DNA of 64,000 bases from Adineta ricciae (taxonomy: Eukaryota > Rotifera > Eurotatoria > Adinetida > Adinetidae): assembly GCA_905250025.1 (NCBI GenBank), contig CAJNOJ010000003.1, positions 1,219,032 through 1,283,031 of the forward strand, read 5' to 3'. The position numbers and the translations under genes were made by a program. Shown in pieces: positions 1-64,000 of this stretch. Below the pieces are notes generated by a model that did not search any database, was not told the DNA's origin, and saw only the letters and a list, made by a program, of their open reading frames with translations. The first letter of the stretch is position 1. Every line of letters starts with the position of its first letter.

Positions 1-315
1 CGTCGTTTTTTCCTTCACTGAACTGAATAAAATTACTCGACATAAAAGTTCTTGATGTGCCAAAGGGTTTTTGAGAGTTCTATTCTTTGTTATTTGAAAA
101 GAATAACGTGTGTTTTTCCTCGTGGCGATTTTCTTTTCGTGTGAAACATTCCTGAAAGTGATTTCGAACGGAAAAAGAAAAGCTTTTAAAAGAAAACTGC
201 GAAGTTGTTTTTATTTTTCTTCTCGCATGAGACAAACAACGAGGTCTTTTTCGCAATCAAAAAGTGAATTGTAATACCGCACACACACAATTTACTTGAT
301 TTTCTCATTGTATCG

Positions 316-921
316 ATGCATCGATCTCATCCGAACCCTTCTCCTGTCAGTAGCAAGTATCTCGCGTACAAAAAATTTCTTCGAGATCAAGAGGAGCTTA
401 AACTAAACGTACGAAAACAATTTTTTAATTAATCTTTCTAAGTTTTCGTACTTCAGCTGAAAAACATTCACAGCTTAATCGATCAATCTGCTCCTACACC
501 TCGTCCGCATATAACGGAACGTACTCGCACACGACAAGTAAATCGTATCTTTTCCGCGAACTTATTCGATGGAGTTCCATTTGAATAGCTTCGAGACGAC
601 GAATTGGAGAGGATTCAAAGTGAAAACGATCGTCTTCGTTCAAGAATGATTAAGAATGGTGCATTCACTGATAATCATAACAATTATCTATCACGAAGGT
701 ACAATTAGTCTTATATGAATACATTCATCAATGTTTCCTTTAGTTTAAATGGAAGAAAACGATATCGAGATGAAACGCAACATCGATATGTAATGGATCG
801 ACTACGAAAGCAAATTCATCATGCACAGTCTGAGTATGCCATACACAAATGCGAGCATGATTATGCGAAACAACAAAATTTCAAACGGCAAATCACGCGG
901 TTTCCGTCGATCACTAAATGA
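316..921 (+). CDS. CFAP97/hemingway-like small protein, 4 exons
   Basis: I model four exons: 316-408, 457-537, 589-698 and 744-921, separated by introns of 48, 51 and 45 bp with GT..AG ends. An in-frame TAG at 586-588 is the acceptor of intron 2, so it does not break the gene. The product is about 153 aa, basic and helical. An early segment runs YKKFLRDQEELKLNLKN, and a later one has ELERIQSENDRLRSRM. This arrangement resembles the CFAP97 (KIAA1430/hemingway) domain, in which a conserved Lys-rich helix is followed by an ERDN-type block; family members are linked to cilia and sperm flagella. The start at 316 is the first ATG that gives a continuous spliced frame. The splicing is well supported; the family assignment is tentative because the similarity is short and from memory. 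Confidence 0.5.
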
Positions 922-1218
922 ATTGTTCTCTCCTGAGAATACACGAAAGAAGTACTAGTGACATCGACACGAATTGTTTTTGTCCTGCAAACTTTCTTTT
1001 GTAATATAATCTTTATCAAACTCTATTTGTCAACCAGATTCGTTGCTATATACAGTCTTTTTATAAACCCATTAAATCTTTATCTTTGTCTGTTGAATAC
1101 ACACATCTTGTGATAACTTCTTTTTATTTTATGATCGTGTCTTGGCAATCGTTAAATATTCTCTGTAAAACCTTTTACATAAAGCACAAGAAAAGCAATA
1201 ATCCTGGCATCGAGTAGC

Positions 1219-3336
1219 TTATCAACATCGTCGTATTTGACGTATTTAGATGATTATGTACAGATTCTTTGCAAATGCACTGATCAGAGTTTGATTGAGA
1301 AATTAAATGAAAATTATGTTGATGAAATACAAAAACAAACGCGTTTTATTTTAATTCAATGGCATAATGAACATTTCATTGATCAATCATCATCGTTGTT
1401 CATTGAACGTGTTGGACATCTCAATCGGAAAATGGCCTTGTTGACTGAACGATGTCAATTGAACGAAAAGCAAATGCGACGGATTGAACAATTACTTTGT
1501 AATTCGGAAATGACTCAATTGATCGTCTCGATTTTAGAGTCGATTTTAGAATCAACTCACCGACATCATGATCCGTTTCTTCGTCATTTGGCCATTCTGA
1601 TTGATTCGTTTTCATTGATGCAATCTCAAAAAACAATCTTCAATGATATCAGTGAACGTGTCTTAAGATCGGATTATTACCAACAATACTTGACTGAACT
1701 TCTGACGTCCGAAGTTCAACAAATTCATCTATTTTTTGTCGGTGCAATGAGTCAACTAGCAAATCAGATTGAAAATGCGACCCTAAACGAACTCTATTCA
1801 CAGTTTTTAATTGAATTTTTTCATGGCAAACCCATTCCGAACAATCCGGATCTACATTACTGTACTTTGGGTATCTTATCTCAATTGAATTTAACATCTC
1901 TAATCAATGATTATCCATGTATATCAGCATTAGTTTCGTTTTTTCTTGGTATATCGGTGAAGTCGACTGCTGACACCATGAAAGTATTTCGTCTACCACT
2001 TCTGAAAATCTTCAATGCACTGTGCATTCAATCAAAAATAATTGCTTGCTATCTGAATAACAACGATCTGATTGATATCCTTCTTCATCATGTCACCAAT
2101 CGAAATCAACATTGTCAAATTCATATCTATGCTTGCCTTCTACTCGGACATATCATTAGTGACAATCAATTGATTCAATATCGAATAAGTCATAAGTTAC
2201 TAATGAAATTACTCGATATTCTATTCTCTTCGAAAAATCACATAGAAAACGTTCTTTTCAGTCTACTGTCATTAACCATTCATGAACAAATTCAGTTTCT
2301 CATTGCGCAAACCTACCAATTACGAAATTTGATTCAACTAACCGAACAGCACTCCACTGCTTATGAGATCATTTGGAAACTTTCGTTTCATTCCGATATC
2401 ATCGAGCAATTGACGAAACGACATGAGAATTTTCTCGAACACTTATCAACATTAGCTGATCATCCAGCCGCGCAGGGCATTTTGGAAAACATTCAAACGA
2501 AGAATATTCCACATTTACCGAATACAAACGCTATGCCATTCGATTATGCACTCGTTTCATCGCCGAAAGATGCCCATCTCATTCGCTCGATTGAAGATCA
2601 ACTTCGAAAACATAATATTCAGGCTGGTACAGTGGATAATTCACGTTGTATTATTCTCTGTATCAGTGAAGAATCCAAACATGATTGTACATGTCAAGCG
2701 ACTATTCGAAAAGCATTGATCGACTGTAAAAAGATCCTTCCTTGTATTTTTCAAAAACCCTACCGAATCGATGATTGGTTCGAAACGTTGAATTTATCCG
2801 AACGGAAATTTTTCAATTTGATTGAATCAGGTGCGCAAAAACTTCTCCCAGAGATTCAAAAAGATTCGCAGCAATTATCGACAATCGTGAAACGCACACG
2901 AATTCTATCGCCACCACTGAAACGAAATTCTCAAGCGACGTTCACACTATCGCCTCCACCTCAACAACCATCACCTGTGGAAGTTCCACCAAAAGTTCAA
3001 GGGAAAAAGATTCAGACTTGGACCAATCGAGAAGTCTTACAATGGTGCGAAAAGAATCAACTAAATGGTTTCAATAAAATCCTAGCACGTTATGATGGAC
3101 GAAGTTTATTGACTCTAGCACATATCGCGCGAATGAATGCGCCACATACAATTATCAATCATCTTAGAAATGATTGTCGTAAACACGGTCTTCGGTTACC
3201 ATACGTTGAATTTGTTCGTTTTCAAGCAGCACTTGATGAACTTCTTCGTTTAGAACAAACACTGCTTCGACGACAATCGGTTTCGTTGTTAGCTAGTCGA
3301 TACGTATACAAAGGTAGAGCAACTCAAAAAGCATAA
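1219..3336 (+). CDS. Helical (ARM-like) repeat / TIR-like / SAM-like protein
   Basis: An open frame of about 700 codons ends at TAA 3334-3336. The first 430 residues are Leu/Ile-rich helices, like an armadillo-type solenoid. From about nt 2530 to 2860 there is a TIR-like block (FDYALVSSPKD, then IILCISEESKHDCTCQA, then ILPCIFQKPYRIDDW). A Pro-rich linker follows, then a SAM-like domain from about nt 3010 (TWTNREVLQWCEKNQL) and a basic C-terminus. Proteins with TIR and SAM modules act in innate immunity or NAD metabolism (SARM1 is ARM-SAM-SAM-TIR), but this order differs and the TIR is short. No in-frame ATG lies between the upstream stop at 1180 and the coding-looking start, so the 5' exon is unresolved. 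One possibility is ATG 1131-1150 spliced to 1218, which keeps the frame. Function is not assigned. Confidence 0.7.
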   Translation, partial: LSTSSYLTYLDDYVQILCKCTDQSLIEKLNENYVDEIQKQTRFILIQWHNEHFIDQSSSLFIERVGHLNRKMALLTERCQLNEKQMRRIEQLLCNSEMTQLIVSILESILESTHRHHDPFLRHLAILIDSFSLMQSQKTIFNDISERVLRSDYYQQYLTELLTSEVQQIHLFFVGAMSQLANQIENATLNELYSQFLIEFFHGKPIPNNPDLHYCTLGILSQLNLTSLINDYPCISALVSFFLGISVKSTADTMKVFRLPLLKIFNALCIQSKIIACYLNNNDLIDILLHHVTNRNQHCQIHIYACLLLGHIISDNQLIQYRISHKLLMKLLDILFSSKNHIENVLFSLLSLTIHEQIQFLIAQTYQLRNLIQLTEQHSTAYEIIWKLSFHSDIIEQLTKRHENFLEHLSTLADHPAAQGILENIQTKNIPHLPNTNAMPFDYALVSSPKDAHLIRSIEDQLRKHNIQAGTVDNSRCIILCISEESKHDCTCQATIRKALIDCKKILPCIFQKPYRIDDWFETLNLSERKFFNLIESGAQKLLPEIQKDSQQLSTIVKRTRILSPPLKRNSQATFTLSPPPQQPSPVEVPPKVQGKKIQTWTNREVLQWCEKNQLNGFNKILARYDGRSLLTLAHIARMNAPHTIINHLRNDCRKHGLRLPYVEFVRFQAALDELLRLEQTLLRRQSVSLLASRYVYKGRATQKA

Positions 3337-3942
3337 CTTTATCAATTTTATGATAGTTATTGTTCAATGAACAGAAATGATTGTGTTAACATACTCTCCG
3401 AGCAAAAGTTCATGTAACTTATTCACTAATTTTTTTGTTTTGCTTTATCATATTTCAAAAAATAAATATCATTCACAAATCATCAATTAAAACCTCAATT
3501 GACTACGAACAGGAAATCTGACAATCCATATTTATCAGGAAGAATAAACCTCTTTAAATGGTCTTTGTCGGCATTTGTCATATCAGAGTATCTCGTTAGT
3601 ATAGCTTTTGTTCGACTATATGGGTTGCGCTTGTTTTTTTCTCTAGGTAAAGTATCGTGTGTGCATACATTCTTTTGCATTTATACCGAAGAAAGGAAAG
3701 AGGGAGACAGCAGACTGACACATAAATTCAACCAATGCTATGCAATCTCTTCTTTTATACGAAAAAAGAAGCATACGATTCGATCACGTTTTCAGCCGTT
3801 CAAGTTCAATCGATGACTCATATCCCTACTGTAATATCTCACATATTGTGCTAATTTAGGAAGCGTATTTCGATATAAGTATGTACCTGTTATTTCATGT
3901 TCCGGTGTATTTAAATATTTGCTTTTAGGTTGACGACGAATC
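3337..3942. other. Intergenic, no supported gene
   Basis: AT-rich sequence with polyadenylation-like AATAAA near 3460. Short frames on both strands lack good starts or family resemblance. A pyrimidine-AG acceptor at 3927-3928 lies 14 nt upstream of the EXOC3 start and may be a 5'UTR cis or trans splice site. Confidence 0.5.
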
Positions 3943-6645
3943 ATGGAATTACTTGCAGGTGTCACATCGCCTAGTACGCAAAATTCCGAAAGTAATCCGC
4001 TTGATGATATGCGTCGTGAAGCTGAAACAAATGCACTTCGAATCATTCAAGCCAAATTGGAAAAGCCGGAAAATCTCGAGAAACTCGATCAATTGCGTAC
4101 AGCGGCTGCCCAGCGAAAGGTTTTCATTCTTAACGAAAAAACACCCTAAAGTAAAACCACAGCTTGTTCTAGCGTACTCTGGATGAACAATTACGTACAG
4201 CAGTTCAGTCCCAATTGGAAAGTATCAAAACTGGTATTGCTCAATTACAAATCTCTCTCGATAATATGAAAACCGTCGAACGTACTATGCGTGAAACCGA
4301 CGAGAAGCTACAAAAAATCGCTCCCCTACAATCTAAACTTGAAGATTTACGTCATGAGGCAAATACTTATCGGTAACAAATGCGATTTCCATCGCTAAAC
4401 AAATCACTTTCGTTCTGAATTTAGACAATTGTCGCTAGCTCAAGCTAATCTGGATTACATCATAAAAACACCTGAAAATGTCAAGAAAGCCGATGAACTA
4501 ATGTCCGAAGAAAAGCTTCTGCAAGCTCATCAATTGATAATGGAAATAGAAAACTCTCGCAACTATCTTCTGTTCGAACTACATAAAGTTCAAGAGAAAG
4601 ATTCTCAACCTGATGATATCCAATTAGTAACGAGCTATTTTGCTGATTACGAAAGACTTGTTAAACAGCTAAGACAAATGATTTCATTTCGAATTTCGCG
4701 CTGGTATGATTGTGCTATAAGTGCCCCGGAGAAATTAGTTACTGCATTACGACTTATTGAACGTGAAGAACAGTATGTAGAGATATTGGTTATTGGGAAA
4801 AGAATACTTTTAATATTGATACACGAATTTAGGGTAGACAGATTTTGGATGGAGAAGAAAGAACTATCTGGATTCAGTCCGCCGGATCGACCGAGACAAT
4901 GGAAAAAGCTCTGCTTTGAACTGTTGAGAAAAAGTGTGAAAGATCGGTATGACAAATCTTTTTCAATTACCGTTTTTGTTTTTCGTTTCTATGTTGATCT
5001 TAATTTAGAATCGAAGGAAATCAATTAGAAACAAGAGAAGAGCACAAATACTGGTTAGCACGGCATCTAGAAATGTGTCGGCAAATATTCTTACGAGACT
5101 TTCGAATCATTACTGTAAGATACTCATCTAATGTACGCAACAAACAAGACTTTATTCATTCTAGAAAACATGCGTACGTTGTTTTCCAAAACAATATGAT
5201 ATTGTCAATCGTTTTCTCGATTACTATCACAATTGCTTGAAAGAACATCTTACTGAGATATGTGATCCGAAACGACGAAGCGAAGGCGAGGGATTAACAA
5301 CTGCGGAAGTCTATACTATAGTAACATTTGTCCGTGATTATCAGTGAGTGCTCCTTGAAAACCTTTCGCTAATTAATTTCAATGTTGTAGAGGTGCTGAA
5401 TGTTTGGGAAGTCCAGAACTACGATTAGATATTAGTCAATTATCTCCATTGTTAGAAAAAGATATGTTAGCAGCAGTCACGGATGTGTTCATTAACGAAA
5501 GAAAACAGAAGTTTAACGAATGGATACCGAACATCATATCATCGGAAGTCAAGGTTAGTTTCGAAAGATTTCATTTAGCATATAGAAATGCAATCTCTTA
5601 GGATTGGTATGCATTGAAAGAAGCGGAATTAACCTCGGAACATTACTATGCAACAACAATGCCGCGTATGTTAATCAATATGATTATCGAAACACTCGAC
5701 ATGGCAAAACAGATGTCGGATGAAACGTGTCAACTAATTCTGGGAATGATTCTACAAAAAGTGAACGAATTCCGTGATTTATACGTGGCTGAAATCAACA
5801 ACTATGCGAAAAAATATTTTGCTGACCGCCAATCGTTTCGCGAATGTTTCACCAGACAAATGGTCGCTAATGCTAACAATTGTGAATCGATACCGAATTT
5901 CATGGTCATCGTACGAAAGAAATACGATCGCGATGATCTAGACGACCTATCACGTTCGTCACAACAACAATTAGATCGGTACGAAAGTATGGGCAAACTG
6001 TTCGAACGCACCGCCGAATATTGTTGTGATGTCATTTTACAAGAAGTTGAAATGGATACATCAAAATATCTCAAAGGACTATTCACACGAGAATGGTTTG
6101 GTGCTACAGCGAAACCGTGCTGCGGAACGATTATTGAAACAACGCGTGATTACTGGAGCACGGAATTGACACATTTGAAAAAACCTTTATTAGCTTATCT
6201 GTTCTACGCATGGCATAAACGTGTCTTAGCGTACTATTTACGAAATCTATTTTCACGTAGTGTACAGATTAAATTCGAACGTCCTGACGAACGACGTCGA
6301 TGTGCCGAACAACTGCGTTCGGAAGCTGGTCTACTTGATAGAGAATTCAAAGCATGGGATGGAACGTCAGCTGAAAATGCCACTGAATATCATTTTAATA
6401 TTTTAAGTAACATAGCCGATGTCCTCGAACAAACTGATTTAGATTCCATCGTCCTTGAAGTAGCAACCTTAGCGAAAAAGTACCCAAGTTTAACAATGGA
6501 ACAGGTGATTCAACTTTTATTATTACGCGGTGATTTAACCAAACAAGAAGCGAAGGATAAAGCGGACGCTGCTCTGGCAAACATGCCTCGTGTTAATCAA
6601 GGTATCCTTTCCGAAATTACAGAAATTATCAATCAACTCAATTAA
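3943..6645 (+). CDS. EXOC3: Exocyst complex component 3 (Sec6)
   Basis: Eight exons splice in frame: 3943-4119, 4173-4372, 4425-4772, 4833-4946, 5009-5114, 5165-5343, 5391-5553 and 5602-6645. Introns are 47-62 bp. The product is 776 aa, close to the roughly 750 aa of animal EXOC3. Recognisable family segments include LLQAHQLIMEIENSR, LIEREEQ, the GF-PP-RP-W block in exon 4, a WLARHLE motif in exon 5, and a C-terminal EVATLAKKYPSL followed by LLLRGDLTKQEAKDKA. The N-terminal third is coiled coil, as in the family. EXOC3 is a subunit of the octameric exocyst that tethers secretory vesicles to the plasma membrane. The start is the first ATG after a likely splice acceptor and gives a normal N-terminus. 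No breaks were seen. Confidence 0.93.
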
Positions 6646-7510
6646 ACATTTCGAATCAAATAGCCTTGTGCATTTTTTTTTCCTTATAATTTATTTGTTA
6701 ATGATGTGCATTTCACCGCTTAGCTTGTCTCTTTTTTTATAGTTATGATTCTTATTCATTATACTAACAACCTAGCGGGGAGTACCCACTGATAATTAGG
6801 AAGTACCTACATTGAAAGCTGAACTTCACATCGAAGTGCGACGAACACTCTTTATTGGAAATTCAATACTACGACGGTATTGGACACGTCTTATTCATCA
6901 CACTGTCAAGATCGAAAAAGTTATAACTAAGTATTACATGCTGGACAACAATTATGTGCACATGGTTTGTTCGTTGATAAATTACACTGATATCCATTTC
7001 GAGTGCAACTTTTTCGTCAACAGTAATCACAAAAGTAAATTAAGTAGATATTAGTAAGAAAGAGCAGAGATACTTCTATCCAACGGTGATCGATAAGTGA
7101 TCGTTTCTTTTTTTGTACTATTTACAATTTCAAAAAAAGGATTACTTCACGTGGCAGATCATTTCTACGAACTATTCACTGTAGTTGTTTATATGATTAT
7201 GAACGTCTAAACCCGCCATTAGGTACATGAAATACAAAGATAAAACGTCTGCGGCAGTTTAGTCATATTCATTGACGATATTAATTTAGATAGTGTCGAC
7301 TGCAAAGTATATAATATATCTACTTTATGTCATCGTTATAGTAAATATCTGATTGATCAGAAAAGAAATCGATGTACAAGGAAACCGAAAGTTCTTTTCT
7401 ACACGATTCAAGGTCACCGTCGATGTCAAGTGGTATGTGTGTATGTATATATTGATATTTAGCTTGGTGAATCTTGATTTATATGACAAATTGTCCGAAC
7501 TAAGGTAAAA
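6646..7510. other. Intergenic, no supported gene
   Basis: AT-rich. Short frames here lack a good start or any family resemblance. Near 7432-7462 a GTATGT-like donor and a TTTAG acceptor suggest a short 5'UTR intron of the methyltransferase gene. Confidence 0.4.
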
Positions 7511-8152
7511 ATGTCTTGGTTTTCATATCCTTACAGTTTCTATGGCCGAAATTACTATATGGGTCGTTTAATCGGCCAAGTCATGCCATCTGCTGGTGTA
7601 CATGATATAATGCGTCTAGGACGTGAATTGTATGAATATCCTGATTATATGCTTTCAGCACTTCATGTTCGACCAGGTATGGTCGTTGCCGATGTCGGCG
7701 CTGGCTGTGGTTCTAATTCAATACGTCTTGCGAAACTCGTCGGTCCATATGGACGCGTCTTTTCGACCGAAATCCAACCTGATATGCTTGGTCAGTTAAT
7801 GATGAACGCATATACGCACGGTCTTTCGCATAACGTCATCCCTGTTCTTGCGACACACAGCAATACAAATCTTCCGCCAAACTCCTGTGATCTTATCCTG
7901 ATGGTTGATACCTATCATGAATGTACCAATCCGCCGGCTATTCTGCACGAATTACGCCAAGCATTGAAACCTCATGGACGACTCGTTCTAGTCGAATATC
8001 GATTAGAAGATAGTTGGATGCCTAATATGTACGACGATCATCGAATGTCAGTCGCACAAGCAAAATTAGAATTGGAATCCAATGGTTTTCGTCTAGCACA
8101 ACTTTACGAGTTTCTACCTTGGCAACACATAATGATCTTTGATAAAATCTAA
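7511..8152 (+). CDS. Bacterial-type class I SAM-dependent methyltransferase
   Basis: This is a single uninterrupted frame of 213 aa from ATG 7511 to TAA. After a short Tyr-rich leader come RPGMVVADVGAGCGSNSIRLA (motif I, the glycine-rich SAM-binding loop), an acidic end to the next strand (FSTEIQPDM), a LILMVDTYHE strand, and ALKPHGRLVLVEYR (post-motif region). The C-terminal LPWQH-IFDK resembles small bacterial methyltransferases of unknown substrate. Every other long gene in the first half of the window except the KY pair carries introns, and the sequence pattern is prokaryote-like, so horizontal acquisition is plausible. Codon use looks like that of the neighbours. The substrate cannot be named from sequence. 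Confidence 0.85.
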   Translation: MSWFSYPYSFYGRNYYMGRLIGQVMPSAGVHDIMRLGRELYEYPDYMLSALHVRPGMVVADVGAGCGSNSIRLAKLVGPYGRVFSTEIQPDMLGQLMMNAYTHGLSHNVIPVLATHSNTNLPPNSCDLILMVDTYHECTNPPAILHELRQALKPHGRLVLVEYRLEDSWMPNMYDDHRMSVAQAKLELESNGFRLAQLYEFLPWQHIMIFDKI

Positions 8153-8940
8153 CAGCTAGCTTTTCAATTGCTGTGATATGAATGAATAAGTCAAGAAGTG
8201 TAATATGCTTGTTACTTTTTTCATTGTTTATCGACGTTGAAATTGATAAAACGGAAATAACAAAGTTGAGAAAAATCAACATTATTTTAGTTCGAATATC
8301 ATCAATTCGATCCGAGTATGTTGATCAAGATGATTAGACGTATGTTGACTGACGCAATCGATCGATGTTGTTTTTTCTTTGCTATTCGAATCGTGTACTG
8401 ATGATTTAGCTAAGAGATCATATCGTTTACACGAGATAATTTTGTATGTTTAATACGAACTTTGCTTGAGTGTTAATGAGAGGATATACATGTATACAAA
8501 CAATGATATTGAGGCTTCACGTGTCTCAATACAATGTATTCTTCGTCAAGTAATTATCGGCCAATCAACGAAACATTCATACACAATATATATCCTCCGC
8601 GTAATTAGAAAAAATAACAGAAGAGATTCTCTACATTCCATCAAAAAGAAAAGGGCAGATGCTTATAATAACCGTTTGAAACATCAACTTGAAAACGGAC
8701 TGATTATGTCATGAACATCCTCTGATAATGGGTTTACATGGCGCCTATTGAGTACAAAAGCATACACGTGCGGAACACCTGCTATTAAGATAAAAATGAA
8801 CGTTAATAGAATGATCGAAAACAGTTTCTCATGTTTTGCTTCACATAAATAGTGTGTCTGTTATATTTTAGAAAAAAAAGCGATATACTACAAACGAGAA
8901 TATGAATGAAAAATGACAACAACAACAACAACAAACGAGT
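8153..8940. other. Intergenic, no supported gene
   Basis: Between the methyltransferase and the convergent HES-type gene. One 82-codon frame begins with a non-ATG codon and resembles nothing. The stretch includes a CAA-type trinucleotide run just before the HES stop codon. Confidence 0.4.
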
Positions 8941-9631
8941 TCACCATGGTCTCCAAAGAGACGATGAACGTTCACTATGTTCGTCGATTGATGACGGACT
9001 GGATGCATTCGAACGTTCAGATGCTGAATCGGGCAAAGATTTTTGTTTTCCACCGCAGCGAGTAAACCATTCGTTGACAATCGAATGACGGCTAGCTGTT
9101 GTCGATGATCGATATGGTTGATAACGTCGACTGTTTGCTGACGAAAGATGGCGAAGAAGATTTTGTCGTTCGAGATATGATATCTCCGGTGTGGAATTCA
9201 AAAATGTGGCAACATCATTTGTACATTGTTGATAACCTTGTTCATAATTTTGTTGAGTTCTATTCATACGTTCGTTTGTTTGTTTAACGAATTCCACGCA
9301 CATTTCGAGGATTTCAGCTTTTTCTAATTTCTGATAACGTGCTTTCTAGAAAAAAAAAAGAGAAGAAAAAGGTTAGATAAGATTCATCCTCAATCTTTTC
9401 TTTTCTGACTTACATCACAATGTACAGATAATAAATCTTTTAATTCATCCAAACTTCGATTTATACGATCACGTCGTTTCTTTTCGACATATGTCTTGGC
9501 AATCTACAAGAAGCAATGCAATTTATTATGTTTTCTAGAACGCAAAGAAGAACTATGCGACTTACTTTACGTGAACCGCAATTATATTCCAATTCTTCCA
9601 TGTCCATATCACTTCCACTTGTATTGTACAT
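8941..9631 (-). CDS. HES-type bHLH-WRPW transcriptional repressor (copy A)
   Basis: On the minus strand, exons 9566-9631, 9414-9503 and 8941-9345 join in frame (introns 62 and 68 bp) to give 186 aa. Exon 2 plus the start of exon 3 encode a bHLH: VEKKRRDRINRSLDELKDL, then KARYQKLEKAEILEM. The chain ends exactly in WRPW and a stop. WRPW is the Groucho/TLE recruitment signal of Hairy/Enhancer-of-split proteins. An Orange-like helix (YEQGYQQCTNDV) follows the bHLH. The usual proline in the basic region of Hairy/E(spl) proteins is a Thr here (AKTYVEKKRR). These proteins are nuclear, bind E/N-box DNA and act downstream of Notch or as clock-like repressors. The paralogue at 12354-13103 has the same exon structure. 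Confidence 0.93.
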
Positions 9632-11191
9632 ATTTTGTGTATGTGAATGACTAACTGACTTCGTATTCAAGATTGAACTGATGTATATGAAAAGAGAAAG
9701 AAAAATTTTATATATACGTTCGTTCAATATTATTTTTCTTTTCTCTTCTTTTCGTTCTCTCCCGTTCCGTATTGGTCCATCCCATGTTAAATAACCAATC
9801 TCCTTCAGTTCTTTTAATCTGCTTTGTCCACATATCCGTTCTTTTGACTCAAAATGAGGTGTGACAAGAGAGATGGTCAAACTTAACCGGCTTTTGTCAC
9901 TATGTATACACACACGTAAGAGATGTGACTATGAGAACGGAAGATGTGATTCCCACGATTGAGATCAAAGAAGGAGACGCCTATAGGCAAACGTCGTTGA
10001 TCATATATACGCATATAATATATCCCCATGTTGCACGTGTACGCACGAGTTTCACATGTTGAGAAGCAAAGAGAAGTCGAAATTTCCATCGATGATATAT
10101 GTATGCATCATTCTTGAACATGGGAAATGTAAATATCGAAACTGAAGACGAATCGGAAAGATCAAAAACATCGAATTCGTGAATCAGTAACAGCAGGCAG
10201 GTGAATTTATTACTACTACGACCGCTGCGATAAATGTTTGTTCATACGTATTCACGCGCTCCGCCTACTGAGTGCGCGCGGACACTTGAACATTAGTAAA
10301 ACATTGAAGTTTAATGTCGGAAAAAATGCAAACTACAAACGGTACAATGACGCTGCTTACTCAAGTGCATTCACTGCTGTTATATTGATAAGAGCGCATT
10401 TACCAACATACTTTTACACGTTGATGTATGTTCACTTCAGAAAAGAAAATTCGACTTCCTTTTCACATGCATGAGAACACAATGAAGGAGTGTAGATGGA
10501 GGGCAGAATTATTTTAAAATTGAAATCAATAGCCGACCGATAACTTTGAACTTACGAACATTTATAAACGTATATACACATACGACAATGACAATGTATA
10601 ATTGTTAAGTGTCACCTCCCTCAAGGGATAATTGACTCGACGAGAAAATACGAAAGTATTTCCTTATTGAATCGAATTCGTTTTGCCAACGAAAAACAAA
10701 ATCGAAAGAAAAGCGTCAAGTTTGGTGAGAAAAAAATGAACACATCTTAAGAATATTTTAACAATCGATCTTATGGCACTTTTTTATTGACAAATTGGGA
10801 ATTTGACTCCCTTTAGAGTTGTTGTCACCGTCGACTTCTTTTGCTTTTTCATTTCTATTTGACAGCTCTAATCAGCCGTCCGAGCAAAGATCAAACATAT
10901 ACCACACGTACACACCTATTGTGAATGTAGACAAGAAAGAACTCAAAGAATAGAAAACAATCAAAACACACCCTAGACATGTGGGTAGTGGCTTGAAACG
11001 TATGCGCGCATCGATTTTCAAAGACGACAAGCTCAACTGTACACATCAGACAACGACTGCTGTTGTTGTTCTTTTCTTAGACGAAAGGTGATAATTGAAA
11101 AGTTGGGCATGTACTACCCAGGTACTACTTTAATTAGACATGCGACACTATTGTTCATTTCAATAAATATATTGTAGATGAAAAGCGGCAN

Positions 11192-11372
11192 GACCACATT
11201 TGTCGACAACGTGTTGCTAAGCATTCGCGTTGTTCTGGAACGATATTTGGTAATGAATGAATTAGTGTCCACATTTCTTCTGAACATTGTCGATAGCCAC
11301 TTTCATAGTCTTCCACGGTGTTGTTCATTGTTCGTTTTAAATTTCGAATATAATTTACAGTCATTTCGAGAA
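11192..11372. repeat. 181-bp partial copy of HES-B exon 3, next to an N
   Basis: Bases 11192-11372 match 12628-12808 with one difference seen by eye (A versus G near 11331). The copy starts immediately after the single N at 11191 and ends abruptly at TTTCGAGAA. It encodes, on the minus strand, part of the Orange-like region only, so it cannot be a functional gene. The position against an N suggests an assembly join or an unmerged haplotype, not a true duplication. Confidence 0.85.
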
Positions 11373-12280
11373 AGGGTCCGCACACAAGCACATGCTCTCT
11401 TGCAAATAAGGATGAGTATATATGTATATGCATATGTACACACGCACCTACTTCTTTCATGTGTGTCGTGCTTTTCATAGAGATATAAGAATCAGGTTCA
11501 ATTATGTAATAGATCACTACTCTTCTTTCTTGCATGTTAAGACAAGTCACAAGACGATGACTTCATCAGAGAATGAAAAGACAACAAAATATTGACGTAT
11601 CTTACAACTCGTCGGCTAATATCAAATAATGAAAAATCACGAGTATCATTATGCCATTCACAAAGCAAATCTATGTGATGTAGTCATGTTATCAACATCA
11701 GTATCGATACAAACGAATTGTTCTTGTTAAAAAATGAACGAACAATAACATACGAAGTACTACTAGTACTCATTATATATACACACACCTACCCGTCATT
11801 CGTAATGTGTACCCATCAATAGAACCATTTGGCTGGCTGACTGTCATCATATTCAACTTTTATAGGTCATCATGATGTTGAATATGAAAAGGAAAATGAA
11901 ACGAAACGAAGACTATAAGCATCAATAACTAGGTGTTAGTTGATTGTGCAAGCACACTTTGCTGTGCATTAGAGAACTGTATATTTCATTTTTGACTTCA
12001 ATTATCTCTCCAAGTATTCGGAAGGGAGAGTGATGATGACCATGATGCATTCTTAACACGTCTGTCATCATTATCTCAATTTTGCTCACCAGGAACTGAT
12101 ATTAAAACACTTGTCAAGTGATCGAGTAGAGAGAGAGAGAAAGAAAGTCTATCTTTTCGAGATGCTAAAAACTTGATGTTATTATTTTCTTTTCCGTTTC
12201 TCACGACTATTAGATGATAATCTGTTTGAATAATTTATATATTCCAAAACACACATAAACACATACGAAAAGAAGAGTGA

Positions 12281-12298
12281 GCGAGAGAGAGAGAGAGA
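12281..12298. repeat. (GA)n microsatellite
   Basis: A short GA dinucleotide run just downstream of the HES copy B stop codon. Confidence 0.8.
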
Positions 12299-12353
12299 AG
12301 AAAAACGAAATCATTCATCACTGTGATAAAGAATGTCTTTTCTCATTGTCTAT

Positions 12354-13103
12354 TTACATATATGGTTTCCATAGTTTGGGTGATGATGGACTGAGAGAAT
12401 TCGAAGACACACTTGATGACGATGACGATGGTAAAGAAGAGACTGACGGATATGGTTTAGTGGAATTCGGCACTGTGGAATGATTGATAAGAATTTTGAG
12501 ACACGAGGATGGTGATGGTTGTTGTTGCCGTTGTTGTTGTTGTGATGGTTGAGAATGATGGTGAGAATAGGATTCAGTTGAGATTGGTACACGTCGTTGA
12601 TACGGATGATGAGCATATCGACGATTGGACCACATTTGTCGACAACGTGTTGCTAAGCATTCGCGTTGTTCTGGAACGATATTTGGTAATGAATGAATTA
12701 GTGTCCACATTTCTTCTGAACATTGTCGATAGCCACTTTCATAGTCTTCCACGGTATTGTTCATTGTTCGTTTTAAATTTCGAATATAATTTACAGTCAT
12801 TTCGAGAATTTCTGCTTTCTCTAATTTTTGATATCTTGCTCTCTAGAAAGAGAAGAATTCTTTCGTACATGTATATCTACATTTAGTTGAACTCACTTCA
12901 TCGGTTAGAGCCATGAGATCTTTCAATTCATCGAGGCTTTTGTTAATACGATCGCGTCGTTTCTTTTCTACACATGTCTTAGCAAACTAGAAATGACGAA
13001 GAAATAAATCAACAAGGTGTTGAAAAGAAAAGTCAACTCCGAATGAACATACCTTTCGAGAAGTTTGTTCTGATGCGTCGGAATAGTCACACGTTAACAT
13101 CAT
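12354..13103 (-). CDS. HES-type bHLH repressor (copy B) with altered C-terminal tetrapeptide
   Basis: Minus-strand exons 13053-13103, 12897-12986 and 12354-12842 (introns 66 and 54 bp) give 209 aa. Exon 2 is 90 nt, identical in length to that of copy A, and encodes VEKKRRDRINKSLDELKDL. Exon 3 opens with ARYQKLEKAEILEMTV, followed by an Orange-like helix (YESGYRQCSEEM). A His/Gln/Ser-rich tail follows, and the chain ends in KLWKPYM where WRPW is expected. As in copy A, the basic region has Thr where Hairy/E(spl) has Pro. Two in-frame ATGs lie at 13103 and 13100. The gene is a tandem paralogue of copy A in the same orientation. Groucho binding may be weakened; that is inference. Confidence 0.9.
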
Positions 13104-16100
13104 ACTTCAGTTCAAAGAAATAAGAAAGTGTTTGGTACGAACCAACTACGCGTGTAAGTCTATATATACGTATATGTCTATTTCAAAATGTCACCCGTCG
13201 CAGCACACGTCTAATAGCAATTTGATGAAGATTTTTTTTCGCTCTCGCGCTCTCTCTCCTTCTCTTTCTCTTTCTATCGATTTCTTTGGACGAAAAGAAA
13301 ATGAGAGACGAAAAAACCTGATTGGCCACTATTCGATAGCGTCCTTTCGCGAACGAGAAACGCGTGCGAGAGATAGATGTTTATTTTATACCGTGAGAAG
13401 CCTTTCCTATGTATGTTTGTATGTGCACACCCTACATATACACACACGGCGGCGCGCGAATTCTGCCAAGCAAATGGAGCAATAATGTTACACTAACGAA
13501 AAAGAAATGTTCGAGAATAAAAAAGAACTTTTGTCTACGAAAAACAGTTGTGAGATATTTTGGGTATAACTTTAGTCATCAATTACTTCCAATGGTTATC
13601 ATTCTTTCTCTCTCTCTGTTTTACGAACGATTTCTATTGAATGATACACGCGTCTACGCGCGCGCACAGCGTGACCACCAAATTATTTCGTTAATTGCTA
13701 TAAAAAATGAAAACGGAGTAAATATATTCATATAAATGACAACACAAGCCAATGACGATCGATAAGATTCAATATATCTATTGGTTATTCAAATGTACAT
13801 TAACATTGATGTATATTTCAATGATCACAGAGAAGGAAAAAAAGTCTTACAAAGTCCTTTCCGTTCTTTTTCTCTTTCGTCACCTAGTTTTTGATCTTGA
13901 CTTATTCATTGATGACATTTCGCTTGAGTAAATGAAAAATTAGACAGACGAGCATTTAACCAGTGTTCTCCAAAGGTTTCATTCTTCGGCCACGTGTTTT
14001 GAACTTCTAGCATCAAAGATTTGCCTCATTCGCTTCGTCTTTTGTTAATCTATTAACAATAGTCTTTATTTGTCAAACGCATTGAATTTGATTGTCAAGG
14101 ATGGGATTCATACATCATTTTCTCACCGATGTCCAGCCCATCGTATTTTCTTGCTTTATTCTATCAGCGGCTTGTACATTATAGAACGCATAGAAAATTT
14201 GCTTTGATGTGATCCGATATGTAGAGAAAAGTGCGTACCGTATGGGCATTTGTTTTAATTGAGTGAATATGTGCACATTCTTTTCCCATGCTTTTCATGG
14301 AAAAGACAAGTTAAGTGCGTGAGATTGAAAAACAAGAAGAAGAAATAAAATGATTTGTTAGCTCATCGCTGTTGCTGTTCACATATCTGAAAGAAATCTG
14401 TCCGTGTGACAAGAGCAATATTGATTGGCTTCCGAATGGATGTAGAATATTTTGTTTAAGATTTTTCCTTCATCTCTACTTGAAAGATAGACGCACAGAC
14501 ACCTTTCTTTTTTTTTCCATTTCTTCCATTTGATAGGAATAAGTGGGAGTGATGAAACCTTGTAAAAAGACACTTGCAGTTTACTTCATCACCAAGTTGC
14601 TTGTATATACTTGAAATAAAAAAGAAAGACAGAGCAAGAGCAAGGAAAAAAAACGCATCAGCCGTTGAAGTGTTATCTTTTTTTAGTATATACCTTGAGT
14701 TGTTTTTCTCCAACGATATCTTAGATTCATTTCGTCGCCTTACTCATTATCATCAGTCTCATCTATATTTAAAGGTTTCTCGTGTTTTTTTTTGTACGAT
14801 GCACGTTGTTAAGTTCGTTTTTAATAGTCAATGTATTTGATTGCTTGTTCAATTGCAAATCTTTGTTCGATTGATAGTCGTTTGGGAGAGATTTCATTGA
14901 TTCATACGCTTGTCGAGAGTATCTCCTAATGAAAAAATAGATTTCGATTTTTCACTTTACAGAGTGTCAAAAGGAAAAAAAACTACCATTCGTCACACTC
15001 GTTCATCTATGCATACACACACAAGTCATAATTCAATGATTGACTCAGTCAAGTGACATTCGAAATCAAAGATCAATATCGCACGCACGAATGTCTATTA
15101 GAGATATGTATATATTGAGTATAGATGTTGTTATTGTCTGGATTGAAATAGTGACACGCTGATGGATATGTGTCATGTAATTTACCCAAGTACAGTTTCG
15201 ATTTCGTTTTACCCATGAGATTCAATCATTTCCTTCAAATAGTTCACTAACAGATGAAATATGTAGACATATCAATTAAATAGACATCTTACGAGAAAAT
15301 GAATATTTTCATCATCTAAGATACAAATATATTATCGAGTCGAAAGTCAATTTCGCTTGCTAAAACAAACTCAAATCTGTCTATATGATATTTTTGACAT
15401 TGTAAACATTTCGATGTGTGTTTTCTCATGGCAATTAGAAGGATGATGATTCAATACTCATAATACCATAAACGATAGTGATTGAAGAGAATATCTCGTC
15501 CTTCTTCTTCGCTTTCTCCTCTCTCTATTCGATAAAATAATGTTATTTCATCGAGGAATTTTAAATAACATTCATATGCAAAGAAAAAGAGTTGTAATAT
15601 CAAATTATTTCCATCTCATTACAAGTGTACATTAGATTAGTTAGATCGAAATATCAATGTACTAGACTGTAATATTGCAGATTAAACGAATATTTCAAAG
15701 GAGAATTTTGTTCAAGCATGAATTCATTATTGTCAATTTTTCAGCACGTCTATAAAGAACTTCTCATAGATCAATCTGAATTTTTTCTTCACAGCTAAAA
15801 TCTTTCGCTCTGAAATGACGCACATTCATTGTCAACATAAATAATAAACGAGAAATGTGACCAGGCAGCTTAGAAAATCTTTTTTTTCTTCACTTTGGCA
15901 ATGTCAATGTCGTGTCAGTTGTAGAATTTACCATTGGTTTCAAGAATTGCCAATAGTAAAGAACATTCATACCTTGAAGAAGGTATAACGGAAGAAACAT
16001 AACACGTAATGGTTTCTTTGCTGTTCTCGAGTCTCGCGTGATAGCAGCATAATACAGTATCATAATGACGACTTTCTCTTCCGTTAGTTTTCCTTCTCCC

Positions 16101-16215
16101 CTCCGACGTCGAGACTAATCCTTTTAATTTCACGATAGTGTCTCTTCACAATTAACTCTTTTTACATTCCCTAAAACAAAACCCTGTGTCAGAAAAGAAA
16201 AAGAAAAAGAAAGAA
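13104..16215. other. 3.1-kb gene-free stretch upstream of HES copy B
   Basis: This is the longest gene-free stretch in the first half of the window. Frames here are short, low in complexity and not convincing. It separates divergently transcribed HES copy B and the C12orf56-like gene, so it may carry regulatory DNA. I could not identify specific sites. Confidence 0.5.
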
Positions 16216-19200
16216 ATGACGACATCTGGAAATACACTACAATATATGGTTACGAAAAATACCAAGTTCGAAGCTAAACTAGCTCGATATTTAATATCTG
16301 ACCCAGGCGATCAACTTCTTGGTTATGATGCATGTATTGAAAGGCAAGGAAGTGCGATTAATTATCGTTTGATCGTGTTGGGACTGGAATCGATTTATCT
16401 AACGGACAATCCACCGAAAATTGCTCAACTTGAACAACCGTATATTCATTATCGTGATATTCTCCGTGTAGAAATGGTTTGTTCGATCGAGTTCCTGAGA
16501 GCTAAAGTAGAATTTGTATTGAATATTTAGATCGATGATTATCCAGAGTTTCTAAGTGGAAATGAAAAATTGAATACATTACATATGCGTTTACGGGTGA
16601 TCATGCCATTGAGTAAGGACAAAAAGAATAAGAAGAAAAAATCGAAATCGACCAGTGTTGACAACATGGAAACAATTCCAAGTTTATTCGATCGATTGAC
16701 GCTAGAGAATATCAATGCGTACATGGAAAACTTAAGTCCACGGTAAACATTTCTTCTCTATACAGAATTCTCAGAAAAACAAGATTTCTTTTCAATTTAG
16801 ACGTTCGTCATCGAACCGTGATCTGTATCAAGCACCATTACCTCAACTCTATGCAGCTATTCCTCCACTACTTTCTCCATTAACGTCTCTAGAATCGACA
16901 ATGGCGTCAGCAATCGATGAAACAGATCCTCTACATTTACCTCTTCATCAACTTGATGATTTATCTGCAACTACCATGTCGAATACTTCAACAGAATTTC
17001 AGGAACGTCTCGATCAATTAAATCTCAGTAGTGATAGATCACATTTTCAACGTTTATTTTCTTCACGACGGACACTCTCCGATGAACCACGATCAACATC
17101 ACGCTCAAAGTCAGCACGATCCTTAACGAAAAAAAAGACCAATGCCGACTCAGATTGGCTCACTGATACACCAAGACTGAATCGTTACGTCTTACAGAGA
17201 CACGAAGATGATCTTTATGGGACTTTACATACACCACGAAGTACTCCGCGTCAAAACAATGACGAGAGCATGCTAGGAACAGCTCGTTCAACATTAACCG
17301 ATCTTTCTGCAACAAGCAGTATGAATTCGACGACTGCAGAGAATTCCGGTGTTTATTGCCCATCGATTGAAGAAGTTCACAGGTAGTAAAGACAAATGAT
17401 TTGTCATTGCGTCGTAGGATCATTCGTTCAATCATCACTTGATGTTTTTGTTTTTCAGCAAGAGAAAAGAAAAGATACTTTTTAGTATGTATCCGTTACG
17501 ATTTTAGTTCTAGTCTTCTAATTCGTAGTTTCTGATATTCAATTCTTTTTCGCATGATTTATTGATTTCGTTTATCTGTGCTTGTTTTTCTTCTGATTAT
17601 CTTTAGTCTTTGTGGCGATCTTGACGATGACATGAAAGATATTGATATTTATTTTCTCAGTCTAAACGCTAAAATACCGGAAATTTTAAGTGCAGCATTA
17701 AGTAATCACATCATTGTTTCCACTTTGCGTTACGATGGTAACCGACAATTTTCTATTCTATCAACTGCGGATCGCCTACAATCTTCGTAAGATACTTCTG
17801 TTTTTCTTCAGCTGTTTGTTTACGTATATCTGTTTAGCATGGATCTGACGATGAGAAAATTTTCAGAACTCAAATCGGAAATCTTACAATCGCATAATAA
17901 TTCAAATCAATTGCTGAGATTAACCGATGAATTGTATAATGCATGTGAAAAATATGCCAAAGTGAAGGAACTCTTTTGGAAGGTAAACTCATTCTCGCAA
18001 ACAACTTATTCTCAAATGAAAAACCTCTCTCTAGGATACGGACCTATTTGTTTATTATATCGCACAATTTCACTCTTGTTCGCAATTTATATCAAAGAAT
18101 GAGTACGACGATAATACTTTAAAGTAAAAGAAACACTTCTTTGCAATTTCTGCACTTCTTCCAGTTCAATTAGTTTGTCTTTCTCAATCATGCAATTGTT
18201 CAATCAAATTTTCCTCAATACGTTCGCATCTACCGAGCGATTAGCACGCTTAACACACGACCAGTAAGTAAATGATTCGCATTTTCACACGCATGACTTC
18301 TAATCCTGCTTTTTTGTCTCGATCTTGAAATTTTTCGTACTTGTTGACCTACATACACTTGTATGAAATGTTCTTCTAGATGTTCGCGGTTTCAACTTCT
18401 CGCTGAATGTCTTCTAACACCTCCGATAACAATACTTTCCGCTCAGCCGGCTTCAACAACATCTGACGATTCGATAGCTAATGAAATGTTAAAAGTAAAC
18501 TGAGCATCGTCTTGAATATTCGTGGAATAGTTTTCTTTTGCTTAAGAACACCTACAAATTAGTATTAAAATGGATGTTCATATCAGGTGCTATTCTATGG
18601 CAAATCGGTGATATTCTTAGTCGACCATCTTGGACAGCGAAGAACTTTCGCTTTCAGCAATTTATCGAACTGTTTGAGAAAAAACAAGAAAAAGTAAGTT
18701 GATGTCTAATTGCATCGATTTTGTTTGAAAGAGCAACGGGAGATTTCCTTTTTCCCTTCTCAACAACCATACATCACGTATTCTATTCCGGAAGGAAAAA
18801 AGATAGATTTCAAAGAAAGTCTTAATTATAATTTTATTCAATTTAACTAGATTCATTCTATAGATAATTATCGTCTATTATATCCCTGAATAGTTCTGTA
18901 CTCAAATGTCAAAGAACTTGATGAACACATTTGATTTTCTAGGATGATTACTTCGATTTATTTATCGATTCATTATCGAAATTAACAATGAATAACGACA
19001 ACAAAGTAAGAAAATATATGATGAGACGGTGTACTTTCTTAGTTTGCTCTTCCGTTTAGGATCCGTTGAGTCCGAAAAATGCACTATATGTGTATCAACT
19101 ATTTTCGATACTTTCGATGATATTGATCAATTCGACAATCCTATCCGAATATCTCCGAGATCGATATTTGGAAGATTTCAAGTAAGTTTCATCTGTTCTT

Positions 19201-19392
19201 CAGTGACCTGATGTTCTTGCTTGTTCTCTTAGGTATTTTTTGAAAGAAGATGTTATACTTTCACGAATTCCTGTTCAATATCCAGTGTATCGTTTTATTC
19301 CCGATCTAGTTCGTGGTGTCCATCATCGAATCATCTATGGTGAACCAAATCTGAATCCGTCAAACCGCACGAAACATCGTCAACTGATTTAG
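16216..19392 (+). CDS. C12orf56-like protein, 12 exons
   Basis: Exons: 16216-16476, 16531-16742, 16801-17382, 17607-17786, 17838-17982, 18035-18123, 18165-18263, 18380-18494, 18547-18693, 18943-19005, 19060-19181 and 19233-19392. All junctions keep frame with GT..AG introns of 41-249 bp, giving 724 aa. The N-terminus (LGYDACIERQG, YLTDNPPK, DDYPEFLSG) resembles the start of vertebrate C12orf56, a protein of unknown function with a PH-like opening segment. A Lys-rich stretch and a Ser/Thr/Arg-rich disordered region encoded by exon 3 follow, then a mostly helical C-terminal half. A GTG-led extension upstream of ATG 16216 is not needed. The small exons are inferred from splice signals and coding continuity. 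The family name is moderately supported; no function is assigned. Confidence 0.72.
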
Positions 19393-19583
19393 TGGAAAAT
19401 ACCAATTGACTCTGTCCAAATCAGATCTACTTCCGCAATAATATATATTATTTTTTTGCACTTTCTATGATTTGGAGTGAGCATTTGAATTTTATTCGAC
19501 TTTAATCGCTTTGCTAATCTCTCACATTCACAATTTCATGTTCTGTCATTAGGATGAATATTTTTTTTTGGACAAGAAAGGAT

Positions 19584-22529
19584 TTATTCGACAATATATT
19601 TTATTAAAACATTATAGTGAGGATTTCGACCGTATTTCGCACAGATTGTCACTTCGTCCGAGCCAACAGTTAACGTTCGTTGAAAGTTGGAATTAACAAC
19701 GCTTTCCTCTCGAAGCATACGAGAATTATTCGTCATTGTAGCTAATATTGCTTCAGGTAAATAACAATGAAAGTCCACTACCGAACCTCGTATCAATTGA
19801 CCGTTCAATGGTGAATAAATATGACATTTATACGTCAGAAATTCGGGATAAATCGTAGGAAATTTTATCCGTTGCCGAAGATGAGTTACATGAAGGGGAA
19901 ACATAACAACTGACTTCGATTTTTTATCGCCACTATTGACATTCCGTGCATAGATCATTAACTCATGCTCACCGGTATGCTCAGGTGCAAACAGAAGTTG
20001 CCAAGCATTTCTTTCATAATCATATTGCACTAATGTACCATTTTCTACCGTTTGATGTTTGTACTGAATCGAGCAGGACAGTTGAACATCGTCTGGGGCT
20101 CGTATAAGTACTTCACTATAGGGAATATCGTCCGACCATATTGCCGTAGCGCGAGAGCGTGGTGACTTGATTTTTAAATCGAAGTCGTAGAATTCTTGCC
20201 ATGTTTGTGGAAATGACAATGCAGGCGCAGTAATATAATTAGCTTCAATGTGATACGCCACGGCTTCGTAGAACAAACTATCATCCGATGTTTTCTTTGC
20301 TAATATAGTAGCATGAAAGAGGCCATTTTCATTGGGTGCGAATCGGCAATACCAGATATCGTGTCGTCGATCATAATAAACCTCGTGACCGCCAAAGATC
20401 TTCTGGTTTTGGTCATTTGTCAACGAACCCATCAGGACGACATCGGATGGCGTCTTCAAACGTACTTCCACGAATGATCTATTGTCAGGTAGAACAATTT
20501 TACTACCACCTTCTGGATAAATCACTTCAAACTTGAAATCATAAAAGATTTGTTTTGTGTCAAGAGGATTACCAGCAGAAGACAATTGTCGTGCATCTAT
20601 TATATACGACGCTACAGCAGAAAAGTCGCCGGAATCAGACCTTTTCTTTGCAAAAATGAATCCTTCGAACATGCCACTTCGGTTCGGTACAAATGTGCAA
20701 CGCCAAACATCACTTTCGCTATCATAGTGAATTGTATGACCACGTAAAATTGCTTCTTTTCTATCATTTTCAAGTTGGCCATCGAGACAAACGTCAGCAG
20801 GACCTTGCATACGAACTTCAACAGTTGGTTTATCATTAGTGACGACAATAATACCTCGACTAACAGGAGAAAGAATCTTTAGGTTAAAATCGTAGAATAG
20901 TTGCCAAGTCTTTGGAAATGAGAAAGGTGGTAATGAAATTTGATTAGCGCAGATTTTAAATAATATAGCCGATTGAAAATTGCCAGGATCGCTTGTTTTC
21001 CTTGCAAAGATCGACGCACTGAATATACCACTCTTATTTGGAGCGAATCTGCATCTCCAATAATCCTTTTGTCGATCGTAATAAACTCGGTTGCCACACA
21101 TCACTGACTGACCATCAGAATCAGCAAGTTCGCCCATTAACTCAACATCAGATGGTGTACGTATTGCTATTTGAGTAAATTTTTCGCCGCTGTTCATATT
21201 GATTAAATGTGTTCCCATCGGCGACACAAGCTTCATTCCAAGGTCATGAAAAAGTTTCCATGTTCGTGGATAACTTATAGGACTCACCATCATCTCTTTG
21301 ACTTCGAGTGTTAAATCGAGAACAGGATCATACGAACCAATATCAGTATCACCCAGCTTAGCAAATATACTTATCTTATGATCACCGATGCTAGCAGGAG
21401 CAAAATAACAATTATAGACACGTTTTCTCTTGTCGAAAATAGTCGACTCGCCGCCTTCAACTATTTCATCATGTCGTTTTAGATTGGCGTTTAGCACAAC
21501 ATTCGATGGCGTCTTCAATATCACCAATGCGTATGGTTGATTGGGTTCAAGATAAACAACACCTTTGTTACGAGGCTGATACATTTCTAGCTTATATTCA
21601 AAATACAACGGACGTAGTTTTGGCATAGACATATACTGCGCCATACTAATCGGTGTTTCCAGCAGTTGCCACCTTTCTTCTTCTTTTCTAGGAAGATGAT
21701 GGTAAATCATCTCGTTCGGACGAGCAAGGAAATAATAAGCTTCAAGTCTCTGCTCGAACTCTTTCTTATCATTCACGTGACCTGCACCCCATGTCGACTC
21801 CACCAAGTACCAATGATGGTCGATCTCGACTACATTCCATGCATGGTCAACCTCACTCGGTGCACCTTCTCGATCATCGAATCCATATCCCTTCGAATAC
21901 CCGCTCACCACCTCACATGGCATTTGTAGATGATCGCACAAATATTTGTACATGTTGGCATAGCCTGCACAGACACCTCTTCTTGTTCGAAAGACTCCTT
22001 CGGCTGTCTGATCCTGATAGTTCTTAGTGAAATAGGAGACAGTATCATAGTGAATGTTGGATGCAATCCAGTAGAAAATGAACCAGTGTCGATGGATGAC
22101 AGATTTTCCTCCGGAGAATGTTTTTAGAATATCTGTAAGGTGAGAGAGCGAAGTTGGACTCCATCGTTCTATTGCAGATCGATATGAAGTTCTATTCACT
22201 GCTTCCTGGCGCTGTTGGATGAAAATTTGATTGAATGCATCTGGATCAGCCGGGACAATGTCAATAAATTTTTCAGCACTTGATGGAAGCTTCTCCTTGG
22301 TAATATCCTCTAGTATATCTTTTGGAGGCTGATGAATTTGAGGTTCTGTCTTCCTAGGATTGTAGTCTGAAGCCTTATCAACAGGCTCTGGAATTATGTG
22401 AGGTGATTGTGTTTCTTGATTGATAGGATTGGGATCAGGTTCTGGAATTATGTGAGGTGATGGTGTTTTTCTATCCACAGGTTTAATAGTATAAATGGGT
22501 TTCTGACATGGACAGATTCGACAACCCAT
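19584..22529 (-). CDS. KY-type transglutaminase-core protein with six repeated beta domains (copy 1)
   Basis: An intronless 981-aa frame. It starts MGCRICPC, a motif fit for N-myristoylation at Gly2 and palmitoylation at Cys3, and an SPHIIPEP motif is then repeated twice. A transglutaminase/KY core spans about residues 115-310: RGVCAGYANMY (candidate nucleophile Cys187), VDHAWNVV (His229) and YLVESTWGAGH, where the usual acidic residue is Glu244. About six repeats of roughly 115 aa follow, each opening with a pattern like FPKTWQ-FYDF-LKI-SP and containing a CxFAP-type segment. KY-family proteins act at muscle Z-discs and the cytoskeleton as putative peptidases or scaffolds. The core is nearly identical to that of the gene at 24632-26782, while the repeats have diverged. 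Membrane attachment is inferred. Confidence 0.85.
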   Translation of the reverse strand: MGCRICPCQKPIYTIKPVDRKTPSPHIIPEPDPNPINQETQSPHIIPEPVDKASDYNPRKTEPQIHQPPKDILEDITKEKLPSSAEKFIDIVPADPDAFNQIFIQQRQEAVNRTSYRSAIERWSPTSLSHLTDILKTFSGGKSVIHRHWFIFYWIASNIHYDTVSYFTKNYQDQTAEGVFRTRRGVCAGYANMYKYLCDHLQMPCEVVSGYSKGYGFDDREGAPSEVDHAWNVVEIDHHWYLVESTWGAGHVNDKKEFEQRLEAYYFLARPNEMIYHHLPRKEEERWQLLETPISMAQYMSMPKLRPLYFEYKLEMYQPRNKGVVYLEPNQPYALVILKTPSNVVLNANLKRHDEIVEGGESTIFDKRKRVYNCYFAPASIGDHKISIFAKLGDTDIGSYDPVLDLTLEVKEMMVSPISYPRTWKLFHDLGMKLVSPMGTHLINMNSGEKFTQIAIRTPSDVELMGELADSDGQSVMCGNRVYYDRQKDYWRCRFAPNKSGIFSASIFARKTSDPGNFQSAILFKICANQISLPPFSFPKTWQLFYDFNLKILSPVSRGIIVVTNDKPTVEVRMQGPADVCLDGQLENDRKEAILRGHTIHYDSESDVWRCTFVPNRSGMFEGFIFAKKRSDSGDFSAVASYIIDARQLSSAGNPLDTKQIFYDFKFEVIYPEGGSKIVLPDNRSFVEVRLKTPSDVVLMGSLTNDQNQKIFGGHEVYYDRRHDIWYCRFAPNENGLFHATILAKKTSDDSLFYEAVAYHIEANYITAPALSFPQTWQEFYDFDLKIKSPRSRATAIWSDDIPYSEVLIRAPDDVQLSCSIQYKHQTVENGTLVQYDYERNAWQLLFAPEHTGEHELMIYARNVNSGDKKSKSVVMFPLHVTHLRQRIKFPTIYPEFLTYKCHIYSPLNGQLIRGSVVDFHCYLPEAILATMTNNSRMLREESVVNSNFQRTLTVGSDEVTICAKYGRNPHYNVLIKYIVE
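21601..22188. repeat. 588-bp tract nearly identical to 25944-26531
   Basis: The segment coding the transglutaminase core of KY copy 1 matches KY copy 2 with about six differences by eye (about 99 percent). The flanking coding sequence on both sides is strongly diverged. Boundaries are sharp, as expected for gene conversion. Confidence 0.85.
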
Positions 22530-23852
22530 AATCGTTTTGTATTATTTATACGAGTGTCTGTTACCTTTTTTTAAATAAAAGAAATGAAGGACATCGCCGA
22601 TAAAGAAAAACATTAATTCATATCTTATTTTTTCAAACTCTAGTTGCTATCATACTCAAGAACGACGACTTGACGTTCTTATCGTAAACGATATAGATGA
22701 CTATACAGTAGGAAGTAAACACAACTACAGCGAATACTCATCATAGACATTCTCGAATAAAATCGAGTTCGAATCTAATCTATTCAATTTGTTTGTAAAA
22801 GTGTTTCACCATTCAAAATCATACAGCCTAGTGTAGGGATCAGAACTTTTAGCAGATGTAATAATTTCATGTTTAGTTCGAATGAAGTATACGATCGAAA
22901 GTTGATTACTCATAAACTACTTTTTCAAATGAGTTTTTTACTGGGTTAGTCGGTTGACAGAGTTCAATAGGTTGCCATGACTTTGTAATTGCGTATGACT
23001 AGTATAGTCACAGGATTGTTGACGAAATAATGGATCTAATATCTTAAGATCCATATCTATACTTTCTATACAATCGTAAGTTGAAGAAGGAAACGGATCG
23101 GTAATGAACATATCGGATGTATTCTTAGTATCACTTTCGAATACATCATTAGACACTATTTCTAGTCGAAGACGATGCATGCTTATTTGATACCTCATGA
23201 ATTAATCTATGAGATAGATGATCATCTGCTATTCCGAAGGTATTTCTAGAATCATTGCCTTGATGTTTGACTGCTTTTTTGACCTGTGTTGAAACGGATT
23301 TGAACGTCTTTACATTATCTTCTATTGTAGATAATGATTAAAATGATACTCTAACGCTATTCAAAGTCAATTTAAATTCAGTTGAAAAAATCAAACTTCC
23401 TAACTTCTGTTTGTTTTGCTTGGAATCTAGTCATTTATATACATTCGAAGTATTCCCTATAATTATTTGAAACCTAATAGTACGAAGACATGATGTTTGA
23501 ATGACAAGAAAGCTGAGCTTTTTTTGGAATTATTTTCTTCTTCACCGAATTATTTGATTAGCATCTATCAGTACATCTATATAAGAAAATAGGATTGAAT
23601 ACCATGCCTAACAATGGCTGATGCTCGTATTGATAGGGAATAGACGCGAGGAAAACATTTCTGAAAAATAGTAAAGAAAAACTGTCAGTCACAATCAGAG
23701 AGAGAGAGAAGAGAAAACAGAAAAAGAATATGTAATCAGATAGTGAATGTAATGGTTGTTATTCAGTCTTTTACTTCTAAAGAAAATTTTTAGTACTTCA
23801 GGTTCTTCACTATTGTTGAGAACATTTCGAAGGTATTGTCGAAAGAAATCAG
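22530..23852. other. Intergenic, one doubtful short frame
   Basis: AT-rich. A minus-strand frame at 22938-23198 (86 aa, Ser/Asp-rich, ATG start) has coding-like composition, but no recognised domain and no clear splice partners. Nothing else is supported. Confidence 0.3.
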
Positions 23853-24591
23853 ATGGAAGTAGATAGTAATTTGGTTCATGATTGTAAACAGGAAGAAGAT
23901 GTTGAGAGAAAAGGTAGAAAATCCAGCGAACAATGTCGAAATCGAATTTCGAAAGTATCAAGTACAAAGACAAATCTTTTCATTGACCTGTGTCAATCGT
24001 CTACAATCTTTATTTTTCTAGTCATCATCGCCATTATTCCTAGTAAGTCGAATTTCGTGCACTCTCACCCCCCAAATTTCTCCGTTATCATTCACAGTCT
24101 TACAGATTTTCATGGGCTGGCGTTATTCTCAAGCTTGTCCAATAAACAAACTGATTCCACACTATTCAATCGTAGCTGGTACTGTCGCTCTCCTTCTGGT
24201 TATTCTGATCTCCATTACTCAGCTTATAACACGAGTATTTGGAAAAACAGTGTTTGATGATAATGTTGATCGAAGAAATCCAAATCGTGCGACAATGTTC
24301 GTCGGTTGCGGCATATGTAGTATTATGTGCATAAATTTATCGCTTTTTATATTCTTACTTGGTTGGTCTGTCACCGGTTTAGTATGGGTCATTGATGCTT
24401 GGTATCGTGTTCAATATATACACGCTGAAAAAAATGATTACTGCCATCCCATACTTTATCAATTTACATTTGCCATTCTTTTAATCACAACTCTGCTGAA
24501 AGTATTATTTTTTTGTATTTTTTGCAAGAAAACTTGTGTTAAAATGGCTATGACGAAGAGAAGAGATACGATCACATCAGAAGATGGTTAA
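23853..24591 (+). CDS. TMEM272-like four-helix membrane protein, 2 exons
   Basis: Exon 1 (23853-24042) joins exon 2 (24098-24591) over a 55-bp intron; the acceptor CACAG at 24097 keeps the frame, while a second AG 8 nt further on does not. The product is 227 aa. Four hydrophobic segments are seen: IFIFLVIIAII, YSIVAGTVALLLVILIS, ICSIMCINLSLFIFLLGW and FTFAILLITTLLKVLFFCI. Between the first and second lies ACPINKLIPHY, like the CP--P-IP-Y motif of TMEM272-type proteins. A W-V-DAWYRVQYIH stretch and a YCHPILYQFTF stretch also fit. The N-terminus is charged and cytosolic-looking. Function is unknown. The gene converges on KY copy 2 with only 40 bp between stop codons. Confidence 0.75.
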
Positions 24592-24631
24592 AAGAACAAT
24601 GTCTGTTTTTCGTAACTTTTGTCAATAAATG

Positions 24632-26782
24632 TTATTGAACAGTATATTCTATAATGCGTTGATAGCTTGTACCTTCATCATATTTCGCACATATACAAAC
24701 TTCATTTGAGCCGACTGTAATTTGTTTTTGAAGAACAGGATCAGTATAACCTTCCTTATCTAGCCATTTTGAATCGACTATGATATTAACATCTTTTGCG
24801 CCTGGAATAACACAATGAATAGGAACGATGGAATTTTTCTTTAGAATTCCTTCCATTGGTGTATAAATTTGACATTTATTTGTTTCGAACGAACTGTAAA
24901 TCTTGGGGAATTTTATTGATTGTCGCAGTTTAGTCACATTGAGATTGAATTCAACGACTGAACTAAATTTTGATTCACCATCATTATTACGCTTACCATA
25001 GACGGCGAGTTTATGTTGACCAGGTCGCTCCGGTGCGAATAACAGTTGCCAATAATTCTTTTCTCGGCAGTATTGTGCTAAGGCCCCATTTTCAATTTCA
25101 ACATTGTTGTATTGTATAGCACAACTAAGTTGAACATCGTCAGGAGTTTGAATCAACACCTCGGTATACAATGCATCGTTTGCCCAAACGGCATTGGCAC
25201 GATTCATTGGAGCCAATATCTTGAGGTCAAGATCATAGAACTCTTTCCATGTTCGTGGATATGACATATTCGGCGAAGGAATTTGTTTTGCGTCGATTTT
25301 GAATGAAACTGCAGACCAATAACTTCCGGTGTCATTTTTTTCCTTTGCCATAATGGCTGCTTCGAACAGTCCATTGCGATCCGGCGCGAAATTACATTTC
25401 CAAATCTTTTCTTCTCGGTTGAAGTACACTTGCTCTCCATTGCTTAACACGTTACCGGTTTCGTCGGTCAATTTTCCTAATAGTTCGACATTTTCAGGCG
25501 CTTTTATCAGAATCTGGGCAAAGGCAGCACCGTTCGCCAGTTTGATCAGGTGCGTATCCTGAGGTGACATAATTTCCAGCCCTAAATCAGTAAATCTTTT
25601 CCAGGTTTTCGGAAAACTTATGCACTTCGCAGGCATTTGTTTCACATCCAATATTAGCTCCATGACTGAATGATATGTTCCATTCTCGTCATCGCCTTGT
25701 TTTCCAGAGACCACTATTTGATGTTTACCTACGTTCGCTGGTGCAAAATAGCAGCAATGCACTTGTTTTAGCTTGTCGAAAATGATTCGATGGCCACCTT
25801 CGACCTTTTTACCATTCATTTTTAAATGTGCGAGAAGATGTACATCGGCTGGAGTCTTTATAACAACCAAGGCATAAGATTTTCCTGCTACAAAATCAAC
25901 ATGAGCTAAATTACATGGACTAATCAATTCCAAATTCAGCTGGAAATACAACGGACGTAGTTTTGGCATTGACATATACTGCGCCATACTAATCGGTGTT
26001 TCCAGCAGTTGCCACCTTTCTTCTTCTTTTCTAGGAAGATGATGGTAAATCATCTCGTTCGGACGAGCAAGGAAATAATAAGCTTCAAGTCTCTGCTCGA
26101 ACTCTTTCTTATCATTCACGTGACCTGCACCCCATGTCGACTCCACCAAGTACCAATGATGGTCGATCTCGACTACATTCCATGCATGGTCAACCTCACT
26201 CGGTGCACCTTCTCGATCATCGAATTCATATCCCTTCGAATACCCGCTCACCACCTCACATGGCATTTGTAGATGATCGCACAAATATTTGTACATGTTG
26301 GCATAGCCTGCACAGACACCTCGTCTTGTTCGAAAGACTCCTTCGGCTGTCTGATCCTGATAGTTCTTAGTGAAATAGGAGACAGTATCATACTGAATGT
26401 TGGATGCAATCCAGTAGAAAATGAACCAGTGTCGATGGATGACAGATTTTCCTTCGGAGAATGTTTTTAGAATATCTGTAAGGTGAGAGAGCGAAGTTGG
26501 ACTCCATCGTTCTATTGCAGATTGATATGAACGATCGTTGATGGCCCGAAATCTTTCCTTAATAAATGACTCATTGAATGCCTGTGGATCGACTAATTGG
26601 AAATTTGAATGCCTTTTATTATTACGTAAATTTGTAATAATTGCTTCATCTGACGGAGTAACGTCTGGTTCTATGATGATTTTGTTGACTCTCTGCTGTT
26701 CGACTTGACTGCCATGTTGATTTTCCGCTTGCAATACCACTGGTTCAGGATTTGGAGCTGTTTTTCGGTGGCAACAACCCAT
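24632..26782 (-). CDS. KY-type transglutaminase-core protein with four repeated beta domains (copy 2)
   Basis: An intronless 716-aa frame starting MGCCHRK, again suited to N-terminal myristoylation and palmitoylation. The core has RGVCAGYANMY (Cys157), VDHAWNVV (His199) and LVESTWGAGH (Glu214 at the third catalytic position). Four beta-rich repeats follow, the first opening with FQLNLELISP, the next two with SFPKTWKRFTDLGLEIMSP and SYPRTWKEFYDLDLKILAP. This is two repeats fewer than copy 1. The N-terminal 80 residues and the repeats differ clearly from copy 1, while the core is about 99 percent identical in DNA. The TMEM272-like gene lies between the copies on the opposite strand. Likely role: a membrane-anchored cytoskeletal scaffold or peptidase, by family analogy. 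Confidence 0.85.
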   Translation of the reverse strand: MGCCHRKTAPNPEPVVLQAENQHGSQVEQQRVNKIIIEPDVTPSDEAIITNLRNNKRHSNFQLVDPQAFNESFIKERFRAINDRSYQSAIERWSPTSLSHLTDILKTFSEGKSVIHRHWFIFYWIASNIQYDTVSYFTKNYQDQTAEGVFRTRRGVCAGYANMYKYLCDHLQMPCEVVSGYSKGYEFDDREGAPSEVDHAWNVVEIDHHWYLVESTWGAGHVNDKKEFEQRLEAYYFLARPNEMIYHHLPRKEEERWQLLETPISMAQYMSMPKLRPLYFQLNLELISPCNLAHVDFVAGKSYALVVIKTPADVHLLAHLKMNGKKVEGGHRIIFDKLKQVHCCYFAPANVGKHQIVVSGKQGDDENGTYHSVMELILDVKQMPAKCISFPKTWKRFTDLGLEIMSPQDTHLIKLANGAAFAQILIKAPENVELLGKLTDETGNVLSNGEQVYFNREEKIWKCNFAPDRNGLFEAAIMAKEKNDTGSYWSAVSFKIDAKQIPSPNMSYPRTWKEFYDLDLKILAPMNRANAVWANDALYTEVLIQTPDDVQLSCAIQYNNVEIENGALAQYCREKNYWQLLFAPERPGQHKLAVYGKRNNDGESKFSSVVEFNLNVTKLRQSIKFPKIYSSFETNKCQIYTPMEGILKKNSIVPIHCVIPGAKDVNIIVDSKWLDKEGYTDPVLQKQITVGSNEVCICAKYDEGTSYQRIIEYTVQ
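25944..26531. repeat. 588-bp tract nearly identical to 21601-22188
   Basis: Partner of the tract in KY copy 1, at an offset of 4343 bp and in the same orientation. It covers the transglutaminase core only. Confidence 0.85.
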
Positions 26783-28053
26783 GTTGGATGTTCACGTGTT
26801 GTGAATGCTCGTTTTTCAGTGTTGACATTGCGTCTCTTTCTCAAAAAATGATTGTTAGAGTATAGACACTGTGACAATGTGAGACGATATATGAATGTTG
26901 ACTTTTTTCTACTTCCGATTACCGTCTTTTTTAAGGCGGCAAGACTGTTATTAGCAAATAAAATGCGATAACAGGCGATAAAATCTTTGTCAAAAGTGTA
27001 CGAGAGGAAGGCAAACAAAGCGGTTGTTACACCGACATATAAGATATCTGGAAATTGGCAGGCGGAACATTGGGAAAATTCAATTTTTCCTTCTTTTTGC
27101 CACAACTAAGTCAAATGCGCCAAAAAAGTTTCTAATAATTGATGACGCACTTGCTATCGCAAAAATGTCAATAGAGCTGTTTTTTTTTTGAGAGGAAGTT
27201 TTTTTTGTTCGCGTCAGTAATACTTTGAGAACACACTGATATCTAACTATGAAATCTCGAGTATATCTCTAGAAAAATGTCAATATAGGAACAACATTTG
27301 ACTTGTATGCCATCATTATCGAATAATTCTTCAGTACAATTTGATTAGCGTCATATGATCTTTTATGACGAAAATAACAATAAAATATTTCATTCTCATG
27401 ATCATTTCAGCGGCAAACAGTTCCTTTTTGTTTTGAGTATCTTATTCTTTTGAATCGATTTCAAAGTCACTGAAAAGATGAAAGCAGATTTCAAATAACG
27501 TTTTGATTTCTAAATAAAGAACATTCCAATGAACTCGACATTAATAATGAATAAACATCTTTTGAAAACTTTCGAGAACTGTGTGAACGTTACTTCTACA
27601 TAATTACATTTATCAATGATGAAAGATCTGCTAGACTGATGTCGCCTATTGAAGAACAAAAACAGTGTGTGCGTGTTGCTCGACTATTGACGCGGCAGAT
27701 GCCGCTAATTTCTCAATGGTTCCAAGCGGATTGTTCAGTTCGTTGGGCGAATAATTTTCTCGTAAATAATTCACATCATCCGCATTCCACCATCTCATAT
27801 TGTGATGTTTCCTGTTTCTTCTTCTTGAAGCAAGCATTCGATGAATGAGAGCTATTATCTTTTGTTTTTATTTCTTTCAAGATATTCGAATCAAGATTAG
27901 TCAAATATGTGAGGTGAAACGAAGAAGTTCGTAACAATGTCGACAACTTTCAAAACACAGACTGGTTGACTTGTTTTGCTTTTCTTCTCATCGATGATAT
28001 CTTGTGTTTTATTTATGTGTTTAACAAATATTATTAGTATTTCATCTTCAAAT
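26783..28053. other. Intergenic, no supported gene
   Basis: A 1.3-kb divergent intergenic region between KY copy 2 and the MLK gene. Short frames on both strands have no recognisable features. It should hold both promoters, but no motif could be assigned. Confidence 0.4.
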
Positions 28054-31638
<3,585 letters not shown>

Positions 31639-32136
31639 AGTGCATTTCGTCGTTTTCTCATTTCTACTGGTTTTAGTCTCTAGAATCTTCTAGATATCTT
31701 GTATTATCAATTGGACGCTTGTTTCTTTGACTTTTATGTATTTATGTGTGTATGGTGACGAAAACTATTCTTTTATCCTGACTTTTTCTCTCTATATACC
31801 GTTTTTGTTGTTTGTGGAATAGAACAAAAAATTTTTCGAAATGTAATGTAAATAGAGGAGAAATCCGATCATTTTCGTTCATCATTTTATGCCAATATTG
31901 CGTATTTGATATATATATATATGAATCATCACATGTAACTGAATGATGATGAATAAAAGTAGAGCAACATGATTTTTCTCGTTCTGTTTTGCCTTTTTTG
32001 GCTATAACCATGATGCGAAAAGAACAACAATATCGTCACATGAATACTTCTGTTAGTTGTTGTTTTTCTTCTTCCAGCATGTAGTATATATAATCTTGCA
32101 GGAAAACACACACACACATAGAAAATTTATCCTCCG
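31639..32136. other. Intergenic, no supported gene
   Basis: 3' region of the MLK gene and 5' region of the ankyrin gene. It includes a short (TA)n run near 31910. Confidence 0.4.
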
Positions 32137-33468
32137 ATGATTCAAGAACAACTTCTTAGTTGTTGTCGAGATCCAATCGAGTCAAATGAAGATGAATTAT
32201 TTCTATTGAATCATATCTTGGCTGAAGTTGAGTATCAACATAAGAGACATCTCGTCGATGCTGAAGATGCTACTCATCGTGCGCCGTTATTTCACGCCAT
32301 CGAAAGTGGCAAATCGTTGCATTTTCTCAGACGATTACTTGACTTTCAAGTTCATATCACAAGTCGAATATTAATCTGTGCTATCCGTTATGGAAATCTA
32401 GACACGTTAAGACTATTTCATGAATACGGTGCTGATTTTCGTCAATCATATCATGGTTTATCCCTTCTGCATGAATGTATACTCTTACATAAAAATAATC
32501 TAATTAGCTTCTTAATCGAACAAGCAGGAGTAAGTTTATCAAAATGTCATTCTTTTCCAAGAAGTCTTATTTTCTTTCAGATCGATCCGAATAGTGCAGA
32601 TTATGATCACCAAACACCATTATTATACGCAATATTTCGAACGAATATCGATGCTATTCATATTCTACTTCGGTATGGAATGATCGATCCATGTTTGATA
32701 AGTACACGTACAAAGCAATTGACTTGCTTCCATGCAGCATGCGAATTGGGTATTGATGAAGTTCTACCATCGATGATGAATTACATCGCAATAGAGAATA
32801 TTAACAAGCTTTCTCTTGGGGATCAAACCTCGTTTGATCTGTTCTTATCGTGTTATTTATTCACAAAGAATAATTTGTATATGAATGAGGAATCTTTACA
32901 GAAATTCTCGTCCTTATTCGATCTATTCGTATCTCGTGGCGCAAAATTGCACCATTTAACGAAGGCTTATCGACGGACACGCGCTCCCTATGTGACAAAG
33001 ATTCTGACTATACTTCTGAAAAAGAATCTTCTTCTATCGGATATTATTCTTGAAACGGGCCGTTCGACGATCGTCAATTATTTGCAATCGTTGATTTGTC
33101 AATCGTTGGGTGACTGGCCGTATTTGGTGGAATCGAATGATAGTATCACCTGGAAACAACAACAAATCATTCTTCGACAACTTTATGAATTATTCATATT
33201 TGCGTATTTCAAATCTTGCAATCGTCAGACGATCAATAAGAAATTACTAACAAGATGCTGCTCGGCGAATAAACATAATTCGAAGATGAAACAGATTTTG
33301 TGGATATTTATACAGAATTTTGTAGAGCCGAGAAAATTAGTGGAACCATTGAAATCAATATGTCGAACGCAGATTTTGCTGAATATCGATTCGATTGATA
33401 AGCATTGTACAAGTGTCAATTTAGAAATTCCGAAAGAACTGGATAGTTATCTTCTATTTTTTATCTGA
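32137..33468 (+). CDS. Ankyrin-repeat and SOCS-box protein (ASB-like)
   Basis: The frame is open throughout, but GTAAGT at 32530 and TTTCAG ending at 32580 mark a 51-bp intron of whole-codon length. Splicing gives 426 aa and retention 443 aa. Degenerate ankyrin repeats include HRAPLFHAIESGKSLHFLRRLL, GLSLLHECILLHKNNLISFLIEQ and HQTPLLYAIFRTNIDAIHILL. The C-terminus has EPLKSICRTQIL and LEIPKELDSYLLF, which fit a SOCS box (BC-box and Cul5-type segments). ASB proteins are substrate adaptors of Elongin B/C-Cullin 5 ubiquitin ligases, with the ankyrin solenoid binding the target. The target cannot be predicted. The start is the first ATG of the frame. Confidence 0.75.
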   Translation: MIQEQLLSCCRDPIESNEDELFLLNHILAEVEYQHKRHLVDAEDATHRAPLFHAIESGKSLHFLRRLLDFQVHITSRILICAIRYGNLDTLRLFHEYGADFRQSYHGLSLLHECILLHKNNLISFLIEQAGVSLSKCHSFPRSLIFFQIDPNSADYDHQTPLLYAIFRTNIDAIHILLRYGMIDPCLISTRTKQLTCFHAACELGIDEVLPSMMNYIAIENINKLSLGDQTSFDLFLSCYLFTKNNLYMNEESLQKFSSLFDLFVSRGAKLHHLTKAYRRTRAPYVTKILTILLKKNLLLSDIILETGRSTIVNYLQSLICQSLGDWPYLVESNDSITWKQQQIILRQLYELFIFAYFKSCNRQTINKKLLTRCCSANKHNSKMKQILWIFIQNFVEPRKLVEPLKSICRTQILLNIDSIDKHCTSVNLEIPKELDSYLLFFI

Positions 33469-33594
33469 TAAACTTTAGAATCAATAAGACGATCAAAATA
33501 TTTGATATAAATCTTTTTTTTTATTTTGTTTTCAAAAACGAAAAATAAAATCGAAAAACGAAATATTCGAAGTAAAACGCATAAAACTATATAT

Positions 33595-36500
33595 TTATGA
33601 TCTGGCAAATTTGCTTGGAACTGCTTCTATAAGAATACAATAAGGTATTTTTTTCAAATCGACTTCTGTTGAAATGAACTTACGCATTTGCGTTTGTTGT
33701 CGTTGTTCAGTCATTGATTGTTGACCGAATTGAGTTGGTTCATTTGATCGAAATAAAGTTTGTCCACGAAAACTTTGTGGAACATGTCCTAAAAGCAAAT
33801 CAGGCATGAAATCATGGATTTTACATCAATTTAAAGAGTACCTTGAAAAAGATCTGAGTTTGTTGGAAGTGTTGTCGCTTCGATGGATCTACCGGTCACT
33901 TGTTCTAAGCAGAGGAGTGAATGGTAAATTAGAGAAGAGTGATATGTGTACTCACCAGTTTGTGGTTGAAGTCGTAGCTCAGTAGGTTTGAGGACTCTAC
34001 CGTCTTAAAATCAACAGAGTTCGGTAATCAATCAGAGAATTTGAAGAGAACTACTTTGCATTTGTTGATTCGACCATGTTTGTCTTTGATCATAAGCATT
34101 CTGAGGCGTCATACCTTGTTGTTGTTGTCGTTGAGGAAATACGAACTGAGTATTTTGCTTTTGAAAAGAATCTTCAGTCGCTACTTGTCGTTGATCTAAA
34201 AGAGAAAAAGACTTACTACAATCATTTTAACATGGAATTTAAATATTTACCTTGAGATAGAAGTATTGTGTCTTGTTTTCCTGTATCTATTGAAAGTTCG
34301 GAAGAGATTCATAATGAAGACGAGAAAAAATGTAAATGGTACCTTTCCAATGTGTCGGTTTGAAAGCGATTACTTGAGTTGTTTGGCTTCTGGGTGATTG
34401 TTCTGCAAGACACGATTTGATTGGAAATGAGAAAATTAATGCCTTACTTTGAAATCGAGTTTCCCACGATTGTTCTTGTCCGTGATGTTCTTGTCGAGAA
34501 GGATTTATTTGTCGGTTTCCTTCAACTTCAACAAGGACTTGTGGATTTTGAGCTAGGTTAGGAAATGAATGTAGTTGGCCCATATATTTACGCATACAAA
34601 TGACGATATACCTTGAAATTTGGTTTCCCATGGCTTTTGTTGTTCTGAGAAACGTTGTGGGGGAAGAATGACGTGTGGTGTTTGTATTGTTGTTGTTGTT
34701 GTTGTTAAGGGTGTTGTCGCGGTAAAAGGTGCTTGTATTGAAGCTGAAATAGAGAAAGATTATGTTTAACTAGTTTGCTTCTCAAAAGTGAAATTGAAAA
34801 CGTACCTCGCAATTGTTGTTGACCTCCTAAACTCTGTTTTTCTATAGAAACAATACAGATTCCGATGAGATTAGTCGAAGAAGAAAAATAGTTTACCTTG
34901 CCAAGTTTGAGCGGGTGGAACAAAACGTTGAGCGATTTGTTGATATCCTGTTGAGACAAAACAAATGCAATGTATTTTACCTGAAGTATTCCTACCTGTT
35001 TCAAGGCGATTGCTTCCATCAAATGTCATTGTCTCTGGACGATGTGTTTCGGTTTGCTCGTCTCTTTGAAATGATTTTGTATCTAATAGACATGACGAAC
35101 AAAAACGAAAAGCTAATGATATTGAAAAGTGTTCATACTTTGCCATTTCTGAGGTTGTGTACCAAAGAGTTGTGTCTGTTGTTGCCAAGATTGATCACCT
35201 CTCTGAAGATCCTTATCTGTTATGACTACAAAGAAGTATTCGATTACAGATTGAAGAAGTGAAGAGACTATAACTAACCTTCTACGCGAATTGTGTTTTG
35301 TGCTGGTGAACTTGTCTCAATGTCTGCTTGTCCTAAAGAAAGCGATTGAGTCAGATTGAGAATAAACAGAGCTGATAATGCTACTTTGTGCTTGTGGTTG
35401 TGTTTGAAAGGCTGAACAGGTCATATGAACGATAATTAGCAGTAGAAGAAAAACGAGGATACTTACTCTGCGATGATTGTACAAATTGAGATCCTGTCAT
35501 TGGAGCGGCATTTTGTCTCATTTGCCAGGTTTGCTGTTCGCGAGGATTTTGTTGTTGAAATCCTAAATATCGGATGCAACGATTGCAAAATAAACGTATC
35601 CAATTTTGAACACACCTTGCAATTGCACGGTATTTTGCGGAAACTTCGCAAGATGCATACTCCATTCTTGACTGTCATCTAATAAGATTCATAGTCATAG
35701 ATTACAAAGCTTTAATTTGAGAAAAATAAAGACAAACATACCTTGAACTTGTTCGTTGCGTTGAACTATTTTTAATCGCAGAAAATAAATTAAGTTTGCA
35801 GAACCATAGATACAAAAAGATGCACTCACCATTCTGAACTTGTGGTCGGAGAGCGACACGTTGAGAGCTTTGCACATTACTTTCTGGTAATTTATCTAAT
35901 ATTGAATAGTTATTTTGCACTGTAGCTTACTTTACATTTTAACTTACTTAACCATTGTTTTGTACCAAAAGATTGTTGGTTTTGTTGAAATTCTAGAAGA
36001 GAAACGGTACACTCAACAACACATAAACGCAGAAAGGACGTACGCTGTTGTTGTTGTTGTCGTTGGCTGTCTTGTTCAGCTCGAAATCGATTCGAATCGA
36101 CGTCAGTAGATAAACCATCTGACACAACTGATACACGTTGTTTTTGACCTATAGAAAAAGAAGAAAACACATTAATTCGTTAATTGATATCTAAACTTGC
36201 CTTGTGACTGTCTCGATTCTTGATCTTTTTGTGGAACTAAAATATTCAACAATCCTAGATTTTTCAGTCTGACAGACGAATAGAGTCTTACTTTGCCATT
36301 GGCTGGATCCAGTAAACATGTTTTCACGGACTTGGTTGGGATTTATCATTTGTGATACTTGATCTATACGAATACAAATGAACGTAGAGAAGTGCTGAGT
36401 GTAGATAAAATTTCGGTTATGTACTTCGAAGTTCTTGAGTCTTTTGTCCGAGTTCAGGTAAATTTTGAATCGAAACTCCTTGAAAAATTTAAAAGAATGA

Positions 36501-37952
36501 ATAATATCGACCAGAAGAATTCATACCGTTCTGACTATCGACGGTTACTAATATTTGTTTTCGATCGGCAGCTCGGGCTGGAATGAAGCCAAAAAGATCT
36601 GGACTATTTATTTTAACATTTTGAGCCGATTGCCTAAAAATTATGGAAACAATTGAAGTCTTTGAGTTCGTAAACGATTTCTCTATCTACATGTCCCGTT
36701 GAAGTTGGAGAGAAGTTGCCGATGGTTGAATTAATTTTTGTGCATCTGTATTGTCAAAGACTTGTTCTTGATCGCCCTTGATAGCGATACTAGTTGATGG
36801 TATTGTTATAAAGGCTGGCATATCAATTTTAGCTGGTCGTTTACGATCGCAGATTTTCTCTTCTTGATTCCAGTAAAGTAATGGACCACACGGTTGAAAA
36901 TAGATCAATTCGCCGTCACATTGAATGTATGCACGTTGACTGAATGCAAATGGGTAGAATTGTTCGGTTGTTGTCAAACATGGATTTGGCACAGCTATTC
37001 AATGATATACAATCATCAATACACAAAATGAAAGATTTTTCTTCTTCAACAACAAACCTTCGCGACAGTTAAGACCATAACCTTTCAATGTATGACAGAC
37101 ACAAACATAATCTTGTTCATAATCGTTTGTTGTCAATGGTCGACATTCAGCATTTGGGCCACATGGTTTTTTGACACACGAGTTCACTGGTGTTTCACAT
37201 CGTTCACCTGTCCAGTCTGATCGGCAAGTACATTTGAATGTAGAATTCGATGCAATGGAGCAAACACCCTCATTTAAACATGGTTTTTCTACGTCGCATC
37301 TGTTTAATGATGGCGTTTCGGCGAGAAGGTCACATTCGTTGCTTTTGACGTTGAATTCAACACCATCTGGACATGTTAAGATTTCGTAATGAAATTCATC
37401 ACGACAGAATATATATTTTGTTTTCTCTTTTGGAAAAGCACGTTTCGACGATGGACGAGCGCCGATACATGGAGACGGTACTGAAAAATATGAAAAATAA
37501 CTTCGTAGAATGATAAAATAGAATTCAATACGAACATGGTTGAACGTCTGATACACCAACAATCTTTTTATCTGATTTTTCAGTTTCACTAAAACAAAAA
37601 CAAGAGAACTTCATTTCGAAAAACATTTGTCCGAAACATTTCTGCAACATACGTGCGCTCTGGTGATATTAATTCTTCGGTTTTTCCGTCTGCTAAAATT
37701 CGGAGTTGACCGAATGGATAACCTTTTTCTAAATCATTGGCATCAGCATCCTCTAAAAAGGAAAGGATTAACAATAAGTTCCTTTAAAAACAAAAGGAAA
37801 GAAAGATATCGACAACCTTTACTGTCATCACTGGTTTGCCCAAGAACACCAATGGCAAAGAATAGGACTAAGACGAAACTTAGCGAGTGCTATAAACATT
37901 GAACAATATCAAATAAGTACTTGTAAAAGAAATATTCTATTCAACGAACCAT
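33595..37952 (-). CDS. Secreted chitin-binding/EGF protein with 22 symmetric microexons (30 exons)
   Basis: Minus-strand exons, 5' to 3': 37950-37952 (ATG only), 37817-37889, 37653-37752, 37536-37588, 37058-37480, 36691-36994, 36527-36633; then 36425-36478, 36292-36363, 36201-36236, 36044-36148, 35948-35992, 35830-35895, 35742-35765, 35616-35678, 35467-35562, 35385-35411, 35279-35332, 35139-35225, 34996-35082, 34897-34947, 34806-34841, 34612-34743, 34448-34552, 34343-34402, 34251-34286, 34055-34195, 33956-34003, 33842-33904; last 33595-33788. Total 914 aa. Order: signal peptide (HSLSFVLVLFFAIGVLG), chitin-binding type-2 domain with YIFCRDEF--EILTCPDG, two EGF-like domains (CTCRSDWTGERCE and CVCHTLKGYGLNC), a second chitin-binding-like domain, then a Gln-rich tail of about 560 aa. 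Exons 8-29 all have lengths divisible by three and all introns 7-29 are phase 1 (45-64 bp). Likely an extracellular, chitin-associated matrix protein. The joins are inferred, but every junction keeps frame. Confidence 0.85.
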
Positions 37953-38574
37953 CGATTAAATTGCGCAAACGATCGTTCGAGAAGATCAAAACAAAATAGT
38001 CTTCGAATAGTCGATAAAGTGAACACGAAACTGTTCGGATCATTCTTCTTATAGTTCTAGCGAACAGAGACTACAGACGAATAGAAAGAACTACCTCGAT
38101 CGGTTATTGTTCACAAATCGTTTCATCTATTCGTTTCGTTGTCATTTCATACGAACAAATAACTAAATGGAATATCGGTTTCTAAATATCATCATCATCT
38201 ACATGTATCCGAACCGAACTGAAAGAACGATAAATGAATGAATGTTATATATCGACTATGATTAAGCTTTTTTTTCCTTCTAGTCAGAAGTTTCACCATG
38301 ATTCATCATATGTGCTCGTTTTGGCTTGATATTTGACATCCTAAAATACTATGTCATGCAAGCATAGAAATACATCATTAATAACTATTCTCCTCTTCTT
38401 CATTCTAAACATGATTTTAAAGACCTTGTCCCTGTATATCGCTCGATTTTCATTTCGAATATTTACTCATTCAACCGGAACACTAACTCTTCCCTTTTCT
38501 CCTTTTCTGTTCAACCGTATTCGTTTATCTATAATAAACATTGACTAACCAAATATTAAGTACCCAAAACTCCA
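37953..38574. other. Divergent intergenic region
   Basis: Upstream of both the chitin-binding gene and the OTU gene. It contains the probable 5'UTR and promoter of each. A short plus-strand hydrophobic frame at 38351-38548 is not convincing. Confidence 0.4.
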
Positions 38575-39375
38575 ATGATCTATACGATTGAAAATGTTTA
38601 CATTCAACCTGTAAATCATAACATATTATTCAATACACTAACGCCACAACCATCTGTGATTTATTTATCGACACCTGTCACATCCTATACGTATTCACCG
38701 CCAATCCAAACGCAGTACATCTATCCGATTCATGCAGTAAGTCAACAAACGTCTGAAGTGAAGAAAGTTTCTCAAGAGTGTATACAAAAAGAACGAGCTA
38801 AAACTCCGGTTAAACGGCCTCCAACACCGTTGTCAGCTGACGAACAATTAAATTTAAATCTTTCACGTTATGGTTATCGACGACAATTAGTCAATGGAGA
38901 CGGAAATTGTTTTTTTACTGCTGTTGCTAGTCAATTAATAACATTCTACAATCAAGATCGATACTTCCGTACGGCTATTAAACAACGTTTAAATCTTCCG
39001 GAGAATTTGTTCACAAATACGACACAATTAGCTCGAACATTACGAAAATTAGCTTGTTTAGAATGGAAAATAAATGACACCAAGTATAAACCATATGTAA
39101 ATGATGTGAATTATTACGATGAAATACGAAAATTTCGTTCGGATAAGTTTTATTCATCGATTTTAGGTGATATTTTGCCATTGACAATGAGTAATTTGCT
39201 TGGAATTCCCATTAAAATCATTACTAATCTTAGTCAATGTCCATTGATTGATGTTTGTCCACAAGATGAACCGTTATTATCCATGAAATCGATACCGATA
39301 TTGACATTAGCGTATAATCAAGAAAATGATGGACACTACGATATTGCGATAGGCAAAAGAGACAAAGAATTTTGA
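38575..39375 (+). CDS. OTU-domain cysteine protease (deubiquitinase-like)
   Basis: A single-exon frame of 266 aa. The first 90 residues are Thr/Pro/Tyr-rich and probably disordered. The OTU domain starts at YGYRRQLVNGDGNCFF, with candidate catalytic Asp109 and Cys112. GDILPLTMSNLLGIPIKII follows in the middle, and the domain ends with GHYDIAI, where His254 completes the active site. OTU enzymes remove ubiquitin from proteins or chains. All three key residues are present, so activity is expected. The closest forms are the stand-alone OTU proteins common in invertebrates and some mobile elements. No transposon domain is seen around it, although a non-autonomous element lies 640 bp downstream. 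Confidence 0.85.
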   Translation: MIYTIENVYIQPVNHNILFNTLTPQPSVIYLSTPVTSYTYSPPIQTQYIYPIHAVSQQTSEVKKVSQECIQKERAKTPVKRPPTPLSADEQLNLNLSRYGYRRQLVNGDGNCFFTAVASQLITFYNQDRYFRTAIKQRLNLPENLFTNTTQLARTLRKLACLEWKINDTKYKPYVNDVNYYDEIRKFRSDKFYSSILGDILPLTMSNLLGIPIKIITNLSQCPLIDVCPQDEPLLSMKSIPILTLAYNQENDGHYDIAIGKRDKEF

Positions 39376-40005
39376 TTGAACACAAATTTTCGTGATTCAT
39401 TTCAATATATGTGAGATATGAATAAATCGATTAGCATTGAACTTAGCTATGACATGTACACTCTGTGAATACTTCACATCATTCCGTCGAACGAGAATCG
39501 GACAACAATATATCAAATTGATCTAATGAGCAATCGCAGCAACTTGTATATAGAAACGTCAAAATGCTTCATATATTTTTATTTCCATTGATGACGACCT
39601 ATAGAAGGTCTACGAAATTATTATTCTGTGTGTTCTTCGTACGAATCCGTCATGCTTTCTTTTCTGACCTTTTTCTCTCGCAACTCATACATCCTTTCCC
39701 TTTGCCATAGTACTTTTCACCACCATAACTTACAATTGTTTATCGAGCAACTAAATAAGTATTAAGTATAATTATACGATAAAAAAAACACATTTCTTGC
39801 GCAAGGTATGACGTCAATGAAGAAAAATGGAATCATACCAGCTATAATAGAGATGATTATATAACGTGTAAAGTGCAACGATTAGTAATGCGATGAGTTG
39901 TCAAAGGGATAGACTTGCGACATTTTTTTATACTGGGAAAAATTATGACGGATGAGATTGGTCGAACAACTCAAAGAAGTCATAATAGAGCAGACAGATT
40001 ACTTT
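39376..40005. other. Intergenic, no supported gene
   Basis: AT-rich 3' flank of the OTU gene up to the target-site duplication of the 611-bp element. Confidence 0.4.
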
Positions 40006-40014
40006 GATTCCGAA

Positions 40015-40625
40015 GGTATCGTCCTGTTTCCTCGACAGCCTCTTAATTGTACCGATTCATCGACAAAAAAATTTCCTACTTTATCGACACTTTAAATTTT
40101 CCTATTTCATCGACAAAATTTTTTTCCTATTTTATCGAAAAGTTATGAAATGAATAATTGCTCTTACAGACAAGAGAAGGTAGGAGCATTCAAAGGAATA
40201 TTATCTCCTATTAGAATCGTGGACATAAAATCTATCTTTTGGTGAACACAGTTGTCCTTAATGTCTAACATGAATCATGTGATATGTACTAGAAAATACG
40301 GACTATAGAATGTTCTAGAACGAACTTGTTTAACCATTGGCAAAAAACCGAGATAAATTGTTTTTCAATAGTTTATGTGTCGTATTTATTCTCTTTTTTT
40401 TTATTCATTTGTAGGCCTTATCTATTCTTGTATCAATTATTGTTTATTATCTGTCTATTTTCGTGTGAATTTTTCTCTCTTGCGCGCGCAATACCTGCAA
40501 TTGTGTGTTCTATTAGAATAGAGTTTAATCGAAAGGAATTTCGATAAAGTAAGAAAAAAATCCCGTCGATCAAATAGGAAAAATGACTAATTGGTCGAAT
40601 CGTTTCGATCAAACAGGACCAAACC
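40015..40625. mobile_element. Non-autonomous DNA transposon (MITE-like), 611 bp
   Basis: The element is flanked by the direct repeat GATTCCGAA at 40006-40014 and 40626-40634, a 9-bp target-site duplication. Its ends are imperfect inverted repeats: GGTATCGTCCTGTTTCCTCG at the left and, reading inward on the other strand, GGTTTGGTCCTGTTTGATCG at the right, 17 of 21 positions matching when one further base is included. A subterminal 14-mer TCCTNTTTNATCGA-like motif occurs four times in the left 130 bp and twice, inverted, at the right end. There is no transposase frame. A 9-bp duplication suggests Mutator-like elements; if the true duplication is 8 bp, hAT is possible. I know of no named family to match it to. 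Confidence 0.7.
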
Positions 40626-40951
40626 GATTCCGAAAAATCCTCTCTCACGATTCTTAAGCTTAAAGATGACAGGTCTGTAATTGTAATCAGAGACTCTTCT
40701 ATTTATAGATTATCATTTGATTATCGAGCGCTGTTTTCGCATTGATTAAAATTTCTACATGCATGCTAATCGAAAGTTTAGTTCCGATAAACACACAATA
40801 TAGGCCAACGTTCGATTTCAGTGAAAGATCACTATGATTGAGATATTTGCCAGGATCATATGTACGAGAAAGAGAAAAAAAAACGAGAAAGAATGAAAGT
40901 TTGTATATATACGAGGTCATGTAATCGGTGAATTGTTTTTAGAATCGAACG

Positions 40952-41224
40952 ATGGGCGCTGAATACAGTCAACAAGGAAAAAATGCTGTCGGCCGACATC
41001 TGATCTATGAAGCTTATGGTAGACGAACAAAGGGTCGATCTAGTGAGCGTTGTTGGAAATGTGGCGGTCATGGAAGACTTTATGTGCAGTCTGAATGCAA
41101 TAGATGCCGTTGTGGAGAACGAACAACCTGGTCGAATTATTCACCAAACTGTTCGTGTAATGGCTATGGTCGGCAAACATCAACGGAAATCTGTGATGAT
41201 TGTCACGGTCGTGGCTATCAATAA
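40952..41224 (+). CDS. Small CxxCxGxG cysteine-rich protein
   Basis: A 90-aa frame starting MGAEYSQQGKN. It carries CWKCGGHG, CNRCRCG, CSCNGYG and CDDCHGRG motifs, close to the CxxCxGxG zinc-binding repeats of the DnaJ central domain, but there is no J domain. The chain probably folds around two zinc ions. Gly2 would allow N-myristoylation. A TTTTTAG acceptor ends at 40942, nine bases before the ATG, which suggests a spliced 5'UTR leader. The first 35 residues lack cysteines. Many invertebrates have similar small proteins of unknown role. The regular cysteine spacing argues strongly that the frame is real. Confidence 0.75.
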   Translation: MGAEYSQQGKNAVGRHLIYEAYGRRTKGRSSERCWKCGGHGRLYVQSECNRCRCGERTTWSNYSPNCSCNGYGRQTSTEICDDCHGRGYQ

Positions 41225-41342
41225 GTAGAGTACGAAAAGAGAAAGAACACTAACATTTCATACATTTGTCTTCGATCATCTTTATTTTATTATCTAACTT
41301 AAGAGTAAAAAGAAGAGAAAATAAAATTTCAAATAAATACAA

Positions 41343-42767
41343 TTATTTGGCTTTCGATTCAGCTTTCGAGTCTTTGAGAATTGGTGGTGGTGGTGGAATG
41401 ATTTCAGCTGTTGGTGGAACTGAACCTTTTTCGGCTCTTGCCAAACTAGGAGATATTGATGTTCGGATAAGACGTTGTTTCGTGTGTGACGGCGGTGCTT
41501 GCTCTTTGTCTTTTTTTATGACACTTGGAGATTTCGATGCTCTTGGCACTTGCTGTTTTGTTTGGGCAGCAGGCAAGGGTGGAGGAGGAGGAGGAAGTGG
41601 TGGTGCGGGAGGAGGAACAGACGTTGGTACAGTTGGTGTTATTGAATCTTTTTCATTGGTGACCAGGCTCGGTGATTGTAATGATTTTTCTGATTGATGT
41701 TTCGACTGTAATGATGCTGTTGGTTCTTTAGATCGTTGTCGTTGATGATACGGGCAATGATGATGATGGTGGTGGTGGCTTGATCTACGCCTTTCATCCG
41801 ATCGACGCCGATGGCTTCGATGGCGATGACGGTGAGAGCCTTCATGCGGCGTTGGTGATTTTGTTCGACGGCGATGCGGATGTGGTGATCTATGACGGTG
41901 CGTTTTATTCGCATCAATTTGTTTTAATTTGAGAAAATTAGCTATGCCAGGGTGCTTTTCCAATTGTCGACGTGCTTCTTTCAGACGCGTGTAATTTTCT
42001 AATAATTTCGTATTAGCTTTAATCAAAGAGTTTGTTGTATTATAAACAATTAAATCAGCCAGTGATATGTGTGTGCCTAGATAGAATGGTCCACGACGAT
42101 CAAATATCGTATAAAGTTCTTCGAATTGTTTCAAATAATTCAGTGCGAAATCGGTTATCAATTCTTGTACTGATTGGTCTTGTGCAAGAGTAGACGTGTC
42201 ATTTTGTTCAAAGATCTTGTCTTGTAATTGCCGAGCGATTTCCGTGATAATATCAATAATAGCATGCTCATGTTTACCTGTTCCATATAAATGAAATTCT
42301 CGTGCTAAATAACGTATAATTGCATGCAAGTGAAAGATTCGAAATTGATTATTTACACGTAAAATAGGCAGTTCTTGAAAAGATATCTGCTCTTTTATTT
42401 TCATCCATTCATCTTCTTTCAAACGCTTGTCTTTATAAGGAACACCAACAAACGAAAATATTAATCGAATGATATCACTTTGCATGTTCGTACTTAAATC
42501 ATACAGTTTAAATGAATTGTTCGTTTCATTATTCTGTTGACTAACTGGTCGTTGATGATTGGCAAATGATTGATGTTGCTGCTGCTGTTGTTGTTGAGAC
42601 GGCGGTGATGTTGGTTGTGGTTCCGGTTTTGGTATTGGGTGTGGGAAGCGCGCATTGTAAAATTGTGGAACAGGTGGCGAAGTAATGCCATAATTGTTCG
42701 GTATTCCAGGAAAAGACGGAGGTCCGTATGTTCTTGGATAGAAATTGACGGCATTGTTCATGATCAT
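41343..42767 (-). CDS. GST-fold (sigma-like) protein with disordered N- and C-terminal extensions
   Basis: An uninterrupted minus-strand frame. The first ATG is at 42767 (MIMNNAV), giving 474 aa; a longer frame to 42800 would start at GTG and crosses a likely acceptor. Residues 1-85 are Pro/Gln-rich. Then comes a sigma-class GST fold: FKLYDLSTNMQSDIIRLIF, QELPILRVNNQ, HAIIRYLAREF and, in the C-terminal half, GPFYLGTHISLADLIVY and RQLEKHPGIANFL. Sigma GSTs use a Tyr near the end of strand 1 and a Gln-Ser pair before the AI-RYLA helix to hold glutathione. Here the Tyr position looks like Asp and the Ser position like His, so classical activity is doubtful. The last 190 residues are Arg/His/Ser-rich, then Pro-rich (poly-Pro near PPAPPLPPPPPPLP). 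Confidence 0.85.
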   Translation of the reverse strand: MIMNNAVNFYPRTYGPPSFPGIPNNYGITSPPVPQFYNARFPHPIPKPEPQPTSPPSQQQQQQQHQSFANHQRPVSQQNNETNNSFKLYDLSTNMQSDIIRLIFSFVGVPYKDKRLKEDEWMKIKEQISFQELPILRVNNQFRIFHLHAIIRYLAREFHLYGTGKHEHAIIDIITEIARQLQDKIFEQNDTSTLAQDQSVQELITDFALNYLKQFEELYTIFDRRGPFYLGTHISLADLIVYNTTNSLIKANTKLLENYTRLKEARRQLEKHPGIANFLKLKQIDANKTHRHRSPHPHRRRTKSPTPHEGSHRHRHRSHRRRSDERRRSSHHHHHHHCPYHQRQRSKEPTASLQSKHQSEKSLQSPSLVTNEKDSITPTVPTSVPPPAPPLPPPPPPLPAAQTKQQVPRASKSPSVIKKDKEQAPPSHTKQRLIRTSISPSLARAEKGSVPPTAEIIPPPPPILKDSKAESKAK

Positions 42768-43301
42768 CTTTCCAAATGTGAATGTGCCTACAAGTAACAC
42801 AGGAGCGTTGTAAATGCGTTCGGCTAGATCGATGATGTAAGAGTTTGCAAATGAAACGAATATATCAGAGCATCAATCAGTGAACCATCCCCATTTTTTT
42901 TCTATATGTGCTACACATTTGATAGGGACAATCATTAATAGATAGGTGATGATGAAGATGAATGACACGTACATATGTAGTATCTATGTACAAAATTTTC
43001 AATGATATCTGATTGATCACAACGAGAAAGTGAAAAAAAAGACTATATCAATGATCATAATGCATATCTTTTATATTGATCAGTTCGCATTTATAGATCT
43101 ATCATCAACCTGTGACTTTCGGAGGTGAGCATCATTAACAAGACAATTCGAATTCATGCGGGCAATATTCATTTGTGATTTTGTCACGAATAAAAAAAGA
43201 GTTTGACTTTATTATATCGTCAATCTTGTTTCTAAGATTTACAAAAAATTGGTAGAAAAAATACAGACCTACACGGTATCAGATAAAAATTTGAACTCGA
43301 T
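42768..43301. other. Intergenic, no supported gene
   Basis: Contains the probable 5'UTR of the GST-like gene (splice acceptor at 42788-42789 on the minus strand) and the 3'UTR of DDB1. Confidence 0.45.
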
Positions 43302-46300
43302 TCAATGTATTCGCGAGAGTTCTTCGACGATTTTGACTAGTTCTTCAACGGATACGTTTGATTGGTTGTCATTCTAGAAAGGAAGGCAAATTAACAATGA
43401 CCCTTCGACCGAAATGATAGAGATACATACAGGTAGATGTTCTAACAGTTCAGTTTGAACTGCCTTTGGTAAGTCCAGGTACAACTGAATTAGATCGCCA
43501 TCAATGAAACCTGACGATATAGTCGATTGTTTATCAGATCTCATTGAACGCCATGTACTATGTTCAATTTGACCTACACTTGGTATGTGTTGAGCAAGGC
43601 TCTTTTCTAATGATGTAAGAAGTCGATATAATGAGTGTGGCAATTGTACGACGAGACCAATGTAACCGGATGTCGCACCCATCAACGAGCATGTTGCAAG
43701 GGAAATTATCGATTCTGATGTCTGTTGTGTCACGAGATGGCCTAGATAAAATCAAGAGTGATCATTAGCAAATGATCTCTCGAATAATATGAAAAAATCT
43801 CGTGAATTAGCTACACCTACCATGTCGAAATATATTGATTTGTTCTGCTAGATGATACTGTCCAAGTCGAGTTAGTGGATTTCTATCTAATTCCTTTGTT
43901 GATTCATTGTTTTTGTGATAGCACAATAAGTTTCCATAAGTTTCTGTACAAACAAATGTGTCGTCATCGATAAACTGGCACGCGGTGGTCAGTTGCGGTG
44001 AAGCATTAGTGGCAATCTAAACATGTAACGATAGAACGGAAATATATACGAAATGTTTTACTTCTTCAAATGTATGTCCCGAAGGGTTGTATCGAAGAAC
44101 GGTTATTGAATATATTTCATCGCTGAATAGAATAAAATCATCTTTGACTTTTACTTCTGAACATTTGAAACGACCGACGTAAGGTTTTGATAATTGAATA
44201 AATTCAGATTGTTGTGGAGAATATTCAAATAGTTGAATCTAAATATTTGACACGGAGATAATATTTTTTACTAGAAAGACGAAATTTCTTACAGAATTGC
44301 CGATAGCAACAAGTAATTTGCCTTGAAATGGTAAGATTTGATGTGGAGCATTGTTCAATTCTTTTTCAGTCAATATTGTTAATTGATTGCTTCTGTAACT
44401 GAACAGAATCAATCGACCAATTGGTTGTCTATCATTATCATATTCGAATACGATTGTTGTGCCAACTGCAATGTAAGAGCTCGTCGAATCATCAACGAAA
44501 TTCATTGTGCATATACTAATTGCTTCTTCACCACACAAGAGCTTTACAGAAATACGAGCTACAAGTAAACATCACTGAGTAGAATCCATCTCGTTACGAA
44601 AAGCTAGAAAATAACAAAAAGCAAAATGAGAAAGAAAGTACCTTCGTGCGTTTGTTGATCTAAAATAACGATTGAACTTGAATTATCACTCTCATTTCGT
44701 TCCGCTGCCATATCTTTAATTGCTTTTATTTTAGTTGTACAGTCAATTTTCTGATGAGCTTGTTTACTAACGGGTAAAACACCATCTGCTAGACATTCAT
44801 GTCTTGATTGAGTTAAAACCGCATAGACCTTTTCTTTGTCTACGAATGTAATGCGTCGTACGGATTCGCCTAACCTCAGTGTACGTTTATGTAACTTTTG
44901 TATATCATCGATACGACCAAGTATAACACCAGTATCAGTGACTAAGATTAAACTTGCTCCGTAGTATTCCGAATTAAACGAGCACATACAAACAATTTCG
45001 CGTAGGTTAACAGATGAGAAAGTAAGCTTGTCGTTTACTGTCGAGATCACTGACGGATGATCACTGCAAGCAAATAATACAGCATCAGATGACTGACTTG
45101 ATGCTGAAGATGAAGCTGGTTGCTGACAGATAGTTAGTGTTGTTGGCTTTGTACCGAGAGAAACCTTTTTACGATCGTATAATAAACCCTGTTCACGATC
45201 TAGGGAGTAGTATATAATCGGACCGTCAGCTAAGGAAATGAACACATAAGGCCGGGAGTCAAACGTTATCATGATGACAGATCGCGGTAATGTGTCTAAC
45301 AAAATATTTGAATTGTAGTTCGAACGCAAGAATGATTCATCTTACCGGATACTAATGATTCTCTATGAAGAACATCTAGTGTTGGTAATCGACATATCCA
45401 AATAGATATTTGAGTCCAAAGACCAACTGCACAGAGATCAGTTCGTTCTTCCTGAACATTCAATGGTGCTACATCCAAACAAGCAACATTATACGGCAAC
45501 TGACATTGACTGTAAGAAACAATTGATTATAACCTTTAGCTTTTATTAAATATTTCGCCATTACCTAATTTGTTTCAAACTGTTCGGTCCAATTTCAAAA
45601 TAAAACAATTGATTTCCACAAGCGCATACACATTGTGTTGTATTTGCAGATGCAACTGTTATTTCATTACTTTCGCTTTTCCACTCTGTTAACAGATCTT
45701 GCCCGTGATTGCCAATCAAACGAATCGAATGAGTTGTTATCTTGAAAATCAAGGAAGAGCGGCATACGTTGTTATTTGAAGTTATAGATCTTACTTGTAA
45801 ATACTGATTCGACGCTCCGTTCGCGCAAAATAATGTTTGGTGTTGGAGATCAAATGCAGCTAATTCTACTTCTTCAATTTCCTCATTTTGTAAATAAAAC
45901 AATCTATATTCGAGAAACTGATAACATATAATCGAGACTTTATTCACCCTCACCTTGTCTGATCAAAGAATGCCACCACTAGATGAGTGTCATATTGATT
46001 ATTTAGTCTCAATGGCCATATACCTTCAAAGGCAAAGAAGATCTGATTGATCGCTGTTCAAGAAAGTAATATGCAAACCTTTTATATTTGGTAAATCGAT
46101 AACAGCATGCTCGTGAATGCCGATGCCTGTTCGAATAAAACGTAAGGTTGCATCTTTTCCATAACCAGAGCATGTGACTAGCTAAAATGAATGTCGCAGA
46201 TAAATTGTTGAACAAAAATTGACTTGTTCATTCCTACCTGCCGATTTTGTCGATCGAAATCAACAAAACACATGTCGAGAATAGGTCCAACGTTTGTATA

Positions 46301-47827
46301 CGATTCGAGGATTTCGAAATAATTACCTCCTTGTTGTTGTTGTTGTTCAGAAAGAAGCTAAATCAATGCACAGGTTTACGCTCCATTTTAATAAAGAAGA
46401 AGTTGTTTTACTCGAATTAATTGACTGTCACCGAAATGCGAACCAATGAAAACAACACTGTTATCCAGGTAAGTCAGATTCCGACTGATGGAAACTTGAC
46501 CAAGAAGATTTAACTGAAAATAGAATGATAGTTCATAGATGAAAAACTCCAGGTTATTTCATTTACTTTCATATCATAAGTTTTTAACGAATTCTCGTAT
46601 TCAAGAATTAATAAGTAGAGCTTCCCACAATCATCAGTTAATAGATATCGATAATTGTCGTCGATAGAACAGTATCCAATGATCGATGTTGTTTCCTATA
46701 AATTGACTTCAGTTCTCATCTTTGAATTTAAAACTAAAGCCATTACTTGTAATAAGGATGATTTCAATCCTACTTTTGGTTCATTTTGTCTGTGTATTTC
46801 AATAGAATTTCGACCGATGACAAGACAGGTGAAACTATTGTGTGTGACTAAATAAATATGATTAGAGAAAAAGAAAGAATAGTTGATTTTATGAGCTTAC
46901 TCGGGATGAGAAATGATGCTTTCGATAGTGTTAACTTTTTGGTCCAGGCAAGTCTTTTTATTTCACGTTCTTTCAATTCGATTTCATATGTTTGTAAATA
47001 ATATTCTTCTGGTTGATTCCCGTTTAAAAAATAGTACTCTGATTTGGTCTAGTCGATACGAAAAATGACTTTCGATGACAAGAATATCAAAATGCGATCC
47101 TACTGAATGCAAAACGAGAAATGTTGGTCGCGGAGAATCAATTAAAAATTGAATATCAACAATATTCTGTTCGTCGATTCTAAATCAAACCAGTCCGATG
47201 ACAATTTATTCACTGACACATCCACATACCTAATATTACAAGATTCAAACGTTCTCGATGACGACTCATTGAAAGCAAGATCTTTGACGAAGATAACTTT
47301 GATCACACCTTCAGTCGTTCGACATAGAATCAGGCCATGTTTCGTGTCAATTGTACATGATGGTGCTTGAGTTGACTCTTTGCCTGTATCCTGAAGCAAC
47401 GTGGATATGAACACATCTTTTCAAGTTTGCCATCGATATCTCACCTCCAACAAACCATGATATTTTGTTATTATGTCGAATGGTTCGTGATCGGTCTTTT
47501 GACAATCTAATATCATTCCATGACATTTCTCCGTGACAATAAACAGCACATCTTTGTTCATATTCTATTCAAATGAGATGATTATTTTGCAATAAATCAT
47601 AAAGATTTTCTTACGGATAATCGAAAACATTTCAAAATGATAATTTTTCCATAGATGGACACATCTTTGACTAATTTTAAACCTTCGGAGTCAATGATAT
47701 AGATTTCAAAATGTGTATTTTTAGCAATAATTAAGTTCAATTGTGTGGAGGATGTAAAATAACCTGTCGCCAGTGCTGTTACTTCAGTCGGCTTTTGTAC
47801 TGTTACGACATAATTCGATGGATTCAT
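43302..47827 (-). CDS. DDB1: DNA damage-binding protein 1, 20 exons
   Basis: Minus-strand exons: 47615-47827, 47445-47564, 47230-47390, 47104-47179, 46901-47048, 46747-46847, 46567-46695, 46412-46513, 46238-46357, 46079-46181, 45954-46023, 45795-45903, 45565-45740, 45346-45509, 44642-45295, 44293-44558, 44062-44238, 43821-44016, 43431-43741 and 43302-43373. Total 1155 aa against 1140 in human. It starts [16 protein letters not shown] and ends [15 protein letters not shown]. Between them are [31 protein letters not shown], and [15 protein letters not shown] in the C-terminal part. The three beta-propellers of the family are covered. DDB1 is the adaptor of Cullin 4 ubiquitin ligases in DNA repair, replication licensing and transcription control. 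The long exon at 44642-45295 includes a divergent Ser-rich loop. The 5' end faces RSPH14. Confidence 0.95.
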
Positions 47828-48054
47828 CTTTGAAATCAAGATACACTGTAATCTCTCAATTCTTTCCAAGAAACAAGACAAAAATACATGACATTCTCTT
47901 CTGATTGGTATTCTCACGTCAGCCAATGATGATTAGTGGTGAGATGCCACTAATGTTAGTCATGTTGCTTGGGAACGCATAAAAAGGCATCAGTTACAAT
48001 GGTCTATAATACAATTTAGTTTTTTCTTTCGATCAATATTTGAAGAAAAATAAC
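47828..48054. promoter_or_regulatory. Divergent promoter region of DDB1 and RSPH14
   Basis: Only 227 bp separate the two start codons on opposite strands, so both promoters must lie here or overlap the first exons. A TTTAG acceptor-like site about 35 bases before the RSPH14 ATG may receive a spliced leader. No specific promoter element was assigned. Confidence 0.6.
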
Positions 48055-49635
48055 ATGGCATCAAGCACGATACCAACGCACTATCCTCAGTTGGTCGATC
48101 CAACACGAACACCACTTGCATTTCTGAATCGAGCTGTTCCACGTTTGGTAAATGATGAAGAGATCTTTGATGTCGTAGTTCTGTTGTCAAGTGATTTCAA
48201 TTCGTTGATGAGAGCTCTTTACTTTTGAACAATATACTAGTGCCTTGTTTTGTAGAATCGAGAACTCAAAAGTGAAGATCTCCTATTACGTCAACGTGCC
48301 GTGCGATCATTGTGCGACTATCTTCATGATCCCGAACATATATTACCATGCATCGAAGAAGGTTACATCGATATTTATACTAATTTATTCATTTTAGTCT
48401 GATTATTTGTATAGATATTCCAGCAACTCTACTAGCTCTATTAAAAGACAATGATCAATTCTGTCGGTTAAAATCTGCTGAATGCTACTATGTCATTGCA
48501 AGTAATTATGTGTAGAATATAGAAAACGACCTTTTTCAATACGAATGTATTCTTAGGTCATGCTATCGGTCGTCAAGCGATGCTCTCTTGTAATGTAATT
48601 CCACGTCTAGCTGCTCTATTCAACGACAAAGAAGCTTCAGTAAGACGAAACGCCCACAAAGCTGTCTCCATGTACAGCGAAGCACCACCCGGTACGAGAA
48701 GCCATAAAATTTCATAGAAATTGCTAGAAGAAAAGACCTTATTGATGATTCCAGGCGCGCAAAATTTAGTTGAACTTCGACTCGTCGATACCCTCCTGAA
48801 GAAATTAGTTATTGAGCTTGATGAAATCAAAGTATGCGTCTCATTGTTGACAAAATCTCGAGTTTTAGTTTTTTACATCTTCCTAGGAATTAATTTTAAA
48901 CACAATTCATTTTTGTCTAATGTATGATGTCGAACAAGCGTTAGCATCGGACGCGATGACGACATTAACATCATTACTTCAACATTCATCCGATAAAATC
49001 AAAACACTCGCTGCCCTTACAATATTTCATTTGAGGTTTGTTGAAGAATCCGATTGAAATCTCAGTTAAATTGAATGTTAATTGATTTTAGTGTTTCGCT
49101 GAAAGGCAAAGAACGCGCGGTTGAAATTGGAACAGTCGATCGTTTAGTTGCATTACTCGATTCGAACGACGACTCATTAAAAAGTAAAACTGCACTGGCT
49201 CTTTCCGTGTATGTTATTCTAATTGATATTCTTGAAAATGTTATTAAATGATATGTATCCTCATCCTAGAATTTGTATCATAACACCAGGAAAATACTGT
49301 ACAATAAAAGCTGGTGCAATACCAAAACTCTTAGCGTTACTCAAGACAGATTCAACAGAATTAATTGTCAATGCACTTAAAGTATAATTCAATTTTTTTT
49401 TCAATACAATCTCGTTGAGATAATTCATCTAGGCTATAACATGCGTTGCCGAAGCACCAGAGGGAAGAAAACAATTCCTCGAATCCGTTGATCTGGTAAA
49501 AAGCGAATTGTTTACCGATTTGTTTTTGATTATGACTGTTAAAATATTTAGATTGATCAGTATGTTGAACATCGACTACCGAATATCGCAAAACATGCCC
49601 AAATCGCTGCGAAAGTTATCAAGTGGAAACCATGA
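48055..49635 (+). CDS. RSPH14: Radial spoke head 14 homologue, 10 exons
   Basis: Exons: 48055-48147, 48256-48361, 48415-48501, 48557-48691, 48755-48831, 48887-49035, 49092-49208, 49270-49381, 49433-49495 and 49552-49635. All junctions keep frame, giving 340 aa (human 348). Family segments include AVPRLNRELKSEDLLLRQRA, SLCDYLHDPEHI, ASHAIGRQAML, APPGAQNLVE, GKYCTIKAGAIPKLLALL and TCVAEAPEGRKQF, ending KVIKWKP. The protein is an armadillo-repeat solenoid. RSPH14 (RTDR1) belongs to the ciliary radial spoke, which controls dynein in motile axonemes. The first intron uses the donor after CGTTTG at 48147; reading through gives a non-homologous tail. Confidence 0.93.
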
Positions 49636-51129
49636 ACGAAATACGAACTACTTTGCTAATTGGTTCAATTGATTATTTTTTTTGCTCTTTTTTAAAATAA
49701 ATACTGAATAACATGAAACACATAGCTCTTTCATGAATAGCTCCTAAAAAAAAGACTAGTTGTTATTGCTATCTAAATGAATCTATTAAACACTTCAGAC
49801 AAAATGAAGTTATTCGTGTTATCATCATCTTATTTCTTCACACCTAGGACCTAAAATTCGTCCACCATCAACAATGATTGCCTCCAATAAGCAAGAAAAT
49901 CTGCATACACTTTGTGATTATCAAAGATTCCTTCAAGGCAATATGAACAAATGAATCGAATGAGAAAACAAATTCTTCTTCTTTTCGTGTTCGAAATGTC
50001 TATTTATATCGAACTTCATCTGGCGGCTGGAAAGATTTGTTTGATGCAGTGCTTCGCTTTGCTTCTTGTCCTCCTTTTTAACAAGTAATGATCCGTTCCC
50101 ATCCGATACACTTTCTACGGTATCAGATTGTATAAAATAAAATAAAATAAGAGAAAAATCACAAAAGTGACTTACGAGACACGTTCGTTGATTGAGAAAT
50201 GTCTTCTCAAGATGGCACGTGAACTTTCTTTGATCTCTGATTTTCACAGAGAATAAAATAAAATAAAATACGAGAAAAAAAACACGAGAGAATGAAAGGT
50301 AATCAGTCATCGATTCTAATCGCTGCTCTTGACCACTAACAAACAGAAATGTCTTCATTGATTCACATCTTATCATAAAAGCGTCATTTAAAGCAATGTC
50401 TATACACTTGACTATTCACATATTTATCGTCAAAGATTTTAGTGGCAAAAAACAATTAAAAATATAAATACGGATTTCACAGTTGATAGCATTCGTGTAA
50501 TAAAATATGTTTTCTCTATTGCATTTCACGTTATCCTCGAGTTTAATCAAGCGTTAATGACGTAAAAAAACGATGAAATGCTTAAGCTAGAAAAAGATCG
50601 TTATCTTTATGAGTAATGATAGAGAAATAAGAAAAGACTATCTATGTATCAATGACACAACAAGTACAGTGAAGGCAGAGGAAGACGGGAAATGTATAGA
50701 AATCAGTTGGCTTTATTCGTCAAATGGAATAAGGATGAAGGAGAGAAAATCAGTATTTGCTCACACTTTTTGAGGATGCAGTGTATACAGTTATTGATTG
50801 CTTTTTCGTCGTTTCGTACTTTCACCTGTATATACAGCGTCGTCAACCATTGATCATTACTTTTCCTGTTCTCTTTCTCTGCAGGCTTTTTTATTCGTCC
50901 AATTGATCTTGTCGTCGTTGACTTTTTTCTCATTGGCTTGAAATGTTACATTTCGATAACGCAAAAACGAATACATATATATATATAGGCTATAGAAGAG
51001 AGAGGAGAGAAAAAAGAGAAAAAAAAAGCGCGACAAACAACCGAGGTGAAGCGTGAAGCTCTTGCACACTTGACAAAGCGAGTATATCGACAGATTTATA
51101 CGTACATAGCCAGACACACACGTACACAT
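49636..51129. other. Intergenic, with a doubtful spliced short gene on the minus strand
   Basis: AT-rich 1.5 kb. On the minus strand between about 50376 and 49933 there are two intron-like pieces with GT..AG ends (about 50237-50283 and 50115-50175), each containing an AAAAT-type repeat. The possible product is short and matches nothing I know. The upstream region of the T-box gene is also here. No confident gene. Confidence 0.3.
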
Positions 51130-52905
51130 ATGCGTATGGGTTTCCGACCTCTTGTTAATTTATCTGGACCACTCAGTGGTAACATGAATTCTATATTCTC
51201 AACAACAGCACGGTCATTTGTTAATCCGTTTCTGAATCAATCATCATTTTCGATCGATAATAATCATCTACAACAACAACAACATAAAGATGATGATCAA
51301 GTTGATGATGATAGCAACGATGCTGATCTCAAAGTTGAACTAGAAAACAAACAACTCTGGGATGCTTTCCATACACACGGAACAGAAATGGTAAAAACGA
51401 ACTTTTTATCTTCAGATTAGCTCTTTATCATTTATTTATTATAGGTGATCACTAAAAGCGGCCGGTAAAAATATACCTTTTTCTCTTTAGGAGACTTTTA
51501 AAAAAGTTCGCGTTCTTTTTCATCTAGACGAATCTTTCCTGCTTTTAAAGTGAAAGTAACTGGTTTGAATCCGCAAGCGAAATATGTCTTTTTGATGGAT
51601 ATTCAAGCGGCTGATTCTCATCGATACAAGTTTCATAATTCAAAATGGATGGTTGCCGGCAATGCCGATCCCGAAATGTCGAAACGTCTCTACGTTCATC
51701 CGGATTCACCAGCCACAGGTTAGTCCGAACAATACTCTCATCGATATTGTAATATACAAGTTGTTTAGGTGAACAATGGATGTCAAAATCGGTTTCGTTT
51801 CATAAATTGAAATTGACAAACAATCTTTCTGATAAAAATTCTTATGTAAGTTCAAGTTCTTCGACGTAGAAAGTCGAAAGGAAGACAATCTGTTCATTAA
51901 TCATCATATTTGATATGCGTTTTTCTCCGTCCATTATCATTTACTCGAAAGTAATAAACAAGTTAATGTTTTGTTTCGATCAGTTTAGTCGATATCGTCG
52001 CCGTATGTTTGTCTATCTTGACAATCGATCGTTACTATGTTTCACCTTAAAGATTCTCTTTATGAATCTAATGAGCCATAGAAAAGATGAATGTATAAGA
52101 GCATACCGAATTGTTCTTCCAACTAAGTAAGAGCAACGGAAGAGTAAGAACGAGAAAAAAAAACGAAACCTCCCTACTCATCTAACATCAATTTGAGAAA
52201 TTGATTTGTTTGCTTGTCATAAAATGTGTTGATAAAGGAGATTTCTTATTTGACGTTTTCATTTTCTCTCCACTAATAACACTCTATTAACAACACCCAT
52301 CCAGGTGCAAGTCAAGTTTGCCATTTTATGACGCCAGTGGCAGACAATAAAGAAAAAGAAAGATGATTCATTTTTCTCTCTTTAGACAATACTCAATTCG
52401 ATGCATCGTTATCAACCACGATTGCACATCGTGAAAACGAATGACTTGATTAAAATACCATGGTCACCAATTAAGACTTTCATATTCAAAGAAACACAAT
52501 TCATTGCTGTTACTGCATATCAGAATGAAAAGGTAAGACATATCTTTCGTTTTTTTGCTCCTTTGCTTTGATTTAATGTAATGATATGCTTGATAGATTA
52601 CCCAATTGAAAATAGACAATAATCCTTTTGCGAAAGGTTTTCGAGACAATGGAGCAGCAAGCAAGCGTGATAAAAGGTACGTATGCAACATATGCGCGTA
52701 TCGCTTATTCTTTTTCGGTTCTTTTTTCTCATTGAATAATAAGTATACGAAAGCGATCGATTAGGTAGATCAACTTCGATTAGTATCCGTGTAAAAGCGA
52801 TACATCACAGGTGTGCTTATGCAATCGCATACATATATGCAAATAGATACAGATGCATATAGATGTATCGAAGAAATAGAATGAATGAGTACTGATAGTC
52901 TCTCG

Positions 52906-52939
<34 letters not shown>

Positions 52940-54337
52940 ATTTATATTATCTTTTTAAAAGAGAAAAAAAGTAAAGCGAAATATTGAAGTGGAGTTCATC
53001 ATTCTGTCGTTTCTCTTTTGATCATCTATCACTTTTGCTTTTCTCGAGGCACTCGCTCTCTCATCTCACTTACATTACTCTATCGAAGATACACAACATC
53101 TATCTCGATCAATAAAGTAGCTTCCTTCATTTGTCGTTTATCATCATTTGATATACGTTATACATAAATGAAAGGAAAGATGTGTATTTTGTTGTGATTT
53201 GAACGTGTGCGTGCGAATGTCTGATGTGTCACGTTCAATTTGCGATCTCACTCTCTGTCTGACTCTCTGATCGATCCGTCGTCCATTTATATCAATACAT
53301 TTGTCTAGTGACAAAAACCTGACTGTGATCACTTATATATTCAATGTGTGATAATGGATGCAAATGGATAGAGAGAAATAAGAGACAATACACCTCTTTT
53401 CATGCATACCCCTTGATAGATATATATTTTTCTTGTGCTTAAAATGATAAAACCAGATGGCTTTAAATGAACATGAAAAGAAAAACGAAGATCTCGCGTT
53501 TGTTTGATTCAACAAGACAGCTTTACTTAGAAATTCATTGGGTTCCGATTTCGATATATTCTACCAATCAGTTGTCTCGCTTTCGACGAGCATAGTATAA
53601 ATATTTATCTTAATGTTCAATCGCTAGAATCAATTGACTTGCTAATTATACTTGAATCTTGTCAAACATTAACTTTTTTCCCTAGAAGACTCAATTTCGA
53701 TCTCACATCAAATGCAACATCATCATCGTCATCAACGGCAACTACCAATAACACAGCAACGACGAACACTAGACTGCTATTCGATAAGCCACCAATATCT
53801 CTCCTGCATAATTTTCGTTCCCTTGAGAATACATCCGAGAAAAATGATGAATTTATTGATATTGAATCACATAATCAATACGAGAATGATTCTCTGCCGA
53901 TCAAAAGCACACCAAGTTTATGTTCGCCAACATCCACTAGTACATGTTCTCCGACTCTCGCTCATCATCGATCGATTCCGATCATTTCACCAACTTATTC
54001 ATACGATCATCGATCACTGAAGAGATCTCGTTCACCTTCAGCGACTGACGAAGAAACGACGAAGCGAGTTTGTGCAAATACTAATCCTCGTCCAGTGGTT
54101 AAAAACGATCTGCGCAACATCGAATCATTGATCGAGCGAGTACCGGAAAAACCCATTCCGACCCCTCCAGCAATCTTCGATCCAAACTATCTCTATCTGT
54201 TCTACATGGCACAATTTCAGAATCATCAAAAGCCGCCCTTACTACATCCGCATGCATTGCAACGATACTTCTTATATAATCAACAGCAACAATTTCAAAA
54301 CTATTATCAATATTCTTCGATACCGCATACCAAATAG
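51130..54337 (+). CDS. T-box transcription factor, Tbx2/3 type, 7 exons
   Basis: Exons: 51130-51390, 51445-51464, 51528-51718, 51769-51845, 52386-52532, 52597-52676 and 53686-54337; 475 aa. The T-box begins [19 protein letters not shown] and continues [88 protein letters not shown] and [25 protein letters not shown] is typical of Tbx2/3/omb rather than Tbx4/5. Exon 2 is a 20-nt microexon coding VITKSG. The C-terminal exon is Ser/Thr/Pro-rich without a clear repression motif. The last intron is 1009 bp, unusually long here. Another ATG at 51136 is possible. The protein should bind T-elements in the nucleus and act in patterning. Confidence 0.92.
52908..52937. repeat. (TC)n microsatellite in T-box intron 6
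   Basis: A pure TC run of about 30 bp inside the 1-kb intron. Confidence 0.85.
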
Positions 54338-54407
54338 AACATTTATTGACGTCGTTCTTTTTTGTATATATATTTCTATTTTTTATCACTGTGTGTTAGT
54401 TTGATTT

Positions 54408-54433
54408 TTCTTCTTCTTCTTCTTCTTCTTCTT
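54408..54433. repeat. (TTC)n microsatellite
   Basis: A TTC trinucleotide run in the T-box 3'UTR, shortly before a polyadenylation-like AATAAA near 54477. Confidence 0.85.
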
Positions 54434-54543
54434 TGTTTTTCTCTTTTCTCAATGATCATTTTGTGTTTGCTTTTGAAATAAACAAATGTTGAGCGCGAAT
54501 CGATTTCGTTTGTTTTTATTTATTTATTCATTCATTTGACTCA

Positions 54544-56125
54544 ATGAAAATGCCAAAAATGGAGCATTTACTCCCGGCAAATTACGAAATGTTTGCCAGT
54601 GACAAGAGTGACGAACTAACAATGTCAGGAATGTATAAATGTGAAGGATTATTTGCAAATTTTCTACAAAGTTTCAAACCTGGCCATGGCCAACTGAGAT
54701 CAGCATGTGAAAGAAGGAAGATGAACGTCGACTAACTCTCTATTTTAGGTTTTAATAGAAACAGACCGGTCAGCCAAACCTTCCGTGATGCTTTCTGCAC
54801 CTAATGTCGATCTGAGTGATGAACAAACAGCGGAAATTACATATTCAGCTCAAATGAATTGTCTAGGAGATTATCCATACAAACGACGTCGTTATGCTTT
54901 GATAATATTTCCGAATTCGGTGTTCATTATTGGAGGCTACGATTTCGATGCTACAAATAAAACACGTTCTCAGCCATTGCATGATTTCATATATGATATT
55001 GTAAGTATTCAGTAAATAGACAAAAGCAGTTCTTCTTTTCATTTAAAATTAATAATTATAGAACAAGAAAGAATGTCAGCCTATTGTATCTTTTCCACCA
55101 CCTGGCCGCGTGGCCTTCGGTGTGGCACCGTCGGAACGATATATTATAGTTATTGGAGGACAAACGTTTGATAATGTGTCTCTCTCGAGCGTTTTCGTTT
55201 TGGATACGCATCAGACAGATAAAGGTTGGATTTGAACTGAAAATTGTATGCTGGATATCTGTGAATTTTTCTGTCGGTTGGGAAAAATTTCCATCGTATC
55301 CACATCCTGTTTTGGCACCTGGAGTCACTTTTACCGAGAATCAAGTGATTGTGATCGGTGGATTTGATATCGTTGTCGGTAGGAATGTCCATAGAATTGA
55401 GGGAGTGCGCATGACTATTTGATTGTTAAGGAGAGACCGACATGCTATCGAGTCATTATCAAATGAAGTAAGAAGTTAACATCTTCTTTCTTTCTCAAAA
55501 CATCTTTGCTTTGACTGAGTATTTAGTTTCCAAGAAAAAGTTTGGCATCGACATGCAGATTTGAATCCAGCACGAGCACGTACGCTAGTCATTTGTATTT
55601 ATAATGGAGATGATTTGGAAATATACAGTATGTATCTCATTGAAATGATTTCTCGATATATCTAATCGTCAATTTTAGCGGCAGGTTCGTCGGTGACAGC
55701 AGACAGTAAATCACTTCCCTATTTAATGAGTTCCATTTAGGTGGTTATATGCTAATGAATGGCAAAGCGCAGGCTATTGGTATAGTGATTTTTGTCTTGC
55801 TTTTCAATTGATCTACTCCTTTGCTGTAGATAAAATACATGCCTACGATGCTAAAAAAGATCAATGGAATAAACTAACTGATATTCCTGATCTCCGAATG
55901 GACCATGCTATTACTGTGGCGCAAACAAAGTTGATTATTAGTGAAGAGATGCCAAATCTAGACGAGCCAGTTCATCCCATTATGAATCCAGTCCGTACAG
56001 AATCTGATCTTTCCGTTATAAACGACTATCATTTCATTCTATTAAGATTCGGATGTATGATTTCGAAAGTGGAGTATGGAAGAAAATTGAAAACGAGGAC
56101 AACCAGATTGTTCAAGATTGAATAG
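54544..56125 (+). pseudogene. Decayed kelch-repeat gene
   Basis: Kelch-like blades are readable in pieces: SVFIIGGYDFD in an exon ending 55000, spliced over 55001-55061 to an exon with YIIVIGGQTFDNVSLSSVFV, then WEKFPSYPHPVLAPGV and NQVIVIGGFDI, and finally KIHAYDAKKDQWNKLTDIPDLR near 55850. Between the second and third blades (near 55222) the frame must shift without a usable splice site, and further stops follow about 55420. An upstream ATG frame at 54544 (63 aa) cannot be joined by an intron of normal size. Intact relatives would form a beta-propeller scaffold. This copy appears degenerate, though a missed exon could rescue part of it. The region borders the repeat-rich end of the window. 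Confidence 0.55.
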
Positions 56126-56383
56126 TGTAAGATTTCATACTATGAAATACTAAGCAGAGTATAATGTCTTCTAGTTATATATTGGTCGGAGAGAGCTTTG
56201 TCTTTGTCCATTTGAGGAGAGGCAAAAAAATATTTTTTTCCCTTTTCTGAAAGAAAGGGTTATACAGCGTTTAAATGCTGTGTTAAAAAGCTTAAAGTTT
56301 GTCTGTCATTCTGTCTGTCCTATCCAATCAGAAATCAGCATTTCTAAAATCAATGAAATTGATCGATAGTTGCTAGAAAATGA

Positions 56384-56975
56384 TTACCGGTAGGGTAATC
56401 GAGGTCGCAGAACTTGAATCTGAGGTTAGTTTTAACTAATTATTAACTATTAATTAACTATCTGTCAACCAGACATAGATTATTAATATACAGGGTAAGG
56501 GTTGACCGAAGGATAATCGAGGTCGAGGATCACGAATCCGAGGCTAGTTTCTCGGAATTCTAATTAGCTCATTAGCTAATTAAGGACTGAAAATTTTCTT
56601 CGTTGTCGAGTAAGGGTCGACCGAAGGGTAATCGGGGTCGAAGATCACGAATCCAAGGTTAGTTTCTCGAAATTTCAATCAGCTCATTAGCTAATTAAGT
56701 AATGAAAATTTTCTTCGTTGTCGAGTAAGGGTCGACCGAAGGGTAATCGGGGTCGAAGATCACGAATCCAAGGTTAGTTTCTCGAAATTTCAATCAGCTC
56801 ATTAGCTAATTAAGTAATGAAAATTTTCTTCGTTGTCGAGTAAGGGTCGACCGAAGTGTAATCGAGGTCGAGGATCACGAATCCGACGTTAGTGTTGCCT
56901 AATTAATTATTAATTTTTCATTAACTAGCCAAGACTTATTAACATCCATTTTCAGAGTAGACCGAAGGATTTCTG
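56384..56975. repeat. 115-bp tandem repeat array
   Basis: About five units. The anchor GTAAGGGT-GACCGAAG recurs at 56493, 56608, 56723 and 56838, exactly 115 bp apart. The two central units are almost identical and the outer ones diverge, with a degenerate first unit before 56493. Each unit holds TAATCG-GGTCG-(G/A)ATCACGAATCC and an AT-rich half with TTAGCTAATTA. No coding frame spans it. Confidence 0.9.
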
Positions 56976-56990
56976 ACGTCGGGAAATTCG

Positions 56991-58964
56991 AATTTGACGA
57001 TGAATTTTGTTTTATTCGCTGAGCCTGGGCTTGTTCCTTCCTCTTTACAAAGCAGATATTTTTCTTTATCTGTTCTAAAATCTTTTGTAGAAGATGGTGA
57101 GCTGAACGCTATTCATGGACGTCATGCGTACAAAGATAGTAGCTCAAGAACTTATACGAAAAGATCTAATGCATTGTACATAATGATGTTTCTAATTCAA
57201 AAATCCGAAAAAGTGTTATGAGCTTAGTATCATCTTTGCTTTGTGGGCTACATACGCCATGTCCTTTCATGGGAATTTAGTAGAAGTAGTTCGTAAAGCG
57301 ATATACCCGTCGGTGGAATTCCATCTTAGTAATTACAGACGCGCGGACTGTAGAAACAGTATTCTGAACACATGCAGCGCTATGAAAGATGTTTGTTTCG
57401 AAGCAAATCATATAATAAGACTTTCTTATCTGGTTTCTTTTGGTAGTCGAATGAATAGAAGATCATGACTGTAGTAGCGACAATAAAAGAAAACCCAATC
57501 GTTCAGTTTAAAAGTCGATCGAAGGCGAAAGGAATAACAGAGACAGCATGGCAACGGCTAGCCGTGAGTGACCGACCGGAGGGAGGTCGACGAACGACTA
57601 AGCGTTTAAATGCTAGATTAATCCTAAAGTGTACGCTTAGAATATCCTTGCCAGGCTTCCGATAGTTTCGAAAGGAATTTGACGAATGGATATTTCTCAA
57701 TGAAAATATTCGACAAGGTATCATTTTGTTGACAGGAGAGAAAAGAATCGGATTATCGCTGGAAGACACAGGCGAATGTTCAAACTTTTCAAGTAGTCTA
57801 CTGTATATCATCCGTCTATGAGTGACTTAGTAAAGCATTTATGAAAATTTCCATGCGCGTGATATGAAAATAGAAAAACAGATGACAAAGGTCAATGGTT
57901 CGCCGTGAGTGGCCGTCTGACTAGCCGTTGAGCGATGAATTTTTCAGTCAACATAGTTAGTGCTGGAGAATTATCCACTGACAAATGGCTAATCGGTCTG
58001 ATTCCTAAAGAGACTTTTGAATTCTATTCATTCTAGTGTGTGACATAGTGCCATGATTCAGTTGAGCACTAGTAGCAATCGCAGTGCGTGTTTTCTCTTT
58101 CGAAGTCTCTGAATGTGTTCAGCATTCGGAAGTCTTTCAGAAAAGGGTCAGCGAATCCAAAGGATGAGCATTACTTGTTATTTATTGCAAATAAAATAAT
58201 TTCAAAACACGTCTCTAGTAACAAAATTAGTATTATGTTTTGAGAAAATATTTTCTTGAACACCGCCTTCATCCATAATCACGATCTTCAGGATGTGTGT
58301 GAGGTTGAGCGTGTTCATTCTTTTATCATTTCTCTCACTCTCACTTTCAGCCACGCTCTCCCTTTCCAACTTACAATATAATTGGTGATCCAATAGATGA
58401 CTCTGACGACAATTGAACTTCGTAGGGGAGAAATTAATTGAAGTAACAGAGATTTATTCTATATCAACATTAGAAACTGAAGAGAACTATCGCTCTGTTT
58501 GAATATGTATCAATTGGTTCTGTATGAAAAATTAATACTAATAATTGTTATTTTTTATCTTGAAGTTCATATGTTGTTCTTTTTCTTTGTTTCATAACAC
58601 CAGCAAGTAGCTGTTCAACTTTAAAATCCGCCATAGACTCATAGATGATCTCGAATACAATTCTAAAGACAAGACCCAGATCGATCAATCCCGTACTCGG
58701 ATCCGAAACATGGATTTTCTAAAGGTCATCATAGAATATAGCTAAAAAGATTGCTCATAAAATTTACAATAACCGACTGAATTTTTCCAGTCAGATTCCG
58801 ATGCAATTCCGTTTGCAGGAATTCGGTCGGATTTGTTGACCTGGAACTGTCGGTTACCACCGGACAATCTTCCTGCAACAATGTTGTTCAGGGATAAGAT
58901 TTTAACAACATAATAGTTTTATTTTTTCAGCTGTGTGATTTCTTTTTAACGATGATTTCCTCGT
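56991..58964. other. Gene-poor region, no recognised gene
   Basis: Short frames at 56994-57665 show no family resemblance. Near 58768-58858 an imperfect inverted pair (TAACCGACTG...CTGTCGGTTA) may be the remains of a small transposable element. Confidence 0.4.
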
Positions 58965-59407
58965 CCGTTTTTGTCTGCATTATTACGCCAGCACGTTCAC
59001 ATTCAATTTCCATAAGCTATCTCCGTGATGGATATAATGAACATTCGAATCTCTCTCAAATCTCGGTTCTAAACTCAGTTTTTGGTGAACGAAATCTGTG
59101 CATCCCTAGTAGCATACACTCATTGACTTTGTTTGTTGTACATTCCATTGATATCAAAACGTTTCTCGTCAGAAAATAGATTTTTNCCGTTTTTGTCTGC
59201 ATTATTACGCCAGCACGTTCACATTCAATTTCCATAAGCTATCTCCGTGATGGATATAATGAACATTCGAATCTCTCTCAAATCTCGGTTCTAAACTCAG
59301 TTTTTGGTGAACGAAATCTGTGCATCCCTAGTAGCATACACTCATTGACTTTGTTTGTTGTACATTCCATTGATATCAAAACGTTTCTCGTCAGAAAATA
59401 GATTTTT
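58965..59407. repeat. 221-bp duplication around a single N at 59186
   Basis: Bases 58965-59185 recur as 59187-59407 with a single N between. The first copy ends exactly at the N and the second begins exactly after it. This is what an unmerged overlap of two contig ends looks like. Confidence 0.92.
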
Positions 59408-59740
59408 CTGTCATTGCTTTGGAATGTTTTTTCGAACCCAAATACCGAATTACCTTCGTTGCATTTTCTGTTGATCAGTTAGCTTTGGTGCCACTTTTTT
59501 CATATATACTTTAAGACCAAGATCTTGTCTAATATACGACGAATTGTAGTACCTGAAACGGTCCGTTTTTTCTAAAAAGCGTACTGATACACTAGTACCA
59601 TTTGATAATCGCTATTGACCTTTCCAATCAGAGTTTTTGACCTAACAATCCTTCGACGACCCTTTGAATATTTCCGACTAATATCATCGATGTTGTTGAT
59701 TGATTTAATCCAATAAAAAATCGTTCTTCAAGGTAATAAT
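58965..59740 (-). pseudogene. Tc1/mariner-type transposase remnant
   Basis: On the minus strand broken frames give a DLGLK block followed by VAPKLTDQQKMQRR near 59465-59545, and SDEKRFDINGMYN near 59352-59396. This is the catalytic-region pattern of mariner/IS630-like transposases, where the Asp of SDEK is a catalytic residue. Stops and frameshifts interrupt it. No inverted-repeat ends were identified. Part of the catalytic block is present twice because of the contig overlap at the N. Confidence 0.65.
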
Positions 59741-60439
59741 CTATGTAAACTTTTGAAAATTTCATCCCCACTTTTTCATTTTTATACGGTCACACTACTA
59801 GATTTTGAAGGCCTTTACTCTTCTTTTACTGTATTTGTAGGAAAGTAGATAAGTATCGAAAACACATATCATTTTATAGACCTTTAAATTCTCTATCTTT
59901 TCTTATATAAATAAAATTCTTTTCATGAAAATGAGTCATAAAAACAAGCACGAACTTGTAGTGCAATTCAATATGGCCTACCCGTCACGTCGAATGCATC
60001 GCATTATATTGATAAATATGAAAATTAAACTATTTCGAAATTTCACCATAATTGTTGCTCAAAACTTGGCAAAAAATTCGAGTTTCATATGTTTTTCTAT
60101 AACTCTACGCTATCGATGTAGTTTTTGGCGCTGATATCGAATATAAACTTGGCTTTATAATTGGAACATATTTTGATAGAGAAAATTGTATAAGAAAGTA
60201 TGAAGACGTCGTCGTTTTGTGAGAGCATCATCGCGTTTTATTGATAAATCAAGTCGCTAATACAAACTACACGTGAATTTGATTTTTTTTCTTTTCTTTG
60301 AATAGATCAAACTATCGACTACTAAATGCCTGTAGGATATTTCTCTCAATGAATTTATCTTTCATAGAAAAATGAACAGTGAACGGGTCGCCTTCGATTT
60401 TTTATCCGATTTCCATCATCGCGTTTAGCGCCGCATCAT
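59741..60439. other. AT-rich stretch between mobile-element remnants
   Basis: No supported gene. A short frame at 59925-60134 resembles nothing known. Confidence 0.4.
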
Positions 60440-61947
60440 TGCCATAATTGTCGAAAAAGTAAGCTAAAGGAACTGAAGTTTTCAGGGATAGCCGATTGGT
60501 GCAAATCGCGGAAGCTGAAGTTACAGCCAACAAAGATCGGGATGATCTACTTTAGACTTCATTCAAGAAAGAAATACAAGCTTCCAGTAGAAGTCAAAGT
60601 CGAAAATACTATCATCAAACCTCTGGATGCAACCCGATACTTGGGTGTAATTATCGACAAATAACTGAAGTGGAAAAATCGCCTTCAACATCTTGGATCG
60701 AAAATGGCTGGAAGTATTAGTCGTCTACGATACATAGCCAAATCAGCGCAAGAACCTAGCCAAAAGACGATGATAAACATCTTCAAAGCGATTGTAAGAC
60801 CAGTGATGAACTATGGATATCCAGTTTTACTAACAGCAAACGACAAAGTATGGGATCAGCTTCAAATCATCCAAAACAAAGCGCTTCGCGCTGCCCTCGG
60901 CCTACCGATCTATACTTCTGTCGAATACGTACACCGAATATCCAAAATGCTGAAAATCAAAGAATATGCAACATTACTGCTCCACAAGCCTATTAACACA
61001 GCCCCATCAAACAAAGATCAAACGCTCCTCCAACGCCTTCAAGACATCGCAGACCAACTATGACAAAACACCAGCTCCAATTGTATAGGACAATCTGCGT
61101 CGTCTCACGTGTCGACAGCAGATCTCCGGCAACACATCACTCCACANTACGTACACCGAATATCCAAAATGATGAAAATCAAAGAATATGCAACATTACT
61201 GCTCCACAAGCCTATTAACACAGCCCCATCAAACAAAGATCAAACGCTCCTCCAACGCCTTCAAGACATCGCAGACCAACTATGACAAAACACCAGGTCC
61301 AATTGTATAGGACAATCTGCGTCGTCTCACGTGTCGACAGCAGATCTCCGCCAACACATCACTCCACAGACAATGACGACAATCTCTAAGACAACCCGAT
61401 CATCTTTCTGTCTCTCCTCGTGCAGACAGTTGACGACTATACGTGACGTACACATCTTCGATATTCGGATTCATCCATTCTACACGCTATATTAACGGCA
61501 GCGTGAAACAGCACTCTCCACTATTAACGTTAGCGTTGAGAACATAGATCATTCTTAGGTCGCCCAAATCTGTACGAAAATTGTTATACCGGAATCATGT
61601 ACAAAACGTTTGATCGAAAACGAAGAAAAGACGATTATCGACGTATACATCGGCTCGTTCCTGCACATATACGTCGACGTTCCTTCGAAGATGACTACCA
61701 CTACACTACCCTCCAACACATCGCGTTGGAACCCAACCAACACCGCAACCTTTCGAACTGTATTTTTTTTCTTTTCACTACGAGACATAAGGCGTAAGTC
61801 ATGCATCTCTTTTCTCTCCTGCTAGCTTTATAACCAGTTTGTCCGTTGTTTGTTTCTTCTCTCTCCCTCTCCTTTCGTTCGGTGTTTTTTTCCATTCCTG
61901 TCAACTGGTTGTTTAATTACAAATAAAGCGTTGACTCAAAAAAAAGG
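60440..61947 (+). mobile_element. 5'-truncated non-LTR retrotransposon (LINE) remnant
   Basis: Readable reverse-transcriptase C-terminal segments: ADWCKSRKLKLQPTK near 60495, ATRYLGVIIDK followed by a stop and LKW near 60630-60670, then a frame 60704-61063 with SRLRYIAKSA, IVRPVMNYGYPVLL and IIQNKALRAALGLP. This is the end of a LINE reverse transcriptase. The 3' part is non-coding and ends with AATAAA at about 61922 and an A-run near 61938-61945. Stops and a truncated 5' end show it is inactive. A single N at 61147 interrupts it. A second copy lies at 62438-64000. Confidence 0.8.
60926..61368. repeat. 221-bp duplication around a single N at 61147
   Basis: Bases 60926-61146 recur as 61148-61368, separated by one N, with a few single-base differences (for example ATGCTG versus ATGATG). 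Geometry and length equal those of the duplication at 58965-59407. Confidence 0.9.
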
Positions 61948-62436
61948 AATAGCCGAAGGGCGCACAGATGCATCATCCTGTATATGCTTCTCTCTTCCGT
62001 GTCTCATTATTGATCATCATATTTCTTACGTGTATTGTTTATACGACATTTATATCAGTAGCCATAACTGATGATGCTGTATTTACTCATCCATAAAAGT
62101 TGGAAAAAATACGTTAGGCTTTTTCCAAAATAAAATTTACGCCTGTGTATATATAAGCATAACATGTTCGTCCGTATTGTTGGTAGTAGTATATTTCTAT
62201 TTTCTGTATCCGTGGGTACTGTGTAGAAATAGATCAAATTTTTGCGCCACAGCAATCTGTCGATAATAAGAAGACGATCAAATAGTACAATGTCTTCACT
62301 ACTATGTTCGATACGGCGATCATCGTCACCCATAGCAAGAACGAGAACTTATTCAGATGGACCAGGCAATGGATTAGACCATTCTACGAACAGTAAGAAA
62401 ACGACTAGTACTATTTTCATATCTTCTTCTCGCTCA
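61948..62436. other. Stretch with a possible first exon cut by a contig join
   Basis: An ATG at 62290 opens a short Ser/Arg-rich frame (MSSLLCSIRRSSSPIARTRT and on) that runs to a good donor, CA|GTAAGAAAAC, at 62392/62393. The N at 62437 follows, so the rest of any gene is not in this assembly. Nothing else is supported. Confidence 0.3.
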
Positions 62437-62437
62437 N

Positions 62438-64000
62438 TGTCGAATACGTACACCGAATATCCAAAATGCTGAAAATCAAAGAATATGCAACATTACTGCT
62501 CCACAAGCCTATTAACACAGCCCCATCAAACAAAGATCAAACGCTCCTCCAACGCCTTCAAGACATCGCAGACCAACTATGACAAAACACCAGCTCCAAT
62601 TGTATAGGACAATCTGCGTCGTCTCACGTGTCGACAGCAGATCTCCGGCAACACATCACTCCACAGACTATGACGACAATCTCTAAGACAACCCGATCAT
62701 CTTTCTGTCTCTCCTCGTGAAGACAGTTGACGACTATACGTGACGTACACATCTTCGATATTCGGATTCATCCATTTGGGGCGGGGGGGGGGGGGGGGGG
62801 GGGGGGGGCGGTATTTCCCCTCCGTAATTTTTTTCCTATATATTGGCTTTCTCCCTGGAAATTTTAGGAACATAACTCTTTTTTATCTTTTAGTGAGCGT
62901 AACTATAGTCGTATACAAATAAAGTTGCTGTACTCACTATTACAATATAGTTTCTTTTATAAACGTTGAGAGAACTGCTTGCTGCATCACCCGTCAATAA
63001 TTCCTAGTAATGTGTGTTATCTCTTCGTCCAATGTTCTCTTTGCATTCAAACTCTTTTCTCTTTAGATTCGCACTCTTTTCGCTCTGAATTTAAACCTTT
63101 TTCTTTTAGGATTGACATAGCTGTTTTTATATGACTAAAAGAATTACTCTTTTGTTAATTGGAAACAGTGCGTACTATTAGGGAGGTAAAGTGGGTGGTT
63201 GTCTCCCAAAAGTTTTTCTTGGATTCTTGCTTTCTCTCTAAAAACTTACATTACCTATGAGACAGGAAGAGAAAATCGGAACAAGAGGGAGAAAGTTAAA
63301 AGAGAAAACGAAAATAACAACGATAATGGACATAGATTAAAAAAAACTGTTCAACGCTTTTATATGTATCCTGGACGAGCAAAAGCTCGTAATATCAAAA
63401 TATTTTTGAAAAAAAGATGATGATAGCAGTAGTAATGAAAAGTAAATGAATATAAATCGATAGACAATACTCTGATATTTTTATGTCATTAATAATTATA
63501 GAGAAAATTACTTATTTTCATCGACTTTTATTTTCTTTAAGTTATTTGTACAATAACTGAAAGAAAACTCTTAGAAATGAGAACGCGATATTTAAAGCTT
63601 TTCATTAAAGGTACATCTGAATACAGAAAAATTAGTATAAAGACTAGTTTCTCCCTAGGTTTGAGAGACTTTCTCCCTGAATTTTTCCCCCGGCTCAGCA
63701 AAATCAAACGAAAGCTATGTCCATTCTACACGCTATATTAACGACAGCGTGAAACAGCACTCTCCACTATTAACGTTAGCGTCGAGAACATAGATCATTC
63801 TTAGGTCGCCCAAATCTGTACGAAAATTGTTATACCGGAATCACGTACAAAACGTTTGGTCGAAAACGAAGAAAAGACGATTATCAACGTATACACCGGC
63901 TCGTTCCTGCACATATACGTCGACGTTCCTTCGAAGATGGCTACCACTGCGCTACCCTCCAACACATCGCGTTCGAACCCAACCAACACTGCAACGTTTC
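62438..64000 (+). mobile_element. Second LINE 3' fragment, interrupted by an insertion
   Basis: 62438-62776 matches the LINE at 60919 onward, and 63720-64000 continues the same sequence as 61472 onward to the window edge. The two halves are separated by 943 bp of unrelated DNA. The left end begins directly after the N at 62437. Confidence 0.85.
62777..63719. mobile_element. 943-bp insertion in the LINE copy with 6-bp target duplication
   Basis: The hexamer TCCATT is present once in the uninterrupted copy but on both sides of this segment (62771-62776 and 63720-63725). The insert starts TGGGGC followed by a long run of about 30 G, and ends with CCCCCGGCTCAGC...GCTATG. It is AT-rich inside, with no convincing frame or clear inverted ends. 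It behaves like an inserted element of unknown class; the G run could partly be a sequencing or assembly artefact. Confidence 0.6.

Follow-up and report, generated by a model that had tools for sequence, protein, structure and literature searches.

Known Genes Built from Short Symmetric Exons

Arrays of short symmetric exons that encode disordered, repetitive or secreted proteins are known from the genes for elastin, the caseins and other SCPPs, some of which are alternatively spliced. The micro-exon genes (MEGs) of Schistosoma mansoni, as portrayed in the excerpted text of PMC10526429, have exons of 6–81 bp, mostly of 15 bp, and introns of 0.1–5 kb, and MEG proteins come mainly from the alternative splicing of the central exons. 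In aphids, the bicycle genes contain many small internal exons, almost all of which start with codon position 2, and encode proteins with N-terminal secretion signals; CYC motifs occur in many members, and putative homologues that have no obvious CYC motifs are also reported in the excerpted text (PMC9168663). The megacycle genes described in the same source have >100 microexons and are interpreted there as the outcome of internal tandem duplication, intron positions being shared. The words “alternative” and “isoform” do not occur in its main text. As to the setting in which a disordered protein might serve a chitinous structure, the excerpted text of PMC9629831 describes pharyngeal-cuticle proteins of C. 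elegans (APPG, IDPA-C) that are low-complexity, disordered and secreted into a chitin-based lining, and reports that Cys-, Pro- and Gln-rich proteins peak while this lining is being built.

Here, we describe a gene predicted in a 64,000-nt stretch of DNA from the rotifer Adineta ricciae (the whole stretch that was analysed, hereafter the window). With 24 successive phase-1 introns, this one gene joins two questions that are usually studied apart: the exon-by-exon growth of low-complexity matrix proteins, and the extent to which the phase of introns is guided by codon composition, with CAA yielding CAAG| splice-like sites. Its product is also a candidate protein of a chitinous animal structure. 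No such rotifer gene was found in the titles and abstract starts among the matches listed for the rotifer chitin-binding/trophi and micro-exon literature, a scope that does not establish its absence from print.

The Gene and Its Exon Array

The predicted gene lies on the minus strand from 37952 to 33595 and has 31 coding exons, which together comprise 2688 nt including the stop codon and encode 895 residues:

37950..37952, minus strand: probable start codon, end of coding exon 1 (chosen by hand; one further gene model agrees)
after coding exon 1, minus strand: intron 1, 60 nt, phase 0 (assembled model)
37536..37889, minus strand: exons 2–4, probable signal peptide and linker (assembled model; signal peptide judged by eye)
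36691..37480, minus strand: exons 5–6, chitin-binding/EGF head (Pfam and PDB sequence matches)
36527..36633, minus strand: exon 7, 107 nt, which immediately precedes the array and is asymmetric, entered in phase 2 and left in phase 1
33684..36478, minus strand: exons 8–30, 23 consecutive symmetric exons of 24–141 nt encoding 531 Gln-rich residues
35742..35765, minus strand: exon 14, 24 nt, the smallest exon of the array
34055..34195, minus strand: exon 27, 141 nt; a second donor, in phase, lies inside it at 34114
33788-33684, minus strand: exon 30, 105 nt, symmetric
33595..33626, minus strand: exon 31, the last coding exon, with the stop codon (assembled model)

The placement of the start codon is uncertain, since two models (Viterbi and strict) start at 38043 and the hand and permissive models at 37952; the 3' end also differs in the permissive model, which runs on to 33034. 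Introns 2, 3 and 4 of the assembled model are in phases 1, 2 and 1. The introns of the array (introns 7–30, n = 24) are 45–64 nt long with a median of 54 nt, and those of the head are 55–64 nt long. Intron 10 is of the GC-AG type, with the GC at 36199-36200 on the minus strand.

The original prediction had given 22 lengths for exons 8–29, and all of these are matched exactly by the assembled minus-strand model. The phase-1 assignment of introns 7–29 is likewise borne out, and the run extends to intron 30, which makes 24 consecutive introns in phase 1; all of the exons said to be symmetric are so, and exon 30 is symmetric too, which gives 23 in a row (exons 8–30). The skip-compatible architecture that had been proposed is thus present, in that each of the 23 tail exons can be removed without breaking the frame. 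The span that had been assigned to the array, 33595-36633, does contain it, but this span covers exons 7–31, whereas exons 8–29 occupy 36478-33842.

How firmly is this array supported? A search based on the lengths and on GT/GC..AG alone yields 24 chains, and in the five listed, exons 8 and 27 are misplaced and contain in-frame stops. A Viterbi model to which the lengths were not supplied, and whose tables for splice sites and codons had been retrained on the gene itself, recovered 23 of the array's 24 introns, with exon 8 made 51 nt rather than 54 nt long (the acceptor being 3 nt away, which leaves the exon symmetric) and exons 24 and 25 fused over an open intron of 45 nt. A stricter gene model retains 19 of the 24 and drops introns 11, 20, 24, 28 and 30. 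Because these five have lengths that are multiples of 3 and contain no in-frame stop, their removal depends on the splice signals. Finally, in a leave-one-out test, in which codon usage was learned from the other array exons, the assigned frame scored best, and was open, in 23 of 23 exons (narrowly so in exon 25, −3.85 versus −3.90), the other two frames being open in 10 exons each; a chance or misread frame was rejected on this basis.

How the Locus Compares with Described Systems

A likeness to the micro-exon genes of schistosomes had been proposed, and it does not amount to membership of that class: two of the defining features, exon size and intron length, differ. The exons here range over 24–141 nt, with 15 of 23 at ≤81 nt, 2 of 23 at ≤27 nt and none at 15 nt, and all 24 array introns are of 45–64 nt rather than 0.1–5 kb. 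What the two have in common is a run of short exons divisible by three (23 of 23 here, most in MEGs) and a secreted product, which is a prediction in our case. The gene also differs from MEGs in its chitin-binding head, and its structure is predicted from sequence.

The closest published design seen is that of the aphid bicycle and megacycle genes, which, compared by description with the excerpted text of PMC9168663, are nearer than MEGs. Exons 8–30 all start with codon position 2 (exons 2–7 do not all do so), as almost all internal bicycle exons do; the label “exon phase 2” used in that source is counted differently from intron phase 1, and by its wording the junction position is alike. Unlike bicycle genes, the present gene has no CYC motif, its tail having no Cys, and it has a CBM_14/EGF head. 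Its likeness to the megacycle genes, as the same text describes them, makes duplication a plausible origin for the tail.

The best analogue of the setting seen is provided by the disordered proteins of the C. elegans pharyngeal cuticle, the likeness to those in the excerpted text of PMC9629831 being one of composition and setting only. We file the exon-array design as already known, the chitin-binding head attached to it here being the variant part. As far as general background goes, the elastin, casein and SCPP genes follow a similar logic, and their composition differs from that of the tail.

The Predicted Chitin-Binding Head

That the gene begins with a chitin-binding head, as had been claimed, is upheld by a Pfam match to CBM_14, the peritrophin-A domain, in two stretches, which passes the cut-off (E 4e-7; 30.5 bits for the whole protein versus 22.1). 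CBM_14 copies usually carry 6 Cys; each copy here has 4, counted by eye. The claimed similarity to EGF also holds, in that phmmer matched the head by sequence to EGF structures of Notch and Delta, the best being a Notch-1 structure (E 9.2e-16), although the Pfam EGF match, in one stretch, is under the cut-off (E 0.0072; 17 bits versus 21.5). A match to EGF_Teneurin was dropped (E 0.022, under the Pfam cut-off). The order of modules is CBM_14, EGF-like, a second EGF-like (judged by eye and from the span of the PDB match) and CBM_14. The head is expected to bind chitin, and the protein is probably secreted, its signal peptide having been judged by eye.

A CBM_14/EGF head would also suit a secreted defence or recognition molecule, i.e., a chitin lectin with a variable tail, acting against fungi or other chitinous enemies. 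However, nothing specific favours such a role, and a Pfam scan of the protein found no defence domain; we regard it as very improbable.

The Gln-Rich Tail and a Probable Matrix Protein

The tail encoded by exons 8–30 was predicted to be rich in Gln, and it indeed has 121 Gln among its 531 residues, and no Cys. Its net charge is about zero, and the charge-hydropathy line places it among disordered sequences (0.358 versus 0.416), which suggests that most of it is disordered. Eight of its 11 Trp lie among the 7 residues that close an exon (p 0.005) and 7 of the 11 have a Gln at −2 (p 0.004), both tests having been picked post hoc, after inspection of the sequence. In addition, a complete Gln codon just before the split codon ends 14 of the 23 array exons. 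A Pfam match of the tail to AdenylateSensor was dropped (E 0.035, under the cut-off).

The mean similarity between the peptides of different exons is matched by only 2 of 200 within-exon shuffles, which suggests that an old duplication of modules may lie behind the tail. A recent tandem duplication at the DNA level was rejected: there are ten families of direct repeats, the longest reference being 33 nt, and seven short tandem rows, and several of the direct-repeat families are CAA/TTG-rich. An introner-like burst of near-identical introns was also rejected, the best match between introns having an E of 0.014 over 15 nt.

From the predicted gene structure and frame, the domain matches and the composition, we infer, with a confidence a little above even, a secreted matrix protein that carries a CBM_14/EGF head and a modular, disordered tail, the tail having grown by the duplication and loss of exons and the splicing being for the most part constitutive. 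The gene product would be secreted into the extracellular matrix, where the head (CBM_14, EGF-like modules, CBM_14) would bind chitin. The tail would be a 531-residue chain of degenerate modules, many of which close with a motif of the Q-x-W type, and it would give cohesion within a chitin composite such as the jaw, the pharyngeal lining, the cuticle or an egg cover. The symmetric phase-1 exons would record the growth of the tail, in which exon units in phase 1 were duplicated and lost, and Gln encoded by CAA, in supplying phase-1 CAAG| splice-like sites, may have aided this growth; the introns of 45–64 nt would be spliced mostly constitutively, any in-frame variants being few. Against this matrix-protein reading is the weakness of the duplication signal, since the ten best exon pairs are matched by 30 of 200 shuffles and the single best pair by 43 of 200, and the introns have no strong mutual similarity.

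The Phase-1 Run: Chance, Composition and Insertion

In a permissive gene model, the same-phase run is 23 phase-1 introns long in this gene and ≤4 in eight other models of the window, which have 25–38 introns each; these permissive models, whose splice matrices were trained on this gene, probably contain false introns and serve as a control of phase runs only. The strict comparators from elsewhere in the window, which comprise 24 introns from three models, have 9, 7 and 8 introns in phases 0, 1 and 2, respectively, and 6 of their 21 internal exons are symmetric. On a naive calculation, the probability of the run is 0.29^24, i.e., about 1.3e-13.

Composition changes this figure. In the tail, the splice-like word CAAG| falls in phase 1 at 27 of 29 places, AAG| at 34 of 49 and MAG|R at 28 of 42, whereas CAG| does so at only 13 of 29 and MAR| at 115 of 306. 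When places are weighted by a matrix derived from the splice junctions of the gene itself, the share in phase 1 is 0.549, and the probability of 24 out of 24 is about 5.7e-7. The phase-1 run is real, and the naive value of 1e-13 is an overstatement; the uniformity of phase may be due in part to composition, namely a CAA-rich frame and splice-like words that are biased in phase.

One explanation of the run would be the insertion of introns alone: a repetitive, Gln-rich tail would have gained introns at proto-splice sites (CAAG| and AAG|), mostly in phase 1, so that symmetry would be a by-product that required neither exon duplication nor selection for skipping. The bias of CAAG| and AAG| in the tail is what such insertion would predict. 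However, CAAG precedes only 7 of the 24 array junctions and AAG only 9 of 24, and the weighted share still leaves the low probability given above. Moreover, the head has an equal bias (MAG|R in phase 1 at 18 of 22 places), yet its introns occupy all three phases, and the Trp motifs of the tail cluster at exon ends. Insertion by itself seems unlikely, albeit with some chance of being right. The matrix-protein reading, in which composition has an auxiliary part, is also touched by this mixed evidence, i.e., by the bias of a head with mixed phases and by the failure of CAG| and MAR| to favour phase 1.

Constitutive Splicing or Combinatorial Skipping

The same array could be a generator of cassettes, in which exons 8–30 are skipped in many combinations and would thereby yield numerous secreted chitin-binding proteins that differ in their Gln-rich tails. 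This would accord with the symmetry of 23 of 23 exons in a single phase and with the survey of splicing in PMC6142364, the excerpted text of which states that, in nearly all animals, skipping is enriched for frame-preserving sequences and goes with shorter exons; rotifers are not mentioned in its main text. It would also accord with the possible retention of the five stop-free introns (11, 20, 24, 28 and 30) and with the donor at 34114 in exon 27, which scores 3.1 versus 0.99 for the exon's own donor and would give a version of 81 nt.

Other signs point the other way. According to the excerpted text of PMC6142364, skipped exons generally go with longer flanking introns, with a few exceptions named, whereas the introns here are of 45–64 nt; the free skipping of exons between such short introns, if true, would contradict this association, and a cassette system built on them would be unlike the long-intron MEGs of schistosomes. 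With matrices made from 24 introns of other models in the window, the splice sites of the array are no weaker than those of the head (donors 1.33 versus 1.03; acceptors 0.33 versus −0.14). Introns do not clearly pair with one another more than shuffles do, since the mean, the ten best and the best values are matched by 3, 14 and 12 of 40, respectively. In a scan with matrices trained on this gene, no donor or acceptor inside exons 8–30 other than that at 34114 scored as high as the median of the real sites of the array. The tested sequence signs of many isoforms are absent or slight, and skipping is still compatible with them.

Because these signs are slight and the flanking introns short, mostly constitutive splicing is ranked first, and a cassette generator is distinctly unlikely. 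The fuller proposal that one locus with 23 in-frame phase-1 cassettes and introns of 45–64 nt makes a combinatorial set of Gln-rich proteins, anchored to chitin and serving in a matrix or in defence, is, to us, quite improbable. Nevertheless, two points count against the matrix-protein reading here, too: the acceptors of the array have lower scores than those of the comparators (0.33 versus 2.11, the latter being self-trained), and short exons and the preservation of frame both go with skipping in animals (PMC6142364, excerpted text). The donor at 34114 is the best single place for a splice variant.

Relatives and Neighbours

No second copy of the gene was found in the window, where tblastn with E up to 1 gave 13 rows, all within the gene itself. 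Searches with parts of the head as queries, in collections not meant for animal genomes, gave 10 pattern matches in viral contigs and 38 in prokaryote genome contigs, and 0 were confirmed in either. The gene is flanked by an ankyrin-repeat ORF (32137-33468, plus strand) and by an ORF of 266 aa (38575-39375, plus strand), for which there is no Pfam match at E 0.001.

KY-type proteins are intracellular, and for this reason a link between the cross-linking of Gln and two other ORFs of the window would be speculation. These two are long single ORFs on the minus strand, at 19584-22529 and 24632-26782, both of which encode a transglutaminase-like core together with KY-type Ig-like domains (in 5 and 3 stretches, respectively). 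They are paralogues of one another, with 57% identity over 623 aligned residues, and are located about 11 and 7 kb away from the Gln-rich gene, past its 3' end.
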